Shown here: piece after piece, positions 1 to 64,000 of the stretch
Layout: the number at the start of each line of letters is the position of its first letter
Position numbering within the stretch: position 1 is the stretch's first letter
NCBI GenBank assembly: GCA_947564735.1
Contig: CANOEC010000001.1
Location: 62,001-126,000, forward strand
Source: an uncultured Lachnospiraceae bacterium
GTDB taxonomy: Bacteria > Bacillota > Clostridia > Lachnospirales > Lachnospiraceae
DNA: 64,000 nt
Reading direction: 5' to 3'
The notes under the pieces: generated by a model
What the model saw: the letters and a program-made list of their open reading frames with translations, nothing else
Told to the model about the DNA's origin: nothing
The model's database searches: none
Made by a program: the position numbers and the translations under genes

Positions 1-136
1 TCTTCCATTCTTCCGCCTCAGCCTGCGGCAGACAGGAAGCTATGACCTCCGAATTATTGCTCATTAATCCTGCCCCTACCGACATCTCTTTCTTACAGCC
101 GCAGGCATCGCAGGATATCAATATTCTTTGTCCCAT
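1..136 (-). CDS. Small cysteine-rich protein, 5' part only
   Basis: Only the first 45 codons are inside the window; the gene runs off the left edge. The ATG is preceded by an AAAAGGAGA-type ribosome-binding site about 5 bases upstream. The N-terminus reads MGQRILISCDACGCKKEM, so three cysteines sit in a CxxCxC arrangement that could bind a metal. It lies 39 bases downstream of the flagellin stop on the same strand and could be cotranscribed with it. I do not recognise the family and assign no function. Confidence 0.55.
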   Translation of the reverse strand, partial: MGQRILISCDACGCKKEMSVGAGLMSNNSEVIASCLPQAEAEEWK

Positions 137-175
137 AATCTCTCCTTTTCTGGCAAAAACCTAGTTAACTTTGCT

Positions 176-3100
176 CTATTGTAACAACTGCAGAATGGAC
201 CGGGTGCTCTGGTTCGCCTGCGTCAACATGCTTGTTCCTGCCTGCATCAGTATGTTGTTGATGGAATATTCCATCATCAAATCCGCTACATCCGCATCCC
301 GGATTAGTGACTCACTCGCCTGCGTGTTCTCAATAATATTGTTATTATTATTGATGGTATGCTCCAGCCTGTTCTGCATCGCGCCGTAAGTACTTCTTTT
401 TGCACTTAACAGTTTAATCGCTTCCTTGATGCGCCGGACTGCTTTCTCGGCATATTTTGGTCTGCTCAGCGTAATGGAATTGATTTTAATTGCACAGGAA
501 CCGATGCTTACACGGGGAATTTCTATATTATCCCCAGACTCTCCACTGACAAGGATGCTAAGCGGTTTGCGGGACTCCCTTCCGTTCTCATTATAAAAAA
601 TAATCTTTCTCGCGCTCCCGCCGACATCCGTTATGGTATGGGAGCCGATAACCTTGTGCACAATTTTCAGCACACCATTTTCTACGGATGCATTCAGAGG
701 CGCCTTATTACCATTATCGTCTCCGTTCGCAAACCTGTCATTCAAAAGGTTGACAAAATCCTCTGTCGTATAGGAAATGCCTTCCGAAAATGTATACTGG
801 TATGGTTTGGAATCCGCCGAAAGAGTCAGCACATTTTCACCGGGCGGGAACGTAATACCCTCTGTCAAATCTTTTGTTCCAGTAATATAGGTCGCCTGCG
901 GTTCCGTGGTTGTTTTATAGAAGACAAAGCTTGCGGCGCTTCCCCGCACGCCGTCAAGGATGTATTCTCCATCATCAAGCTCTACACCCGGTTTTTTATG
1001 TACAAGAATCTGCAGGGCTGTCTTATCATTGGAATTCGCAACATTTGTTTCCCGCAAACCGATTCCAACTTCTATGATAAAGTCATTGAGTCCTTCTTCT
1101 TGAAACTTTTTCTGTATTTCATTCTGCAAAACAGTCGTAAGCTGACTCCCCGTGTAACTGCCTGCCGGAATTTTTATATCCATCGGAATTTCATAGTCAC
1201 TCGCAATTGGCGACCTGCTCTTAAAAGCAAAATCAAAAGTTAGCATATCATTTGCATCGGCAACAATTTCAACAGGATCCCCCGTTAAATCTTTACGCCC
1301 GATGATAAATGCTTCCGTATAATCGGAATCCACATAACTCCCATTCTGCTTATAATTGGAAGCCACAACATCCTTTGTATCCTTTGACAGCAAAACTCCG
1401 TCATGGAAACTTCCTGACGCCCTCAAATCAGTACTGCCTGCAGAAAGCTGGATTTTATCCTCTATGATTGCAACCTCAACTTTATCTTTCAAGTCGGGAT
1501 TTCCATTAATTGCACTTTGTATGGCATTCTTTAATGCATCTCTGGTTCCATAACTGCCGGATGCAATGTCCACCGAAACATCTTTGCCGCCGACATGTAT
1601 AGTTAACACATTATTGTTGTTGTTAATCGTTGTATTTTCGGCGACCGGCATATAAGTTGTTAAAGTCGTTTTCCCTGCCTTGTAAATTGTAGGCTCCCTT
1701 TGCTCCACTCCGATAATATTTGCCCATGCAGAAGAAGTGGTGGTGTAATTCTGGAGATAGAGATAATAAGAATCAGAAAGCGGCGGCGATGTAAAAATCA
1801 AATTACCTCCGCTATATGACACCTTCATATTCCTTAACGTATCATTGCTGCCTGCTTTAAGTTTAGTGTTTATTTCATCAACTAATTCCTGCATACTGCC
1901 ATAAGTTCTGGCTGTCAGTGCAATTGAGCCTGTACCGTTTACGCTTGAAGAAAATGCCAGTGTACAGCCATCCTTGCCAATCGTTATGGAACCTGACTGC
2001 TTATCAGCGGGAATCGACACCGTAAGTTGCGCACTTGTCTTTTTCGTGGCAGACGAACCCTGTATATATTCTATCTTTCCTACTGATGACGAATAGCTAA
2101 AACTCTTCACACGAGTGCCATCAAAAAGCTGTTTATAGGTATCATTCTTGATAGCCGGCTTAATTTCTTTAATATCATTATTCAGTGCTGCAATTTGAAG
2201 CTGGTTTGATGAGTTATTAAACTTGACTTTATCTTTTATGTCTGGATAATCTGTTGCTAATTTATTATTCAGCGCTGTAACCAGACTGCCAACTCCATTA
2301 TAGGTTCCTCCTATACCGTTCAGAGTATATGTCTTTCCGTCCACATCAAATGCCAAAGAGGCATCGCCTGACAGAGTAATTTTACCAGTATGAGTTGTTA
2401 ATCCGGTAATATGGGCATTCTGACCCGTTGTCCTAGACATAAGATAATTTGTAACCCGAAACAAAGAATCATATGCATTTGCATAAACAGAACCCGGACT
2501 CGTATCAAACTCCAAATGACTTTTACTGCCATATAATGTACTTGATAAAACTAATCTGTACGGATAATAGGTGCTGGGAACATTCTCTGCTTTGATATCC
2601 ATGTTTGTAAATAATCCATTCAATACATCCTTTAGGCTTCTGGTTGTATAGTTTCCCGGCGGAATAGTTATTTCCGTATAGTCACTCGCCATATTCAGCT
2701 TAAAGCGTAAGACATTATTTACCCCGGACACAATATTAATAGGGGCTGTTCTTGGGTAATCAGAATAATTATAATAATATGCCTCGCCAGTAATTTTGGC
2801 ATTCTCCCCTCTGGAATCGCCATACAGCACATTATCATAAAATACCGAAGAGTATATGGAAGTTGTCGGTTCATACTTGAACATATTACCTTTTAATCCA
2901 TTGATATTTACGCCCTTTCCACCGGTAATCTGGATATAGGAATCTCCATATTCTTTAGCTGACACACCAACTGCATTAGGATGCTTTGCGAGTTCACCAT
3001 TAATAAAATCTATCATCTTAGCTCGCGAATACTCTCCCGCTGGTATTGTCATTTTAATATATTCCGTGCCATTTGCACTTTCAATATAAAAACCCAGTTC

Positions 3101-3940
3101 ATCATTATGTCCCTTATGGATTTTAAAAGGATCCTCTATCGAAAACACACTCGTCCCCAGCAAATCCCCCGACGAACTGCCGCCATACAAATCATAAATC
3201 AGATAGGCAAGAGAACCTTCCACCGACTGAATCTTCGTCGGAAGCCCCTCTGCACTCTCAAAGTTCAGATTACAATAGCCTTTATCCGTATATTCAAAGA
3301 CAAATCCCGGATTCGGCGGCGTCATAGCCTCCAGAGCGTCGTCTATTTCATCTACCAGTTCCTGTGTTGTATACACGCCTGCCGGAACCGTAATCACATA
3401 TTCATTCGGGACATAGCTGTTCGGCAGATTAATCTTTAATTCATTTGCCGCCGCAGGAACCGTATGAAGCTGGTTATCGTTCCATCTCCTGCTCCCTTCA
3501 ATCTGGTAATAGGAAGGCTCATGCTCCTCAAATACTCTCTGTTCATTAAATTCCGTATGGCTGTTAATGCGGTCAATTTCTGTGCGAAGCTGGTCAAACT
3601 CCGCATTTAACGATGCACGGTCACTCTCTGTAAGGGTGCCGTTAAGCGCTTTAATTGACAACTCATTCATACGCTGTAAAATGGCATGACCTTCATCCAT
3701 AGCGCCATCGGCGACCTGTACAAAAGCGACTCCATCCTCCGCATTGGCTGTGCCCTGCGTAAGTCCACGAATCTGCCTGCGCATCTTTTCTGAGATTGCA
3801 AGACCCGCCGCATCATCCGCCGCCCTGTTAATCTTATATCCGGAAGAAAGTTTTTCTGTTGTTTTTACATTTTTCCCGGTATTCATATTCAGCTGCCGGT
3901 TTGCATTCTGCGCCACCAGATTATGTTGTATGAATATCAT
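176..3940 (-). CDS. Giant flagellin with eight internal repeats
   Basis: Flagellar filament protein, about 1254 aa against the usual 270-550. The start is the ATG at 3940 (MIFIQHNL), because GGGAGG lies 6 bases before it; an in-frame ATG at 3958 has no such site. Residues to ~140 are the conserved D0/D1 half (LSSGYKINRAADDAAGLAI, then the NAEDG and ILQRMNEL segments). The last ~90 residues are the matching C-terminal half, ending in QAGTSMLTQANQ...LLQ. Between them are eight units of ~113-138 residues. Most carry an IxIPAGxYTTxxLxxxIN-like core (for example ITVPAGVYTTQELVDEID), resembling flagellin insertion (Flagellin_IN) motifs. I see no HExxH, so it is not a flagellinolysin. A sigma-28 promoter lies upstream. 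Flagellin identity is certain; the role of the insert is unknown. Confidence 0.93.
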   Translation of the reverse strand: MIFIQHNLVAQNANRQLNMNTGKNVKTTEKLSSGYKINRAADDAAGLAISEKMRRQIRGLTQGTANAEDGVAFVQVADGAMDEGHAILQRMNELSIKALNGTLTESDRASLNAEFDQLRTEIDRINSHTEFNEQRVFEEHEPSYYQIEGSRRWNDNQLHTVPAAANELKINLPNSYVPNEYVITVPAGVYTTQELVDEIDDALEAMTPPNPGFVFEYTDKGYCNLNFESAEGLPTKIQSVEGSLAYLIYDLYGGSSSGDLLGTSVFSIEDPFKIHKGHNDELGFYIESANGTEYIKMTIPAGEYSRAKMIDFINGELAKHPNAVGVSAKEYGDSYIQITGGKGVNINGLKGNMFKYEPTTSIYSSVFYDNVLYGDSRGENAKITGEAYYYNYSDYPRTAPINIVSGVNNVLRFKLNMASDYTEITIPPGNYTTRSLKDVLNGLFTNMDIKAENVPSTYYPYRLVLSSTLYGSKSHLEFDTSPGSVYANAYDSLFRVTNYLMSRTTGQNAHITGLTTHTGKITLSGDASLAFDVDGKTYTLNGIGGTYNGVGSLVTALNNKLATDYPDIKDKVKFNNSSNQLQIAALNNDIKEIKPAIKNDTYKQLFDGTRVKSFSYSSSVGKIEYIQGSSATKKTSAQLTVSIPADKQSGSITIGKDGCTLAFSSSVNGTGSIALTARTYGSMQELVDEINTKLKAGSNDTLRNMKVSYSGGNLIFTSPPLSDSYYLYLQNYTTTSSAWANIIGVEQREPTIYKAGKTTLTTYMPVAENTTINNNNNVLTIHVGGKDVSVDIASGSYGTRDALKNAIQSAINGNPDLKDKVEVAIIEDKIQLSAGSTDLRASGSFHDGVLLSKDTKDVVASNYKQNGSYVDSDYTEAFIIGRKDLTGDPVEIVADANDMLTFDFAFKSRSPIASDYEIPMDIKIPAGSYTGSQLTTVLQNEIQKKFQEEGLNDFIIEVGIGLRETNVANSNDKTALQILVHKKPGVELDDGEYILDGVRGSAASFVFYKTTTEPQATYITGTKDLTEGITFPPGENVLTLSADSKPYQYTFSEGISYTTEDFVNLLNDRFANGDDNGNKAPLNASVENGVLKIVHKVIGSHTITDVGGSARKIIFYNENGRESRKPLSILVSGESGDNIEIPRVSIGSCAIKINSITLSRPKYAEKAVRRIKEAIKLLSAKRSTYGAMQNRLEHTINNNNNIIENTQASESLIRDADVADLMMEYSINNILMQAGTSMLTQANQSTRSILQLLQ

Positions 3941-3974
3941 AATCGCCCTCCCGTTCATTATGTTACTGACATCT

Positions 3975-4002
3975 ATATCGGAAACCGCTTCTTGAATATT
4001 TA
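3975..4002 (-). promoter_or_regulatory. Sigma-28 (FliA/SigD) promoter of the flagellin gene
   Basis: On the minus strand TAAA (3999-4002) is followed after 16 bases by TCCGATAT (3975-3982). This matches 7 of 8 positions of the motility sigma factor -10 element GCCGATAT at the accepted spacing. It lies about 35 bases before the flagellin ATG, as expected for a class-3 flagellar gene. Confidence 0.75.
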
Positions 4003-4048
4003 ATATAGATTGTTTTTATTATACATGATACCTTCTTTTGTAACCAAC

Positions 4049-4100
4049 AAAAAAAAAGCAAAAAAGGGGATAACGCCTATATTTAACGTTTATCCCCTTT
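4049..4100 (-). terminator. Rho-independent terminator of glgB
   Basis: An 11-bp perfect stem (AAAGGGGATAA / TTATCCCCTTT, 4063-4073 with 4090-4100) is followed on the minus strand by TTTTTTGCTTTTTTTTT. It lies 35 bases after the glgB stop and separates glgB from the flagellin promoter. Confidence 0.9.
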
Positions 4101-4134
4101 CATGTCATATAGTTTACACAATAACAATATTTAA

Positions 4135-6072
4135 TCAGAACACAAACACCGCAGCCGTATAGGGCGGCAAATCAAAGGATATATTGTAATTCTTATAATT
4201 GCATGTCCCCTTGACCGCATTAATTTCTGCCGGAATCTCATGTCCGTTGCCGCCGAAACGTTTCTCATCGCTGTTTAAAAGCAGCTTGTATTTCTTTTTC
4301 TTCGGCACACCTACCATATAATTCTCCCACATCATAGGCGTCATGTTGATTACGAACATAACATTGTTCTTACCCGTCTCGTCTTTTCTGAAGAAACTGT
4401 ACACGCTGCGGTCGGAATCATCTGCATTCAACCACTCAAAGCCGCTCCAGTCATTGTCAATCGAATAGAGTGCAGGATACTTATGATAAAGATTCAAAAG
4501 CTCCTTTACATACTCGTGCATCCCCTTATTCTGCTCTTCACCGAGCAGATACCAGTCAAGCTCTCTCGCCTCGCTCCACTCTCTCTCCTGTCCGAAATCC
4601 TGTCCCATAAACAGCAGCTTCTTTCCGGAATGCCCGAACATATAAGTATATCCCAGACGCAGGTTTGCATATTTGTCTACCGGATATCCCGGCATTTTAT
4701 TGACCATAGAGCATTTCAGATGTACCACTTCATCATGTGACAACGGCAGGATATAATTCTCACTATGGTTATAAGTCATGGCAAAAGTCATGGCATAATG
4801 ATTGTTCTTACGGAAATAAGGGTCAAGCTTCATATACTCGCAAAAATCATGCATCCAGCCCATATTCCACTTAAAGCTGAAGCCAAGACCGTCGTCTTCC
4901 ACTTTACCGGTCACCTTCGGCCACGCGGTAGACTCTTCCGCGATTGTCAAAAATCCGGGATATGTGCCCAGCACTACCGAATTGAGATGTTTGAAAAACT
5001 CTATCGCCTCAAGATTCTGGTTGCCGCCATATTTATTCGGAACCCACTGACCGTCCTGTTTGCCATAATCCAGATAAAGCATCGACGCAACAGCGTCTAC
5101 ACGGATGCCGTCGATATGATATTCTTTAATCCAGAACAAAGCATTTGCAATCAAGAAGTTTTTAACCTCATTCTTTCCATAGTTAAAAATCTTCGTGCCC
5201 CAGTCCGGATGCTCTCCAATCCTCGGGTCGGGATGCTCAAACACACACTGTCCGTCAAATCTTCCAAGTCCGTGGGCATCCGTAGCAAAATGCGCAGGAA
5301 CCCAGTCTAAAATAACACCTATCTTATTGCGATGCAGCGTATTAATCAGATACATAAAATCATCCGGCGTGCCGTGTCTTGATGTGGGCGCATAATAACC
5401 GGTCACCTGATATCCCCATGAACCGTCAAACGGATATTCCGCGATACCCATCAGCTCAATGTGTGTATACCGCATCTCCTTTAAATACTCTACTATCCTG
5501 TCCGCAAACTCTCTGTAATTATAGAATCCATCCGGCGTGCCATTGGGATGTTTCATCCATGAACCGATATGACATTCATATATTGCCATCGGCTCTTTAT
5601 TGTAGTCTTTGCCATCCCTGCTTGTCATCCAAGCACTGTCCGTCCATTTAAATTTGCTGATATCATAAGTCTTGGAAGCATTCCCCGGACGCATCTCCGC
5701 ATAATTTGCAAAGGGATCCGCCTTGTACAGCTTCTCGCCATACGGTGTACGAATCAAAAACTTATATAACTCATTCTCACCCACTTCCGGAACAAATATC
5801 TGATAGATACCGGAAGGTCCTATCTTCTCCATCGGAAGCGACTCTTCGTCCCAGTCATTAAATGTGCCAATCAAATTCACGCTTGCCGCATTCGGTGCCC
5901 ATACGGCAAAGAACATGCCTGCCACACCATCCTCCACGGATGGATGCGCACCCAATTTCTTGTAGATATCATAATGCGTTCCCTGTCCAAACACATATTG
6001 ATCCGCCTCCGAGATAAAAACCCGGTTCTCCTCTACTTTTTCCACTGCCTTTTTTTGTTTTTTTGCTGCCAT
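4135..6072 (-). CDS. glgB: 1,4-alpha-glucan branching enzyme
   Basis: GH13 enzyme that transfers alpha-1,4 glucan segments to make alpha-1,6 branches in glycogen. A CBM48-like N-terminal beta domain (~50-120, with AVWAPNAASVNLIGTFNDW) precedes the TIM barrel. Counting from the upstream ATG, the nucleophile is D328 in GIRVDAV, the acid/base E381 in TIAEEST and the third acid D449 in LSHDEV. All are present. The start at 6072 (MAAKKQKK) is favoured because GGGGGCGG lies 6 bases before it, with almost no room for the ATG two codons earlier. Length of ~645 aa is normal. No other glycogen gene is adjacent. It ends in a strong terminator. Confidence 0.95.
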   Translation of the reverse strand: MAAKKQKKAVEKVEENRVFISEADQYVFGQGTHYDIYKKLGAHPSVEDGVAGMFFAVWAPNAASVNLIGTFNDWDEESLPMEKIGPSGIYQIFVPEVGENELYKFLIRTPYGEKLYKADPFANYAEMRPGNASKTYDISKFKWTDSAWMTSRDGKDYNKEPMAIYECHIGSWMKHPNGTPDGFYNYREFADRIVEYLKEMRYTHIELMGIAEYPFDGSWGYQVTGYYAPTSRHGTPDDFMYLINTLHRNKIGVILDWVPAHFATDAHGLGRFDGQCVFEHPDPRIGEHPDWGTKIFNYGKNEVKNFLIANALFWIKEYHIDGIRVDAVASMLYLDYGKQDGQWVPNKYGGNQNLEAIEFFKHLNSVVLGTYPGFLTIAEESTAWPKVTGKVEDDGLGFSFKWNMGWMHDFCEYMKLDPYFRKNNHYAMTFAMTYNHSENYILPLSHDEVVHLKCSMVNKMPGYPVDKYANLRLGYTYMFGHSGKKLLFMGQDFGQEREWSEARELDWYLLGEEQNKGMHEYVKELLNLYHKYPALYSIDNDWSGFEWLNADDSDRSVYSFFRKDETGKNNVMFVINMTPMMWENYMVGVPKKKKYKLLLNSDEKRFGGNGHEIPAEINAVKGTCNYKNYNISFDLPPYTAAVFVF

Positions 6073-6098
6073 AAGCATCCGCCCCCATTACTCTTATT

Positions 6099-9000
6099 TT
6101 AATAGTGCATAAAATCTTTTTCCCGGAGTATAATCATATCTTCTTCGTCATATCTCTTTGCCAGCAGGATATCCATGAAATGCTTTGGCGTCTTCTTATT
6201 GGCATAATTAATTGCCTCATCGACCAGCTCTCTTACCTCTGCCATACTTACCTCATGGTCGCTCGTCTGCCTGTCCGCAATTCTCGTATGAAGCGCCAAG
6301 ATTCCAAATTCATCAATGGAATACTCTAAGTCCTCTGCATACTGCTTCGCATAAGCCACCAACGCCTCGTTATCTAACGGTTCAATATCCACCCGCAGGT
6401 TAATATTGCGGGTCAATGACACATTATCCGCAAGAAGCTGATTAATATTCTGCTTCTTGTCAATCATAAGAAGCAATAACCCCATATTATCCTTATCCAG
6501 CACTTTAGAAATCTTAGCAGCTGTAGCGGGTTTTAACCGCGACGCTTTCTCAATTATCAGCGCGCCGTTGTCCAGCCTTCCGAATGTCTCTGCGACATCT
6601 TTCCTGTTTAACACATTGGCAGAAATCTTCGCCACCTTACCAGAAAAATTATCATCATTAAGCTGCATTTCCTTAATCAACGCCTTAGCCAGTGTCAGGG
6701 TCGTAATCTCTTCCTCCCCGGTAATGATTACGTTGCCGGTACACGATGCAAGACTCATATTATCCAGAACATGCACAAGCTGTTTCTTGGATTTCCGATG
6801 ATGGACAAACTGTCCAAAGAGCTCCATTTCCTCCGGCGTCAGTTCCCGGTCATGCATATTTTCTTCCGGCGCTTCAACATTCTGCTTTGCCTGCTCATGC
6901 GCTTCTTTATCTGCATGACGAACCGCTTTCTCTGTTTCTGCAGGCGCTACGGTTTCCTCTACCGCCTCTGCCATTCCTTCCTCAGATACGGTTTCTTCTA
7001 TCTCTTCGTCCTCAACATCCTCGTCGTCTTCCGTCTCAGCCAGCTCTCTCTCAAACTCTTTCACCGCAGCAGCCACATACTCTTCGACTTCCGGCTCCCG
7101 CTGCTTCTTTTCCTCCTCCGGCAGAACGACCTTCTTGATTGACGACTTCTTACCGGAATCCTTCATGATTGCGGCTATAAAGGCTCTCTCCAGTTCTTCC
7201 AGAAGACCGTTCTTGGTCGCCTCATCAAAATCTGCAAAAAGATTTCCTGTATGGTCAAGAATCCGCTGTTTGACCTCTTCCATACGCTTCTGCTTATTGG
7301 TCTTCTTCATCTCTTCCCATTCAGCCATGATATCTTCAATGCTGAGCTGTCCGGTAATCTGTTTCTCAACGCGTTCCGCTTCCGGAACAACGAGACTAAT
7401 CTGACCATCATATTCCTGCGATAAAATATTGTCAAACTTGGATGGTTTCGCGTTAAGCGGTGTAAGAACCCCCGTTCTTGCACCCGGAACCCTGAGTTCA
7501 TCGGAAGCTTCTACGGACCGTTGCGGCTGTGCCGCTTCCTGCTGCATCTGCTCCAATATCTGCTTCGCGTCAAAAGCTGCCGTATCTTCTTTTACAATCT
7601 GCGCACTGACTTCCCGCAAATCGTCTGTATCCATACTTAATTTTTTCTTCGGCTTCCTGCTTGGCTCTTCTTTCACATCACTTTTAGCCGCCTTTTTATC
7701 CGCCTTACCCGGAAAATCAATGACTGTCTTCTCTTTCAGCTGTTCTTCTACTTCTTCCGGCTTGGGCATCTCAACCGTCTCTTCCAAAAGCGGTGCAATC
7801 AATGTCTCGGCAACGGATCTCCTGTCATCGTCTTCATCTTCTTCGTCGTCTTCCTCCTCGTCCGAAGGAACATCCTCATCCGACATTTCTTCCTCTATCA
7901 TTTCTTCTTCCGCAGCCTCATCCTCTGGAAGCTCGTCTTCTACAAGCTCTTCCTCTGGAATTTCGTCCTCCGCAATCTCATCCTCCGGAAATTCGTCTTC
8001 TACAACCTCATCCTCCGGAAGCTCGTCTTCTACAGCCTCATCCTCCGAAAGCTCGTCTTCTACAGCATCGTCCTCCGGAAGCTCGTCCTCTACAGACTCT
8101 TCCTCTGCAATCTCTTCTTCGTCCTCTCCGTAAGCTTCCTCATCTTCTTCAGAGACTTCCTCATCCTCATAAAGCGTCTCTGTTTCGGTAACCGTCTCTT
8201 CCATCGGCTCCTCTTCCGCCTCGGAAAACGCTTTTTCCATCTCGGATGATTCACCTTTCGCCTCAGCTTCATCCTCTTCGTCGCTCAGGATTTCCTTCAT
8301 GCTCTCCGCCAAAGCCATCTGCAGATTAATCGTATTGTACTGACCCATATCAATGGTCTTTACTTCCGGAAGCTCCATCGTCGGCACAGTGGGTATCTCA
8401 TCTTCGTCCTCCGGCTCCTCGTCAGCATGTCTGACCTTACCCACTGTCCGGGTATCGTCCGCTACATTGTCATAATCATCATCTTCCTCCGGCTGCGATT
8501 CCTCCGTCGGATCTTCTCCCGCCTTGCGCATCCGGATCCATTCATCATACTTCGCCTGCTGTTCTGCATTCAACGGCGTATGCAGCGCTTTTAACTCCAG
8601 TGCTTTGATAATATAACTGCCTTCACCGAACATGATGAACATTTCATCACATTCCTCCACGCACTGGGTCGCCAATCCGATTCTGTGATACAGATATGCA
8701 AGCTCATATGCCCATTTTTCACGATAATCGTGCTTTTTAAACTCCTTTAATACTTCTATTCTCTCTTCCAGACTGACATCCTGCGCCTCATAAAGACGGT
8801 ATTGCAAAATATATCTTCCGGTATCCTTCGGCGCAATCTGCACAAACTCTTTGTAGTATTCTATCGCCTGTACATATTCCTCCATCTTAATCGAAAGCTC
8901 ACATAAAGAATACACGATCGATCTTGCCGTCGGGTGCTTCTCATAAGCCAGAAGCAGGATGTCCTTACTCTCCCGGTATCTTCTGTTAATTTTATATAAA

Positions 9001-9152
9001 TCGCTGATTGTACAAAGCATCATGACGCTCCTGACCCGGCGCCAGTCAATTGTATCCGCTATTTTTACAGCTTCCGCGAACTCTCCTTCTGCAATTAATG
9101 CCTTGATTTCATCAGCCCGTATCTGATATTCGTACTTATCCAAGGTGCTCAC
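6099..9152 (-). CDS. TPR protein with acidic repeats and AAA-like C-terminus
   Basis: A 1017-aa protein in three parts. Residues 1-~190 form TPR-like helical hairpins. About 210-450 is extremely acidic and includes six tandem decapeptides of the type VEDELPEDEA at ~353-412. A mixed charged linker follows. The last ~240 residues (from LVHVLDNM) look like an AAA-type ATPase fold: ITGEEEITTLTLAKAL sits where a P-loop would be but lacks the GxxxxGK[ST] consensus, so ATP binding is doubtful. No signal peptide or membrane segment is visible, so it is probably cytosolic. The start is GTG at 9152 or, with better spacing to GAGGTG, TTG at 9143. It lies 27 bases upstream of glgB and may be cotranscribed with it. 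I know no function. Confidence 0.85.
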   Translation of the reverse strand: MSTLDKYEYQIRADEIKALIAEGEFAEAVKIADTIDWRRVRSVMMLCTISDLYKINRRYRESKDILLLAYEKHPTARSIVYSLCELSIKMEEYVQAIEYYKEFVQIAPKDTGRYILQYRLYEAQDVSLEERIEVLKEFKKHDYREKWAYELAYLYHRIGLATQCVEECDEMFIMFGEGSYIIKALELKALHTPLNAEQQAKYDEWIRMRKAGEDPTEESQPEEDDDYDNVADDTRTVGKVRHADEEPEDEDEIPTVPTMELPEVKTIDMGQYNTINLQMALAESMKEILSDEEDEAEAKGESSEMEKAFSEAEEEPMEETVTETETLYEDEEVSEEDEEAYGEDEEEIAEEESVEDELPEDDAVEDELSEDEAVEDELPEDEVVEDEFPEDEIAEDEIPEEELVEDELPEDEAAEEEMIEEEMSDEDVPSDEEEDDEEDEDDDRRSVAETLIAPLLEETVEMPKPEEVEEQLKEKTVIDFPGKADKKAAKSDVKEEPSRKPKKKLSMDTDDLREVSAQIVKEDTAAFDAKQILEQMQQEAAQPQRSVEASDELRVPGARTGVLTPLNAKPSKFDNILSQEYDGQISLVVPEAERVEKQITGQLSIEDIMAEWEEMKKTNKQKRMEEVKQRILDHTGNLFADFDEATKNGLLEELERAFIAAIMKDSGKKSSIKKVVLPEEEKKQREPEVEEYVAAAVKEFERELAETEDDEDVEDEEIEETVSEEGMAEAVEETVAPAETEKAVRHADKEAHEQAKQNVEAPEENMHDRELTPEEMELFGQFVHHRKSKKQLVHVLDNMSLASCTGNVIITGEEEITTLTLAKALIKEMQLNDDNFSGKVAKISANVLNRKDVAETFGRLDNGALIIEKASRLKPATAAKISKVLDKDNMGLLLLMIDKKQNINQLLADNVSLTRNINLRVDIEPLDNEALVAYAKQYAEDLEYSIDEFGILALHTRIADRQTSDHEVSMAEVRELVDEAINYANKKTPKHFMDILLAKRYDEEDMIILREKDFMHY
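7917..8096 (-). repeat. Six tandem 30-base units coding acidic decapeptides
   Basis: Six in-frame 30-nt units encode VEDELPEDDA, VEDELSEDEA, VEDELPEDEV, VEDEFPEDEI, AEDEIPEEEL and VEDELPEDEA. Units differ mostly by single substitutions, so they are an expanded coding repeat. Confidence 0.85.
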
Positions 9153-9387
9153 CTCATTACCGTATTCCCGTGGCTATTCGGAACTCCGTTCTATATTGCC
9201 ATACATTTTTCTACATAGTAACCCAATTATCACTGTTTTAGTTTACCATAGCAGTCTATCAATGTAAACAAAATATATAGAAAAAATAGCACCCCCATTC
9301 TGGTATCTTACTACTAAATATATACCAATATATGGAGATGCCTCAATATACAATCACTTTATATTGTATTTATTAAGTCAGGTCAAA

Positions 9388-10254
9388 CTATGCGCGGATT
9401 TTCAAAAGCCGGTTGGAAAGTATGCAAAACTGCTCCAATGTTAACGCTTCACCGCGCACTGTGACGGGCAGTCCCATCCCGGCAAGCGTCTCCTCCACCT
9501 GTTGTCTGCCAAGCGCCAGATTTCCCGCATTTGCCAGCCCATTCGCCAATGTCTTGCGCCTCTGGTTAAAGGATGCCCTGATAACGGCAAAGAGCCATTC
9601 TTCATCATCCGCCTTCACCGGCGGTTCCTCATACCGCGTCAGACGGATTACCGCGCTGTCCACATTCGGTCTTGGCATAAAACATGCTGCCGGCACCTTA
9701 GTTATCAGCTCCGGCTTGGCATAGTATTGTACCGCCAGCGACAGAGCTCCATAATCCTTCGTTCCCGGTCCCACCTGCATTCTGTCCGCCACTTCCTTCT
9801 GCACCATGACCGTCACGCTGTGCAGCGGCACATGCTTTTCAAAAAGCATCATAATAATCGGCGTCGTAATGTAATATGGAAGATTCGCCACCACTTTAAG
9901 GGGTTTCCCGCCATGCTCGTCTACAATTCTGTGCACGTCCACTTTCAGGATATCCTCGTTGATAATCGTCACATTCTCATACCCGGCAAGCGTCTCATCA
10001 AGAATCGGAATCAGATTCTTGTCGATCTCTACCGCCACCACTTCGTCCGCTTCCTCCGCCAGACGCTGCGTCATCGTACCGATTCCCGGTCCGATTTCCA
10101 GTATACAGTCCTCCCGTGTAATCTGTGCCGACTCAATAATTTTCTCTAATATGCCATTGTCAATTAAAAAATTCTGTCCGTATTTCTTCCGAAAATCAAA
10201 CTGATGTCTCTGTATGATATCCGCCGTATTTTTTCTATTTCCCAGTGTAGCCAT
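9388..10254 (-). CDS. rsmA: 16S rRNA A1518/A1519 dimethyltransferase RsmA
   Basis: Uses S-adenosylmethionine to dimethylate two adjacent adenosines in the 3' hairpin of 16S rRNA during 30S maturation. The Rossmann methyltransferase core shows YGQNFLID, the SAM loop EIGPGIGTMTQ, AVEID at the end of beta 2 and the catalytic NLPYYI. The ATG at 10254 (MATLGNRK) is chosen because GGAGG lies 5 bases before it; an in-frame ATG at 10278 lacks a good site. At ~288 aa it has the usual length. It follows tatD by 54 bases, a common clostridial pairing. Confidence 0.95.
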   Translation of the reverse strand: MATLGNRKNTADIIQRHQFDFRKKYGQNFLIDNGILEKIIESAQITREDCILEIGPGIGTMTQRLAEEADEVVAVEIDKNLIPILDETLAGYENVTIINEDILKVDVHRIVDEHGGKPLKVVANLPYYITTPIIMMLFEKHVPLHSVTVMVQKEVADRMQVGPGTKDYGALSLAVQYYAKPELITKVPAACFMPRPNVDSAVIRLTRYEEPPVKADDEEWLFAVIRASFNQRRKTLANGLANAGNLALGRQQVEETLAGMGLPVTVRGEALTLEQFCILSNRLLKIRA

Positions 10255-10308
10255 GCCGTCCTCCATGTCATTGTCCATATCTGTTTTTTTATCTATCCCA
10301 CCGGCATC

Positions 10309-11082
10309 CTATTCCGCAATCCGGAATAATCTGTATGCATTCCTGCATGTTGTCTCCACGACTTCCTCGTAAGTAATCCCCTTAAGCTCTGCAAGCGCCT
10401 GCGCAATGGCGGGGAGATGAAGCGAAGAATTACGTTTGCCACGGTACGGCTCCGGCGCCAGATACGGACTGTCCGTCTCCAGCAATATCTTCTCCAACGG
10501 AATATACGCTGCTGCCTCCTTCAATTTCTTGGAATTTTTGAAGGTAATCACACCGCCGATGCCGAAATAAAAATCCATATTCAGATACTCTCGCGCAATT
10601 TCTTTCGTATAGGAATAACAGTGAACCACACCGCCAATCTCTCCGGCACGGAATACCTTCATCATATCCAGCGTATCTTTTGCCGCCTCTCTGGAATGGA
10701 TAATCATCGGCAGTCCCACCTGTCTTGCAAGCTCTGCCTGTCTCTCAAACCATCGTTTCTGAACCGCCGCTTCCGGCTCTTTCCAATGATAATCAAGCCC
10801 AATCTCTCCCACAGCCACGACCTTTTCACACGCACATTGTTCAGCAAGCCATGCAAAGTTCTGCTCATTCAACTTTGCAGTCTCACTCGGATGCACTCCC
10901 ATTGCACCATAAACAAAAGGATACGCTTTCATTAACCGGAGCGTTGCCTTACAGCTGTCAAGACTCGCTCCGACATTGATCACCTTATCGATGCCATGTT
11001 CTCTCAAAGATGCAAGCAGTTCCCCTCTGTCCGCATCAAACGCTTCATCATCATAATGTGCATGACTCTCAAAAATCATCAT
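10309..11082 (-). CDS. tatD: TatD-family metal-dependent hydrolase
   Basis: Amidohydrolase-fold metal-dependent nuclease; members remove deoxynucleotides from DNA 3' ends. The metal ligands are visible in order: SHAHYD, VGEIGLDYHW, IIHSRE, VVHCYS and LETDSPYL. Length of 257 aa is typical. The start follows GAGGGGGAG; two adjacent ATGs are possible. It is the first gene of a probable tatD-rsmA operon. Confidence 0.93.
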   Translation of the reverse strand: MMIFESHAHYDDEAFDADRGELLASLREHGIDKVINVGASLDSCKATLRLMKAYPFVYGAMGVHPSETAKLNEQNFAWLAEQCACEKVVAVGEIGLDYHWKEPEAAVQKRWFERQAELARQVGLPMIIHSREAAKDTLDMMKVFRAGEIGGVVHCYSYTKEIAREYLNMDFYFGIGGVITFKNSKKLKEAAAYIPLEKILLETDSPYLAPEPYRGKRNSSLHLPAIAQALAELKGITYEEVVETTCRNAYRLFRIAE

Positions 11083-11160
11083 TTTCTCCCCCTCATCCCG
11101 TCTTTACAGACGTGTTTTTCCTCATATCTTAAAATTCCTTAAAAATTTATTAAAAAACTC

Positions 11161-11189
11161 TTGCAATGCCGGAAACATTATACTATAAT
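11161..11189 (+). promoter_or_regulatory. Housekeeping promoter of tRNA-Lys
   Basis: TTGCAA (11161-11166) is separated by exactly 17 bases from a perfect TATAAT (11184-11189). Transcription would begin about 33 bases before the tRNA. Confidence 0.75.
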
Positions 11190-11228
11190 AACTCTTGCGT
11201 GTTGAAGAACATGTATTTTATACGATAT

Positions 11229-11301
11229 GCACCGCTAGCTCAGTTGGTAGAGCACCTGACTCTTAATCAGGGTGTCCAGGGTTCGAGCCCCTGGCGGTGC
11301 A
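11229..11301 (+). tRNA. tRNA-Lys (anticodon CTT)
   Basis: A complete 73-base cloverleaf. The acceptor stem GCACCGC pairs with GCGGTGC. The D arm is present. The anticodon stem CCTGA/TCAGG encloses loop CTCTTAA, giving anticodon CTT. The T arm has GGTTCGA. The discriminator base is A and CCA is not encoded. It stands alone with its own promoter and terminator. Confidence 0.97.
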
Positions 11302-11307
11302 TTTAGG

Positions 11308-11353
11308 AGAACTGGTTTTGGAGTCATAGAGCTCTGGGGTCGGTTCTTTTTTT
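11308..11353 (+). terminator. Terminator after tRNA-Lys
   Basis: AGAACTG (11308-11314) can pair with CGGTTCT (11341-11347) with one G-T wobble, directly followed by a run of T. It begins 7 bases after the tRNA. Confidence 0.6.
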
Positions 11354-11363
11354 CTAATCCAAA

Positions 11364-12209
11364 TTAAAAAGTAATGCCAAGCAACTCTATCACAATCCCC
11401 GCTGCAACTCCTACCGTATACAGCAGCGCCACAAACCGCAAGTTCTCTCTACGGTCATCGTTCACCCGCAAAAGCACAAGAAGACCCACTCCCGTTCCGG
11501 AAAGAAGCCCCGCAAGCAGTGCTCCGCCGCTCAGGACGCCGCCCAGATATAACTGGGTAAGAATCACAGATGCCGCGCAGTTGGGAATCAGTCCTACAAG
11601 CCCCGCAAGCAGCGCCCCAATCACCGGACGGTTCAATATGATACCACTGAGCACCTCTTCTCCAATCCATGCAATCAGAAAATTCAACGCAAAAGATATC
11701 ACCAGTATATATAGAAAGATTTCAACGGTATGATGCAGCGCTGACTTCAAGACCCCATTCTCACAATGACAATGATGCTGCTCACACAAATGTTCAATCT
11801 GTACGTTTTCTTCTTTTTTGTGAAAAAAACAATCAATGATAAAACCCGCTATAACCGCCACTGCTGCCTTGACCGCAAGTATCTTAACAATCATCGCTGC
11901 CCCGACATTCTCCGATAACATAATCGGAAGCATTTCATCAGAAGTAGACAAAAAAACAGCCAGCAGCGTACCCATTGTAATGATTCTTCCGGCATACAGA
12001 TTGGATGCCGCCGCCGAAAAACCGCACTGCGGGAAAATACCAAGAATACCACCGATAATCGGTCCGCCTTTGCCTGCCCTGCGTATTGCCGCCTGCATTT
12101 TATCCCCTGCTTTATGCTCAAGACATTCCATAAGCAAATAGGTCGCGAACAAAAAGGGCACCAGCTTAATGCTGTCTATGAAACTGTCTGATATAACATC
12201 TATCATCAT
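11364..12209 (-). CDS. Polytopic permease, ArsP_2-like (putative heavy-metal exporter)
   Basis: A membrane protein of ~281 aa with about eight to ten hydrophobic segments arranged as two similar halves. GIFPQCGFSAAASNLYAGRIITMG in the first half is echoed by GLIPNCAASVILTQLYLGG in the second. A loop between them contains a His/Cys cluster (EHLCEQHHCHCENG) suited to metal binding. This architecture matches the ArsP_2 family (putative 10-TM heavy-metal or manganese exporters). The ATG at 12209 is preferred because the only upstream choice is a TTG without a ribosome site. It is convergent with the tRNA and divergent from the ComFB-like gene. Substrate is unproven. Confidence 0.75.
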   Translation of the reverse strand: MMIDVISDSFIDSIKLVPFLFATYLLMECLEHKAGDKMQAAIRRAGKGGPIIGGILGIFPQCGFSAAASNLYAGRIITMGTLLAVFLSTSDEMLPIMLSENVGAAMIVKILAVKAAVAVIAGFIIDCFFHKKEENVQIEHLCEQHHCHCENGVLKSALHHTVEIFLYILVISFALNFLIAWIGEEVLSGIILNRPVIGALLAGLVGLIPNCAASVILTQLYLGGVLSGGALLAGLLSGTGVGLLVLLRVNDDRRENLRFVALLYTVGVAAGIVIELLGITF

Positions 12210-12320
12210 TTTCCGCTTCTTTCCGTGAGCCAAAAGCCACTTTACTCACTAGAATACCGTGTCTATCAATAAATTGCAATGTAAAAAACTGCAAAAAGTA
12301 TTTAAAATAATGATTGATTC

Positions 12321-12350
12321 TTGCACAAAAATATACTAACATAGTATATG
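12321..12350 (+). promoter_or_regulatory. Candidate promoter with perfect dyad operator before the ComFB-like gene
   Basis: TTGCAC (12321-12326) and TATATG (12345-12350) are 18 bases apart. The spacer and -10 contain a perfect palindrome ATATACTA-ACA-TAGTATAT (12331-12349), placed where a repressor would block polymerase. Confidence 0.45.
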
Positions 12351-12390
12351 TGGGGTTTGTCGATATATGGCAAAAGAGGAGGTTCTTTCA

Positions 12391-12660
12391 ATGGAAGGTT
12401 TAAAAAATGTAATGGAGGATGCTGTAGAATATCAGCTCAATAAGATATTACCCAGTATGCCGAATGTCTGTTCTTGTGAAAAGTGCCGTCTGGATATGGC
12501 ATCATTTGCACTCAACAGATTATCACCACAGTATGTACGGACGGATACCGGCGCTCTTTTTCAGAAACTCAACAATTCCTCCCAGCAGGCTGAGGTAGAA
12601 GTTCTGACCACTGTCATTAATGCGATTAATATTATCAGCGCGCATCCCAAGCATGACTAG
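12391..12660 (+). CDS. ComFB-like (late competence development) protein
   Basis: A protein of ~89 aa with the ComFB signature: an N-terminal NVMEDAVEYQL helix, a CSCEKC cysteine cluster, DMASFALNRLSPQYV and a Gly-containing turn. In the family the cysteines can hold zinc, and some relatives bind cyclic di-nucleotides; neither can be shown here. The start at 12391 (MEGLKN) follows GAGGAGG by 8 bases; an in-frame ATG at 12367 would place that site inside the coding region. It is monocistronic, ends at a strong terminator, and has a palindromic promoter region. Confidence 0.85.
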   Translation: MEGLKNVMEDAVEYQLNKILPSMPNVCSCEKCRLDMASFALNRLSPQYVRTDTGALFQKLNNSSQQAEVEVLTTVINAINIISAHPKHD

Positions 12661-12713
12661 TATATACGGGATATCTGTGCAAAATCAACCTCAAATATTC
12701 ATATAGGATATTA

Positions 12714-12757
12714 AAAAGCAAGAACTGGACAATTGACTGCCCGGTTCTTGCTTTTTT
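12714..12757 (+). terminator. Terminator of the ComFB-like gene
   Basis: AAGCAAGAAC pairs perfectly with GTTCTTGCTT (10 bp or more), followed by TTTTTT at 12752-12757. Confidence 0.85.
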
Positions 12758-12790
12758 ATTTACGTTATTGCTTTTTTATTTACGTTATTG
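12751..12790. repeat. Two tandem copies of a 20-base unit
   Basis: CTTTTTTATTTACGTTATTG occurs at 12751-12770 and again, identically, at 12771-12790. The first copy includes the terminator T-run, so this is probably a slippage duplication. Confidence 0.85.
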
Positions 12791-12834
12791 CTTTTCCCCA
12801 CATTCACCGCCCGTCACATACTTTGATGATTGGG

Positions 12835-13350
12835 CTATACCATGCTCTTCTGCCTGCCGATTACACCCTTGATATATGTCTCTACCTCTTCTCTTGGTAT
12901 AGATAATGCCACGGACATTTCACTATAAAGAAGCTCCTCCGCCTTGCGCAGATAATGCTCATCGGAAGATAACACCTTTTTTCCTTCCTGAATCCGGTTC
13001 TGCTTGCGCAAATAGAGTGTCTTGATAATCTGTACAAGACTTCTGCAGTCATATGTGCGGATTGCCTCCTTATACATCTGTTCCCGGTTCTTTTCTTCCC
13101 GAACCCAGACGGTATCTATCTCCGTCACCCGCTTTGTCAGTTCCTCCGCTTCTTCCCTTGTCATAATCCTACGCATAATAACTTTATCATTATCTACCGG
13201 CATGTATATCGTGCTCGCCTTCTCAAATAATGGTTCCAGCACATAATATTTGCGTACCTTATCCCGTCTGTCAACAGGATTTCCCGTAATGTTAACAACG
13301 CGGCAGACACCGTGTCCACCGCACATAATCAATTGATTTTTTTCAAACAT
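12835..13350 (-). CDS. CarD/CdnL-type RNA polymerase-binding regulator
   Basis: Members bind the RNA polymerase beta subunit through an N-terminal Tudor-like domain and stabilise open promoter complexes. Here the N-terminus (MFEKNQLIMCGGHGVCRVVNI, with YYVLEPL and IYMPVDN following) is that domain. The C-terminal half is helical (YLRKQNRIQEGKKVLSSDEHYLRKAEELL), as in CarD_TRCF proteins. The ATG at 13350 follows GGAGG by 5 bases; the longer frame begins with TTG and no site. At ~171 aa it is typical. It is monocistronic. Confidence 0.85.
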   Translation of the reverse strand: MFEKNQLIMCGGHGVCRVVNITGNPVDRRDKVRKYYVLEPLFEKASTIYMPVDNDKVIMRRIMTREEAEELTKRVTEIDTVWVREEKNREQMYKEAIRTYDCRSLVQIIKTLYLRKQNRIQEGKKVLSSDEHYLRKAEELLYSEMSVALSIPREEVETYIKGVIGRQKSMV

Positions 13351-13556
13351 AAATCCCTCCGATGTCTGTGCACCAATATATACCGACAATTCCCTTACTA
13401 TATATTAGTGTAACACCAAATCGGAGGTTTAGTAAGTATTTTCTGAAAATTTATAATAATTTCGGCATATTTCTGACAGATGCAAGGCGCTACTTTGTTC
13501 AAAATGCCTATAAACACTTATTACATCTAATGCAAAAACCGATGTACTCACCGCCT

Positions 13557-15329
13557 CTACTTCAACTCATTCGCCGTCACATAGAAGTGATGATAAATGC
13601 CGCCCAGCGCAAGCAGGCTTTCATGCGTGCCCTCCTCCACGATGCCATCTTCCGTCAGTACGAGAATCCTGTCGGAATTGCGGATACTGGAGAGCCTGTG
13701 CGCAATCGTAATCGTAGTGCGTCCTTTGGCAAGGGCTTCCAGAGATTTCGCCACCTGAAACTCGCTCTCATTATCGAGCGCCGAAGTCGCCTCATCCATA
13801 ATCAGAATGGGCGGATTCTTAAGAAATACTCTTGCAATACTGATGCGCTGTTTCTGTCCTCCGGACAATTTCACGCCACGTTCGCCCACATAAGTATCAT
13901 AGCCATCTTTTAATGCCGTGATAAACTCGTGCGCGCCGGCACGCTTTGCCGCCGTAATCACTTCCTCCATGGTTGCCTTTTCTTTTCCGTAAGCAATATT
14001 TTCATAGACTGTGCCCGAAAACAGATAGACATCCTGCTGAACCATTCCTATATTTTGACGTAAACTTTTTAGCGTATAATGATGTATATTCTCGCCATCC
14101 AGCAGAATTTCACCCTCATTGATATCATAAAACCGGGGAATCAGATTGCATAACGTCGTCTTACCGCCGCCGGAGGGTCCCACAATCGCAATTTTCTCTC
14201 CCGCATGGATATCCAGATTTAGCCCGCGGAATACTACATTGTGGTCATCCGGATACTCAAAGCTTACATTATGAAACGCAATGTTTCCCTGCGGACGGAC
14301 ACATTCCACCGCATCCGGCTCATCGAATATCTCGATATCGCTGTCCATAATCTGCACAAACCGCTCGATTCCGGTCATGCCCCTCTGAAACTGCTCCGCA
14401 AACTCGATGATTCTGCGGATAGTCGCAATCAGCGTACTCACATACATTACATAAGCCACCAAATCGCCGGGCATAATTTTCCCTTTAATCATAAAGATTC
14501 CGCCCGCTACGAGGAGCACCAGATACATCAGCCCGTCGAAGGCTCTTGTCGTCGTCTGGAAAAAAGCCATAAACTTATAGGTTTCCTTTTTGATATGGAA
14601 GAAATTAACGTTATCCTCTTCAAATTTCTCTTTCTCTTTTTCCTCGTTTGTAAATGCCTTGACGACCTTCTGTCCAAGCAGACTGTCCTCAATGCGGGCG
14701 TTTAATTCTCCAATCTGCACACGCTGTTTGCGAAAAGCCTCCCGCATACGCAGATTAATGGCAGTGCAGGATATCACCATAACCGGCACAACCGCAAACA
14801 AAATCAATGTCAGCGGCAGGCTGATTCTCGCCAATATCATAAAGGAAATCACCGCCTTAATCCCCGCAATAAAGAACTCCTCAGGGCAGTGATGGGAAAA
14901 TTCCGTCACGTCAAAAAGGTCATTGGTGATGCGTCCCATAATCTGACCGACCTTCGTATTATTATAGTAAGTATCCGACAATCTCTGCAGATGGGCATAG
15001 GCGTCCCGCCGCATATCCGTCTCGATGCGCGTACCCATCACATGCCCCGTGTAAGCCATATAAAAATTCGCCATCGAATCGACGATGCGCAGACACAGAT
15101 ACAGTACGCCGAGGCGCACGATGACAGCCACCGTAAGAGAGGACAAATCGTTCATCCCCGCATTCGTGATAAAACGGATAATCATCGGCAATACCAGCTC
15201 GCATATCGTCGTCAGTCCCGCACAACATAAATCCATCACAACAATATGTAAATATTTCTTATAATAGGGAAGGAACCTCCGCAATAGTTCCCCTGCTTTG
15301 TATGTCTTTGTATGGTTCTGCATATTCAT
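13557..15329 (-). CDS. ABC-type exporter, fused membrane and ATPase domains
   Basis: Half-transporter (~590 aa) that should work as a dimer exporting lipids, drugs or peptides. Residues ~20-310 carry six membrane helices. The nucleotide-binding domain follows with Walker A GPSGGGKTTL, Q-loop MVQQDVYLF, signature LSGGQKQRISIAR, Walker B ILIMDEATSALD and H-loop IAHRLSS, all intact. The ATG at 15329 (MNMQNHTK) is chosen because AGGAG lies 8 bases before it. It stands alone between carD and the lantibiotic-protection operon, so the substrate cannot be read from context. Confidence 0.9.
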   Translation of the reverse strand: MNMQNHTKTYKAGELLRRFLPYYKKYLHIVVMDLCCAGLTTICELVLPMIIRFITNAGMNDLSSLTVAVIVRLGVLYLCLRIVDSMANFYMAYTGHVMGTRIETDMRRDAYAHLQRLSDTYYNNTKVGQIMGRITNDLFDVTEFSHHCPEEFFIAGIKAVISFMILARISLPLTLILFAVVPVMVISCTAINLRMREAFRKQRVQIGELNARIEDSLLGQKVVKAFTNEEKEKEKFEEDNVNFFHIKKETYKFMAFFQTTTRAFDGLMYLVLLVAGGIFMIKGKIMPGDLVAYVMYVSTLIATIRRIIEFAEQFQRGMTGIERFVQIMDSDIEIFDEPDAVECVRPQGNIAFHNVSFEYPDDHNVVFRGLNLDIHAGEKIAIVGPSGGGKTTLCNLIPRFYDINEGEILLDGENIHHYTLKSLRQNIGMVQQDVYLFSGTVYENIAYGKEKATMEEVITAAKRAGAHEFITALKDGYDTYVGERGVKLSGGQKQRISIARVFLKNPPILIMDEATSALDNESEFQVAKSLEALAKGRTTITIAHRLSSIRNSDRILVLTEDGIVEEGTHESLLALGGIYHHFYVTANELK

Positions 15330-15536
15330 GAGAATTACTCCTGTCATTCATTTTTCATAATATGATTCTAATGCGTTCCGTGTATGTTTTCATTTTGCGG
15401 ATTTTTAACTGAGATGTCAAGAGAAACAGCTTCTCACTTACTTTTCAAATAGCTTCCCACTTACCTTATTCATTTATTTTTCTTTTTACAGGCACATATT
15501 TACCATAATATCACTTATAAATAGACTACATAGTAT

Positions 15537-16907
15537 TTAGTATGGAATTTTTATTGTGACCTTTCCCCCTCCTGTCTGTGCCGAATTCTCCAAAATAAGC
15601 TGCCCGCCGTGCTTTAGCACAACTGAGTGGGCGACATACAGACCTATGCCAAAATGCTGCTTGGAATTCCGGCTGATATCGTCCATAAAGAACTGCTCCG
15701 TCCCATGTCTTAATGCCTCATCGGAAAAGCCCTTTCCCGTGTCCGTTATCACAAAAGAAAGAAAACCGTTGTCTTCCTTCACTGAACAATATACCTTTCC
15801 CCCGGATGGCGTGTGCTCGATTGCATTTGCCGCCACATTTATGATTGCCCGGATAAAAAGGTCATGGTCTACGCTTAACTGGTTGCCCTCAAAACAACAT
15901 TCCCATAGCAAAGACACTTGACTGACGGCGCACAGCCCTTGTATCTGCTGTTCCACCTCGCAGAAAAGCAAATCACATTCTATTTCCTGCTTACGGAAGG
16001 AATACCCCTGCCATGATCTCGTAACTTCAATCAGCGTCTGCACATAATTCTGCATCTGAAATGAATTGCTCTCAATATAATCCGCATATTTTTTCTGTGT
16101 CTCAGAAATTTCAGATTCCAAAAGCAATTCTGCATTTCCCCGTATAATCGTAAGAGGCGTTTTAAGGTCATGCGCCAATGCCGAAATTTGCTGGTTCTTG
16201 GTCTGCTCTATCCGCCATTGCTCCTCCAGAGAATGTTTCAAAGTGATGCGCATATTGTCCATCGAATTTAATATGGCGTCGATTTCTTTCATGCCGCTTA
16301 GGGAAATATCAAAGTCCAGCTCCTGTTGCTCGATTTTATTTACGGCGGTGGTAAGGGGAACTAACCGTCGCCTTAACGCACGGCCAAACCCAATCGCTAC
16401 AATCACAATGACTATGAACGTCCCTGAAATGGCAGCCAGAAAAAAGAGGTTTTGTGGCGCCGGAAAATTTTTTCTCAAAACAGATGATTTATACTGTGGA
16501 ATCATATGATATTGCAGTATACAATACTCTGTATCCCGTTTGATAATCGTATAGTAAGTTCCGCCAATACTTAATTCGTTATCCTGCACAGCCCGCCATG
16601 CCTTCCGGGCGGATGATTCACTCAGAGTACCTTGCAGCACATTGCCCGCAAAGTCAAACACCACATATTCACACAACTCCGGAACAAGACCGGGCGTTAC
16701 CGAATCTGCCTCCCGAATCATTGTCTGTGCAGCTACCGCCTGCTTTTCCGCTTCATTTGCAGGGTAAATAAGATCCTTAATAATCAACAAATTAAGCAAA
16801 TATAACAGGAACGCCACAAGTACCAATATCCCCACAAAAATATATGCAAAGAACTTAAGATAAAACAGACTTAACGGAATTGCTTTTTTCCTTTTTATTC
16901 TTCCCAT
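15537..16907 (-). CDS. Sensor histidine kinase of the lantibiotic-protection operon
   Basis: Membrane sensor kinase, 456 aa. A first membrane helix lies at ~15-45, an extracellular domain to ~165, a second helix at ~165-190, then a HAMP-like linker. The dimerisation/phosphoacceptor segment is SALAHDLKTPLTIIRGN (His accepts phosphate) and the HATPase domain has NAIEHTP, DTGKGFS and FGIGLYVAH. The start overlaps the regulator stop by 13 bases (ATGGGAAGAATAA), so translation is coupled. It is the last gene of the ATPase-permease-permease-regulator-kinase operon and probably senses a lantibiotic or similar peptide. Confidence 0.9.
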   Translation of the reverse strand: MGRIKRKKAIPLSLFYLKFFAYIFVGILVLVAFLLYLLNLLIIKDLIYPANEAEKQAVAAQTMIREADSVTPGLVPELCEYVVFDFAGNVLQGTLSESSARKAWRAVQDNELSIGGTYYTIIKRDTEYCILQYHMIPQYKSSVLRKNFPAPQNLFFLAAISGTFIVIVIVAIGFGRALRRRLVPLTTAVNKIEQQELDFDISLSGMKEIDAILNSMDNMRITLKHSLEEQWRIEQTKNQQISALAHDLKTPLTIIRGNAELLLESEISETQKKYADYIESNSFQMQNYVQTLIEVTRSWQGYSFRKQEIECDLLFCEVEQQIQGLCAVSQVSLLWECCFEGNQLSVDHDLFIRAIINVAANAIEHTPSGGKVYCSVKEDNGFLSFVITDTGKGFSDEALRHGTEQFFMDDISRNSKQHFGIGLYVAHSVVLKHGGQLILENSAQTGGGKVTIKIPY

Positions 16908-17557
16908 TTATAGCCAATCCCCCAAACTGTCTTGATAGGAGCGTACTGGAAATTCTGCAATTTTGTCCGTATATTTTTTACATGGGTAGCAATCGTATTA
17001 TCATTGCTGTCGCTGTCAAATCCAAATACCTTTTCAAAAATCTGCTCCTTTGAAAAAACCTGCCCTTGGTTCCTTGCAAGAAATTCACATATCTCATATT
17101 CCCCTTTGGTGAGAGGAACCGTCCTATTTTTAACGGATAACTGCTTTGCCGAGATGTTGAAGCTGGCGTTTTCAAAAGAAAGACGCGCAAAATGCTCCCG
17201 CCTTTCCCTCCGCAGATGTGCAGATATTCTGGCGCGCAGTTCCATGACGCCAAAGGGCTTACAAATATAATCGTCAGCGCCAAGCGCCAGCCCGTTTACC
17301 AGACTGTTTTCCTCAGACTTTGCTGTGAGAAAAATAATTGGACAGTCTACCAGACTGCGAAGCTCTTTGCATAGAGTAAATCCATCGACGCCGGGCATCA
17401 TAATATCCAATAGGATAAGGTCAAAGGAATTGACCTTTTTCAAATCCAAATCGTCCGGTTTTGTAAGTCCGGTGACCAAATGACCGTCTTTACCCAAAAT
17501 ATTCTGTATCATATCCAATATCGCGGGCTCATCATCAATCGCTAAAATAGCTGCCAT
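16895..17557 (-). CDS. OmpR/NisR-type response regulator
   Basis: Receiver domain (AAILAIDDEP, phosphoacceptor Asp in LILLDIMMPG, switch Thr in IFLTAKSE, Lys in ICKPFG) followed by a winged-helix DNA-binding domain (LTKGEYEICEFLARN, TVWGIGYKWEE). The start at 17557 follows GGGAGGAG. It partners the overlapping kinase and most likely induces the upstream ABC genes, as NisR/CprR-type regulators do. Confidence 0.92.
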   Translation of the reverse strand: MAAILAIDDEPAILDMIQNILGKDGHLVTGLTKPDDLDLKKVNSFDLILLDIMMPGVDGFTLCKELRSLVDCPIIFLTAKSEENSLVNGLALGADDYICKPFGVMELRARISAHLRRERREHFARLSFENASFNISAKQLSVKNRTVPLTKGEYEICEFLARNQGQVFSKEQIFEKVFGFDSDSNDNTIATHVKNIRTKLQNFQYAPIKTVWGIGYKWEE

Positions 17558-17610
17558 CTTTCTAACTCCTCCCATACAGATTATAACGCATCATCCGTAA
17601 ATCATAAATC

Positions 17611-18354
17611 TTAGTCAACGGATTTTGTTCCTTCCCACCGGGATGCCCAGATAATGTAAAGCACGATAGATAAAAGAGTGAAAATAGCCCAGACCGGAAA
17701 CATGGTATCTAATACTGCGTCCGCATCTGCGTTTCCTGTGTATGCGGAAAGAAACGTGCTGGATATTCTGGCAGGCCATGATGCCGGAACATATTTCCAG
17801 ATATATTTTCCCATATCCGTGAGAAACAGAGCGGATACCAGACTTTCCAAAATACCCAGTCCAACAGAAACACCCTTGTTAAAATAAAAGGCAAAAAATA
17901 AATGCAATATATAAAGAAATACACTGCTGCCCAGCAAAACAAAAGAAACCAGAAAATGAAAAGGGAGAGCAACCAAGCGATTTCCCAGAACAAAATAAAA
18001 TCCGACTCCAAAAAGCATGGATGCCAACAGCAATGCACCCAACCCTAGAAACAGCAGCACCAGCAATTTAGATAAAAAGGGAATACACTTTTTCTGCACC
18101 ATAAGCATGGATTGAAAGCCTCCTGCTGAATGCTCCTGTTCAGACAGCATGGAGCAAAACGTACCAATCAATGTGGGCAGCGCAACTCCCAGAGCCTGAT
18201 AATATGCATCCACCTTGACATATTCATTCCACGGAGAATCAGTATAATAAATCGTAAAAAGCACAGCCGTACCAATTGGAATCAAAAAATGCGCCAGCCG
18301 TACCGCAACGTGTCTGGTTTTGAAGAAATCCGCCTTTAAATATCGTACAAGCAC
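17611..18354 (-). CDS. Lantibiotic-immunity permease, MutG/LanG type
   Basis: ABC permease of ~247 aa with six membrane helices and the VRYLKADFFKTRHV...HFLIPI N-terminus of MutG/SpaG/EpiG-like subunits. I place the start at GTG 18354, two bases after the upstream stop and 10 bases after GGGAGG; longer in-frame choices would overlap the previous gene by more than 60 bases. With the other permease and the ATPase it should expel peptide antibiotics from the membrane. The regulator gene follows after 53 bases. Confidence 0.8.
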   Translation of the reverse strand: MLVRYLKADFFKTRHVAVRLAHFLIPIGTAVLFTIYYTDSPWNEYVKVDAYYQALGVALPTLIGTFCSMLSEQEHSAGGFQSMLMVQKKCIPFLSKLLVLLFLGLGALLLASMLFGVGFYFVLGNRLVALPFHFLVSFVLLGSSVFLYILHLFFAFYFNKGVSVGLGILESLVSALFLTDMGKYIWKYVPASWPARISSTFLSAYTGNADADAVLDTMFPVWAIFTLLSIVLYIIWASRWEGTKSVD

Positions 18355-18356
18355 GG

Positions 18357-19091
18357 TTACTGCGCCTCCCTTCTGCCAAACCAAGTTATAAAGAATAGCG
18401 ACATTCCCAAAAACCACAACAACGATATCACAATACCCGGAAGAATGACATTGGTATTGAGTAATTCACTGCCCTCCGGAACGGGCAGTCCATTGGGGAG
18501 CAGACCAAGCGTCGGACACATGAGCCGTGCAGGGATTGCCGGAGGACACAGCCACCAAAAGCTTTTATCCGCCACAATTGCAACACTGCCGATGGACAAG
18601 ACCATACAAGAGAAAACACTTGCAAACATCCCAAATCTGGCACTTAAAAACAGATACAGAGGAATTTCCCACAAAAAAGAAATGCTTAACAAAATTGCGC
18701 CCAGCACTCCACTGCGACCGGAAATAGCCGTCCCAAACAGTTGTCCACCGATGAATGCTCCTATAAATACAATCAAATTGGAAAGTAACAGTTCCCATGA
18801 AAGATAAATAATTTTTCCAATCAGAAGCTTTTCTTCAGAGACCGAAAGCGCTTTTAAATTGTAATACCTGCATTTTTTCTCCTTTGAAATATTCAGATAA
18901 CAGCATACGGATAGCATCCCCGGTAATAGCATGGAATACCACCAATTCCACGCACCGGCTGCAAACGCATTTTCCACGCCGCCAGTCAGAACAAAAACCA
19001 ACAGCAGGGTAATGACCGGTGCAGCTACGGGTAGTGTCCTGCCAAAAGAATGCCGGAATTTTAATTTCTCCGCCTTAACGATATTCTTCAT
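18357..19091 (-). CDS. Lantibiotic-immunity permease, MutE/LanE type
   Basis: ABC permease of 244 aa starting MKNIVKAEKLKFRHSFGR, a MutE/EpiE-like N-terminus, with six hydrophobic segments. Its start (CAGGAGG ribosome site) overlaps the ATPase stop by 17 bases, and its stop is 2 bases before the LanG-type GTG. The order ATPase-E-G is that of lantibiotic self-protection transporters. Confidence 0.85.
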   Translation of the reverse strand: MKNIVKAEKLKFRHSFGRTLPVAAPVITLLLVFVLTGGVENAFAAGAWNWWYSMLLPGMLSVCCYLNISKEKKCRYYNLKALSVSEEKLLIGKIIYLSWELLLSNLIVFIGAFIGGQLFGTAISGRSGVLGAILLSISFLWEIPLYLFLSARFGMFASVFSCMVLSIGSVAIVADKSFWWLCPPAIPARLMCPTLGLLPNGLPVPEGSELLNTNVILPGIVISLLWFLGMSLFFITWFGRREAQ

Positions 19092-19797
19092 ATGAAGCCT
19101 CCTGTCCCCTGTTCTGCTTGACTACATCCATAAAAAGCCGTTCCAGATTTTCGCAGGAATGAAGTTCCCCCTCATATCCAAGAGTGCCGCCAACAATAAT
19201 GCCCACATGGTCTGCAATCTGCTGCACCTCAGCCAAAATATGGCTGGACAAAATTACCGTAATGCCCTTGGACGGAAAGGAACAAATCAGCTCCCGAAGT
19301 TCTTCAATACCCACGGGGTCAAGCCCGTTGGTAGGCTCATCCAGAATAAGCAGCTTGGGATGATTCAGCAGCGCAATCGCAATTCCAAGCCGCTGCTTCA
19401 TTCCAAGGGAAAATTGTCCCGCCCGTTTTCTCCCGGTATTGGTCAGACGAACCAGATCCAGCACTTCCCTAATGCGATCATCTTGCAGACTAAGAAGCGT
19501 TGTTCTGACTTTCAGATTTTCATATGCCGTCAAATTTTCATACAGCGGCGGCGTCTCAATCAACGCTCCCATCTGATTAAGCGCATCCCGTTTCCATGGA
19601 TTTCCATCAAACAGGATAGCTCCCGAAGTCGGCTTTAAAATACCCGCAATCATCTTGAGCGTCGTGGATTTGCCTGCCCCATTCGGTCCAAGCAGTGCAT
19701 AAACGGAGTTCTTTTTGATGTGCATAGATACCTTGTTGACGACCCGCTGACCTTTAAAGCTTTTGCTAAGGTCAGCCGTTTCCAGAATCATTTCCAT
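19075..19797 (-). CDS. Lantibiotic-immunity ABC ATPase, LanF type
   Basis: ATPase subunit of 240 aa: Walker A LLGPNGAGKSTT, signature FSLGMKQR, Walker B LLILDEPTNGLD, H-loop LSSHIL. The segment ALIETPPLYENLTAYENL has Glu where most ABC proteins have the Q-loop Gln; this E-loop is characteristic of LanF immunity proteins. It is the first gene of the five-gene operon. No LanA, LanB, LanC or LanT gene is in the window, so the operon looks like a stand-alone resistance cassette. Confidence 0.9.
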   Translation of the reverse strand: MEMILETADLSKSFKGQRVVNKVSMHIKKNSVYALLGPNGAGKSTTLKMIAGILKPTSGAILFDGNPWKRDALNQMGALIETPPLYENLTAYENLKVRTTLLSLQDDRIREVLDLVRLTNTGRKRAGQFSLGMKQRLGIAIALLNHPKLLILDEPTNGLDPVGIEELRELICSFPSKGITVILSSHILAEVQQIADHVGIIVGGTLGYEGELHSCENLERLFMDVVKQNRGQEASYEEYR

Positions 19798-19902
19798 TGT
19801 GTTTCAGTCCTTTCTTGTATTTTCATAGAAAGGATAACAGGAAATTTTGAAGATTTTATAAAGACAAGAAAATTTGCTTGGCGATTATCTTGGGGATGTC
19901 TA

Positions 19903-20454
19903 TCATGTTGCATCTCTCCTGTCTTCACTATCGGACAGCAGTTCATAAATATTACTCAGTTCTTCGCTCACATCGTATAAATCTTGATACATTTTTGTTT
20001 CAACCACAGAAAAGCCCGCTTTTTCCAACGTTTTACAAGAAGCAATATTTGCAACCCGGACTGTGGCAACAAGTTTTTTTAAGTTATATCCTGTAAACAT
20101 GTAGTCTGCAAAACATTGCAGCGCTTCAGCGGCATAGCCATTTCCGCGGTAGTCTGCGCCAATAAAATAGGTAACGCCAACTTCTGAAAAGTCCTCATAA
20201 TAAGAACTTCCTACGGAACCAATTACAATATTGCGTATCTTATCCTCGATGGCAAATGCAAGATATTCGTTAAATGGATTATCTTCCTGCTCTAACTTTA
20301 TTGCATCACTTATAAATTCACCCATCCATTTATGGCATTCACTACAATCCCCGTAAATTTCTGTTAAACTACCATCAGATGCCATCTCTATAAATACTTT
20401 TTCGTCAGATGTACGTAAACTCCTTATATTAAGTCTCTTTGTCTCTAAAAACAT
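19903..20454 (-). CDS. GNAT acetyltransferase, RimJ/RimL-like
   Basis: Acetyl-CoA-dependent N-acetyltransferase of 183 aa. The N-terminus FLETKRLNIRSLRTSDEKVF is typical of the RimJ/RimL group; the acetyl-CoA loop is YRGNGYAAEAL and VANIASCKTLEKAGF is the usual C-terminal motif. The substrate (a protein N-terminus or small amine) cannot be deduced. It ends 105 bases before the lantibiotic operon. Confidence 0.88.
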   Translation of the reverse strand: MFLETKRLNIRSLRTSDEKVFIEMASDGSLTEIYGDCSECHKWMGEFISDAIKLEQEDNPFNEYLAFAIEDKIRNIVIGSVGSSYYEDFSEVGVTYFIGADYRGNGYAAEALQCFADYMFTGYNLKKLVATVRVANIASCKTLEKAGFSVVETKMYQDLYDVSEELSNIYELLSDSEDRRDAT

Positions 20455-20774
20455 ATGCTCTCCAAATCCTACGAAATAGTTGTATTTTCATTATGGTATC
20501 ATGTCACCAATGTGTCAATCCAATTACCCCATTAATATATGCCCTTCGGGCAAAGCTAATCCCGACAGCTTCTACATGTGGACAACTTTCTGCACAAATC
20601 GACCACTTGAAAGGCATTCCGAAACAGCATAATAAAAGAAACTTCCAATATAAGATAATCACATACCTTATATCAGAAGTTCCTTCATTAACATCCTTTT
20701 AAATAGATTGTTGTTTCAGCTTAGGGAATAATCATGTTTAAATGTAACACAAATATAACCCGCTGGTTTCCTGC
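20455..20774. other. Gene-free stretch of 320 bases
   Basis: No convincing coding sequence. It holds a tiny GCCC/GGGC hairpin near 20550 and an imperfect inverted repeat at 20638-20683 listed separately. Nothing else is recognised. Confidence 0.5.
20638..20683 (-). terminator. Probable terminator of the Rpn-like gene
   Basis: GAAACTTCCAATATAAG and CTTATATCAGAAGTTCC form a 15-of-17 bp stem with a 12-base loop. On the minus strand TTTCTTTTATT follows. It lies 92 bases beyond the Rpn-like stop. Confidence 0.5.
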
Positions 20775-21749
20775 CTAATCCTTTTTCCAGTATCTGGCTA
20801 CCAGCTCCTCAGCCTGTCCGGCATATTCCGGAAATTTACTGCGGACTTTATCTGTAGCATTCTCTTTTGTGTCATGATACTCCTGACACACTTCAACCAT
20901 GATTCTAATATCCTCTTCTTTTATCTCTTCCTTTACCTCTTCTTTTACCTTTTCCCTTATCTCTTCTTTTACCTCTTCCTTTATCTCTTCTTTTACTTCT
21001 TCCTTTATCTCTTCTTTTACTTCTTCCTTTACCTCCTGCCTCAAATCTTCCCTCATGTCTTCCTTAATCCCATCAATCCAATCTCCAAGCGTCATATATC
21101 CAGCCTCCACTTCCGGCAGATTCTTCACCCTGCTCACATAAGAGTCCATCATTCTGGTTGCATCATCCACCGCATTTTTGCTATCACTATTTTGAATATA
21201 TGTTAACATATTTTTTATTGCCTGACTACCACCTTTTTGTCCTTTTGTGTAAAAATATATGAACTTCAAACCATCGTCATATTCCAGTTCCCGCACTTCC
21301 TCGCATCTGTTCCGCACAGTATACATCATATAATCTTTTCCGAATATGTCATAGTTTGTAATTGTGATTACATACAGATTCGGAATCGCGGAAAAATCAT
21401 TCAGCCCCCTCTTCACATATCTGCCGTCTATCTTCGCCTGATAGTAACGGTTGTGTCTCGGCAGGTGGAGACCGTCCCCCAGATGCGGTTCCAAATCATA
21501 TACATTTGTGACTATCCCTTCCTGCTCTTCCGTAATCTCCACATCCATACGGATTCCTCTCAGTTCCGGTGTGGTTGCCGGGATAATCTGCTGTGCCTGC
21601 ACCCGTATCGTTTTCAGTTCCTTTCCAAGCAGCACGGACAGCAATAGCCGATAAAACGGTTCGTTGACCTCCTGATTGGAGGCAATTGCATTTGACAGGA
21701 AATTGTCGATCAGATCAAGTTCCTGCAGTGTCTTTTTGGTATATCCCAT
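20775..21749 (-). CDS. Rpn/PD-(D/E)XK nuclease-family transposase-like protein
   Basis: Protein of ~324 aa of the recombination-promoting nuclease (PDDEXK_2) group. Recognised from LIDNFLSNAI, RMDVEITEEQEGIVTNVYDLEPH, RYYQAKIDGRYVKRG, and LYVITITNYDIFGKDYMMYT. The nuclease core shows the Asp of RMDVE and the Glu of VYDLEPH, but the usual third residue (K or Q of ExK/ExQ) is His. After ~230 residues comes a tandem KEEVKEEI run, then a short C-terminal helix. The start at 21749 (MGYTKK) follows AGGAGA. Possibly catalytically altered. No terminal repeats are seen around it. Confidence 0.85.
   Translation of the reverse strand: MGYTKKTLQELDLIDNFLSNAIASNQEVNEPFYRLLLSVLLGKELKTIRVQAQQIIPATTPELRGIRMDVEITEEQEGIVTNVYDLEPHLGDGLHLPRHNRYYQAKIDGRYVKRGLNDFSAIPNLYVITITNYDIFGKDYMMYTVRNRCEEVRELEYDDGLKFIYFYTKGQKGGSQAIKNMLTYIQNSDSKNAVDDATRMMDSYVSRVKNLPEVEAGYMTLGDWIDGIKEDMREDLRQEVKEEVKEEIKEEVKEEIKEEVKEEIREKVKEEVKEEIKEEDIRIMVEVCQEYHDTKENATDKVRSKFPEYAGQAEELVARYWKKD
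20913..21040 (-). repeat. Coding repeat of KEEVKEEI units
   Basis: About ten 12-base units coding KEEV or KEEI alternate within the Rpn-like gene. They predict one long charged helix or coiled coil. Units differ at third positions and at Val/Ile. Confidence 0.85.
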
Positions 21750-22056
21750 ACCCTCTCCTTCCGGCAGACCATGACGGATATATACCACAAAACTCTCTCA
21801 TATGCCGGTATCTCCATCTCTGCCTGTATTATATTTTCTTCCGTGAATTTCCGGCGAGATGCCGATACAGATTTCTTTCGGGCAGTCTGTAAAAGAATGC
21901 TGTCATAAAGAAATAAGAGATTCACTTTGAATTGATAAATTTAATATAGCAGAGTATTCACTGGTTCGCAAGGTTTTTCTGATAAATCTACCCAAAAAAA
22001 TTTTACGAAAATATCTATCTAAAAAAATGTTATTTCCTATCTGAAACAACAGATAA

Positions 22057-22092
22057 AGGGATTGTCACGCCGCTTTTAGCGCAACAACCCCT
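22057..22092 (-). terminator. Terminator of the HAD hydrolase gene
   Basis: On the minus strand GGGGTTGTTGCGCT can pair with GGCGTGACAATCCC (14 bp including wobbles) around an AAAAGC loop, followed by TTTATCTGTTGTTT. It lies 50 bases after the stop. Confidence 0.55.
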
Positions 22093-22141
22093 ATGCAAAA
22101 TCTAATGATAAATATAACCAAATAAACTTTTTAGTTCTTTC

Positions 22142-22768
22142 TTATTTAAACAAGATATCCTGCAAATCCTCCGGCTTCTCCAAATAGTAGTCTGCCTTAA
22201 TCTCCCGGTCGTGGCTGCCCCAGCCTGCCAGTGCAAAATCAGTCCCGGCGCCTTTAGCACATCCGCTGTCATATTCACTGTCACCAATGTAAAGTATCTG
22301 GTCACAATCGGTGCCTGTTAATTCCATATATTTAAGCAAAGGAGCTGGCGTTGGCTTATGCTCCGTCGTATCGTCAGCACATACAATTGTTTTAAAAAAA
22401 CGGCGAATATCTAAATGGTCAAAATCAGCTTCAAATTCTTGTCTTGTTCTGGAAGTAATAATTCCCATCTCATATCCTAGCTGCGATAATTTTCCCAGCA
22501 CATCTTCTATTCCACGAAACACTCCTACCGTATCCGCATATTTCCACAAATTCTTAACCCATATATCCATTGTGGCTGAGATATCCTCAATGCCTAGCCT
22601 TCTTAAAGCATCTTCCCCGGTAATCCCCAGTGCAAACGTCAACTCTGCAAGAGGCATCTGCCTCCCTGTCACGGTCAACACGGTTTCCTGCAATGAATAA
22701 ATAATCGCATACTCCGTATCTATCAAAGTTCCATCAACATCAAACACAATCTGCTCATACTTCGGCAT
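22142..22768 (-). CDS. HAD-family phosphatase, phosphoglycolate-phosphatase-like
   Basis: Phosphatase of 208 aa with an alpha-helical cap domain. HAD motifs: VFDVDGTLIDTE (nucleophile and acid Asp), IITSRT, the Lys of HKPTPAPL and GDSEYDSGCAKGAG. Related to Gph/PpaX-type enzymes that clear phosphoglycolate or release phosphate; the true substrate is open. It follows ahcY on the same strand with a terminator between them. Confidence 0.88.
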   Translation of the reverse strand: MPKYEQIVFDVDGTLIDTEYAIIYSLQETVLTVTGRQMPLAELTFALGITGEDALRRLGIEDISATMDIWVKNLWKYADTVGVFRGIEDVLGKLSQLGYEMGIITSRTRQEFEADFDHLDIRRFFKTIVCADDTTEHKPTPAPLLKYMELTGTDCDQILYIGDSEYDSGCAKGAGTDFALAGWGSHDREIKADYYLEKPEDLQDILFK

Positions 22769-22787
22769 TGTAAGCCCTCCTCTGCCC

Positions 22788-22828
22788 TAAAAAACGGCAC
22801 CGTCATCCAATCGCTGACAGTGCCGTTT
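22788..22828 (-). terminator. Terminator of ahcY
   Basis: AAACGGCACTGTC pairs with GACGGTGCCGTTT on the minus strand (12 of 13 bp) around an 11-base loop and is followed by TTTTTT. It lies 10 bases after the ahcY stop. Confidence 0.85.
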
Positions 22829-22837
22829 CCTCAATCC

Positions 22838-24085
22838 TTATACCGTATAACTATTTAAATATTTCTCCTGCTCCGGTGTCAGTACGTCAATCTCTTTACC
22901 AAGGAACGCCAGCTTACGTTTCGCTACATCCTTATCTACCTCTTCCGGAACATCAATCAGCTTTTCTTTCAGCTCACTGCCATGTTCAACAAGATATTTC
23001 GCGGAGAGCGCCTGAATCGCAAAGCTCATATCCATAATCTCCGCCGGATGTCCGTCGCCCGCTGCAAGATTCACGAGACGTCCTTCTGCCAGTACAAAAA
23101 TCCACTGACCGGTAGGAAGCTTATATCCCATAATATTCTTGCGCTGCTCTTTCTTCTCCACAGCATTTGCCTTGAGCCATGCCATATCAATTTCACAGTC
23201 AAAGTGTCCTGCGTTACACAAAATTGCGCCCTCTTTCATCTCAGCAAAATCTTCTTTGTCGATAACGCCGTCGCAGCCCGTTACAGTGATAAAGAAATCA
23301 CCCACTTTTGCCGCTTCTTTCATCGGCATTACGTCGAAACCGTCCATTACTGCCTCAATCGCTTTAATCGGGTCAATCTCTGTTACGACAACTCTTGCGC
23401 CGAGACCCTTGGCTCTCATCGCCGTTCCCTTTCCACACCAGCCGTAACCTGCAACAACGACAATCTTGCCTGCTACAATCAGATTTGTGGTTCTGTTAAT
23501 GCCGTCAAATACCGACTGTCCAGTACCATATCTGTTATCGAAGAAATGTTTACATGCCGCATTGTTGACACGAACCATGGGAAATTTTAACTCTCCCGCC
23601 TTGTTCATAGCTTCCAGCCGGATAATACCTGTCGTAGTCTCCTCGCATCCACCGATGATATTCGGAATCAGATGAGGCATCTCTTTGTGTACCATGGTAA
23701 CAAGGTCGCCGCCGTCATCAATGATGATATTCGGTTCGGCTTCCAGCACATGACGAATATGTGTCTCATATTCTTCCTGCGTCGCATTATACCATGCATG
23801 AACTTCAAGTCCCGCCTTAACAAGCGCTGCTGCCACATCATCCTGTGTGGACAACGGATTGGAACCCGTTACATACATCTCGGCGCCGCCTGCTGCCAGC
23901 ACCAGACAAAGATATGCCGTCTTTGCCTCCAAATGTACGGACAATGTAATCTTTTTTCCAGCAAATGGTTTGCTCTCGGAAAATTCCTTCTCCAATGTCC
24001 TAAGCAGGTCGCAGTTCCTCTTCACCCACTCGATTTTCTTCTCACCGGATTCGGCAAGATTAATGTCTCTGATTTCGCTACTCAT
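22838..24085 (-). CDS. ahcY: Adenosylhomocysteinase
   Basis: Splits S-adenosylhomocysteine to adenosine and homocysteine, relieving product inhibition of methyltransferases. Residues are typical: HLEAKTAYL, IIDDGGDLV, GCEETTTGI, the NAD-binding GYGWCGKG, and NAGHFDCEID. At 415 aa it is the shorter bacterial/archaeal form, without the ~40-residue insertion of many proteobacterial and eukaryotic enzymes. It is monocistronic with its own terminator. No riboswitch is visible in the 134-base leader. Confidence 0.95.
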   Translation of the reverse strand: MSSEIRDINLAESGEKKIEWVKRNCDLLRTLEKEFSESKPFAGKKITLSVHLEAKTAYLCLVLAAGGAEMYVTGSNPLSTQDDVAAALVKAGLEVHAWYNATQEEYETHIRHVLEAEPNIIIDDGGDLVTMVHKEMPHLIPNIIGGCEETTTGIIRLEAMNKAGELKFPMVRVNNAACKHFFDNRYGTGQSVFDGINRTTNLIVAGKIVVVAGYGWCGKGTAMRAKGLGARVVVTEIDPIKAIEAVMDGFDVMPMKEAAKVGDFFITVTGCDGVIDKEDFAEMKEGAILCNAGHFDCEIDMAWLKANAVEKKEQRKNIMGYKLPTGQWIFVLAEGRLVNLAAGDGHPAEIMDMSFAIQALSAKYLVEHGSELKEKLIDVPEEVDKDVAKRKLAFLGKEIDVLTPEQEKYLNSYTV

Positions 24086-24219
24086 TGATAGTTTCCTCCT
24101 TAAAATTAATCAGCCGAATTTTTATTATAGTGATGGTCGTCTGTCCTATCATCACTTTTATCTCTAACCACTCACATACCGTCTGTTATGAAGAGTGATT
24201 ATTTGCACATACTAATCTG

Positions 24220-25440
24220 TTAAAAGAACATTTCCCTGTACCAGCATACCGAATCGGTGTATGCTTTATAAACTGTATCAATGCTGACATTCTTCACAAT
24301 CAGCCAGCGGCATACTTCCTGCCAGTCCGCATTCTCATACGCAGTCATGAAATCATATACCTCTGCAAACTCACCTTTATGGTGGAGAAGCGCCTCTGTA
24401 ATATCCTTAGATACATTGACCTTGGAGAGCGCGTCTTCAAGCGGCACATTCAAAATAATGTCAAGTACCGAAAACAGTCCCATTAAGAATAACTCCGATG
24501 TCTTCATCGCCAGCCCGAAAGAAGGAGCAAGGCTTTCTGCAAACTTCGCGCGCAGCAGAGAAATTCTTGTAATTTCATTCGGTCTATCCGCACACAGCTC
24601 CTTGGTAATTACGGTATTAATCCATTTCTTTAATTCCTTCTGTCCGAGAATCGCCGCCGCATGACGGATAGAAGTAATCTGTGAATTGACAGCCATACGG
24701 TTTACCATCTCAAGCAGTGATATGACAAGCGCCGTATCACGACCGATAATGTCCGCTGCCTGAGCCAATTCATAATCCTCATCGTTCACGGTATTCATAA
24801 GCTCCAAGTAATTGACCTTGAGCGGTTCAATCTTCGTCACACCCTTGGTAACCGGAATACGATAGAACTTTCCTTCAAAAAGGTGGAATCCTTTATCCTT
24901 CTTCAGCACATCAAACAACTCTTGCTTCTCTACATTGCCGACACAGAGCTTCAGCCTCGGAAACTGATCGGAAAAATACAATTTGGCTTTAAATACATCA
25001 ACCTTTTTGCAATCTAAAATAATATAATGCATCAACTTAAGAATTTCTCTGTAATTCTCAAACTCCGCTACCGGAAGCTTAAAAATTGCCAGTTTATAAC
25101 CGTTATCCCTAAGCTGCTGCAACCGTTTCCGATAATCCGGCGTATTTGCAATAGAATTATCACACAGCAAAACCAGTCTGTCCTTCATATCCTCAGACTG
25201 CGTTTCAATATCCGAAAAAATATTAATCGGTCCTATCGGAAGGAATACTTTCGTGTCCGGTGACAGCGTATCAATACCGATATTGTGTATAATCTCCAAT
25301 CCGTTTACTCTGCCTGAACCACTAAGTACCGCTGAGCCCTGCAGTTCCGGATTAAGCAGGTAATTCTCCTTCTGTGAAAACAAAGAGTAGGCTGACACTT
25401 TCATATCTTTATCAAAAAACGGAATCAATGTTGCAAGCAT
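24220..25440 (-). CDS. HDOD-domain protein with degenerate EAL-like N-terminus
   Basis: Signalling-type protein of ~406 aa. The N-terminal ~200 residues resemble the YuxH type (degenerate EAL fold: VFLPIGPINIF, LRDNGYKLAI, YIILDCKKVDVFKAK) and lack the ExL and metal-binding residues of active cyclic-di-GMP phosphodiesterases. The C-terminal ~200 are an HDOD domain (YLELMNTVNDEDYELAQAADIIGRD, SLLEMVNRM, LGQKELKKWI), which lacks HD catalytic residues. The start at 25440 (MLATLIPF) follows GGGGTGA by 6 bases. Such proteins often act in motility or stress signalling; the partner is unknown. Confidence 0.82.
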   Translation of the reverse strand: MLATLIPFFDKDMKVSAYSLFSQKENYLLNPELQGSAVLSGSGRVNGLEIIHNIGIDTLSPDTKVFLPIGPINIFSDIETQSEDMKDRLVLLCDNSIANTPDYRKRLQQLRDNGYKLAIFKLPVAEFENYREILKLMHYIILDCKKVDVFKAKLYFSDQFPRLKLCVGNVEKQELFDVLKKDKGFHLFEGKFYRIPVTKGVTKIEPLKVNYLELMNTVNDEDYELAQAADIIGRDTALVISLLEMVNRMAVNSQITSIRHAAAILGQKELKKWINTVITKELCADRPNEITRISLLRAKFAESLAPSFGLAMKTSELFLMGLFSVLDIILNVPLEDALSKVNVSKDITEALLHHKGEFAEVYDFMTAYENADWQEVCRWLIVKNVSIDTVYKAYTDSVCWYREMFF

Positions 25441-25686
25441 ATTGTTCACCCCTTTCAGAACTTTCACGGTTGTCCGCCGTAATCCACATATCTTTTTATA
25501 TTATACCAAACTCTGTGCCATATGGCTATGAAAAAAATTGCTTCAGCGCTATATTTTCCATACTGGAAATCCTAGAACCTCTGTTATAAAAAACATCTTC
25601 AAAGACATCTTTACAGCTTCCAAATATATTCTAGGAAAAATATGCGCTCTATGTTACAATATTTTCGTATTCCATTTTACCACATT

Positions 25687-25715
25687 TTGAAATCATTACA
25701 TCAAAAATTTATTAT
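25687..25715 (+). promoter_or_regulatory. Candidate promoter of the hydroxyacid dehydrogenase
   Basis: TTGAAA (25687-25692) and TATTAT (25710-25715) are 17 bases apart. Transcription would start roughly 17 bases before the ATG, with CGGAGG in the leader. Confidence 0.45.
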
Positions 25716-25739
25716 TTTTCAGCAAACGGAGGACTTATC

Positions 25740-26699
25740 ATGAAACTTGTCGTTTTAGAAAGAAACAGCATTGGAACGGATGTTGACGTATCCTGTTTCG
25801 AGAAATTTGGAGAAGTAACCTACTATCCCAATACCGTAGCAGACAATACTGCCGAGCGTGTGACGGATGCCGATATCGTCATTGCAAACAAGGCGCCTTT
25901 GAACGAATCCACCCTCAAGGATGCCCCCAATGTCAAATTAATCTGTCTGTTCGCCACAGGTTTTGATAACGTAGACATAGCGTATTGCAAAAGCCGTGGT
26001 ATTAAAGTTGCAAATGTTGTCAATTACTGCACGCCCGCAGTTGCGCAGCATACGCTTCTGTTGGCGCTGGCGCTGGCAGAGAAAATCGCCTTCTATGATG
26101 ATTATGTAAAATCGGGAGCATACGGCGCACAAGACCGATTCTCTAACTTTGACAGACCTTTCCATGATTTAAACGGCAAGACATGGGGTATCGTCGGCAT
26201 GGGTAATATCGGACGCAAAGTTGCCGCTCTTGCGCAGGCGTTCGGGTGCAAGGTTATCTTCTACTCCGCATCCGGCAAAAGCACCTGCACCGAGTATGAA
26301 CGTGCAGAATTTGATACTCTGCTGAAAGAATCCGATATTCTGTCCCTGCACTGCCCGCTCAGCGACCGCACAAAAGGCTTAATCAACAAAGATGCCCTTG
26401 CACAGATGAAAGAAACGGCAATCTTAATCAACGTTGCCCGCGGTCCGGTAGTAGACACACAGGCGCTCTACGAAGCGCTAATCCATAATCAGATCGCGGC
26501 AGCGGGATTAGATGTGCTGGAAAAAGAGCCGATTGCAAAAGACAATCCGCTCATCGGGATTCAAGACAGCACGAAGTTAATCATCACACCGCACATGTCT
26601 TGGGCAAGCATCGAGTCCAGAAACTGCCTTCTTGACGAAGTAGTCAAGAATATTGAAGCTTTTCTGGATGGTGAGAATCGGAATATTGTGAATCCGTAA
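25740..26699 (+). CDS. NAD-dependent D-2-hydroxyacid dehydrogenase, glycerate-dehydrogenase-like
   Basis: Reversible oxidation of a D-2-hydroxyacid with NAD(H). The Rossmann loop is GIVGMGNIGRK; the catalytic triad is Arg of NVARGPVVD, Glu of LEKEP and His of TPHMSW. The sequence is closest in character to hydroxypyruvate/glycerate dehydrogenases (HprA group), but substrate is not provable. Length of 319 aa is usual. A CGGAGG site lies 8 bases before the ATG. It is monocistronic and convergent with the Bce-like operon. Confidence 0.9.
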   Translation: MKLVVLERNSIGTDVDVSCFEKFGEVTYYPNTVADNTAERVTDADIVIANKAPLNESTLKDAPNVKLICLFATGFDNVDIAYCKSRGIKVANVVNYCTPAVAQHTLLLALALAEKIAFYDDYVKSGAYGAQDRFSNFDRPFHDLNGKTWGIVGMGNIGRKVAALAQAFGCKVIFYSASGKSTCTEYERAEFDTLLKESDILSLHCPLSDRTKGLINKDALAQMKETAILINVARGPVVDTQALYEALIHNQIAAAGLDVLEKEPIAKDNPLIGIQDSTKLIITPHMSWASIESRNCLLDEVVKNIEAFLDGENRNIVNP

Positions 26700-26762
26700 A
26701 CAGGCTGGAATATTCATTGTCGCCCTTGTTAGTCTGTTATATCAGATTTTCAAGGGAAAGAA

Positions 26763-26800
26763 ATAGCCGCCACTATTCACACTAGTGACGGCTGACCCTT
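26763..26800. terminator. Shared terminator between convergent genes
   Basis: AGCCGCCACTA pairs with TAGTGACGGCT (10 of 11 bp) around a 7-base loop. The flanks are CCCTTTT on the plus side and ATTTCTTT on the minus side, so it can serve both genes. Confidence 0.55.
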
Positions 26801-26839
26801 TTCGGAGGGCTTAAGCTATTCATTAAAATATACCGATAT

Positions 26840-29029
26840 TCATAGGTTTTTGTTAATAAATCTTTGCGCAGCAAACCATGTGACCAATATATATAAAAAC
26901 GAAATACCCACAATCTTTGCATATGAGTCTGCCACATACATAAATATCTGGTCTTTTGAACTATAAAATAAAAAATCCTCCAAGAAAAAAGAAAACGAAA
27001 AAATTACTCCTCCCATCGCAAATACTACTGCACTTATAATCGGCATGAAAAACCATGCCATTTCATTTCTGAATACAAGTTTATTAATCTGCTCTCTTGT
27101 AAATCCCAAATAATGTAGAATCCTATAATTTCTTCCACTCTGCAAAATATTTGTAAGCTGCTGCACAGATAACATTGCCAGACAACCTAAAATCAATGCC
27201 GTCTCCATATATCCAACGACCATTCTGATTAACGTTATAACAGAAATCGTCTCTGTTTCCTGCAATGTTTTTAGCCTGACATATACTTTCGTCTCTGTCA
27301 TTTCAAATAATTCGGTCATCTTGCGCTCTAATCTTAACGCCGTCTCATACCCTGTTCTGGAACAAAAACGATAAAGCGCGATACTGGTAGCGCGACTCAA
27401 TTTCCCGCACAAACTATCCGGTATCACATAGACATACTTCATATGATTTGTATATAACGCCATTCCGGTCTCGTATGTATAATTGAATGCATCTATTTCC
27501 TTTAAAATAATATCTCCCACCATAATGGAAGCTACACTGCCACGCGCTTCATCCATCTGTTCCTCAGAATATTCCTGATCCCACTGTATCGCATAATCCC
27601 CATGCAATACAATAGGGGGTTTTCCAAGAGAGAGCAGCAACTTATTATAGTCAGACAGCGAAACACATATTGCTAACCGGGGTTTTCCTTCCTCTTTTAA
27701 CTGCTCCTCCACAAAAAAAGTTTCCATAACCATTTCATCAGCAATCGCAACCTTCTCTTTCACTAATTGTTCTGTTACCGGTCCAAAATTTATATACTCA
27801 CTATTTTCATGGTTTCTATATTTATCATAAGAAATCATGGTAAAAAGCTGCATGTCAAATACTGACCGCTCGTGCAAATATCCTTCTATCCGTTCTAAAT
27901 AAATTGGACACCAGATTCCAAGAGCAAGCATAAAACTCAGAATCAGCGTGATTGCTGCCATTACTTTTCCATAAACACGTATATTACTGCAAATATCTCC
28001 TAAGATAATCCTGTTTTCACTAAATACTCTATGATGTGTATATCTCTTATGCAAAAGAATCTCCGAAAAAACTTCATAAAAAAGAAAAACAATAGAAAAC
28101 AATAAAAAGACCATTCCAAAAACCAAAAGATAGCACAACTGAGAATTTAAAACCTTTCCCTTTACCAGACTGTCCAAAACCGGGTACAAAGCGCAAAGCG
28201 CTCCCTCCTGTGCAACTCCCAGACATATTGCAGCGATGATACTATCGTATATATTCCTGCTTTTTATAAAAATAACCAATAACAGTATAGAAATGATTAC
28301 GCTTACCAAACCAGTCACTTTATAGAATAGCGGAAAATAATCAAAGCACACAGACATTATGCAAACCATAATGACTGAAATATATAGATAACCGGCATAG
28401 CATACTGCCAACGCACATATTCCACTGCCATGACCGGTATCTTTATCCGGCGTATGATCTTCTACTGCCCGGAACAAATCAGCAATGGCGCTTCTCATCA
28501 TTTTTCTTATGTAATAAATTGAAAGCACAGCAAAAACAGAAACAAAGTAAAAAAATGTCAAAATTATTGTATTTGGATAAAATAACGGTTTGATATCCAG
28601 ATTTTCACCAATATATACAAAATATTTATGCAAAATCAAAGAAGAAACCATTCCACCAGACACAATTCCCATTGAAACACCGAGAAAAGCCGCTACCATT
28701 CTTTCTGTACAATACAAATATGCCGCCTTACTCCGCCTCAGTCCGGACATAATGAATACCGCCAATGCTTTTTGCTTTCTGATATATAGAAAACGTTCTA
28801 TATATATCATCAATATAGTCGGCATTAAAAATATGAAAGGAACTGCATACAATATTTTATCTGACAAAACGGAAAAGGAGGCAGAAAGCCCCATATCTAT
28901 TCTAAAATGACTGTCCAATAAAACGGCATAAGAATAAAAAGCAGTCACTCCCACTGCCAACGTAAAAAAATATATCATGTATTCATGAATGGATTGTTTT
29001 AGGCTCTGACGAATAATTCTCCCTATCAT
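26840..29029 (-). CDS. Bce-type ABC permease (FtsX family)
   Basis: Membrane permease of 729 aa with about ten helices and one large extracellular domain (roughly 375-580), the layout of BceB/VraG-type antimicrobial-peptide detoxification permeases. A FtsX domain is seen near the N-terminal helices (MIYIERFLYIRKQKALAVFIMSGLRRSKAAYLYC) and again at the C-terminus (ILHYLGFTREQINKLVF). Its start is at the ATPase stop, so the two are translationally coupled. In this family the transporter frees lipid-bound antibiotics such as bacitracin; the ligand here is unknown. Confidence 0.88.
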   Translation of the reverse strand: MIGRIIRQSLKQSIHEYMIYFFTLAVGVTAFYSYAVLLDSHFRIDMGLSASFSVLSDKILYAVPFIFLMPTILMIYIERFLYIRKQKALAVFIMSGLRRSKAAYLYCTERMVAAFLGVSMGIVSGGMVSSLILHKYFVYIGENLDIKPLFYPNTIILTFFYFVSVFAVLSIYYIRKMMRSAIADLFRAVEDHTPDKDTGHGSGICALAVCYAGYLYISVIMVCIMSVCFDYFPLFYKVTGLVSVIISILLLVIFIKSRNIYDSIIAAICLGVAQEGALCALYPVLDSLVKGKVLNSQLCYLLVFGMVFLLFSIVFLFYEVFSEILLHKRYTHHRVFSENRIILGDICSNIRVYGKVMAAITLILSFMLALGIWCPIYLERIEGYLHERSVFDMQLFTMISYDKYRNHENSEYINFGPVTEQLVKEKVAIADEMVMETFFVEEQLKEEGKPRLAICVSLSDYNKLLLSLGKPPIVLHGDYAIQWDQEYSEEQMDEARGSVASIMVGDIILKEIDAFNYTYETGMALYTNHMKYVYVIPDSLCGKLSRATSIALYRFCSRTGYETALRLERKMTELFEMTETKVYVRLKTLQETETISVITLIRMVVGYMETALILGCLAMLSVQQLTNILQSGRNYRILHYLGFTREQINKLVFRNEMAWFFMPIISAVVFAMGGVIFSFSFFLEDFLFYSSKDQIFMYVADSYAKIVGISFLYILVTWFAAQRFINKNL

Positions 29030-29770
29030 TTAGAAATTTCTCCCTTCCGCATATAATTCCCGCAAAATTTCATTCAGATATAGTTCTTGATTCTGACTAT
29101 CTCTACACAATTGTCTTCCAATTTTCCCGTCCTGCATAAACACCACACGATCGCTATAAGAAGCCGAAAAGGGATCGTGAGTGACCATTAATATTGAAGT
29201 AGCAAACTTTTTATTCATTTCACATATGGAACGCATTAAAATGCGTGAAGCGTTCTGGTCCAAGGCTCCGGTCGGCTCATCTGCCAATATAAGAGAAGGC
29301 TCCTTAATCAAGGCACGGACACAGGCACACCTCTGTCGTTCTCCACCGGACGCCTTTATCGGAATCTTGTCGAGTATATGCTCTATTTGAAACATCTTTG
29401 CCAATATTTCTACTTTCTGAATAAATTCCTTTTTCTGTCCAATCGTAAGAGGCAGCATAATATTTTCTCTGATTGTTAAGGTATCTAACAAATTATATTC
29501 CTGAAAAATAAATCCAAGTTCATCCCTTCTGAACGCTGCCAGCTCTTTTTCATTATATTTGCCAATATCAATGCCATGAAACTTAACTGTCCCTTCTTCA
29601 AACCTTTCCATTGCTGATATGCAGTTAAGAAAAGTCGTTTTCCCAGAACCTGATGCCCCCATAACAACAACAAATTCCGATTTTTTCATTTTGAAATTAA
29701 TTCCCTTTAATATTTCCACGTCATTATATAATTTTCGCATACTGGTTACTTCAAGGATTAATTCTTCCAT
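29030..29770 (-). CDS. Bce-type ABC ATPase
   Basis: ATPase of 246 aa in the LolD/BceA group. Walker A MGASGSGKTTFLNC, Q-loop GFIFQEYNLLD, signature KASGGERQRCACVRAL (an SGGE variant usual for the group), Walker B LILADEPTGALD and H-loop VTHDPFSASYSDR. It drives the adjacent FtsX permease. A terminator at 29913-29950 separates it from the regulators upstream, so it must have its own promoter in 29771-29912. Confidence 0.92.
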   Translation of the reverse strand: MEELILEVTSMRKLYNDVEILKGINFKMKKSEFVVVMGASGSGKTTFLNCISAMERFEEGTVKFHGIDIGKYNEKELAAFRRDELGFIFQEYNLLDTLTIRENIMLPLTIGQKKEFIQKVEILAKMFQIEHILDKIPIKASGGERQRCACVRALIKEPSLILADEPTGALDQNASRILMRSICEMNKKFATSILMVTHDPFSASYSDRVVFMQDGKIGRQLCRDSQNQELYLNEILRELYAEGRNF

Positions 29771-29912
29771 TCTTATTTCCCTCCTCTTTAGAATGATTCA
29801 CTAATTTGTTCCGCGTGTATTTTCCGATGTTTTTTTCTTAATCTTCAGACTATGTAAATATAGCAAACAATACTACCTATTTTTTCAACTTGGAAGAAAC
29901 TAATCAATACTG

Positions 29913-29950
29913 GGAAAAAAATAAGAGACACCTTTCCACAGTGTCTCTGT
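29913..29950 (-). terminator. Terminator of the BlaI-M56/M23-LytTR-GHKL operon
   Basis: AGAGACAC (29924-29931) pairs perfectly with GTGTCTCT (29941-29948). On the minus strand TATTTTTTT follows. It lies about 35 bases after the GHKL kinase stop. Confidence 0.8.
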
Positions 29951-29981
29951 CATCCATTTTTTGTCCGAAATAAATGTCTAT

Positions 29982-31241
29982 TTATTTTATATATAAAATA
30001 ATATCTGTCTGATAAATATCACTCTTATTATCAATCCTCATATCACCATTATATTGATTGACAATATTTTCTATATTGGATAAACCAATTCCATGATTTT
30101 CTTTATCGTCTTTTAAACTTAAAAATCTATTTCCGCTTTTATTTATCTTTCCATCAAAAGAATTATACATGCTGATATATAAAATTCCCTTAACATATCT
30201 GATTGTAATGCTCAGAAACTTATTTTGCGCCTTTTGCAAAGCCTCTATCGCATTATCTAACAGATTTCCCAGCAAAACTGTCAAATCAAAATTTGACATA
30301 AACTTCTGTTCCGGAACATTGATTTGTACTTTCGGCACACATCCTAAGTCTTCTATGATTCCTAACTTATAATTTAAAATGCCGTCTATTTCCATATTGC
30401 CTGTTCTGACATGCTCTTTTGATATTTCCATTTTACTTTCCATCTGCCTAAGATAATCTTTTGCCTCATCATATTTCCCACTCTGCAAGTACTCATGTAT
30501 CTGCAATAAATGATTTTGCATATCGTGGCGCAACGACTTCACATTTTGTTGTGACTGCCTAATGACATCAAGTTGGTTTGCATACATATGAACCTGTTGT
30601 TCCATCACGGCAGTTTTCATCTTCTCTTGATAAGATTCCATAATCCTCTCATACAAAAAGAAGATTCCAACCGTTATCAAACATATGAGAGTAGCGCCAA
30701 ACATGGCTGATTGATTCGGCAGTTCTGCTCTGACAAGTAATTCCGTTAAGATAATATTTCCGGCAGCCATAAAAATCATACTGATATAATTGGCAGTGGG
30801 CATCTGCAAATACTTATCAATGCATACACATCTTTCAATTACTAAAACAATGACCAATGTAAAGAGCGCCGCACATAATCTTATTACGGCTTCATTATGG
30901 ATTCCGATTCCTGTCATATAAAACAATCTGAATACAATCTCTTTTACAGCGAGGCTAAGCGCCACTGAAACCATGACAACTAGTGCTTTTTTCCACATAT
31001 TGCCCTCATAAAAAAAGCATGTTACAGCCATCAACCCACAAAAAAGTAATAAAATAGTTAAACTATTTATCCGTAAATTATAGTCAATCAGCCACATAAA
31101 AATCCATACAATGAAGTACAGCGGCATTATCATTTTAGACTTTTTTCCTTTGTGCACTAAAAATAATCTGATTACTCGTATATTAATATACAAACTTAAA
31201 ATGTTATATGCTGCACTAAACAATGCTTCGTAAAATTCCAT
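29982..31241 (-). CDS. AgrC-like GHKL sensor histidine kinase
   Basis: Membrane kinase of 419 aa. About six hydrophobic segments fill residues 1-205; the phosphoacceptor region is VKSLRHDMQNHLLQI, and the GHKL ATPase domain has LLDNAIEALQK and NHGIGLSNI. This is the AgrC/ComD type that senses peptides. It starts 8 bases after the LytTR gene stop. No AgrB/AgrD pair is adjacent, so its signal is not evident. It may read the same cell-wall stress as the M56/M23 protein two genes upstream. Confidence 0.9.
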   Translation of the reverse strand: MEFYEALFSAAYNILSLYINIRVIRLFLVHKGKKSKMIMPLYFIVWIFMWLIDYNLRINSLTILLLFCGLMAVTCFFYEGNMWKKALVVMVSVALSLAVKEIVFRLFYMTGIGIHNEAVIRLCAALFTLVIVLVIERCVCIDKYLQMPTANYISMIFMAAGNIILTELLVRAELPNQSAMFGATLICLITVGIFFLYERIMESYQEKMKTAVMEQQVHMYANQLDVIRQSQQNVKSLRHDMQNHLLQIHEYLQSGKYDEAKDYLRQMESKMEISKEHVRTGNMEIDGILNYKLGIIEDLGCVPKVQINVPEQKFMSNFDLTVLLGNLLDNAIEALQKAQNKFLSITIRYVKGILYISMYNSFDGKINKSGNRFLSLKDDKENHGIGLSNIENIVNQYNGDMRIDNKSDIYQTDIILYIK

Positions 31242-31249
31242 TTTTTAAC

Positions 31250-31975
31250 CTACTGCCCTCTTAATATATTTCCTTCTAAAATTCTTTGCCTCACTTTTTT
31301 CCTCATTGACTGACTGATTGGCAGGACAACACCTGTCGCCATAATAACTTCATCTATATGGAACTCTGCTACATAATTCACATTGACAATATATGATTTA
31401 TGAATCATACAAAAGATGTCCTTATCAATCTGCTTTTCGATGTCTCTCATCGCGCCATAAAACTGCCTGTCATTGTTATCACTTGTTACAATATGTATTT
31501 TTTTACCTTCGCACTGAAAATACATAATTTGATTCATAGCAGTTCTGTAAGCAGACTTCCCAATATGAAATTCAAAAAAGCTTTTCTTTTTGTCAAATAA
31601 TCGCCTGTATTCCCGCATGATTTTACCAATATCTGCATCCGTTACAGGTTTCACGAGAAAATCCATCGGTCTGTTTTGAAACAAAGCCATTGCATAACTT
31701 TGTTTTGAGGAAACATATACAATCTGTGTTACTTCATTTGTAAGATTACTGCGTATCGTCTGTCCAACTGATACGCCATCTGCCCCTCCAAGTTCAATAT
31801 CAAGAAAAAGAATATTCAAAGGCGGATTTTCATTCATATATTTCAGATAATCCTCCCCCGACAAAAATACTTCTGTCTCAATGGTTATTCCGGTTTCCTT
31901 GGAAAAATTTTCCAAGCTCTTTTCAATCTGAGCACAAAACATGTAATCATCATCACATATACCGATCGTGTACAT
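31250..31975 (-). CDS. LytTR-type response regulator
   Basis: AgrA-like regulator of ~241 aa: receiver with ICDDDYMF and phosphoacceptor Asp in ILFLDIELGGADG, Lys in VKPVTD, then a LytTR DNA-binding domain (AMNQIMYFQCEGKKIHIVT, CMIHKSYIVNVNYVAEF, LPISQSMRKKV). The start at 31975 (MYTIGICD) follows GGAG by 6 bases and leaves 16 bases after the M56/M23 stop. It partners the following GHKL kinase. Confidence 0.9.
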   Translation of the reverse strand: MYTIGICDDDYMFCAQIEKSLENFSKETGITIETEVFLSGEDYLKYMNENPPLNILFLDIELGGADGVSVGQTIRSNLTNEVTQIVYVSSKQSYAMALFQNRPMDFLVKPVTDADIGKIMREYRRLFDKKKSFFEFHIGKSAYRTAMNQIMYFQCEGKKIHIVTSDNNDRQFYGAMRDIEKQIDKDIFCMIHKSYIVNVNYVAEFHIDEVIMATGVVLPISQSMRKKVRQRILEGNILRGQ

Positions 31976-31991
31976 CCTATTCTCCACTCCG

Positions 31992-34220
31992 CTACTCTTC
32001 CTCAAGCGGTATCACATCCTGCATATACTTCTCTGGATCCACAAACTCCCCGAACCGGCTGAGCGCAAAGTGCAGATGCGGTCCCGTTGACATACCGGTG
32101 CTTCCCACCGTGGCAATTTTGTCGCCGCGCTTGACCTGCATATCCTTCTGTGCAACAACCTCGGCGCAATGGCAATAATATGTCATCTCGCCGTTTATAT
32201 GGCGCAGCACCACATAATTCCCGTACTTTGCCGAGAATCCCGTCTCATATACTACACCATCCGCTGCAGCGAATACATCTGTGCCCTGCCCCGCTGCATA
32301 ATCGATTCCCTCATGCACAATTGTCTGTTTTGTAACCGGATTTATCCTGCTTCCAAAGGTATCTGATATCCGGGAGTAATTGCAAGGTTTATCATATAGA
32401 ATCTCCACATCATTTACATTTCCGCTGTACGCATACGGAAATCCGCCATCCTGACCGTCCCAGAACAGCTCAAAAACCATATCATCCCACTCACATTGGA
32501 GATTGCCGAGTTCTAACGCCTCTCCATCCTGTACCGACAAATAAATGGACGCACTATGGCTGCCCTGTTCATCTTGATACTCTTCATATAAATAATTAGA
32601 TTGCCAGCCTGTCTGCCCTTGCGCATTTACTTCCGCCACCAGATACCTGTCAAACAGCTCTTCTTTCTCTAAATCTATCTGGAAATTCTTCACCAGCGGT
32701 TCCTGCCAGAGCAGATTACTTTCTATTTCATAGCGGTACAGATAACGCTTTGACCTCGGATGCAGCCACACCGTTGTTCCGTCTGCGGAAACCGCCACTT
32801 CACATGCATCGTCGCCCTGCGTCATCTGACAGCCGATGGGCGCAAGGTCAAGACTTCTTACAACGCTTCGACTGGTCAAATCATAAACAATCAGTCCGAA
32901 ATAATCATGAAAAATCACAATACTCTCCCGCCCGGATTTCATACTTCCGGCAAAATCCAGCGTCGGTCCGTCCGCCCCAAAAGGAGTCTCCGCCGTGACA
33001 TCTGCCCATACAGGCTCTAACTGCTGCGGTTCTGTTGTCTCTTCATTTGACACGGTTTCCTCACCTTTCACCGTGTCGCCGCCCGCATCATTTGTAAGAA
33101 GTATCTGGATTTCTCCTTCCTCCTGTGCCGCTCCGGTAAACGCACATCCCGCTAAAACAGCCATCAGCAAAAGCGTCAGCGCCGCCGCCCATGTTCTGCT
33201 TCTTCTTTCATCCGTCACGCATAATATTCTTTCTTTTAATTCGGATTTTCCCGGACGAAGCATAGTCCCGTAGGAATATACGCTTCTTCCTTTTTTCCCG
33301 GAAGAAAGCTTTAAAAGCATCTCACTGTAGGCAAACCGTTCCTTCTGCCCAATCTTCTGAATCGTCCCGTAGTCACATGCAAGCTCCCCGTCCCTTATGG
33401 ACGCTGCCGCTGCAATCCACACGAAGGGGTGAAACCAGTATACGGTCACCAGAACCACCCTCAATAACGCCCACAGATAATCCCTGTGCAGATAATGCAC
33501 TTCCTCATGGATTACCGCATACCGGAAAATGTCCGAAGCCACATCGATCTCTTTTCCGATGTAAACTGCCGGTCTAAAGAATCCAACCAGACATGGCGAC
33601 GGCAGATTCTTAACCAGATATATCGGAACTTGTTTCTTCCCCATCACACCCACATATTTCCCCCGATAGACCTTTCGCAAACTGCATAGCCTGCGCCGGA
33701 AACGTATATGCGTTGTCCCTAAGCAAAAAGCCACCGCCAGACTGCCAACAATCCATACCGTACACATAATTGTTTTAACCGATAGCTTCTTAGCATTCTT
33801 TTCCGTCTGCATGGCTCCATTCTCATATTCCGTATGATTTCCATCATTTGTTTCCCATAGCCCCTCTTCTGAGGGCTGTCCTTTCTCAAAAGAATGCGCC
33901 GTCATGTCCTGTTGCGGCGCCAAATCAGATGCCGTCTCCCCAGCAGATACTTCTGCTGGATTGTCTGTCCCTTGTCCATACTCATTTGTCACTTGCCCAT
34001 GCCCGTCTGTTTCCCTCATATGCCTCATCGCCGCTGTGTCTGCAAAACGCAATATACTTAAAGAACTGTCTATCAGGTTAACCGGCAGCAAAAGTCTCGC
34101 CACTACAAGCAGCCACAACCCATACCGCACATAGACATGAAGCTTATTGCCCATTCCTTTTCGTATCACAAGTATTGCCGACACCAGCAATGCTGTCTGT
34201 ATCATAATACCCATCATCAT
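31992..34220 (-). CDS. BlaR1-like M56 sensor protease fused to M23 endopeptidase
   Basis: A 742-aa membrane protein. The M56 part (~1-345) has hydrophobic segments at ~3-20, 32-48, 150-168 and 250-270, with the zinc-protease motif H238-E-x-x-H242 (VIHEEVHYLHRD). A further hydrophobic segment ending in AGCAFTG (~345-360) precedes an extracytoplasmic region with beta-propeller-like strands. The C-terminal ~130 residues are a complete M23/LytM domain: H636-x-x-x-D640 (HEGIDY), H684, and H715-L-H717. Both active sites look intact. In BlaR1/MecR1, beta-lactam binding triggers M56 cleavage of the repressor; here a wall hydrolase replaces the penicillin sensor. It follows BlaI by 57 bases. The ATG follows GGGGAGG. 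Confidence 0.9.
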   Translation of the reverse strand: MMMGIMIQTALLVSAILVIRKGMGNKLHVYVRYGLWLLVVARLLLPVNLIDSSLSILRFADTAAMRHMRETDGHGQVTNEYGQGTDNPAEVSAGETASDLAPQQDMTAHSFEKGQPSEEGLWETNDGNHTEYENGAMQTEKNAKKLSVKTIMCTVWIVGSLAVAFCLGTTHIRFRRRLCSLRKVYRGKYVGVMGKKQVPIYLVKNLPSPCLVGFFRPAVYIGKEIDVASDIFRYAVIHEEVHYLHRDYLWALLRVVLVTVYWFHPFVWIAAAASIRDGELACDYGTIQKIGQKERFAYSEMLLKLSSGKKGRSVYSYGTMLRPGKSELKERILCVTDERRSRTWAAALTLLLMAVLAGCAFTGAAQEEGEIQILLTNDAGGDTVKGEETVSNEETTEPQQLEPVWADVTAETPFGADGPTLDFAGSMKSGRESIVIFHDYFGLIVYDLTSRSVVRSLDLAPIGCQMTQGDDACEVAVSADGTTVWLHPRSKRYLYRYEIESNLLWQEPLVKNFQIDLEKEELFDRYLVAEVNAQGQTGWQSNYLYEEYQDEQGSHSASIYLSVQDGEALELGNLQCEWDDMVFELFWDGQDGGFPYAYSGNVNDVEILYDKPCNYSRISDTFGSRINPVTKQTIVHEGIDYAAGQGTDVFAAADGVVYETGFSAKYGNYVVLRHINGEMTYYCHCAEVVAQKDMQVKRGDKIATVGSTGMSTGPHLHFALSRFGEFVDPEKYMQDVIPLEEE

Positions 34221-34277
34221 GCTTACCTCCCCTTATACGTCCCGAAGCATTCCTCTATCATCTGTCCTGCCATTGCT

Positions 34278-34667
34278 TCACTGTTCCCGATGTTCTCTCG
34301 CCGCCTTAATAATCTGATACAGCTCTTCCATTTCCTCTTCCGGGATTTCCTGCTTCTTCACAAGCGTATTCACCATAAGACCGAGACTGCCGTTATAAAT
34401 CCGGTTGAGGAAACTGCTCGTCTCCGACTCCACGACTTCCTCTCTCTTCAAAACCGCATAATATTCCCTTGCCTTCCCGCCTTCATGATAAGCAATATAG
34501 CCCTTCTGCTCCATCCGCTTTAAAACCGTTTTCGTAGTGCTCTTCGCCCAGCCCGTCTCTTCTTCCATTGCCCTGATAATCTGAGTCGCCGTCTTTGGCT
34601 CCACCTCCCACAAATTCTCCATGATATACCATTCACTGTTTGATAAACCAACTGCTTTTTGTTTCAT
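34278..34667 (-). CDS. BlaI/MecI-family repressor
   Basis: Winged-helix repressor of ~129 aa (LSNSEWYIMENLWEVEPKTATQIIRAMEEETGWAKSTTKTVLKRMEQKGYIAYHEGGKAREYYAVL) with a C-terminal dimerisation helix region. In the family it is inactivated by cleavage by the partner M56 protease. The ATG at 34667 follows GGAG by 6 bases. It is the first gene of the operon and probably autoregulates through the dyad at 34763-34840. Confidence 0.92.
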   Translation of the reverse strand: MKQKAVGLSNSEWYIMENLWEVEPKTATQIIRAMEEETGWAKSTTKTVLKRMEQKGYIAYHEGGKAREYYAVLKREEVVESETSSFLNRIYNGSLGLMVNTLVKKQEIPEEEMEELYQIIKAAREHREQ

Positions 34668-34762
34668 AATTTTCTCCATTTCTGCACTGCTTTTAGCTCA
34701 GCTTGGCTGAGATTCGTATAAACAAATTTGTGCCTGCCATGATGCTTGTACACGCTATACTA

Positions 34763-34840
34763 TATATTAAAAAGGTTGACATATGTAGCCCTATCTATAA
34801 TATACCGCTAAGGGTTACATACGTCAACCTTTTTAATATA
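34763..34840 (-). promoter_or_regulatory. BlaI operon promoter inside a 30-bp-arm dyad
   Basis: Two 30-base arms (34763-34792 and 34811-34840) are inverted copies with only about two differences in the inner 28 bases. Each arm holds AAAAAGGTTGAC followed by a BlaI-like TACATATGTA half-dyad (GACATATGTA on the left, TACATACGTC on the right). On the minus strand TTGACG (34822-34827), 17 bases and TATATT (34799-34804) form a good promoter towards BlaI. The left arm offers TTGACA pointing the other way. Confidence 0.75.
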
Positions 34841-34910
34841 AATGGTACAACTTTTTTTCTTGCAGCTTCTTTCTTGCAACTTTTTTACTTTATACTGCCG
34901 CAATGATATG

Positions 34911-35218
34911 ATGATGTTGGGGTCAAATAGAACTTTTAGAAAATACTACCGGCAGATTGCACAAATTGCTCACGCAGTTGTTTTGTGAAGGAGATTGTGA
35001 TTTTCTTCATATTCCGCTCAGTATCCAGCATTTTGCGGACACGGATGTCCGCAAAAGCCCGAAACGAGCCCGGATGGCTCATTAAGGGCGGATGCGTCTG
35101 TCAGTCAATGTCTTACCGGAATAGGTTAGAAAATCCAATCGACGAAACCACACAAGAGAGCAATTTGTGCAATCTGCCATCTCAATTTCCCAAAAGTTCA
35201 TTTTGACCCCAACATCAT
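34911..35218. mobile_element. 308-bp MITE-like element with 61-bp inverted ends
   Basis: The ends 34911-34971 and 35158-35218 are inverted copies, equal in length and identical at about 51 of 61 positions. They begin ATGATGTTGGGGTCAAA and end CAGATTGCACAAATTGCTC. The interior carries a perfect 11-bp hairpin TTTTGCGGACA/TGTCCGCAAAA (35031-35056) and a GAGCC/GGCTC hairpin near 35068-35082, and no credible coding frame. A non-autonomous transposon or a structured RNA locus would both fit. A clear target-site duplication cannot be delimited. Confidence 0.65.
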
Positions 35219-35318
35219 GATATTGTACAATAGACTTAAATCTTGTATCTTGCGTCTGCAATGCCGGCGGCTTGCGCTTCAAGAATACCAGCATTTTCGG
35301 AGGGAAAACACACAGCAT

Positions 35319-36275
35319 ATGAACGACTTACTCATCAGAATCAAAGACAACGTAGCAAAAACCATTATCGGAAAGGAACAGGTCACGGAGCTTCTTCTGA
35401 CTGCTCTTGCAGCAGGCGGACATGTACTCCTAGAAGACGTCCCCGGCACCGGCAAGACGGTTCTTGCGAAATCACTGGCAAAATCCATGGACTGTTCCTT
35501 TGGCAGAATCCAGTTTACGCCCGACCTTCTCCCCAGCGATGTGACAGGGCTGTCCTATTTTAATCAGGAAAAGAGCGCCTTTGTCTTCAAGGAAGGCCCC
35601 GTATTTACCAATCTTCTGCTGGCGGATGAAATCAACCGCGCGACACCGAGAACACAATCGAGTCTGTTAGAATGTATGGCGGAAAAACAGGTAACGGTGG
35701 ACGGTGCAACACGGACATTGGCGGAGCCTTTCTTTGTCATTGCAACACAGAATCCGGTGGAAACCCTTGGCTGCTATCCTCTGCCGGAAGCACAGATGGA
35801 TCGTTTTCTCATGCGTATCAGCATGGGCAGTCTAAGCCCCGATGAAGAACGTCAGATGATTGACCGCTACATAAACGCACAGCCGCTTGACTCCATCCAG
35901 CCGGTATGTACGCGTGATGAAATTATCTCTTTGCAGTGTGAATGCAGAAATATTTATGTACACACAGACTTAAGGGACTACATCGTAAATCTTGTTCAGG
36001 GAACACGGAAATACGGTAACTCTTCCCTCAAAGGCAGACGTATTGACGGCGGTGTCAGTCCCAGAGGTACGCTTGCGCTGTTGCGTGCATCGCAGGGGTA
36101 CGCCATGGTACAGGGGCGGGATTTCGTGACACCGGAAGATATTAAAGCCGTTGCCATACCGACCCTTGCCCACAGATTAATTACCGAGGACGCCTACGCA
36201 GAGGAACAGGAGTCTCTCATTTCCGGACTCTTAAGCAGCATTGCGCTTCCTACGGAGGACTGGACGAAACCATGA
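35319..36275 (+). CDS. MoxR-family AAA+ ATPase
   Basis: AAA+ ATPase of ~318 aa. IIGKEQVTELLLTALAAGGHVLLEDVPGTGKT has Walker A GVPGTGKT-like DVPGTGKT; Walker B is LLADEINRA; sensor and family motifs RTQSSLLECMAE, ATQNPVE and LPEAQMDRF follow. MoxR proteins act as chaperones with DUF58 and membrane partners. The ATG at 35319 is the first ATG after a CGGAGGG site, though the spacing of ~15 bases is long. It overlaps the DUF58 gene by 4 bases. Confidence 0.93.
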   Translation: MNDLLIRIKDNVAKTIIGKEQVTELLLTALAAGGHVLLEDVPGTGKTVLAKSLAKSMDCSFGRIQFTPDLLPSDVTGLSYFNQEKSAFVFKEGPVFTNLLLADEINRATPRTQSSLLECMAEKQVTVDGATRTLAEPFFVIATQNPVETLGCYPLPEAQMDRFLMRISMGSLSPDEERQMIDRYINAQPLDSIQPVCTRDEIISLQCECRNIYVHTDLRDYIVNLVQGTRKYGNSSLKGRRIDGGVSPRGTLALLRASQGYAMVQGRDFVTPEDIKAVAIPTLAHRLITEDAYAEEQESLISGLLSSIALPTEDWTKP

Positions 36276-37417
36276 TCAGCTTATTTCTCTTAGCCTTTTT
36301 GCTCCTCGTCATTCTTTGGAACTTTTATTATGCCACACACTGGAAACAGAATCTGACAGTCAGCTTGGCTTTTTGTCAGGACTTTGTTTATGCAAAGGAA
36401 CAGGCGCAATTGACAGAGCAGATAGAAAATCGCAAAAATATGATGCTTCCTGTATTAGAGGTGGCTTTTCACATGGACAAAAAACTGTCTTTTCATGACT
36501 GTGAGAATACGAGCGTGAGCGATTACACCTACAAGCGGGATATTTTTGCCCTGCTGGGCAATCAGCGCATCACAAGGAAACTTACGCTGGACTGTAATCA
36601 GAGGGGTTACTACCGAATCGATAAATCCTATCTGACTACATTTTCTATGTTGCACAAAAGGCGCTTTTCCATAGAGTGCCCTGCGGATACGGAGCTGTAC
36701 GTGTATGCCGCCAGAACAAATATATCCGATATTCTTGTTTCCTGCGAGCGGCTGATGGGAAATATGCAATGCGCAAAACGGCTCTATGAAGACCCCTTTG
36801 CCTTCTCGTCCATTCGGGAATACACCATTACCGACCCTATGAACACCATCAATTGGAAAGCAAGCGCCCGGACGGGAGAACTGATGGTTAACACCTTTGA
36901 GTCAACTCTCACGCAGAAAGTTATGCTCTATCTGGACTTAGAAGACCGGGGTATTTTGAAATACGAACATTTGATAGAAGAAAGTATCTGTATCGCGGCG
37001 GCTCTTGCCAGAAAGTTTATTTCCCGCGGCATGGAAGTGGGAATTTGTGTCAATACAGACGGGACAATCATCGAACCTGCAAACGGCAAAAGACGGCTCA
37101 CCGATATTGAGCGGCTACTTGCAAAATGTAAGAGCGATGACTCTGTCATCCCCTTTACGTCTTTTCTTAAGACGCCGTTTTGTCCACAGCCCGAACCTGC
37201 ACATAAGTTGCAAAAACCATTTTCCGTAGAATCGCCAGACGACGCCTTTCCTATTTTTATCTCCAAAAACGCCGCGCAAAACCAAGCTGCCATCGAACAG
37301 TTTGTAGGAAACAGACAGCCGGCAATCTGGGTTGTCCCCTATCCAAGAGGCGCCTCCTGCGATATCGTGACAGCCGACAACCTTTATCTGGTCAAGCGGG
37401 AAGTAAGTGCAAGCTGA
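36272..37417 (+). CDS. DUF58-domain membrane-anchored protein
   Basis: A 381-aa protein with one or two N-terminal hydrophobic segments (ISLFLLAFLLLVILWNFYY) and a DUF58 domain marked by DPMNTINWKASARTGELMV. The C-terminal half resembles a von Willebrand A fold (VMLYLDLEDRG). It is translationally coupled to the MoxR ATPase. MoxR-DUF58 pairs are linked to assembly or envelope stress functions in other bacteria; no specific role is shown here. Confidence 0.88.
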   Translation: MISLFLLAFLLLVILWNFYYATHWKQNLTVSLAFCQDFVYAKEQAQLTEQIENRKNMMLPVLEVAFHMDKKLSFHDCENTSVSDYTYKRDIFALLGNQRITRKLTLDCNQRGYYRIDKSYLTTFSMLHKRRFSIECPADTELYVYAARTNISDILVSCERLMGNMQCAKRLYEDPFAFSSIREYTITDPMNTINWKASARTGELMVNTFESTLTQKVMLYLDLEDRGILKYEHLIEESICIAAALARKFISRGMEVGICVNTDGTIIEPANGKRRLTDIERLLAKCKSDDSVIPFTSFLKTPFCPQPEPAHKLQKPFSVESPDDAFPIFISKNAAQNQAAIEQFVGNRQPAIWVVPYPRGASCDIVTADNLYLVKREVSAS

Positions 37418-37480
37418 TTTGCAAAATGCACCTTATGATACCTAAATCCTAACAATCATCAAATAAGAAGGAAACCGAAC

Positions 37481-38716
37481 GTGAGAAAGTTAATCAGAAA
37501 AAGCGCGGGCTGGATTCATGCCGCCCTTATCATCGCAATCATTGCTCCCTTGATTTATTCCATGGGCGCCGAGCCTGCAGATATGATCGGACAGTATTTG
37601 TATGCAAAATGCCTTATCATCGTGCTTCCAATCGCGGCAAGCGATTTTGCGGCGGAAAAATGCAAAGGCTTCCTTTCTTATTTTATTGTAAGCGTTGTCA
37701 TCTTTGCCGCAACCGGAATCATATGCCGATGCATCTCTCTTTCCCTGCATACAAGCATGTTGGCATGGGCATATGTCATTATAATTTTATGCGGAACTTT
37801 GTTTGTCATCATCGACCGTTTTGTAGAACGCATCAGCAAATATAAAGACGCCAAGCTTGCCCTCGGTGAAAATCCGGACTGGCGTCCTTATCGCTCCATT
37901 TTCCGGGAACCGGCTTTTATTTACCTAAGCTATTTTGTGGTCATCTACTTGGTGGCAATGAACATAAACAGCCCTTCTGTCTGCAATGCTGCCCTTTTCA
38001 GCGTTATTGTATACTCCCTTGTTACCATTTTGTATCAATATGTATGTGAAACTGACAATTATCTGTCCTTAAACAAAAGAACCTGCAACCTCCCATCCAA
38101 AAGGATTTACGGTATCGGAGGCGGAATGCTTGCGATTTTTCTCGTACTCTTTCTGCTTGCTCTGCTGCCCTCTCTATTTACAATTTCAAACCGCAATTAC
38201 CGCGATTTAAGAAATTGGTTTACGGACATGGAGACAAACTTCCTTGACCGGGAAGAAGACTTTCATCTCGAAGAAAATACCGAAGACCCTATGGCTGACT
38301 TGATGGCAGAATACGGCGAACCAAAGCCGACGCCCCAGTGGTTAATTTACTTATCTTATACTGTGCAGGTCATTGTTTTTGTATTACTTGCGGTACTGCT
38401 TCTTAAGAAAGTTTTTGACGCCTTTCACGCTTTTCGTGAGGCAATTGATGAAAATGGAGACATCGTGGAAGAACTGCACGACAGCAAGGAAGCGCCTTTA
38501 TCAATTAAAAAATCCGCCCCTATGAGCCGCAGGCTGTCGGAGCGGGAACGCATCAGAAAACAATATCGTAAAACCATCAGACGGCATCGCAAGGAACGTC
38601 CCGCCATATATGAATCACCCAGCGAAATCGAGGTACGCGCCGGAATTGCCGGGGACAAAGACTGTATCAGGCTTCACAATGATTATGAACTGGCGCGCTA
38701 TGGTCAGGAATCGTAG
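37481..38716 (+). CDS. Membrane protein, DUF4129-like, third gene of the MoxR operon
   Basis: 411 aa with about seven to eight membrane helices, a charged extracellular stretch (DMETNFLDREEDFHLEENTED), a last helix near 290-310, and a cytoplasmic tail. The tail contains RIRKQYRKTIRRHRKERP...ESPSEIE and LHNDYELARYG, as in DUF4129/transglutaminase-associated C-termini. It follows the DUF58 gene by 63 bases. MoxR-DUF58-DUF4129 is a familiar trio. No transglutaminase domain is present. Family assignment rests mainly on the tail and context. Confidence 0.7.
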   Translation: MRKLIRKSAGWIHAALIIAIIAPLIYSMGAEPADMIGQYLYAKCLIIVLPIAASDFAAEKCKGFLSYFIVSVVIFAATGIICRCISLSLHTSMLAWAYVIIILCGTLFVIIDRFVERISKYKDAKLALGENPDWRPYRSIFREPAFIYLSYFVVIYLVAMNINSPSVCNAALFSVIVYSLVTILYQYVCETDNYLSLNKRTCNLPSKRIYGIGGGMLAIFLVLFLLALLPSLFTISNRNYRDLRNWFTDMETNFLDREEDFHLEENTEDPMADLMAEYGEPKPTPQWLIYLSYTVQVIVFVLLAVLLLKKVFDAFHAFREAIDENGDIVEELHDSKEAPLSIKKSAPMSRRLSERERIRKQYRKTIRRHRKERPAIYESPSEIEVRAGIAGDKDCIRLHNDYELARYGQES

Positions 38717-38877
38717 CATCTGCGAGGCAGATGAATGAAGATAATACAAGAAAATCTGCTTTGCAGATTATCTTGGGAAGAATCTTCGATTCTTCCGCGT
38801 TTGTTGAAATTTCCTATTATACAAGAAAATCTGCTTCGCAGATTATCTTATGTTGTCGAAATTTCCTATTAAATAAA
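38714..38877. repeat. Palindromic intergenic repeats (two hairpin units)
   Basis: Holds hairpins CATCTGC/GCAGATG (38716-38733), AATCTGC-TTT-GCAGATT (38753-38769), GAAGAAT/ATTCTTC (38777-38795) and AATCTGC-TTC-GCAGATT (38828-38844). The phrase ATACAAGAAAATCTGCTT occurs twice, and GAAATTTCCTATTA also twice. A diverged relative lies at 51059-51138. It begins at the stop codon of the upstream gene. Confidence 0.8.
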
Positions 38878-38886
38878 AAAGTCCCC

Positions 38887-39696
38887 TTACTTCATTCCAT
38901 AAGACAACAGCCAAATAATTGCCTTCGCAAATCGCTTCGGTATATCGCTAAAATGCCCGCCTTCATTCCACTCAAAATAGACATGCCGATTCGCACAGGC
39001 ATTTTCTATGTCCGTCTGTACGCTTTGCAAATCTGCCTGTTTATCCTGCGCGCTAAAGTGACGTTTAAGAATATGTTCTGCCCTCTGCGTACATTCCGCC
39101 ACTTTACGCATACGCGGATTTCTGCTCTGACTCTCCTTTTTCCCAAGGGACAGATACACCTTTGCATCTCTTCTAAGAGGCCGATTGTCTTCTATAAATT
39201 CACAGAACCCGTCGTACCAGAGAGAACCGGAGAGGCTCCCGACGATACCGAATCTATCCGTTTTATAGATTGCGTAAACCGCTGTCAGACCGCCCAGAGA
39301 ATAGCCAAGCAGTACCGTGTGCTCCGGTTCGGGCTGTGTGCGGTAGTGACTGTCTATATAGGGCTTAATCTGCCTGACCAGACATGCAAGATAGTCGTCT
39401 GCTTTCCCTGCCGGCGCCTCTTCACCCTTGCGGAAAGCCGGTGCGCTCCACGGCGTAAAATCATCATTCCAGCTCTCCGGCTGTATGGAAAGCAAAATGA
39501 AATCATTTTCCAAGCCGGCTTTACCGGTTTCATCTATCATTTCCTGCACCTGCACATCCCCATTGACATAGATAACCGGATATCTCCGGCTATTTGTATC
39601 GTAATCCTTGGGAAGAAACAGACAGCAGGACATGCCTGCAATTTGTATCGGCTGCACCTGCTGTATCGATTGCTTCTGTGTTTGTTGTGTCTGCAC
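38887..39696 (-). CDS. Alpha/beta-hydrolase, esterase D / IroE-like
   Basis: Serine esterase of ~269 aa (PF00756 type): YPVIYVNGD, the oxyanion region, nucleophile Ser in LLGYSLGGLTAVY and a C-terminal His in EGGHFSD. Related enzymes hydrolyse formylglutathione, siderophore or acyl esters; no siderophore genes are nearby. No signal peptide is seen. The start is GTG at 39696, 7 bases after AAGGAG. It may be the tail of the PadR membrane cluster, 69 bases downstream of the SdpI-like gene. Confidence 0.85.
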   Translation of the reverse strand: MQTQQTQKQSIQQVQPIQIAGMSCCLFLPKDYDTNSRRYPVIYVNGDVQVQEMIDETGKAGLENDFILLSIQPESWNDDFTPWSAPAFRKGEEAPAGKADDYLACLVRQIKPYIDSHYRTQPEPEHTVLLGYSLGGLTAVYAIYKTDRFGIVGSLSGSLWYDGFCEFIEDNRPLRRDAKVYLSLGKKESQSRNPRMRKVAECTQRAEHILKRHFSAQDKQADLQSVQTDIENACANRHVYFEWNEGGHFSDIPKRFAKAIIWLLSYGMK

Positions 39697-39765
39697 TTTT
39701 ATGCTCCTTCTCTAAAAATACTCCCCATCACATAAAACACTGTCTCATATTTTATGTGTCTTCCG

Positions 39766-40122
39766 TCAGAAATTCTTTCTTAATGCCCTCTCCGTTAAAA
39801 TAATCGGCACCATCATAACAATGCACTGTATGGTACATAATATACCGCCCAACACCCCTACCATATTATCCGTACTATGATAAAACGGAACATGCAGCAG
39901 GACGGAGGGAACCAGCATCACCCACCCGATTTTCCACCAGAGCCGTCCGCAATAGGTATTTGCAAACATCCATGTCTCCATATTTTGCATAGAGCGCGAC
40001 GTCCTATAACCAATCAAGCCGTTAATCCTTTTCGGGGGATGCTTCCACATCATATTCCCACAGGCAAGCATAATGATCGGAATCAGCAAGTCGCAGGCAA
40101 GCATAAACCACCAGAACCACAT
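39766..40122 (-). CDS. SdpI/YhfL-family membrane protein
   Basis: 118 aa, three to four membrane helices, with the family signature INGLIGYRTSRSMQNMETWMFAN. SdpI is the immunity protein against the SdpC killing factor in Bacillus; most relatives have no known role. The ATG follows GGGGTAGA. Third or fourth gene of a PadR-led cluster. Confidence 0.82.
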   Translation of the reverse strand: MWFWWFMLACDLLIPIIMLACGNMMWKHPPKRINGLIGYRTSRSMQNMETWMFANTYCGRLWWKIGWVMLVPSVLLHVPFYHSTDNMVGVLGGILCTIQCIVMMVPIILTERALRKNF

Positions 40123-40198
40123 ATTCTACCCCTTTCTGCCCGTAGCGCATTTCCCTTTTATCATTTCATTTCGAACCACATGTACGCACGCAAAGCCG

Positions 40199-40528
40199 CT
40201 ACTTATCTTTGCGGTATTTCCTCTCAATGACTGTCACATAAATAGCCATAACGACAATCGCCTCTACCAAACTCCCTAAAATTGTAATGACAATATAGCC
40301 CTCATTCTGTCCCGGCAAAAGCGGGATTCCAAGCAGGACAAAGGCAGTCCCGAAGGCGCACCACAGCTTCCCCACAGCACGATTGTATCCTTTAATGTCT
40401 TCCACCGGAAACATCTCAGCATTTGCCCAAAATCCAAAAGCCCTCTTCTTCGTTGACAGCATGACATAAATTCCCAGTCCAATAAATGCCGCGCCTACCG
40501 CCAGCCAGCACATAAAAGCCGTATACAT
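40199..40528 (-). CDS. DUF3784-like small membrane protein
   Basis: ~109 aa with three hydrophobic segments and the pattern GLGIYVMLSTKKRAFGFWANAE...DIKGYNRAVGKLWCAFG seen in DUF3784 proteins. The ATG at 40528 (MYTAFMCW) follows GGAGG by 7 bases. It lies between the HAAS protein and the SdpI-like protein in one direction. Confidence 0.75.
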   Translation of the reverse strand: MYTAFMCWLAVGAAFIGLGIYVMLSTKKRAFGFWANAEMFPVEDIKGYNRAVGKLWCAFGTAFVLLGIPLLPGQNEGYIVITILGSLVEAIVVMAIYVTVIERKYRKDK

Positions 40529-40586
40529 AGCAATTCCTCCCCTATCTTTGCGCCTCCACAACGGCGCTCAGTTCTCCATTCATACG

Positions 40587-41234
40587 TCACCGCATATAAA
40601 TCCCCGCCAGATTTAAATTCTCGTCAAATGTAATGGTGTACACCACACTGATATTTTCATATATCACATCTGTCTGTGTAACGACATACACCTTTCCTCT
40701 CTGCTTGATGCCCTGCATGTAGGTGGTGCCAATTGCCGTTCTTTCTCCCCAATGAGCGGACATGGGAATCCTTATTTTATCAATGACTTCCTGCGTTAAA
40801 ACATTTCGCATTTCGGCAACGGCTTCCTCCCGCAGTGCCTCAAAATCATTCTCATCAAGCAGTGTAACTATCGTTTCCACTCTTTGCGTAACTGTTTCCT
40901 CCGAAAACAATTCCACATTCTCAAGCGCATAAGGTCTTGGAAAAATCCACCGCACATAAGAACCAATCAGAACTACTACCATCACCACCACTGCAACTAT
41001 GATTCCGATTCTTTTATTGCGGTACGCTTTCCGCTCACGCTCCGGCATATCCTGCATGAAAGCATCCGCTATTTCCTGCGCCGTCCCCATGCTTTCCATA
41101 ATCTGCTCAAGCGTCTCCCCGTTCCCCACGCGCACGGAAATATCCGACAGGAGCTGGGTTTCAATTTCCTTCTTTTTCACACCGGAACATTTTATCCTGC
41201 TGACAATATTTTTTACATATTTTTCTGCATCCAT
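40587..41234 (-). CDS. HAAS/DUF1700-type membrane protein with DUF3887-like domain
   Basis: 215 aa. Residues 1-70 form the HAAS helical domain common in PadR-linked proteins (VSRIKCSGVKKKEIETQLLSDI, LEQIMESMGTAQEIADAF). One membrane helix at ~75-97 leads to an extracellular domain (VETIVTLLDENDFEALREEA, QTDVIYENISVVYTITFDENLNLAGIYM) that resembles DUF3887. It follows the PadR gene by 83 bases and is a likely PadR target. Confidence 0.78.
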   Translation of the reverse strand: MDAEKYVKNIVSRIKCSGVKKKEIETQLLSDISVRVGNGETLEQIMESMGTAQEIADAFMQDMPERERKAYRNKRIGIIVAVVVMVVVLIGSYVRWIFPRPYALENVELFSEETVTQRVETIVTLLDENDFEALREEAVAEMRNVLTQEVIDKIRIPMSAHWGERTAIGTTYMQGIKQRGKVYVVTQTDVIYENISVVYTITFDENLNLAGIYMR

Positions 41235-41317
41235 CCTATTGATTCCCCCTTATGCTTTCTTTTCCTATACTAATCATCCATGTCTGCGCACACTTTTTGC
41301 GCATAACAAGTTTGTGT

Positions 41318-41674
41318 CTACGTGGGTGCCTTTCCGTCCGTTATTTCCATAATCTGTTGCACACCGCCCGCAATCTGCTGCCAGCATAAATATATTTCAT
41401 CAAGCGCCTGTCTGCCCTTATCGGTCATAAGATAATACTTTCTGGGCAGTTGTTTGTCCTCCGCCTCAGACCACCTGCTCTCCACCAGCCCCTCGTCCTC
41501 CAGACGGTAGAGTATCGGATAAAGCGTTCCTTCCTTCAGACAAAAAGTATCCCCGCTCTTTTCACGCAGCTCCATAATCAACTGATACCCGTACATTTTC
41601 TCTTTAGAGAGAAGCTTTAGAACCAACATATCTAATACCCCTTTTTTCATCTGCCGTTCATACTTCTCCCGCAT
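41318..41674 (-). CDS. PadR-family transcriptional regulator
   Basis: 118-aa winged-helix regulator: KKGVLDMLVLKLLSKEKMYGYQL, CLKEGTLYPILYRLEDEGLVES, LPRKYYLMTDKGRQAL. PadR repressors usually respond to an inducer and control adjacent membrane genes. The ATG follows AAGGAG. It heads the HAAS, DUF3784, SdpI and perhaps esterase cluster. Confidence 0.93.
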   Translation of the reverse strand: MREKYERQMKKGVLDMLVLKLLSKEKMYGYQLIMELREKSGDTFCLKEGTLYPILYRLEDEGLVESRWSEAEDKQLPRKYYLMTDKGRQALDEIYLCWQQIAGGVQQIMEITDGKAPT

Positions 41675-42090
41675 GATTGTTCTCCTTATATATGATTAAC
41701 CGCATCTATTTGCACATGCTCCCTGCCCCGATAATATCATTTACATATTACCTATATTTGCTATATACTTTGTAATACTAAGTATATGATAATACACAAG
41801 CTTTTGTATGTCAAGAAATTTGGAAATTGAATCTAAATAAAAAAATCCTTCAAACTTCTGTAACTTAGCAGAAATTCAAAGGACTTTTCACTCCATAAGT
41901 TTTGTTCTTTTAGGAAGAGCACACAAACTTTCAGTTCCGCACCCTTTTTCCATCTCGATTTTCCACATCTAAATCAGTAATATAGAATGCCGATGCCTAT
42001 ATTCTCTTCCGTTTGTGCATTAGATTCTTCTATATTGACAGCTTCCTCTCCTTTTACTTGCCCGCAGGCAACAATATTTCAACTGCGCCT
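41675..42090. other. Gene-free stretch of 416 bases
   Basis: Contains the PadR promoter region and, at 41838-41888, an inverted repeat annotated as a terminator. No coding sequence is supported. Confidence 0.5.
41838..41888 (-). terminator. Imperfect hairpin terminator
   Basis: On the minus strand GTCCTTTGAATTTCTG pairs with CAGAAGTTTGAAGGAT with two or three mismatches and is followed by TTTTTTT. It would end transcription of the gene at 42091-43200, 200 bases after its stop. Confidence 0.55.
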
Positions 42091-43200
42091 TTACTCCTTC
42101 CCGGCATAGTATAAAATCAGCAACCCTCTGTATGTCACATCACACAGTTTTCTGGTCTTACTTCTCCAATCCTCTTCCAACTGTCCGCCAGAGTATGTTC
42201 CCATTCCCTTCAAAGCATTTTCACAATAATTTACGCGGCATATTCCCTGTTCATCAACGGAATCATAAATCATATCAACTTCTTTTTTCAACTGCGGAAC
42301 CAAATTGTATAAACCACACCGGCACATATACTCGACTAAATCCAGATACACATAATGTATTCCGCCTTTATTGATTCCCAACTCCATACCTTCCTTAAAC
42401 GCGCCGCAGCACCCCACCAAATGCCCTATATCCACACAATAAGCGGGCGAATAATCCAGACCGTTATCCCTCATCAGCTTATGAAACGCCTCCGCAAGCA
42501 TAGATATATTTTCTTCACTTCGCCAGTTGTCTGTGTGTGCCAAAATATCCAGATGATATCTGCAGGGCCATTTTTCATATTTGTTAAAAACATACGCGAT
42601 TCCCTCAGGATTCACTCTCTCCGGACGACGTTTCCTGATTTTCACAATATCCGTCACCGAGTCAATCTCAGTAACCCTGCGAAATGATTCCAACGATACC
42701 GTAATCTCCTTTGAGATATCAAACGACTTCTCATAGCCTGCCCTTGCAACACAGGAAGCTATAATAATGTCAGACCCGGTTGCTGCATACTGATTGCAAT
42801 CGGTATCCCCGTCTCCGAACAAATTCGGTTTCATAATCTTAAATGCTTCTATTGCATTCATTAATACAGGAGTATCCCGATATATAAGCTTCTCCCCAAG
42901 ATATTTCACACCTACTTCCTGATTTTCATATGGTCCCGCATTTTTATTTGGTCCATGAAAGCCATTTCCCAGCCACCCGTTTTCTTTTTGGCATGCAACG
43001 ATACTCTGAATTATTTTCTCACGCATAACCCGGTCATGCAGTTCCTTTTTTTCTTCTTCCGTGATGTTTTTCAAAATATCATTTTTCACATGATAAACAA
43101 TGGACGGATTAGCATTGTTCAATAGAAATCCCGCCATTTTACCCAGCACATCGTCATTCAAACAATCTTCCGTCGATTCAAATCCGCTTCTATTTGCCAT
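42091..43200 (-). CDS. Unknown 369-aa protein, possibly an alpha/alpha-toroid
   Basis: I do not recognise this protein. It is soluble, with no signal peptide or membrane segment, and rich in Cys in the C-terminal half (GHLVGCCGAF, YMCRCGLYN, VNYCENA). The phrases ACQKENGWLGNGFHG and later repeated helical pairs recall the QW-like motifs of squalene-cyclase/prenyltransferase toroids, but this is a weak impression. It starts 6 bases before the end of a methyltransferase fragment (GAGG, short spacing). Confidence 0.6.
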   Translation of the reverse strand: MANRSGFESTEDCLNDDVLGKMAGFLLNNANPSIVYHVKNDILKNITEEEKKELHDRVMREKIIQSIVACQKENGWLGNGFHGPNKNAGPYENQEVGVKYLGEKLIYRDTPVLMNAIEAFKIMKPNLFGDGDTDCNQYAATGSDIIIASCVARAGYEKSFDISKEITVSLESFRRVTEIDSVTDIVKIRKRRPERVNPEGIAYVFNKYEKWPCRYHLDILAHTDNWRSEENISMLAEAFHKLMRDNGLDYSPAYCVDIGHLVGCCGAFKEGMELGINKGGIHYVYLDLVEYMCRCGLYNLVPQLKKEVDMIYDSVDEQGICRVNYCENALKGMGTYSGGQLEEDWRSKTRKLCDVTYRGLLILYYAGKE

Positions 43201-43396
43201 ATAGCCTCATCCTTTCTGCAACAGTAAACTCTCCCGGTATCTTCTCATTTGTCCATGCAGAATGTTCATCAAACTTTCTTAACGTAAAACCGCTGTTTAT
43301 AACTGAATTGATGATCTCACTAATTGTATATTTTCGATAACTGCACTTAGGCATCCTCTTTCGGACATCTTCTTCAAAGAAACGGGCATTTGCCAT
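43190..43396 (-). pseudogene. C-terminal remnant of a SAM-dependent methyltransferase
   Basis: 68 codons. YRKYTISEIINSVINSGFTLRKFDEH followed by WTNEKIPGEFT is the end of a class I methyltransferase; the Rossmann SAM-binding core is absent. An AAGGAGAA site precedes its ATG, so a short peptide could still be made. It overlaps the next gene by 11 bases. Confidence 0.6.
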
Positions 43397-43426
43397 TTCT
43401 CCTTCAATATTTTACCTTAAAAAGGG

Positions 43427-43501
43427 AAAATGTCACTGGAAGAAATTGCTGATTATGTTCCGTCATTATCATTTGAAGAATTAAAAGAAATAGTAAAATG
43501 T
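43427..43501 (+). pseudogene. 3' fragment of an Rpn-family transposase gene
   Basis: The plus strand reads KMSLEEIADYVPSLSFEELKEI, the characteristic C-terminus of Rpn/PDDEXK transposase-like proteins; the nuclease part is missing. It lies in opposite orientation to neighbouring genes inside an eroded zone. Confidence 0.65.
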
Positions 43502-43547
43502 AAACCATGCGCCTTTTTTGCGCCAAAAGGAGGAACAATCTATATAT

Positions 43548-43799
43548 CTATCCCTTTAACCCCCGTGACTGCCTATCCATATCCTCAATCACAATATCGT
43601 ATATCTCACCAAGGGTAGCGCAATATTCCAATACCTTCCAAGGTTCATTGGTATGGAAATGTATCTTTATCATTTCTTCATCCCCTACTGCCAGAAGACA
43701 GTCACCTTGAAAATGATTCGTAAAATAGTCGCTTATCACATCTTCGTCCAAATCTTCCCCTTCTATCAACAACTGCGTATCATACTTAAATTCTAACAT
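43548..43799 (-). CDS. Stand-alone FakA-C/YloV-like domain protein
   Basis: ~83 aa. EFKYDTQLLIEGE, GDCLLAVGDEEMIKIHFHTNEPWKVLEYCATLGEIYDI, IEDMDRQ corresponds to the C-terminal part of FakA/YloV (Dak-phosphatase) proteins, whose KVHVHT motif is here KIHFHT. The kinase (DhaL) domain is absent. The ATG at 43799 follows AAGGAGG. It is downstream of the PfkB-family kinase gene; small proteins annotated as kinase-to-dihydroxyacetone-kinase have this form. Role unknown. Confidence 0.75.
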   Translation of the reverse strand: MLEFKYDTQLLIEGEDLDEDVISDYFTNHFQGDCLLAVGDEEMIKIHFHTNEPWKVLEYCATLGEIYDIVIEDMDRQSRGLKG

Positions 43800-43905
43800 T
43801 TCGCTGCCTCCTTGCCCTGATAATCTATAAATCCTCTGAACAAAATCCAATACCAACAGTATACATCAACCTATCTGCATCGTAAATAGCGCGTTTATCT
43901 CATAC

Positions 43906-44817
43906 TTATTTATCCCTAATCTGCCGATACACCGCCTCAATTTCCTCCTTCGTCGCCAGCATCTCGGAGAAAGCGCTTGCGCTGCCCGCCGCAACACCCA
44001 TTGCAAAAGCATGCCCGTAATCCTGTCGCTCCATCCATCCTGCGATGAATCCGGCAACCATGGAATCCCCGGCGCCTACACCGTTAACAAGCTTCCCCCG
44101 TGGCGCGGGCGCCGTATGGATACTTCCATCCTCCGCCGCCAGCACCGCGCCTTCTCCTGCCATTGAAACCAGCACGTTATCCGCTCCCATCTCCTGCATC
44201 CTCTTTGCATAAGGAACGACTGCTTCCCTCGTCCTAAGTTCTACCCCAAAGATCTCACCCAGCTCATGATGATTCGGTTTTATCAGAAATGGATGATATT
44301 CCAGCACATTGACCAACAACTCCCCCGTAGCGTCTACCACAACCAGCACGCCTTTCTTGTCAAGGCGCTGCATCATTTTCCGGTAGATATCCTTCGGCAT
44401 GGAACCGGGGATGCTCCCCGCAAGGATTAACACGTCGCCTTCCCCCAGAACGTCCAGCCTGCACATCAGCTTCTGTACATTTTCCTCATTGATTAAAGGT
44501 CCGCATCCGTTAATCTCAGTTCCATCAATAGATTTTAGTTTTAGGTTAATTCGTGAAATGCCTTCATGAATCGGAATCAAATCGGACTTTACACCTATCG
44601 CTTCAATCCGCCTGACGATTTCCTCTCCTGTAAATCCTGCCACAAAACCAAGCGCCGTATTCTCAATCCCCAGATTCTTAAGTACCATCGAAACGTTAAG
44701 CCCTTTGCCTCCGGGGAGTATCAGCTCCGAACTGGTTCTGTTCGTAAACCCTAATTGAAAATTCTCTACCGAAACGATATAATCGAGCGACGGATTCAAA
44801 GTAACCGTGTAAATCAT
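43906..44817 (-). CDS. fruK: 1-phosphofructokinase, PfkB family
   Basis: Ribokinase-fold sugar-phosphate kinase of 303 aa. MIYTVTLNPSLDYIV, GGKGLNVSMVLKNLG and the ATP/anion-hole signature NGVGAGDSMVAGFIAG are typical of FruK/LacC enzymes that phosphorylate fructose-1-phosphate or tagatose-6-phosphate. No PTS transporter or DeoR regulator is beside it, so fructose-1-phosphate is a family-based guess. A deletion-ridden duplicate lies at 46440-46694. Confidence 0.85.
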   Translation of the reverse strand: MIYTVTLNPSLDYIVSVENFQLGFTNRTSSELILPGGKGLNVSMVLKNLGIENTALGFVAGFTGEEIVRRIEAIGVKSDLIPIHEGISRINLKLKSIDGTEINGCGPLINEENVQKLMCRLDVLGEGDVLILAGSIPGSMPKDIYRKMMQRLDKKGVLVVVDATGELLVNVLEYHPFLIKPNHHELGEIFGVELRTREAVVPYAKRMQEMGADNVLVSMAGEGAVLAAEDGSIHTAPAPRGKLVNGVGAGDSMVAGFIAGWMERQDYGHAFAMGVAAGSASAFSEMLATKEEIEAVYRQIRDK

Positions 44818-45282
44818 CCCATTCCCTCTCCTTATATTTTATTGTATTGCTTCAATATTCCTAACCATTTTTCTATTGTAATTGCATTATACATTCATAA
44901 TCAGTCAAAGTTCATCAAATTAATTCACAAAAAACATCGTTGCTTTTTATTTAATATGTATATTTTTGAGGGTATAGCGCAGGTTTTTCACTATCGTATG
45001 ACATATAGTCAAAAGGAAGATGGCTGAAAATTATAATTTCATCATTTAAGGATAAAACAAACCCCTTACACAAATCTACTGTCTGTGCAAGGGGTCGTCT
45101 GATTTTGTAAAACTCCTCAATCACTATTTCAAGTCCTTGTAAATTGGTTTTTTCAAACGTGAAAGGCTTATGATTATCCCTAAAACCCCACGAAAAAACA
45201 TAACGGCTATTCCAGAACTAATTCCCAAACAAAAAAACGGGAAAAATATCATCAATTACGTAAAAGCTGAAATTTTCTTTCT
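44818..45282. other. Gene-free stretch of 465 bases
   Basis: AT-rich. It contains the terminator at 45050-45094 and the upstream region of the PfkB gene. I see no gene or known RNA; short frames here lack ribosome sites. Confidence 0.5.
45050..45094 (-). terminator. Terminator downstream of the TfoX-C gene
   Basis: CCCCTTACACA (45062-45072) pairs with TGTGCAAGGGG (45084-45094) with one wobble; on the minus strand TTTGTTTTATCC follows. Confidence 0.65.
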
Positions 45283-45540
45283 TTACTTTTTCAAAAAATC
45301 ACTAAATTCTTTCAATTCCTTTTTTGTATCTTCTGAAAGTCTATTATATTCTATATCATGAGTTGCTCCCTCTAATGTATATAAATGTACCAGACACACA
45401 TTCGGATATTTCTGTTTTAATCTGAGAAATGCGTCTTTTGCACCTATATCAATAAGTTCCTCGGAAGATGCAATACCAACAGAGGTTAGCTTTCTTGCCA
45501 TTTCTTTACCAATATTCATCATTGACATTAACTCTGACAT
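45283..45540 (-). CDS. TfoX C-terminal-domain protein
   Basis: 85 aa consisting only of the TfoX_C helix-hairpin-helix-like domain: MMNIGKEMARKLTSVGIASSEELIDIGAKDAFLRLKQKYPNVCLVHLYTLEGATHDI. The ATG at 45540 follows GGAGG by 5 bases. Stand-alone TfoX_C proteins are common in Firmicutes and are not shown to control competence. Confidence 0.88.
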   Translation of the reverse strand: MSELMSMMNIGKEMARKLTSVGIASSEELIDIGAKDAFLRLKQKYPNVCLVHLYTLEGATHDIEYNRLSEDTKKELKEFSDFLKK

Positions 45541-45598
45541 ATTTACCTCCAACTCTTTATGGCTTGCATATTTCTATAAATTGGATTTTTTACTACAG

Positions 45599-46060
45599 TC
45601 AATTTCTCAATTTTTTCTCCATGATTTCATAAACCAACTTAACATCATTCTCTAATTCAAGCGCGCCATGCCCTACCGTTTTATATCCTCTATGCTCATA
45701 TAAAAATACGGCAGGAAGTGATGCATCCAAGATTGCAGCAGAAGAGTTTTTTGCAATTTCTGTTTCTAGGCAATCCAAAATATATGAGCCACAGCCATGA
45801 TTTTGATAACAAGGTAATACATATACTCCTGTGATATGGTTATGGTCGAAACATCCTGTTCCCACAATCCTTTGGTCATCTAATAATACCCCCATATTCC
45901 CCGAAGCTATTCCTTCTAAAATATGTTCCCGATTATGGTGTTTACAAAAGAAATCCACTACTTCTTTCGGATAATATTTTGAATAGACCATTTTAATTGT
46001 TGTATGTAAAACATTTTGTATATCTTCTGCCATAACAGATGCTGCCATTGTATATATCAT
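45599..46060 (-). CDS. GNAT acetyltransferase
   Basis: 153 aa: IQNVLHTTIKMVYSKYYPKEVVDFF, acceptor region VGTGCFDHNHITGVYVLPCYQNHGCGSYIL (acetyl-CoA loop QNHGCG) and LYEHRGYKTV. The first ten residues (MIYTMAASVM) do not look like the usual IRKATKEDA start and may be a rearranged N-terminus. Substrate unknown. Lies 58 bases upstream of the TfoX_C gene on the same strand. Confidence 0.82.
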   Translation of the reverse strand: MIYTMAASVMAEDIQNVLHTTIKMVYSKYYPKEVVDFFCKHHNREHILEGIASGNMGVLLDDQRIVGTGCFDHNHITGVYVLPCYQNHGCGSYILDCLETEIAKNSSAAILDASLPAVFLYEHRGYKTVGHGALELENDVKLVYEIMEKKLRN

Positions 46061-46228
46061 ACTCTTACCTCGTCAAGTACCAATCTGTTTATCTCTTTAC
46101 GTTTTCCTAAATCTCTGAAATAAAATTCAAATCGCAAAATACTCCCCAATGATCACTTGCTGCAAACAGATTATATCAGCATTTATTGTTTGAATGGTTA
46201 TCCCAACCGTCACACCAATCTATAAAAC

Positions 46229-46432
46229 CTATCCCTTTAATCCCCGCGACTGCCTATCCATATCCTCAATCACAATATCGTATATCTCACCAAGGGTAGC
46301 GCAATATTCCAATACCTTCCAAGGCTCGTTGGTATGGAAATGTATCTTTATCATTTCTTCATCCCCTACCGCCAGAAGGCAGTCGCCTTGCTCTAATAAT
46401 CTATAAATCTTCTGAACAAAATCCAATATCAA
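46229..46432 (-). pseudogene. Duplicate of the FakA-C-like gene with a 105-bp deletion
   Basis: Nearly identical to 43548-43856 but missing exactly 105 bases, including the ribosome site and start codon. The breakpoint falls at CAAGG, which occurs at both edges of the missing segment in the intact copy (43810-43814 and 43705-43709). Confidence 0.85.
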
Positions 46433-46439
46433 CAGTATA

Positions 46440-46694
46440 CATCAGCCTATCTACATTGTAAATAGTGCGCCCATCTCCTGCATTCTCTTGGCATAAGGAA
46501 CGACTTCTTCCCTCGTCCTAAGTTCTACCCCGAAAATCTCACCCAGCTCATGATGATTCGGTTTTATCAGAAATGGATGATATTCCAGCAAATTGACCAA
46601 CAGCTCCCCCGTAGCATCGTAAACCCTAATTGAAAATTCTCTGCCGAAACGATATAATCGAGCGACGGATTTAAAGTAACCGTGTAAATCATCC
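46440..46694 (-). pseudogene. Duplicate of the PfkB kinase gene with two large deletions
   Basis: Three blocks match the intact kinase region: the intergenic end, the middle around YHPFLIKPNHHELGEIFG, and the first ~25 codons. About 290 and 410 bases are missing between them, judged against 43894-44185 and 44332-44741. It cannot make an enzyme. Confidence 0.85.
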
Positions 46695-46720
46695 CTTTAT
46701 CTCCTTTTACATAATAGCTG

Positions 46721-47173
46721 CTATCCCCTACCAAGTTCCTTTAACGCCTCTAACGTTCCTTTCAGATTCCTTGCATGCCAATTATTAATAAATGTCCAGT
46801 CCTCCAGACTGTTCATGCCCGAATTGCGAAGCGCGCTTAACTCCGCCTGCTGCGCCATCAGTGAAATTACCTCTTCCTCAAACCGGATATCAATGCGATA
46901 GTTTAATCCGGATTCCGTCACCTGCACGCTAAGAATTGAATCGTAAGGCAGTTCCAGCGCAACCTCCTTCTTGACATCCGCCCACACACTGCCAAATGGA
47001 AGAAGTACAATTGAGTCCTTGCAGAAAGAAAGCGCAAAGAAGTTATTCCACAAGAGTTTAGCAATCCTATCGCTTAAGTTTACCGGTGCATAAGATACAA
47101 CAATTGACTTACCTTCCTCCGCCTCATAACCTAATCCCTCTAATATCTGATTGATTCTTTTTGTGTTTGCCAT
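46721..47173 (-). CDS. Unknown 150-aa protein
   Basis: I do not recognise a named family. MANTKRINQILEGLGYEAEEGKSIVVSYAPVNLSDRIAKLLWNNFF is followed by alternating strands (DSIVLLPFG, LELPYDSILSVQV, YRIDIRFEE) that suggest a PH-like or bacterial-PH fold, then a helical end. Cytosolic. The ATG at 47173 follows AAAGGAG by ~10 bases. Confidence 0.65.
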   Translation of the reverse strand: MANTKRINQILEGLGYEAEEGKSIVVSYAPVNLSDRIAKLLWNNFFALSFCKDSIVLLPFGSVWADVKKEVALELPYDSILSVQVTESGLNYRIDIRFEEEVISLMAQQAELSALRNSGMNSLEDWTFINNWHARNLKGTLEALKELGRG

Positions 47174-47298
47174 AATGACCACGCTCCTTTGTTCTTTGTT
47201 TGATGTTGGATTCATTATAGCAACGCAATTTTATTACGGCGTACTTCCTTCGCAAACTGTTTTTTTGACTACGTCAACGGTCAATTCTTTCTCAAATT

Positions 47299-48030
47299 TT
47301 ATAATCCCGCTCTATACTCTGACTTCGCCTTACGGGACAGAGGACACTCTTCCCCCGTGTCAAGCTCCACAATCTGTTCTTTCAGATGTACTGTCCGAAC
47401 ATGTGCGCGATTCACGAGAAAGCCCCTGTGGCACCTCCAGAATCCCTCTCCTAGCTGCTCTTGAAAATGATCGAGACTATTGTTAAACTCCAGAAGTTCA
47501 TTGACCAGATGCAGCCGTAACGTATGCTTATATCCCAGCGCTTCAAAATATAAAATATCCTGCATCGGAATATGACGCACCGTATCAAATAATTTGAGTG
47601 TACAATAACTGCCCTGTCCCGCAGGTTCATCGTGCAGTCTTTCCTGAATGCTCTCAAAGCATTCCCGCACTCTCACGCTCATTGCGTCATAGTCGCCTTT
47701 CACGATATAATCCAAGGCTTCCAAGCGCAGGCGGAACGTCTCAAACGCCAAATCACCATGCGCAGTGATAAACACAATAAAGCCTCTGGGATCATACCTG
47801 CGCAGTTCCTGCGCGAGTTTCAGTCCGCTCATCTGACCCGGAAAATCTATATCCAGCAAATAAATCGCGGGAACTGTGTCCTGCCGCTGTAATTCCAATA
47901 ATTGTTCCGGATCATCCGCCACGCGCACAGGTCCTATATCTGCATCCAGAATCATAATCTGGTCAGACACGATTTTCTTTAGGTGTGCACTGATTACTTG
48001 TTCATCATCACAAATATATACGGGAATCAT
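47299..48030 (-). CDS. AgrA-like LytTR response regulator
   Basis: 243 aa: receiver (PVYICDDEQ, phosphoacceptor Asp in IYLLDIDFPGQMSG, FITAHGD; the usual Lys position reads IVKGDYDAM) and LytTR domain (IPMQDILYFEALGYKHTLRLH, FWRCHRGFLVNRAHVRTV, CPLSRKAKSEYR). Partner of the GHKL kinase at 48179-49555, 148 bases upstream. No peptide gene is nearby. Confidence 0.9.
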   Translation of the reverse strand: MIPVYICDDEQVISAHLKKIVSDQIMILDADIGPVRVADDPEQLLELQRQDTVPAIYLLDIDFPGQMSGLKLAQELRRYDPRGFIVFITAHGDLAFETFRLRLEALDYIVKGDYDAMSVRVRECFESIQERLHDEPAGQGSYCTLKLFDTVRHIPMQDILYFEALGYKHTLRLHLVNELLEFNNSLDHFQEQLGEGFWRCHRGFLVNRAHVRTVHLKEQIVELDTGEECPLSRKAKSEYRAGL

Positions 48031-48178
48031 ATGTTATTCTCTCAATCCAATTCTCTATGTCAGAGTCTCAAGTTGCCGTCTGAACAAATTCAGACTTTGA
48101 TAAAATTAGCTATCAAGATGATTTTTCATCCTGCTATCCGATTTATACAATTTCCGCTCTTTTGACCGACTATATCTA

Positions 48179-49555
48179 TCATTGTACCGGCTGAATCGGT
48201 ATATGAAGCTCCTGCACAAAAAACCCATCACGCAGATAGGTTCTCGCAATACAGCCGGGATAATGGGATACTATCTTGCGATAACTGCTAAGCCCGGTTC
48301 CGCGACCGCTTCCTTTAGTGGTGTAACCCTTCCGCGAAAGCGCATTCAACTCCGGTTCCTTCTCATAATTATTTGCCACCGCTATATAAAGTTCCTTTTC
48401 ATCCTGCAGTAGTACAAGACGTATCTGCGCGTCTTTCTCCGGAACTGCCTCTATTGCATTATCAATCAGAATACCAAGGCTTCGCAATAAATCCGCTGTC
48501 TCCATCATCTGCTTTTCCTTCACCGAATAGAGCACCTCCAGCACACTCTGTATATGCTTCTGGCGCATTGCCGCCAGCTTCGCGGTGAGCAGACTGCGAA
48601 TCGGATAGGATTGTATGTTATTCAGACAATCCATCTGTTTAATCTCATTTCCAAGCTTTTCATCGAAATAGCTGCTTGTCTTTTTCATAAATTCCTGTAT
48701 TCCGTCAAGATCGCCTTCCTGTGCCTGCAAAACCAGTCCTGAGAAAAGATTTGTCACATCATGCCGAAAGGCGCGAATCTCTTGCTGCAACTCCTCCAAC
48801 AATTCCATGTGTGAGCGCTGCTGCGCAATCGTCTCCTCCTGCGCATGAATCTTCTCCTGCCCGGCAGTGTACATCGCCATAAACTGTATCCATAACAGCA
48901 CCACGATAATCAAGGAAAAGAAGAAAAGCGCATACAGCGCATTCGGTTCTGCGCCCGGATAAAAGAAATCGACAAATGACCAAAAGAGCATAAACGCCCA
49001 GCTAACTGTCAGCAAAACAACGGTTTTCAATCTGGTGGAAAACAAGCCGGCAAAATAACGGTAAAACTCGCTTTTGTGCAATATATAAGCTGCCAGAAAG
49101 GCAATGAAAAATCCCCACAGCTTAGGAAAAACAATGGTTATAAAAGTATAAAGATACATTCCCCCAAAGGTTGGACTATAGGCTTCTGCCGCCGCAGACA
49201 CCACATCGTCCGCCGTATAAATAATGAAATGACTGAGCATAGTAGCAGTCAATCCTTGTATAAAAGGAACTCCATAACATTTCCTCATTACGATTCCCAA
49301 TGCAGCCGCCTCAACTGTATATGCAATCAGTGAAAAAAGAAGTTCAAAATATGGTCCGAAAATATATTCCTCGTCAATAAGCCACGACGATAAGAGCATA
49401 CACAGCACATAAATCGCACTGGAACATACCGCATAGATAAGAAATGGACGTATCCTTACTCTCTTACCGACAATACCGGCACTCAGCCAGAACATACCAA
49501 GTCCCGACAGGATAAAAACAAAAATGACGACCGAAATCCGAAATGCAAAGGGCAT
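48179..49555 (-). CDS. AgrC-like GHKL sensor histidine kinase
   Basis: 458 aa: six to seven membrane helices (1-220), a coiled linker, phosphoacceptor segment EIRAFRHDVTNLFSGLVL, then GHKL ATPase motifs LIDNAIEAVPEKD and GSGRGTGLSSYRKI. Probably senses an extracellular peptide. It is transcribed before the LytTR gene. The region between it and the fucU gene holds a fragment of an XRE gene. Confidence 0.9.
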   Translation of the reverse strand: MPFAFRISVVIFVFILSGLGMFWLSAGIVGKRVRIRPFLIYAVCSSAIYVLCMLLSSWLIDEEYIFGPYFELLFSLIAYTVEAAALGIVMRKCYGVPFIQGLTATMLSHFIIYTADDVVSAAAEAYSPTFGGMYLYTFITIVFPKLWGFFIAFLAAYILHKSEFYRYFAGLFSTRLKTVVLLTVSWAFMLFWSFVDFFYPGAEPNALYALFFFSLIIVVLLWIQFMAMYTAGQEKIHAQEETIAQQRSHMELLEELQQEIRAFRHDVTNLFSGLVLQAQEGDLDGIQEFMKKTSSYFDEKLGNEIKQMDCLNNIQSYPIRSLLTAKLAAMRQKHIQSVLEVLYSVKEKQMMETADLLRSLGILIDNAIEAVPEKDAQIRLVLLQDEKELYIAVANNYEKEPELNALSRKGYTTKGSGRGTGLSSYRKIVSHYPGCIARTYLRDGFFVQELHIPIQPVQ

Positions 49556-49620
49556 ACCTTACAACTCCTTTTTCACCGTGCTGCTCTTCTCATTTTACTA
49601 TTCCAGCCATCATTTTTCAA

Positions 49621-49653
49621 CTACGCCATCGCCTTAACGACTGCTTTCATCCC
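49621..49653 (-). pseudogene. Tail fragment of an XRE/Gly-rich gene
   Basis: The minus strand reads GMKAVVKAMA-stop. The intact gene at 57829 ends GWMKAVIRAMA-stop, and the nucleotides after both stops (TAGTTRAAAAA) also agree. Only the last ~10 codons survive. Confidence 0.5.
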
Positions 49654-49698
49654 CTCTTGTACTATACACTCTCAAAAAAGTTATGATTGCTTCCTAAA

Positions 49699-50145
49699 CT
49701 AATCTGTATCCATCATAACAACGCCTTTTTTTAAAATAAGATTGGCATATTGTGCCGTTTCTCCCGTCATGATAACAACCGATGAGTTATCTCTTGTTTT
49801 CTCATAGAACTTCCATTTATCTATTTTTTCAAAGCAATCTTTTCCTCTTGCATCATATTTTGATACAATCTCTTGATATTCCTCCCATATGGGCGTCTTC
49901 ACAGGGTCCCCCGCTACCACATCCATCAGCGTCACCGGATGCTCCACATAGGTATCTAATGGAAAAACTTTTAAAATCGCATCTAAGATTTCCGGGATTC
50001 CATGTCCATCCATGCGGATGACTTTCTTCCCATAGGTATGCCCCGGAAAGTTTCCGTCTCCAATCGTCAATTCATCTGTATGCCCCATTTCACATAATAC
50101 CTTCAATAACTCCGGGGACAAAATTCTTGGGATTCCTTTTAACAT
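49699..50145 (-). CDS. fucU: FucU-type sugar mutarotase (RbsD/FucU family)
   Basis: 148 aa; interconverts alpha and beta anomers of L-fucose-like sugars. Diagnostic segments are GIPRILSPELLKVLCEMGHTDELTIGDGNFPG (His and Asp of the active site), IRMDGHGIPEILDAIL and the C-terminal TGETAQYANLILKKGV. Last gene of the six-gene sugar-oxidation operon, 16 bases after the lactonase. L-galactose differs from L-fucose only at C6, so it is a plausible substrate. Confidence 0.9.
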   Translation of the reverse strand: MLKGIPRILSPELLKVLCEMGHTDELTIGDGNFPGHTYGKKVIRMDGHGIPEILDAILKVFPLDTYVEHPVTLMDVVAGDPVKTPIWEEYQEIVSKYDARGKDCFEKIDKWKFYEKTRDNSSVVIMTGETAQYANLILKKGVVMMDTD

Positions 50146-50161
50146 CGCATTTCCTCCTCTG

Positions 50162-51034
50162 TCAGTCTTCTACCATATTGGGAATCTTCGGCAGCTCTTT
50201 CTGATGACCAAAGTCATAGAACTTTTCTGCATTTTCTCCCAAAACCCTTTTCTTATCCTCATCCGAAAGCTCCTTGCTTTTCCAGATAAAATCCTGTGAC
50301 ATCAGATAAGTAATGGCAGTCATCGTTCTTGGATAGTCGCTTCCCCACATAAGCTTTTCTATTCCGCAGATTTCTTTTGCTTTTAAAATAGCTTGCACGG
50401 CAGAGGGGTAAGGATAGTACTCCTTGTGGTACAGCCATGTTATCCCGCCGCTTTCAACATACACATTCGGATACCTTGCAAGGGCAATCTGTGCCTCCCA
50501 GCCCTTTCGCCCTGCCATGCCAAAATGCCCAAGGACAACTTTTACATCCGGGTATTCTTCTATCATCTCACGCAAAGCTCCCACCTGCGCTTCCCCTTCC
50601 GCCAGCTCGACCGCCACAAATTTTCCGTCTGCCTGCGCTGCCCGAAAGACCGGCAGTGCAGTCTCAAGGGGCGCTTTCATCCTCGCAGCGCAGATTTTAA
50701 TCCCGTCGAAGCCTTCCACCCGGAAATTGTCCCGTTCCTCGTACAGACTGCAAATCCGAATCCTGTCCGGATATTTTTTCCTGACTTCCAGCAGATACTG
50801 GTCTTGATTGCCGTCCATATACTCCTGCGTAACGACCGCTGCATTCACCCTTGCATAATCCATATTGGAAATCAGATATTCCGCCCTGTTTTCACCATCC
50901 AGAAGATAGGGCGGCATCATCTGGCGCACCGTTCCCGCAAAATCACTTTTTCCTCCGTCCAGTCCTCTGACAGCTCCTTGCGCCACTTCTCCCTGCTGTT
51001 TTTTCCACAGATGTACATGCGCATCAATAATCAT
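50162..51034 (-). CDS. Amidohydrolase-fold sugar lactonase
   Basis: ~290 aa amidohydrolase_2 protein: MIIDAHVHLWKKQ, VVTQEYMDGNQ, VLGHFGMAGR, YVESGGITWL and MWGSDYPRT. L-fucono-, L-rhamnono- and galactaro-lactonases belong here, so opening of an aldonolactone to the acid fits the operon. The ATG at 51034 follows GGAGGGAG. A hairpin repeat separates it from uxaA. Confidence 0.85.
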   Translation of the reverse strand: MIIDAHVHLWKKQQGEVAQGAVRGLDGGKSDFAGTVRQMMPPYLLDGENRAEYLISNMDYARVNAAVVTQEYMDGNQDQYLLEVRKKYPDRIRICSLYEERDNFRVEGFDGIKICAARMKAPLETALPVFRAAQADGKFVAVELAEGEAQVGALREMIEEYPDVKVVLGHFGMAGRKGWEAQIALARYPNVYVESGGITWLYHKEYYPYPSAVQAILKAKEICGIEKLMWGSDYPRTMTAITYLMSQDFIWKSKELSDEDKKRVLGENAEKFYDFGHQKELPKIPNMVED

Positions 51035-51058
51035 GTTTACTCCCTCCTCTCGTACATC

Positions 51059-51138
51059 TTTCCTATAAGAAAATTTGCTCCGCAAATTATCTTGGGAAGA
51101 ATGCAGAGCATTCTTCTGCTCTCTGGAGAAATTTCCTA
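51059..51138. repeat. Palindromic intergenic repeat, diverged copy
   Basis: Same order as the units at 38.75 kb: AATTTGC-TCC-GCAAATT (51072-51088), ATCTTGG, GAAGAATGC-AGA-GCATTCTTC (51096-51116), then GAAATTTCCTA. The stems differ in base but remain paired. Its edge supplies the uxaA stop codon. Confidence 0.8.
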
Positions 51139-52617
51139 CAATGTTACGCCGTCCTTAAAAATCGCAATTCCCCGAAACCCATTCTGCTCCGACTCTGTCT
51201 GTCTCCCACCGGCTGTCTCGATTACAAGCTGTAGCAGCCGTTTTGCCGCATCTTCTATGGATTCCCCATCCGCCACCACGCCTGCGTCAAAGTCAATCCA
51301 ACCCTGCTTTCTTACCGCCAGCTCCGTATTGGTGGCAATTTTCACCGTCGGAGCCGGCGCGCCAAACGGTGTTCCGCGCCCTGTTGTAAAAAGAATCAAG
51401 TGCGCCCCTGCCGCTGTCATTGCCGTGGAACTGACCAAATCATTGCCCGGTCCATAGAGCAGATTTAAGCCTTTTGTCACCACCGGCTCACCATATCCTA
51501 TCACGTCCATAATCGGTGCCATGCCGCCCTTCTGCACACATCCGCAGCTTTTATCTTCCAGCGTTGTAATGCCTCCCTGCCGGTTGCCGGGACTCGGATT
51601 ATCATAGACCACCTCATGATGGCTGATAAAATAATGCTTAAATCCGTTAATCATGCGCACCGCCTTATCAAAAACCGCCTCGTCAATACAACGGTTCAGC
51701 AACATTTCCTCTGCACCGAACATCTCCGGCACCTCGGTAAGAACGGTACTTGCACCCCTTGCACACATCATATCGTTGAAACGCCCTACCACGGGATTTG
51801 CCGTAATGCCGGAAAGTCCGTCCGAACCGCCGCATTTCATACCGATCACAAGTTCGCTGACCGATATCTCTTCCCTTGTAAACTGTCCTGCATACTCCGC
51901 GCACTGTTTCAGCAGTTTCCTTGCTTCTTCAAACTCATCGTCTACCTCTTGACAAATCAGAAATTTGACGCGGTCTGCATCATATTCTCCCAGTTCCTCC
52001 AGAAACTGCTCATGGGTCAGATTTTCACAGCCAAGACCAAGCACCAGCACTGCAGCGGCATTCGGATGCCTTGTAAGCGCCGCCAGAAGCTTCCTTGTCT
52101 GCACGTGGTCTTCTCCCGTCTGGCTGCATCCATAAGGATGCGCAAATGTATACAACCCTTCAACGCTGCCTGTTACCAGATTCTGATTATCCTCCGCCAT
52201 CTTTTTCGCCACATCATTGACGCAGCCCACTGTAGGGACAATCCAGATTTCATTACGAATGGCGGCTCTGCCGTCCCTTCTCCGATATCCCATAAAGGTT
52301 TCCGGCTCCACAGGTGTTAACGGTTTTACATTCGGATGATAGCTGTATTCTATTTCTCCAGACAGATTTGTCCGCATATTATGAGTATGAAGCCACGTCC
52401 CTGCTGCCGCAGATACCGTAACATGTCCGATAGGAAAACCGTATTTTATCACATGTTCTCCTTCCGGGATATCCTTGAGAGCCATCTTATGACCCTGCAT
52501 AATATCTTCCTTTGCAGTGACGATTATTTCCCCCACATTCACGCGCTCTCCTGCCTTAATGGAGCAAAGCGCCACCACTACATTATCCTTCTCATTGATA
52601 CGGATTACTTTGTTCAT
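51136..52617 (-). CDS. uxaA: Altronate dehydratase UxaA
   Basis: Dehydrates D-altronate to 2-keto-3-deoxy-D-gluconate using an iron centre. 493 aa, full length: N-terminal SAF domain (~1-90, with DNVVVALCSIKAGE and GHKMALKDIPEGEHVIKYG) and a C-terminal domain with HPYGCSQTGEDH, LGLGCEN, GMKCGGSDGLSGITANPVVG and EDKSCGCVQKGG. Follows uxaB by 22 bases. GalD-type galactarate or related dehydratases are alternatives, but the neighbouring uxaB supports altronate. Confidence 0.9.
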   Translation of the reverse strand: MNKVIRINEKDNVVVALCSIKAGERVNVGEIIVTAKEDIMQGHKMALKDIPEGEHVIKYGFPIGHVTVSAAAGTWLHTHNMRTNLSGEIEYSYHPNVKPLTPVEPETFMGYRRRDGRAAIRNEIWIVPTVGCVNDVAKKMAEDNQNLVTGSVEGLYTFAHPYGCSQTGEDHVQTRKLLAALTRHPNAAAVLVLGLGCENLTHEQFLEELGEYDADRVKFLICQEVDDEFEEARKLLKQCAEYAGQFTREEISVSELVIGMKCGGSDGLSGITANPVVGRFNDMMCARGASTVLTEVPEMFGAEEMLLNRCIDEAVFDKAVRMINGFKHYFISHHEVVYDNPSPGNRQGGITTLEDKSCGCVQKGGMAPIMDVIGYGEPVVTKGLNLLYGPGNDLVSSTAMTAAGAHLILFTTGRGTPFGAPAPTVKIATNTELAVRKQGWIDFDAGVVADGESIEDAAKRLLQLVIETAGGRQTESEQNGFRGIAIFKDGVTL

Positions 52618-52639
52618 ATTTTACTCCGTTTCTAACCTT

Positions 52640-54133
52640 CTACAGACAGGAGGCAAATGCGGCAAGCGCACCCTGACTGCGGATTATTTTTAATCCCCCT
52701 GCCACAGCAGCTTCAAACCCTTCAATCTCTGTCAGATTTCTCTCCCAGAATCTGGCATCTGACAAAACTTCATGTACAAGCGTTTCCGCATCATCTTCTC
52801 TGTGCGCATAATAAAAATCTAACACCCATGCATCATCCTGCACCTTATACTCATTGCCTTTGGCACGTCTGCAGATTAGTCCGTCAGCCTCCCGCCTCTG
52901 AATTTCATTACTGTAGAAAGCAATATATGCTGCCATGCTCATGACCAGACAGGACGGCAGTTCTTTTCTCTCCTCCACATAAGCCAGCAGGGAGGGCAGG
53001 TTCCGCGCTTTCCATTTTGACGAACTGTTTAGGGAAATGCTCATAAGCTCATGGTCTACAAAGGGATTATTAAAACGGTCTGTCACTGCTGCAGCAAACT
53101 CCTTTAACTCTGCTTCATCCAGCTCATGTCTCAGTGTAGGAATCACCTCATCATAGAGCAGTTTATCCATAAAACCTCTCACCGTGTCGTCATGCATACA
53201 GTCCCTTACGATATGAAAACCTGCAAGATAGGCTCCCAGAACGAAGCCCGTATGTGCGCCATTTAGGATGCGGACCTTGCGGTGTTTGTACGGAGTCACA
53301 TCGGGAACGACATGAACATTCAGCCCGGCTTCCTTAAAAGGAAGCCTCTCTTCCAGTTCCGCAGGACCCTCTATCATCCAGACGCCGAAGCATTCTCCCA
53401 CATCTATCAGCTCGTCATGATATCCATTTTCCTTCTCCAAAGCTTCCACTTCCTTCCGGTCGCGGATGCGCCCCGGCACAATACGGTCTACAAGCGTGGA
53501 GCAAAAAAGGTTATCTTCACGAACCCATGTCAGAAACCCTTCCTCCAGTTTCCAGTCACGGATATACTGCTCAACACATTTTAACAGCTCTTTGCCGTTA
53601 TCATCAATCAATTCGCAGCACAGCATAGTAAGCCCCGGTTTACCTGCCTTATACCGCTCGTAAAGAATCCGGGTCAGTTTTGCCGGAAAGCTGACCGGCG
53701 GACATTGGTCAAACGTACTTTCTTTATCGTATACAATCCCTGCCTCCGTCGTGTTAGACACAATCATTTCCAAATCATCACTCACTGCCGCCTGCAGTAC
53801 GGCGTCAAAGTCCTCGTAAGGGTTGATGCATCGGCTGACAGCGGATATGACCCTCTTTACGTCTACCTTCCGCCCCCTTTCGCTCCCTCGAAGATAGAGC
53901 GTATACAAGCCTTCCTGCTCGTTAATTAACTCCGTCAGTCCTTGGGCGATGGGCTGAACCACCACAATCTTGCCGTTCCAGCCTGCGCGTTCATTGGCGC
54001 AGTCAAACCAGTAATCCACAAAGGCACGGAGAAAATTCCCCTCGCCAAACTGCATGACCTTCTCAGCCCCGCTCTCCTTGATATACCCTTGATAATTGCT
54101 CTCTTTTAATACTGTATAATTTAGTCTCTTCAT
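52640..54133 (-). CDS. uxaB: Tagaturonate reductase UxaB
   Basis: NADH-dependent reduction of D-tagaturonate to D-altronate. Mannitol-dehydrogenase-family enzyme of ~497 aa: VMQFGEGNFLRAFVDYWFD at the N-terminal Rossmann region, VSNTTEAGIVYD, DNLFCSTLVDRIVPG, and the catalytic Lys/Asn-His segment YKHRKVRILNGAHT. The ATG at 54133 (MKRLNYTVL) follows GGGAGG by 5 bases. Upstream is a nested hairpin element, downstream uxaA. Confidence 0.92.
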   Translation of the reverse strand: MKRLNYTVLKESNYQGYIKESGAEKVMQFGEGNFLRAFVDYWFDCANERAGWNGKIVVVQPIAQGLTELINEQEGLYTLYLRGSERGRKVDVKRVISAVSRCINPYEDFDAVLQAAVSDDLEMIVSNTTEAGIVYDKESTFDQCPPVSFPAKLTRILYERYKAGKPGLTMLCCELIDDNGKELLKCVEQYIRDWKLEEGFLTWVREDNLFCSTLVDRIVPGRIRDRKEVEALEKENGYHDELIDVGECFGVWMIEGPAELEERLPFKEAGLNVHVVPDVTPYKHRKVRILNGAHTGFVLGAYLAGFHIVRDCMHDDTVRGFMDKLLYDEVIPTLRHELDEAELKEFAAAVTDRFNNPFVDHELMSISLNSSSKWKARNLPSLLAYVEERKELPSCLVMSMAAYIAFYSNEIQRREADGLICRRAKGNEYKVQDDAWVLDFYYAHREDDAETLVHEVLSDARFWERNLTEIEGFEAAVAGGLKIIRSQGALAAFASCL

Positions 54134-54205
54134 ATGAACCTCCCTATCTGCCCACAGATGTTCAAGTCTGTGCGGCGGATACCCGTATTTTGGGCATTCT
54201 CTGGC

Positions 54206-54305
54206 GTGAGAAAGATTTGCTGAAAGCAAATCGTAGAACTTCCAAGTCAGCTATGCTGACTTTGCGATGCAACCCTTGCTGCGAGTGATTAGAAGTTCTT
54301 CTCAC
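54206..54305. repeat. Nested multi-hairpin intergenic element
   Basis: An outer stem GTGAGAA/TTCTCAC (54206-54212, 54299-54305) stacks on GAACTTC/GAAGTTC (54236-54242, 54292-54298). Inside are GATTTGCT-GAA-AGCAAATC (54214-54232) and AAGTCAGC-TAT-GCTGACTT (54244-54262). It lies between two genes of the sugar operon. Confidence 0.75.
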
Positions 54306-54316
54306 ACTTTTCTCTT

Positions 54317-55381
54317 CTATCGAATGTCCGTAAAATCAATGACCACTTTTAACATGTCGGTGCCATTGCTGCTAAAATCCGCAAAGGCATGAGCCGCGTC
54401 CTCAAACTGATAGGTATTGGTGATAATCTTTTCCAAATCTGCCTTTCCTGATTTTACCAAATCAATTAACTGATAAAAATCCTTCTGTAATGCGTTCCTG
54501 CTTCCGAACACGTTTAATTCCTTCTTCTGAATCAGTGTAAAATTAAAATCCAGATTGCTCTTGCCAACCCCAATCAATACTACTTTTCCGCCAAATGCAG
54601 CCGCGTCGATACAATTCTGGAAGGTTGATGGAAGCCCTACCGCCTCAATACATACGTCGAATCCGTATCCTGTTCTTTCCCCGTTTAGCTCAATGCTTCC
54701 GGTAATCTCTTTTACTGCTTTCTCCAGTTCTTGCGATGAACGATTCAGAATTGTACCTGCAAATCCAAAAGCACCCATGGCATACTGCAATTTCTTCTCC
54801 GCCACATCGCAAAGATACACTTCTCCGCCCAGAGCTTTTGCCGCATTAGCCGCCAGCACACCGATTGTTCCGGCTCCCACAACCAATACCTTATCCCCCG
54901 GTTTTATGCCCGCTCTCTGGACGCCATGATAACTAATGCAAAAAGGCTCAATGGCTGCAAGCACTTTAGGAGCCAGACCCTTTCCATCATAAATACGCTC
55001 CAGCGGCATGGTAATGTACTCGCAAAACGCACCGTCTCTCTGACACCCCATGGTCTGGTTGTCCATACATGCATTCACCAATCCCTTTTTACAGCTATAG
55101 CACTTTCCACAGTTAAAATAGGGATTACACGTAACAATCATACCCTTCTTAAGTCCGTATGTATTCTCATCGACTTCCACAATCTCTGCGCTGAACTCAT
55201 GTCCGGGTATCCTAGGATAGCTGAAGTAGGCAAATGTTCCGCGGTAAGAACCCAAATCGCTTCCGCAGATTCCACCGTACAGTACTTTTAGCAGCGCCTC
55301 TCCCGGTTTTCTTACCGGTTTCGCAATCTCCTTGATTTCTACTTCTCCCGGTGCGTTGATATAAATTGCTTTCACGTTCAT
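54317..55381 (-). CDS. Zinc alcohol dehydrogenase, candidate L-galactonate 5-dehydrogenase
   Basis: 354 aa MDR enzyme. Catalytic zinc ligands: Cys in GGICGSD, His-Glu in PGHEF and a Glu downstream (AIEPF). A structural-zinc lobe with four cysteines follows (FNCGKCYSCKKG and the next Cys). NAD loop VGAGTIGVLAANA. Related to sorbitol/galactitol-phosphate dehydrogenases and to LgoD/YjjN, which oxidises L-galactonate to D-tagaturonate, the substrate of the UxaB encoded next door. That specificity is inferred from context. Confidence 0.85.
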   Translation of the reverse strand: MNVKAIYINAPGEVEIKEIAKPVRKPGEALLKVLYGGICGSDLGSYRGTFAYFSYPRIPGHEFSAEIVEVDENTYGLKKGMIVTCNPYFNCGKCYSCKKGLVNACMDNQTMGCQRDGAFCEYITMPLERIYDGKGLAPKVLAAIEPFCISYHGVQRAGIKPGDKVLVVGAGTIGVLAANAAKALGGEVYLCDVAEKKLQYAMGAFGFAGTILNRSSQELEKAVKEITGSIELNGERTGYGFDVCIEAVGLPSTFQNCIDAAAFGGKVVLIGVGKSNLDFNFTLIQKKELNVFGSRNALQKDFYQLIDLVKSGKADLEKIITNTYQFEDAAHAFADFSSNGTDMLKVVIDFTDIR

Positions 55382-55396
55382 TTCCTCCTGATTATG

Positions 55397-56602
55397 CTAT
55401 TTATTCATATCTATAAAAGACTCGTCCCAGATGACCGCCGTTTTTAATGGAGCATCTTTACAGTAAATCCGATTGTTATACGCATCGACAGGGTCTTTGA
55501 TAAACGTCTCCTTGTCAATCAATTCAACGATTTTGTCATAGTCGCTGTCCACCAGAAGCTTGATGGCGCGTTCCATATGCTCCTGCCGGAAATTAATAGA
55601 GGATAAGATAATCTGATTCTTAAAGCCAAAGGGCATCGTGTCAAATGCAACTTTAGGTCCCAGAGAAAAACTGTTGTAAATGCCGTTATTGCCAAGCACG
55701 CCATATGCAAAGGCGATCTCATGCTCCACACTGCTTCCGCTTACACCAAGAAACACGGTCGCTGTTCCTAAAAGCTCCTTTTTGATTGCCTCCGCCAGTT
55801 TCTCCTTCGTTGAAAAATCATTTTTCACATAGGCAGCCCCCGTATGACTGACTGCAAAACGGACTTTAAGGCTCTTCTCCTCACTTCTTGCCACGAATAC
55901 AATCTTTGCATCCGGATATTTTCTGTGTATCAAATCACCGATAAACATCCCCGTCGTACCCAGCCCAAAGATAACAGTCCTGTCAAACAAATGCTTCTTT
56001 GCCAGTTCTCTCCCCTCTTCCTCGCTGCATTTATTCTTCGCCATTTCCACTCGGAAATTATGCGCGCTTCCGATGTCCTCCATTCTCTCAAGCTGGAATA
56101 CCATACAGCCAAAGGGATCCGGAAATACCATTTTTTTTGCAAATGACAACGGAAGCTTTCCATTTTCTGCAAATCCGTCCGGAATCGGAAGCAGCATATC
56201 CGGATGATAATAATTACAGTCCGAAAACAACCCGTCCGCCTGATCGCATCCATATTCAAAGTATGTTTCTTCTTCCGTATATCGGGTCGGGTCATAACTG
56301 TTTCCGCCGCGAATCAGCACAATGGCAAACCGGTTCTGCTCCGGTACCCATACAACCCCTTCATGTCCGTTAATGAGCCGATTCGTGCCTTCCGGAAATT
56401 TCGCGCCGAGTTTTCCCTGACGCCCCATATTCATAAGTTCATGGTCTGTTCCACAGAAACCAACAATCACGCTTTTTGCAAGAATCCCCTCTTGCTCCTC
56501 TTCTCCACGCAGTCTTTGTCTCTTTGGGTTTATCAGCTCCACATCACCATAGACCAACGGCTTTTCCTTACTGTTCTGAAAATAAGTTCCCTTTACAATC
56601 AT
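55397..56602 (-). CDS. Glucose-dehydrogenase-like MDR oxidoreductase
   Basis: ~401 aa. VIVGFCGTDHELMNMGRQG and NGHEGVVWV match the zinc-site region of glucose-1-dehydrogenase-type MDR proteins; the nucleotide loop is FGLGTTGMFIGD followed by VFVARSEEKS, where Arg instead of Asp could favour NADP. First gene of the operon, 113 bases from the divergent AraC gene. Likely oxidises the aldose to its lactone. The ATG at 56602 follows AGGAG by 8 bases. Confidence 0.82.
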   Translation of the reverse strand: MIVKGTYFQNSKEKPLVYGDVELINPKRQRLRGEEEQEGILAKSVIVGFCGTDHELMNMGRQGKLGAKFPEGTNRLINGHEGVVWVPEQNRFAIVLIRGGNSYDPTRYTEEETYFEYGCDQADGLFSDCNYYHPDMLLPIPDGFAENGKLPLSFAKKMVFPDPFGCMVFQLERMEDIGSAHNFRVEMAKNKCSEEEGRELAKKHLFDRTVIFGLGTTGMFIGDLIHRKYPDAKIVFVARSEEKSLKVRFAVSHTGAAYVKNDFSTKEKLAEAIKKELLGTATVFLGVSGSSVEHEIAFAYGVLGNNGIYNSFSLGPKVAFDTMPFGFKNQIILSSINFRQEHMERAIKLLVDSDYDKIVELIDKETFIKDPVDAYNNRIYCKDAPLKTAVIWDESFIDMNK

Positions 56603-56715
56603 AACGTTCTCTCCTATGAATCTTTTATATTGTTTTTTGCTTTTCAATTGACTTTTTAAATACGTTCTGATAGATTTATGGCAAATATTATCCTGCGGTC
56701 AAGGGGGTATTCACT

Positions 56716-57591
56716 TTGCAGATTAAATATACGAATTTAGACATACATTTTTCTTTAGAACATATGTCATTTGCCGTCTTAAATCTTGTATATGAAAAAT
56801 TTCTGCGTTCCATCCCCAAACACAGTCATAGTAACCGTAGCTATGAGATTCACTATATCTCCAAGGGATACGGAACGGCTGTCATACAAGGCGTAACTTA
56901 TCCGATTATCCCAAACACTCTTTATGTAACAGGTCCCGGCATCGAACATGAACAAACCCCGATGCAAAACGATCCGATGGAAGAATACTGCATCAACCTC
57001 AAAATAAGTCCCAATCCGGATTACCCTCACGGTGACGCTTCTCAAATCACCACATTGTTTGAAAACACCCTCTTTTGGTTTGGTCAGGACACCGAACAGA
57101 TTCATCTTCTCATGGAACAGCTTTTTTACGAGATGCAGCACCAGATGCTGGGATACAGACTTCAGGTAGAATCTCTTCTCTCCCAATGTGTCATTAAAAT
57201 GGTTCGGAATTATCTGGCTTCCACACCAGTTCCTCTTCAGACAAAAGACATCCCCTTCTGCCCTGCGAATCTTTTTGAACAAAAATATATTATTATTGAA
57301 GAATGCTTTCTCTACGATTACAAGGAGATTACCCTTGCGAATCTTTCAACCCGTCTTGGGCTTGGTGCCAGACAAACCGAACGGTTATTGAAAGAACATT
57401 ACGGCAAAACCTTTTTGCAGAAACGAAACGATGCGCGTATGGCGGCGGCATCTGTTCTATTGGTTTCCACAAATCAGTCCATAACCGATATTTCAGAGTC
57501 TCTTGGTTACTCAGCTGTCGAGCATTTTTCCAATGCCTTTCGCAGGCATTACCATATATCGCCATCCGACTACAGAAAAAAACATCGCTGA
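56716..57591 (+). CDS. AraC-family regulator of the sugar-acid operon
   Basis: 291 aa. A cupin-like sensing domain (PKHSHSNRSYEIHYISKGYGTAVIQGVTYPI, GPGIEHEQTP) is followed by two HTH motifs (LANLSTRLGLGARQTERLLKEHYGKTF and SITDISESLGYSAVEHFSNAFRRHYHISPSDYRK). The start appears to be TTG at 56716, 8 bases after GGGGG. It is divergent from the sugar-oxidation operon and is the obvious candidate to activate it in response to the sugar. Confidence 0.9.
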   Translation: MQIKYTNLDIHFSLEHMSFAVLNLVYEKFLRSIPKHSHSNRSYEIHYISKGYGTAVIQGVTYPIIPNTLYVTGPGIEHEQTPMQNDPMEEYCINLKISPNPDYPHGDASQITTLFENTLFWFGQDTEQIHLLMEQLFYEMQHQMLGYRLQVESLLSQCVIKMVRNYLASTPVPLQTKDIPFCPANLFEQKYIIIEECFLYDYKEITLANLSTRLGLGARQTERLLKEHYGKTFLQKRNDARMAAASVLLVSTNQSITDISESLGYSAVEHFSNAFRRHYHISPSDYRKKHR

Positions 57592-57709
57592 TTTTTCAAT
57601 CTGTTTTTCTTTGTTAGATATATTATATAAAAACCCTTTTCATTTATTTAGATAATTACCTGCCATATATTTCTTTTTTATGTCGTGTTTGCGCAGGTTA
57701 TGTGAGTGT

Positions 57710-57748
57710 AAAGGCGCATGGAACAGTCATCTGTAACCATACGCCTTA
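57710..57748. terminator. Hairpin between convergent AraC and XRE genes
   Basis: AAGGCGCATGG and CCATACGCCTT pair at 10 of 11 positions, extended by CAG/CTG inside. T-runs are weak on both sides, so termination is probable, not certain. Confidence 0.5.
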
Positions 57749-57828
57749 TTTGTTTCAAACAATTTATGCTTTTTTCTTCTTATCTGTCTTGCTCTTCTTA
57801 CTTTTATGATTCTAATCATCTTTTTTAA

Positions 57829-58677
57829 CTACGCCATCGCCCTGATAACCGCCTTCATCCAGCCTGCAAAAATACGCAAATAGTCCGGCACATTGGCGTC
57901 AATCGCCGCAAGCATTGCCTGATGGTCGAAGCTTCCGTCCGCTGCGCGTACTTCTTCGTAAATTGTTCCTGCCGCCTCACTAAAGCCCAGCGCTATATTT
58001 CCCTGCGCCACATCGCCAATCGCTACCTGCGACCCTAAGGCATAGGCACCGAGACCAAACTGCCCAACCGCTACCGCACCTGTTGCAAATACGCCCACAC
58101 TGATGGCGCCGCCAGTAATCACACCGACGGCAATAGAACCTATCGCTATGCCTCCCACTGCACATGCTCCAAGGGCAAACAGAAGTCCGACGCCCACCGG
58201 CGCCAATGTAATGATTCCTACCCCCACAATCCCGATTGCAATGATACCCTGCGCCGTGTTGCCGATGGCAATAATGCCTTTCGCGCGCACAGGGCGAAGC
58301 CCGATATTGACATGCACAAGCGGCATTCCCATAAATATCTTCTTACTCTTATACTCATAATGAAAAGACTGTCTCTCTACTACAATGTGCGTCTGCCGTG
58401 GATATCCGTCCGTCCCGTCAGAATATGCTCCTCCTGCGTCCGTTTCTTTTTGCGCTGTCTGCTGGCTCCGCCGGTTTTCCATTGTCTCTTTCAATAAATA
58501 GTCCGTGCTGACTCCGAACATCTCGCTGATTGCCACTATTTTATCCAATTCCGGAACAGACTGGTCTGTCTCCCATTTTGAAACGGACTGCCTCGATACA
58601 CCCAGCGTATCCCCGAAGCTTTCCTGCGACATGCCTTGCTCTGTTCTAAGTCTGTAAATTTTTTCCCCAAGTGTCAT
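57829..58677 (-). CDS. XRE regulator with Gly/Ala-rich repetitive membrane-like domain
   Basis: 282 aa. Residues 1-62 are a typical HTH_3 domain (GEKIYRLRTEQGMSQESFGDTLGVSRQSVSKWETDQSVP). A polar linker follows. Then ~130-225 is almost entirely G/A/I/V with repeated AIG and GVG steps (for example AKGIIAIGNTAQGIIAIG), suited to stacked membrane helices or a beta-solenoid-like fold. The C-terminal ~50 residues are soluble (GSFDHQAMLAAIDANVPDYLRIFAGWM). Possibly a membrane-tethered regulator; the ligand is unknown. A tail fragment of a second copy lies at 49621. Confidence 0.82.
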   Translation of the reverse strand: MTLGEKIYRLRTEQGMSQESFGDTLGVSRQSVSKWETDQSVPELDKIVAISEMFGVSTDYLLKETMENRRSQQTAQKETDAGGAYSDGTDGYPRQTHIVVERQSFHYEYKSKKIFMGMPLVHVNIGLRPVRAKGIIAIGNTAQGIIAIGIVGVGIITLAPVGVGLLFALGACAVGGIAIGSIAVGVITGGAISVGVFATGAVAVGQFGLGAYALGSQVAIGDVAQGNIALGFSEAAGTIYEEVRAADGSFDHQAMLAAIDANVPDYLRIFAGWMKAVIRAMA

Positions 58678-58902
58678 ATGATATTCTCCTTATGCTATGT
58701 TAGCTCTTATTTTTATTCCCTTTTGTACATATGCTGATGACTCAATTATAATTGTATCAGCACACTTTTCTAAGATAGCTATCTTGATTGAACAGCGCTC
58801 TTCAATCTGTTTCAATCATAAATGAAACCTACAAAAATAGCTATACAGGGCACTTGGAAATTTGTCAACTGGCAGTTGCATACGGCATAAAATAAGGCTT
58901 TG

Positions 58903-59456
58903 CTATACTAACCTCGTCTGCACAAGCTCTGCGAACCTAGGCAGAATAAACGTTACCTCTCCATATTTACTTGTATCTATAATCCCTTTTCGTTTCAGCC
59001 GGTCTCTATATACAGAAAACAATTCTGATTTCATTTCTATCCTTTCTCTGATATTTTTACCCTTGTTTCTCCGCTCACAGACATTTCAATCACTATCTTT
59101 CTGTCCAGTTCCGAAAGATCTGACCATATTTTACTGTATACATATTCTTCAAGATACTGGTCGTACTCTGGAAATATTTCGTCAATTGATTCTATCTCTT
59201 GATTTTCCCAATGAAGATAGCCCAACATCTGAAATGCAAACGGATATCCTTTCGTTAAATCGGTCATTTCCCCTGCTTTCTCCATATCCAGATGAAAGAT
59301 ATCCATATACTGTTTTCTAACCGCAGCATAGTTTAATGGATCCAATATCATTTTGGGCGCTCTATATAAAAAGGTACGCGAATCTTCATTTTGAAGATTA
59401 TATATAATTTTTATGGCATCAAAACTGAATGCAGTCCGAGCAGTGCCTTGCACCAA
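58903..59456 (-). pseudogene. C-terminal part of an AAA ATPase (ATPase_2-like), frameshifted
   Basis: NLQNEDSRTFLYRAPKMILDPLNY, LTKGYPFAFQMLGYLHWENQ and EEYVYSKIWSDLSELDRKIVIEMS are the second half of an archaeal-type ATPase_2 protein. After GETRVKISEKG the frame breaks; another frame continues ELFSVYRDRLKRKGII, DTSKYGEVTFILPRFAELVQ to a stop at 58903. The P-loop half is missing, replaced by group II intron sequence. Confidence 0.75.
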
Positions 59457-59813
59457 AAACCTGTAACCTGCGGATGAGCGAAATTACCCTGCCATCTTTG
59501 ATGGTTCGTGACAACGCCTCAATCAGCTTATTCTGGCATACTGTGTCGAAGAACTTTTCCAAATCCATGTCCGCCACATACATGCAGCCTTCATTTACAT
59601 TCTTTTGGAACTGTTTTAGGACTTTAATTTGTTTGGCGGCCTTATCCTTACCCATAACCTAATGTAATTTCTGTCCGTCAGACCAGAGATTTGCCACCAC
59701 CTTCCTTCAGATTCCACCTCACGATGGACACCCTTGGTTTTGACTGTATCCTTCCCACTACTAGCGCGGATTAGGAACTTTCATCCATTAGCGACATGCG
59801 CCGCAAGGCGCAC
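59440..59813 (-). mobile_element. Truncated group II intron with reverse-transcriptase fragment
   Basis: The minus strand begins GTGCGCC at 59813, fitting the GUGYG 5' end of group II introns, followed by an intron-like leader. An RT frame covers 59419-59655 (NEGCMYVADMDLEKFFDTV, LSRTIKDGRVISLI). It stops before the YADD core and the 3' domains, where ATPase sequence takes over. It cannot splice or move by itself. Confidence 0.7.
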
Positions 59814-59816
59814 CAC

Positions 59817-59858
59817 CTAAAAAATGCCGAACCCATTTAATCATACGAGTTCGACATT
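59817..59858 (-). terminator. Terminator of the agr operon
   Basis: On the minus strand AATGTCGAACTC pairs with GGGTTCGGCATT over 12 bp including wobbles, followed by TTTTTT. It lies 45 bases after the agrB stop. Confidence 0.8.
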
Positions 59859-59902
59859 TCTATTCTTTTACATTTTATTAATAATCAAAACAAATACACA
59901 TC

Positions 59903-60487
59903 TTATTCGCTTGTTAAATACCTGTTATGATTCCTATATTTTCCTATCACCATTGTTATAACCACTATCAAAAAAGTATCTGCTATTAAAAATAGTGCAT
60001 TACTGTTATTCAAAATGATGCACACAACTGCTATTATCATATCCATAAGAAGAAATGATTTTAGTTTTTTTCTAAAATACCTGTCTTCTTCTCTATCTAT
60101 TTTTCTGTTTATATTTTCAACCGGATACAATATATAAGTAATCATTTCTAAAATAAACAGCGCGATAAATGAAATCCAAATAGGAGCTTGAATATACCTA
60201 ACTACCAATAATATGCCAGAAAATGTCAGACATGATAAAACAAAACAGGAACAATATTTTTCTAAATGTAGCCCTCCAGCATATGAGCGCAATGGGGCAA
60301 AAATAATAAAAAATAATATTCCTTCTACAAACATACGTAGATATAGTGTCATAAACAAGCAAAATAGTAAAAACAATCCTACTTCTATGGTTACTGTAAA
60401 GCCATATTCATATATAGTTCTGTCTTCTTCCTCTACCATGTCTTTACGAATGACATAATCTGCGAAAAGCTTTGCTACCTTTTCCAT
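59903..60487 (-). CDS. agrB: AgrB-like peptide-processing membrane protease
   Basis: Cysteine protease that cleaves the C-terminus of AgrD and closes the thiolactone ring. 194 aa, about five to six membrane helices. The active-site region is APLRSYAGGLHLEKYCSC: H74 and C81 match the seven-residue spacing of the catalytic His and Cys in staphylococcal AgrB; C79 is also near. It starts 2 bases after the AgrD stop, so it is translationally coupled. Confidence 0.93.
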   Translation of the reverse strand: MEKVAKLFADYVIRKDMVEEEDRTIYEYGFTVTIEVGLFLLFCLFMTLYLRMFVEGILFFIIFAPLRSYAGGLHLEKYCSCFVLSCLTFSGILLVVRYIQAPIWISFIALFILEMITYILYPVENINRKIDREEDRYFRKKLKSFLLMDMIIAVVCIILNNSNALFLIADTFLIVVITMVIGKYRNHNRYLTSE

Positions 60488-60489
60488 AA

Positions 60490-60636
60490 CTAGAACTTAC
60501 GGAATTTTCTCAATGCTTCAGGCTGTTTTGGCTGATGATAAATAAGTGCGCATCTGCTATTTGCAGCAATAGAAAGCACATTATTAGTAACTCCAGTTAA
60601 TACCTTTGCTACCATATTCTTATCCTTATTCTTCAT
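60490..60636 (-). CDS. agrD: AgrD autoinducing-peptide precursor
   Basis: 48 aa with the three-part AgrD layout: an amphipathic leader (MKNKDKNMVAKVLTGVTNNV), a core around SIAANSRCALIY, and a charged tail HQPKQPEALRKFRKF. By analogy with clostridial precursors in which HQP follows the ring, I predict a five-member thiolactone from C29 to Y33 (C-A-L-I-Y) with a short N-terminal tail. The ATG at 60636 follows AGGAGG by 7 bases; a longer frame lacks a better site. Confidence 0.9.
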   Translation of the reverse strand: MKNKDKNMVAKVLTGVTNNVLSIAANSRCALIYHQPKQPEALRKFRKF

Positions 60637-60724
60637 TGTCCTTCCTCCTTTTACAAATGATTTAAGTAAGTATACACCCAAAAAAACATATTTTATCTTT
60701 TTGTCAAAAATACGCGGTTTGCTG

Positions 60725-62005
60725 TTAAAAATCCTTAAAATTCAAAACCAATGTCAAAGAAAAGATACCATTATCGACATCCACAATTGCTTCTCCTTGA
60801 TATTCTTCAGCTATCCTCATGATTGATTTCAAACCATATCCATGCCTGTATTTCTCTTGTTTTGTAGACAGCAGCATCCCCGTTCTATCTTTTTTTATTT
60901 CATGTTCATATGGGTTTTTAATTACCAAAACCCATGCTTCTTTCCTCACCCCCATTGTAATCTCAATTACTTTTTCTTTATTCTTACATTCTCTTACAGC
61001 CTCAATTGCATTATCAATAGCATTACCCAAAACAACCCCAATATCACATTGTTCTATGGGCAATTTATCCGGTATAAATATTTTTAGGCAAAACTCTATT
61101 CCATATTCTCTGGCAACAGCATACTTAAAATTAATTACAGAATCTACTGTACTATTGCCACTGTTCGAAACCGTTTCCACATAATGACAATTATTAATAA
61201 TTTTATTTAAATTTTTGATAACATTCTCTTTATCACTGTTCTCTATTCCACCCTTTAAAACAATAAGTTCATTAATGAGATTATGTTTTTCTTCATGAAA
61301 GTCTTCCATCATTTTCTGTTGTTCTAAAGTGTTATATGAAATAATATCCAATTGCTGTGCATATACTGTCTTTTCTTTTTCGTAAGCAAAAAATTCATTT
61401 ATTTTGATATAAATTTCATAAATAACGACATTAAATAATATCAAAATACTGATTGTAATCATTGAAGAAATCTTACTATTTTTTGAATAAAATTCATTTA
61501 TGGCAATGTAAATGCTTCCTATCGGCATCAATAACAAATACAAATAAAAATTGTTAGGAATAAATTCACTGTCTCTTTTGTAACATACCACGGATATAAT
61601 ATAGACAAGTATTATCATAAGGATATTAGAAATAACCACGCCTATTTCATTCTGATTCCACTGTTCTATTTGGATATTTCTTACTAAAAAGTAAACAAAT
61701 TCTTCTAGCAATGACCAAACAGAAAAAAATAACAGTAAAAGAAAATATTTTTTCTTTCCAGCACAACTATATCCACATACAGCTATTATCAATATTAGTA
61801 TAATATTTAAAACTGTTTGTATTATATCTATATTACCTTTATTACATTGACGGAACATCTGAAAAACACCATAGAAAATATTTACTGTAACAAGCAAAAT
61901 TGAACTTTTCTTCCTTACAAAAAAACTCCCCCAGAACCTATTAACAATCCATACCGCTGCAATGACCATAACAAAATATAAAATATAATTTCCTATCTCA
62001 AACAC
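60725..62005 (-). CDS. agrC: AgrC-like peptide-sensing histidine kinase
   Basis: ~426 aa: six hydrophobic segments in the first ~210 residues, phosphoacceptor region FHEEKHNLINELIVLKG (His of KHN, a variant of the RHD form), then GHKL motifs VLGNAIDNAIEAV and RHGYGLKSIMRI. I choose the GTG at 62005, which follows GGGAGGGG by 6 bases and overlaps the regulator stop by 8 bases. Expected receptor of the AgrD peptide encoded 88 bases downstream. Confidence 0.9.
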   Translation of the reverse strand: MFEIGNYILYFVMVIAAVWIVNRFWGSFFVRKKSSILLVTVNIFYGVFQMFRQCNKGNIDIIQTVLNIILILIIAVCGYSCAGKKKYFLLLLFFSVWSLLEEFVYFLVRNIQIEQWNQNEIGVVISNILMIILVYIISVVCYKRDSEFIPNNFYLYLLLMPIGSIYIAINEFYSKNSKISSMITISILILFNVVIYEIYIKINEFFAYEKEKTVYAQQLDIISYNTLEQQKMMEDFHEEKHNLINELIVLKGGIENSDKENVIKNLNKIINNCHYVETVSNSGNSTVDSVINFKYAVAREYGIEFCLKIFIPDKLPIEQCDIGVVLGNAIDNAIEAVRECKNKEKVIEITMGVRKEAWVLVIKNPYEHEIKKDRTGMLLSTKQEKYRHGYGLKSIMRIAEEYQGEAIVDVDNGIFSLTLVLNFKDF

Positions 62006-62726
62006 CAATATCCCCTCCCAACAATCTACTATACTGTGTTCCAAAATTCTTCTGTCTATCTTCACTGATAGGTAATTTGGTTCCATTTATTAATGTTACT
62101 GCTGTCTTTGAACGAGAGTGTATATGATGATAATTCACAAGATATGATTGATGAATTCTTAGAAAAGGAATTTTCCCACTTAGAAGCCTTCCCTCTACTT
62201 CTGACAGCTTTCCATTGAATTTTTCAGTCTTATTATCTCTAAAATACACATGAATTGTTCTACCTCTGCTTTCAAAATATATAATATCAATAGAGGGAAT
62301 TTTATACTCTCTATTTTTATAATGAAATGAGAAATAGAATTGCTGATTACATATTTTAAGATTTGCCTCTAAAAAGATTTTTTTAAAATTAAAGTAATCA
62401 ATAGGTTTCTTGATAAACGCAAAAACATTCAACCTAAATAACTCAATCATATATTTGTCATATCCGGAAATGTAAATCAATAACGCATTTTCGTCTATTT
62501 TTCTAATATTTTTAGCCGTCGTTATCCCATCTCCACTATTCATCTGTATATCCAAATATATTATATCGTATTTTATTCCATTAACTATTTCTTTTTCTAA
62601 CCCATTTCCACTAAAGAAAACATCCGTATCAAACGAGATACCTTCCTTACCGCAAATTTCATGAATCATGTTATCTATTTGACCAGTAATAATTTCTTCA
62701 TCATCACAAATAGCTATCTTTATCAT
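61998..62726 (-). CDS. agrA: AgrA-like LytTR response regulator
   Basis: ~242 aa: receiver with IAICDDEE, phosphoacceptor Asp in IIYLDIQMNSGDG, Lys in FIKKPIDY; LytTR domain with IPSIDIIYFESRGRTIHVYF, FLRIHQSYLVNYHHIH and LPISEDRQKNF. First gene of the agr operon. The second ATG (62726) is favoured, being 6 bases after AAGGGA. It probably activates its own operon. Confidence 0.9.
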   Translation of the reverse strand: MIKIAICDDEEIITGQIDNMIHEICGKEGISFDTDVFFSGNGLEKEIVNGIKYDIIYLDIQMNSGDGITTAKNIRKIDENALLIYISGYDKYMIELFRLNVFAFIKKPIDYFNFKKIFLEANLKICNQQFYFSFHYKNREYKIPSIDIIYFESRGRTIHVYFRDNKTEKFNGKLSEVEGRLLSGKIPFLRIHQSYLVNYHHIHSRSKTAVTLINGTKLPISEDRQKNFGTQYSRLLGGDIGV

Positions 62727-62793
62727 TTGCATTCCCTTTTATAATATATTGCCTAAATTCATAGTTTATTTGCAATAAAAATAATTTTCTATA

Positions 62794-62812
62794 ATGCAAT
62801 GACTAATTGCAT
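62794..62812. promoter_or_regulatory. Inverted repeat upstream of agrA
   Basis: ATGCAAT-GACTA-ATTGCAT, perfect 7-bp arms, about 70-85 bases before the agrA start. A candidate regulator-binding site in the operon promoter region. Confidence 0.4.
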
Positions 62813-63018
62813 ATTATTAATATGTTGTCTTTTATATTATAACCTCTCCAAAAAAATGCTACAATACAAAACAAACAATACACAATGTCAAGACTACCGG
62901 CTTAGCCAGTAGCCTGCTCTGCCCCTATAAAGGGCTTTCTCGGCGCTTCCTTACTCCGGCGCAGCCCCATAAGGGGCTTGCTGGTTTGCTTTGACTTCCT
63001 ACTGCCACTCCAAGTGGC

Positions 63019-63494
63019 TTATTTCTTGTTTTTCTTCTCCGGCTCACCCGTAAACGGGTCGATATACTCTACCAGTGACATCTGGTCGTATTCTAAATCC
63101 TCTTTCAGCTGATTCTGGATATACGTTTTGATTGCAGCTGTGTTCTTCCCTACTGTATCTACATAATATCCTCTGCACCAAAAATGCCTGTTCCCATATT
63201 TGTCTTCAAATTCGCATGTTTCTCAAATATCATTAGGGAACTTTTCCCTTTCAAATATCCTACTATCTCTGATACCGAATATTTGGGCGGTATCCTCACC
63301 AGCATATGGATATGATCCGGGCAGCATTCGGCTTCTATGATCTCTATCCCTTTTCTGCGGCATAGTGTTCCTAATATCTGACCTACATCTGCCTTAATGT
63401 CTTTATACATCACCTGTCTGCGGTATTTTGGTGCAAAAACTATATGATACTTGCATTCCCATTTTGTATGGGCTAAACTATTTGTTGTGTCCAT
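63019..63494 (-). pseudogene. IS200-like TnpA transposase, frameshifted
   Basis: Y1 HUH single-strand transposase. The first frame has KWECKYHIVFAPKYRRQVMY and the HUH metal site CPDHIHMLV, and breaks after FEKHANLK. A one-base deletion near 63218-63222 moves the rest to another frame (KYGNRHFWCRGYYVDTVGKN, TAAIKTYIQNQLKEDLEYD, stop at 63019), which carries the probable catalytic Tyr. As it stands the protein would be 111 aa and inactive. Confidence 0.85.
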
Positions 63495-63503
63495 CTTGGG
63501 CTC

Positions 63504-63557
63504 CTCCTGTGTTGTATTTTTGTGGTTTGCAGACCTACTTTTATACTAACACAGGAG
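63504..63557 (-). promoter_or_regulatory. tnpA leader stem-loop covering the ribosome site
   Basis: CTCCTGTGTT (63504-63513) is perfectly complementary to AACACAGGAG (63548-63557). The downstream arm on the mRNA overlaps the GGAGGAG ribosome site (63501-63507), so folding would block TnpA translation, a known IS200 strategy. Confidence 0.65.
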
Positions 63558-63628
63558 TTTCTTTTATCTAAAGATCTGCCCTCCCCCTGCATAGCAGGGG
63601 GTTTATTTTTGTCTGTGACACAATAAGC

Positions 63629-63661
63629 GCATAGTTTTAAGGTTCAACCTCAAAACTATGC
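63629..63661. repeat. Near-perfect 33-base palindrome
   Basis: GCATAGTTTTAAGGTT and AACCTCAAAACTATGC pair at 15 of 16 positions across one central base. It lies 40 bases after the stop of the permease fragment and may act as its terminator, though no T-run follows. Confidence 0.6.
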
Positions 63662-63700
63662 CCTTACGATTCAGCTTCTATAAAAACTATGTTTTCAATG

Positions 63701-64000
63701 TTATTTAGAATTATTTATTTCTTTTTTCTTTGTTTCACTAGAATATAAAAATAATGGTAAAAAAATACTTACTAAAAACATTACAAAAGAAGTACAGAAA
63801 ATGTAAATAACAGGATATTTAAATGCAAAATAGGAAACTTCATTATGCATTAATTTTCCAACCATAAACAAAATTCCATTTCCCAAAGTTAATATGAATG
63901 CTAATGTAGACATACAATAAAAAACACCTTCATAAACCAATATTGCCTTTAACTGTTTCACTGTCATCCCGATTTTTCTCATAATGATAAGTTCTTTGCT
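63701..64000 (-). CDS. FtsX-type ABC permease, C-terminal end
   Basis: About 99 codons; the frame is open to the window edge (SKELIIMRKIGMTVKQLKAIL), so the gene continues to the right. Two membrane helices (YCMSTLAFILTLGNGILFMVG and YPVIYIFCTSFVMFLVSIFL) and the RKIGMT motif are those of the last FtsX repeat of MacB/BceB-like permeases. The substrate is unknown. Confidence 0.8.
   Translation of the reverse strand, partial: SKELIIMRKIGMTVKQLKAILVYEGVFYCMSTLAFILTLGNGILFMVGKLMHNEVSYFAFKYPVIYIFCTSFVMFLVSIFLPLFLYSSETKKKEINNSK

Follow-up and report, generated by a model that had tools for sequence, protein, structure and literature searches.

A giant flagellin gene and its surroundings

The window, a 64,000-nucleotide stretch of DNA from an uncultured Lachnospiraceae bacterium of the gut, carries a giant flagellin gene of 1,254 codons plus stop (176..3940, minus strand). 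The initial annotation had described a flagellin more than twice the normal size with both conserved ends intact, and our searches bore this out. The D0/D1 N-terminal part (residues 1-143, 3512..3940, minus strand) matched Pfam Flagellin_N (E 2.6e-38, 131.6 bits against a cut-off of 26.6), and the D1/D0 C-terminal part (residues 1161-1254, 179..460, minus strand) matched Flagellin_C (E 1.1e-20, 74.2 bits against a cut-off of 23). With 1,254 residues and a large central insert, the protein exceeds the 1,000 residues used, following Thomson et al. (2018), to call a flagellin giant. Full-length flagellin models of NCBIfam all stayed below their own cut-offs on this protein (best 206.8 bits); TIGR02550 scored 82.2 bits, lower than these models and under its cut-off of 127.2. 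By its ends, the product is predicted to be a true filament flagellin that would assemble into the filament. We prefer the ATG at 3940 as start codon (MIFIQHN...), which has a ribosome-binding site, GGGAGGG (3946..3952, minus strand), five bases upstream.

Further upstream lies a sigma-D-like promoter, TAAA-N17-CCGATAT (3975..4002, minus strand), with its first base 62 bases ahead of the start codon. It matches exactly the pattern TAAA-N13-17-SCGATA, which we take to be the consensus of sigma-D, the flagellar sigma factor. Chance alone would produce the bare pattern 1.7 times in a stretch as long as the window, and hence its placement is the evidence. Such a sequence precedes 12 of the 32 giant flagellins examined (shuffled-sequence mean 0.02), a count that includes one duplicate contig (L118, the same as L046) and may miss true sites, because a rough rule was used to assign the start codons, several of which are clearly wrong. 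The codon adaptation of the gene is moderate (0.634; 0.774 for the best-adapted flagellin). The same genome has seven other flagellin-like genes, four with higher and three with lower codon adaptation. Together, these two observations suggest that the giant flagellin is a subunit scarcer than the main flagellin or produced in certain conditions.

The second gene downstream is of the flagellinolysin type. Across loci, a flagellin with HExxH lies near the giant flagellin in the window, L119 and L114, and at no other giant-flagellin locus within the flanks examined, some of them short; we thus rejected this adjacency as a general rule. The giant flagellin itself resembles flagellinolysin (PMC5595980; NF033876) in being a flagellin with a large central insert, but the insert described in PMC5595980 is a metallopeptidase. 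As first annotated, the protein is not of this proteolytic type: a motif search of it found no HExxH, and the NCBIfam flagellinolysin model NF033876 gave 45.1 bits against a cut-off of 205.

Eight homologous units and their kin

Between the flagellin ends we placed eight units of 98-139 residues, using unit profiles and a leave-one-out test. All are on the minus strand: U1 (residues 159-265, 3146..3466), U2 (266-397, 2750..3145), U3 (398-516, 2393..2749), U4 (517-643, 2012..2392), U5 at the array centre (644-765, 1646..2011), U6 (766-886, 1283..1645), U7 (887-1025, 866..1282) and U8 (1026-1123, 572..865). Their cores lie at residues 185, 299, 426, 543, 675, 792, 924 and 1051 from the ATG at 3940. 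The initial annotation had numbered the residues from another ATG, at 3958, which lies six codons further upstream; in its numbering the cores are at 191, 305, 432, 549, 681, 798, 930 and 1057, one to five residues off the positions it had listed. The core motif it had proposed is present but looser than claimed, and a strict version, [IVL]x[IVL][PA]xGxY[TS], fits only three of the eight units.

The units are related to each other. In hhalign comparisons of unit profiles, each made from eight orthologues, probability was at least 90 in 16 of the 28 pairs and at least 50 in 22, while 56 reversed-profile controls reached at most 25.3. In an earlier run the same number of pairs, 16 of 28, reached at least 90, and the highest control was 40.4. 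The six pairs below 50 mostly involve U4 or U8. When profiles were built leaving one unit out, the omitted unit of the window scored 29-50 bits in all eight cases; the best shuffle scored 5-11.5, and none of 300 shuffles per unit scored as well as the unit itself. An all-unit profile recovered eight units in each of eight 8-unit proteins, which by itself is circular, as it was built from those same proteins; in the seven other flagellins of the genome it gave no match or a best E of 0.46. These results agree with the annotated tandem duplication of an insertion domain. The duplication is old: between species, each end unit matches the unit with the same number. The other units of the window are only 18-26% identical to U3, too diverged to be confused in assembly. 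An assembly or repeat-collapse artefact might be suspected in a genome of 102 contigs, but the relatives refute it, since the eight units occur in the same order on 15 separate contigs, and we give this explanation practically no weight.

We then looked for kin of the unit. The annotation had pointed to Flagellin_IN (PF07196), and plain Pfam searches did not find it: there was nothing in the whole giant flagellin at E up to 10, nothing among 32 units at E 0.1, and no match anywhere in the genome of the window at E 0.001. Only profile-profile comparison reveals the link. All units together matched Flagellin_IN, a domain of flagellins and FliD, with a probability of 95.5 (E 1.4e-8; reversed controls 1.2 and 1.6), 3 of the 30 loci having been left out (one in the wrong frame, two empty). 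Singly, U3 reached 93, U5 70, U4 and U6 53, and U1, U2, U7 and U8 less than 10. These unit-by-unit probabilities are mostly modest, and hence the link is remote. The unit also differs from PF07196 in length (98-139 residues, where the Pfam model spans 55 positions) and in forming arrays of eight or more. Other families also have the unit, in FliD, in FlgL-like proteins and in flagellins; of 33 other matching genomes, the nine best-scoring were opened (eight of them Pfam-scanned). In one FlgL-like protein (L073), the Pfam Flagellin_IN match falls within the unit match. Adeno_Penton_B (Pfam E 2.6e-5, 23.4 bits against a cut-off of 25) was rejected as homology, because it matched only 2 of the 32 units, at E 0.016 or worse, and because flagellar kin are better supported.

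Regular arrays of a single domain on surface proteins are typical of adhesins. The units could accordingly be adhesive or carbohydrate-binding modules for mucus or plant fibre, multiplied for avidity, and the three named relatives do come from uncultured Lachnospiraceae. Yet the 32 units gave only weak matches in Pfam (best E 0.011), none of them a significant binding module, and in PHROGs (best E 0.0032), and profile searches of the PDB found no significant solved structure (best E 0.07 and 0.3). Moreover, a structural filler domain is suggested by the other carriers that were opened, namely FliD, a FlgL-like protein and flagellins. We regard the binding-module explanation as unlikely.

Copy number and conservation along the array

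Within the genus, 22 of 78 genomes have the unit; within the family, 12 of 397 have giant flagellins. The 32 proteins examined, from several genera, have either 8 or about 10-11 units, and the difference between the two classes sits in the middle of the array. In the 16 longer relatives (open frames of 1,520-1,876), the first three units best match U1, U2 and U3 and the last three best match U6, U7 and U8, in all 16 cases. In 11 of them U4 is the best match of the fourth unit, and the extra units lie between the fourth and the last three. There, three or four units occupy the place of U5.

Could such genes be silent or decaying? The frame is broken by a single TAG in the relative from genome G006, the N-terminal part of L117 is in another frame (it was left out of the tree, whose bootstrap had not settled), and codon adaptation in the window is moderate. 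On the other hand, the frame is open from the N-terminal to the C-terminal part in 31 of the 32 relatives examined, and the gene in the window has intact ends, a ribosome-binding site, a promoter-like sequence and, as detailed below, strong constraint at its ends. Decay is thus very improbable.

Conservation declines from both array ends towards the centre. Among 15 distinct 8-unit proteins, identities from U1 to U8 are 0.63, 0.48, 0.37, 0.33, 0.29, 0.35, 0.46 and 0.55, and identity correlates with distance from the nearer array end (Spearman -0.98). Both units of the putative tip are less identical than both units of the putative base in all 105 protein pairs (final counts made without the duplicate contig L118). 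The longer class shows a similar trend (Spearman -0.84, 14 proteins), less regular in that unit 11 falls below unit 10 and the minimum is at unit 5, not 6. The centre of any flagellin is hypervariable, and hence the gradient alone is no proof of layering.

Substitution rates add to this pattern. The closest pair, L035/L121, has a dN/dS of about 0.13-0.34 in the N-terminal part, U1, U7, U8 and the C-terminal part, indicating strong constraint at both ends, and of about 0.7 in U4/U5. In the same pair, dS rises from 0.19-0.30 to 0.59-0.88 in U2-U6. This pair shows the rise clearly. L020/L036 shows it too, L037/L020 and L037/L036 more weakly, and the three pairs formed by the window, L045 and L119, whose dS is saturated, do not show it. 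The central units are 27-46% identical and may be partly misaligned, which inflates dS. Raised central dS is what one would expect if the central parts were exchanged by recombination.

The array might instead be mainly mechanical, thickening, stiffening or shielding the filament, its central variability reflecting relaxed constraint at the periphery. The tip dN/dS below 1 in the closest pair, the lack of HExxH (the enzyme motif searched for) and of a significant Pfam domain in the units, and two marine species with giant flagellins, whose filaments are at least 30 nm wide and for which a mechanical role has been proposed (PMC6248924), all fit this explanation. But the raised dS of the central units in the closest pair suggests exchange at the tip beyond relaxed substitution. 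Furthermore, with seven other flagellin-like genes in this genome, the giant one need not form the whole filament. The marine species, by contrast, are said in PMC6248924 to lack any other flagellin. A mainly mechanical array is a real possibility, but we doubt it.

A candidate modular arm

We consider it likely, from these sequence patterns, that the array forms an eight-domain out-and-back arm whose base is conserved and whose tip changes fast and can be extended. The out-and-back topology of flagellins is established (PMC6248924), and from it the array would lie at the filament surface, which is consistent with the conservation gradient. D0/D1 would pack into the filament core in the usual way, and in place of the D2/D3 region there would be eight small Flagellin_IN-related domains in a chain, running outward via U1-U4 and back via U5-U8. 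This would put U1 and U8 closest to the core, with U4/U5 forming the tip, and each subunit with the chain would bear a long arm. This arm would grow and diversify at its tip, where the extra units (mid-sequence) and the fastest-evolving, central units would be found, probably aided by recombination. As a consequence, the outermost surface, which phages, antibodies, mucus and other surfaces would meet, may be variable atop a conserved stalk; any of these might be the selecting agent. In gut bacteria, flagellins serve as major antigens and as receptors for phages.

Giant flagellins are already known, and the eight-unit array is a new variant. Those described in Oceanospirillales (Bermanella marisrubri, Oleibacter marinus; PMC6248924) likewise exceed 1,000 residues, keep the D0/D1 ends and have a central insert with a duplicated domain, which grows as sequence is inserted between the duplicated parts. 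The marine proteins have two DE regions and one DX insert, in contrast to the eight to eleven smaller units found here. A figure legend of the same paper names a Firmicutes case, Eubacterium plexicaudatum, and the paper raises the question of how an out-and-back fold can accommodate tandem domains. With the present family, one filament structure would make this question directly testable. By sequence alone, the family suggests where a giant flagellin grows, the array ends being fixed and the middle varying. In addition, a domain that filament proteins have in common with the cap protein FliD and a FlgL-like protein serves here as an expandable building block.

A more specific version, to which we give slightly less than an even chance, is a modular spike: an ancient Flagellin_IN-like array, folded out and back, in which the centre of the sequence is the tip, and new modules and alleles enter there only. 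If true, it would answer the published question on tandem domains in an out-and-back flagellin. The filament surface of this family of gut bacteria could be lengthened and re-coated with the assembly core untouched, and strains would be predicted to differ in phage and antibody recognition at the tip.

The giant flagellin and its eight units

The giant flagellin gene is an open frame of 1,254 codons at window 176-3940 (minus strand), which begins MIFIQHNLVAQN and has GGGAGGG as its ribosome-binding site. Its termini match Pfam Flagellin_N and Flagellin_C, and nothing exceeds the Pfam cut-offs in the approximately 1,000 residues between them. The initial annotation described eight related segments in this insert, most of them with an IxIPAGxYTTxxLxxxIN-like core. 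We place the starts of these units (U1 to U8) at residues 159, 266, 398, 517, 644, 766, 887 and 1026, and the end of the array at 1123. Profiles built for each unit from eight orthologues were compared in 28 pairs, with 56 reversed controls. Sixteen pairs reached a probability of at least 90 and 22 of at least 50, against a maximum of 25.3 in the reversed controls, and each unit had at least one partner above 91. Each of the eight units was recognised by a profile of the other seven positions (29-50 bits vs 5-11.5 bits for the best of 300 shuffles), and this held at every position in 15/15 eight-unit proteins. The repeats are thus real, as had been described. The shared core is looser than claimed, roughly [V/I]PxGxY[T/S]...L...IN, and a strict pattern fits three of the eight units. 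Giant flagellins have already been published, one from Firmicutes among them, and the marine ones differ in having a two-copy domain (PMC6248924). Among the titles and abstracts listed by our searches of an open-licence library, none describes an eight- or eleven-unit array.

Neither Pfam nor PHROGs has a family that matches the unit significantly. A profile of 64 units matched a profile of 27 Pfam-called Flagellin_IN domains (30 rows fetched; one dropped for a wrong frame and two because they were empty) with a probability of 95.5 (E 1.4e-8; reversed controls 1.2 and 1.6). This link is remote, because among the single units only U3 matches clearly (93), followed by U5 (70), U4 and U6 (both 53) and the remaining units (below 10). 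The unit was found in 34 of 398 genomes of the phylum, the window's own included. We opened the best nine other unit-bearing proteins: five look like FliD, three are flagellins and one is FlgL-like, and several have two or three unit copies. Pfam, used on eight of the nine, confirmed FliD in four of the five; the frame of one flagellin (L070) shows Flagellin_N only. The FlgL-like protein, whose label is our reading, has Flagellin_N plus Flagellin_C under cut-off, and its Pfam Flagellin_IN match (residues 508-539) lies within its unit match (474-564). A profile of 21 domains from other unit-bearing proteins, which were chosen by the unit profile itself, scored 98.95 against the units and 92.0 against Flagellin_IN, with reversed controls at 41 and 0.6, respectively. 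Given these profile links and outside carriers, the unit is most likely an extended version of the Flagellin_IN domain type that has multiplied here. A weak Pfam match to adenovirus penton base in U7 (window 1052-1210, minus strand; E 2.6e-5, below cut-off) spans the IPAGSYT core, and we read it as chance or convergence.

Genomic context and expression

The 4.52 Mb genome (102 contigs) has nine Flagellin_N matches including the giant flagellin. Seven others are flagellins whose open frames span 263 to 651 codons, one truncated by a contig end, and the ninth match is weaker (48 bits). The giant gene is followed downstream, outside the window, by a frame of 129 aa, then a flagellin of 651 aa, a frame of 1,026 aa and a flagellin of 384 aa. 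The 651-aa flagellin has an HEMTH motif and reaches 150.7 bits with the flagellinolysin model, below the cut-off of 205; another flagellin of this genome passes this NCBIfam cut-off (235.4). The two flagellins with HExxH inserts are at G000:C1:59730-61685 (L009:15730-17685) and L013:5768-7642.

An exact TAAA-N17-CCGATAT begins 62 bases upstream of the giant flagellin start. It is the placement that counts, because chance alone would yield the bare pattern some 1.7 times per window. Promoter-like matches (at most one mismatch, within 300 bases upstream) precede 12 of 32 giant flagellins vs 2% in shuffled sequences. The codon adaptation of the gene is 0.634 vs 0.774 in the best-adapted flagellin, with medians of 0.761 for 20 ribosomal-operon frames and 0.597 for 27 window genes; four of the seven other flagellins are higher and three lower. 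Together, promoter-like match and codon adaptation suggest that the giant flagellin is expressed, though probably not as the main filament subunit.

Elsewhere in the window, a 1,017-aa frame (6099-9152, minus strand) has a long acidic mid-frame stretch of EDE-type repeats. A TwoAYGGAY RNA motif (Rfam RF01731; 34983-35150, plus strand; 106 bits) lies directly upstream of a frame that we take to be a MoxR-like ATPase, and a 183-base Group II intron D1-D4-3 match (Rfam RF02001) is found at 59546-59728 (minus strand).

Distribution and length classes

The unit profile matched 22 of 78 genomes in the genus and 15 of 397 in the family, both counts including the window's own genome. Three of the family matches (E 6e-4 to 9e-4) are something other than giant flagellins: two are FliD-like by eye and one is a short lipoprotein-like frame. 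This leaves giant flagellins in 12 genomes of the family, three of them in the window's own genus. The three named relatives are from uncultured Lachnospiraceae.

The 32 giant flagellins examined form a short and a long class of 16 each. Short-class frames have 1,248-1,306 codons (15 distinct, as L118 duplicates the contig of L046) and always eight units, with one weak extra match before U1 in L109. Long-class frames have 1,520-1,876 codons, with one more of 1,909 outside the examined set, and 10-12 unit matches per protein. We read most as having 11 units and L115 as having 10; the weak twelfth match of four proteins sits in a spacer, and a gap of about 240-250 residues in the array of three (L044, L125 and L126) probably contains one unit too diverged to detect. 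Position-specific profiles placed U1, U2 and U3 first and U6, U7 and U8 last in 16/16 long-class proteins. The fourth unit is closest to U4 in 11/16 and the intervening units are mostly U5- or U6-like. The difference between the classes therefore lies in the centre of the array. The best D0/D1 tree has at least two changes of class, of which well-supported branches require only one, in an analysis whose bootstrap had not settled.

One long-class frame (L040:5146-10230, genome G006) is broken by a single TAG into frames of 712 and 981 codons; it is open in its close relative L041. Two genomes have two giant flagellins each, G884 (L123 and L124) and G007 (L037 and L020). The latter pair shows 92% identity at the N end vs 41-46% in U4-U6, and one member, found on a contig of 4.6 kb, may therefore be a contaminant.

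Conservation gradient and a proposed arm

Mean identity from U1 to U8 is 0.63, 0.48, 0.37, 0.33, 0.29, 0.35, 0.46 and 0.55 among the 15 distinct eight-unit proteins (Spearman -0.98 with distance from the nearer array end), and both base units (U1, U8) are more identical than both tip units (U4, U5) in 105/105 pairs. The D0/D1 parts have identities of 0.56-0.61, which puts U1 and U8 roughly on a par with the filament core in conservation. The long class has a similar, less regular gradient (Spearman -0.84, 14 proteins).

We compared dS in seven pairs with N ends more than 80% identical. In the closest (L035/L121), N, U1 and C are 91-94% identical (dS 0.20-0.28) and U7 and U8 82-87% (dS 0.19-0.30), vs 45-67% in U2-U6 (dS 0.59-0.88, dN/dS up to 0.7). 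This central jump, which poor alignment of the central units can inflate, is clear in L035/L121, visible in L020/L036, weaker in two pairs, and cannot be seen when the window protein, L045 and L119 are compared with one another (three pairs, with saturated dS). Because dS jumps within one gene, the pattern points to a centre exchanged through recombination.

The flagellin chain goes out from the filament core and returns, its sequence midpoint being most peripheral (PMC6248924). Combined with the symmetric gradient and the central difference in copy number, this topology leads us to infer an arm with U1/U8 at its base and U4/U5 at its tip, which would lengthen and vary at the tip. Phage, antibody, mucus and mechanics are candidate selecting agents. 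Two marine species whose giant flagellins have a duplicated domain build filaments with a width of 30 nm or more (PMC6248924), and the filament of Clostridium haemolyticum is a mixed one in which flagellinolysin forms the second subunit (PMC5595980). Given the width of the marine filaments, the giant flagellin would be expected to form a thick or spiny filament if it assembled alone; mixed in, it would place spines on a normal one.
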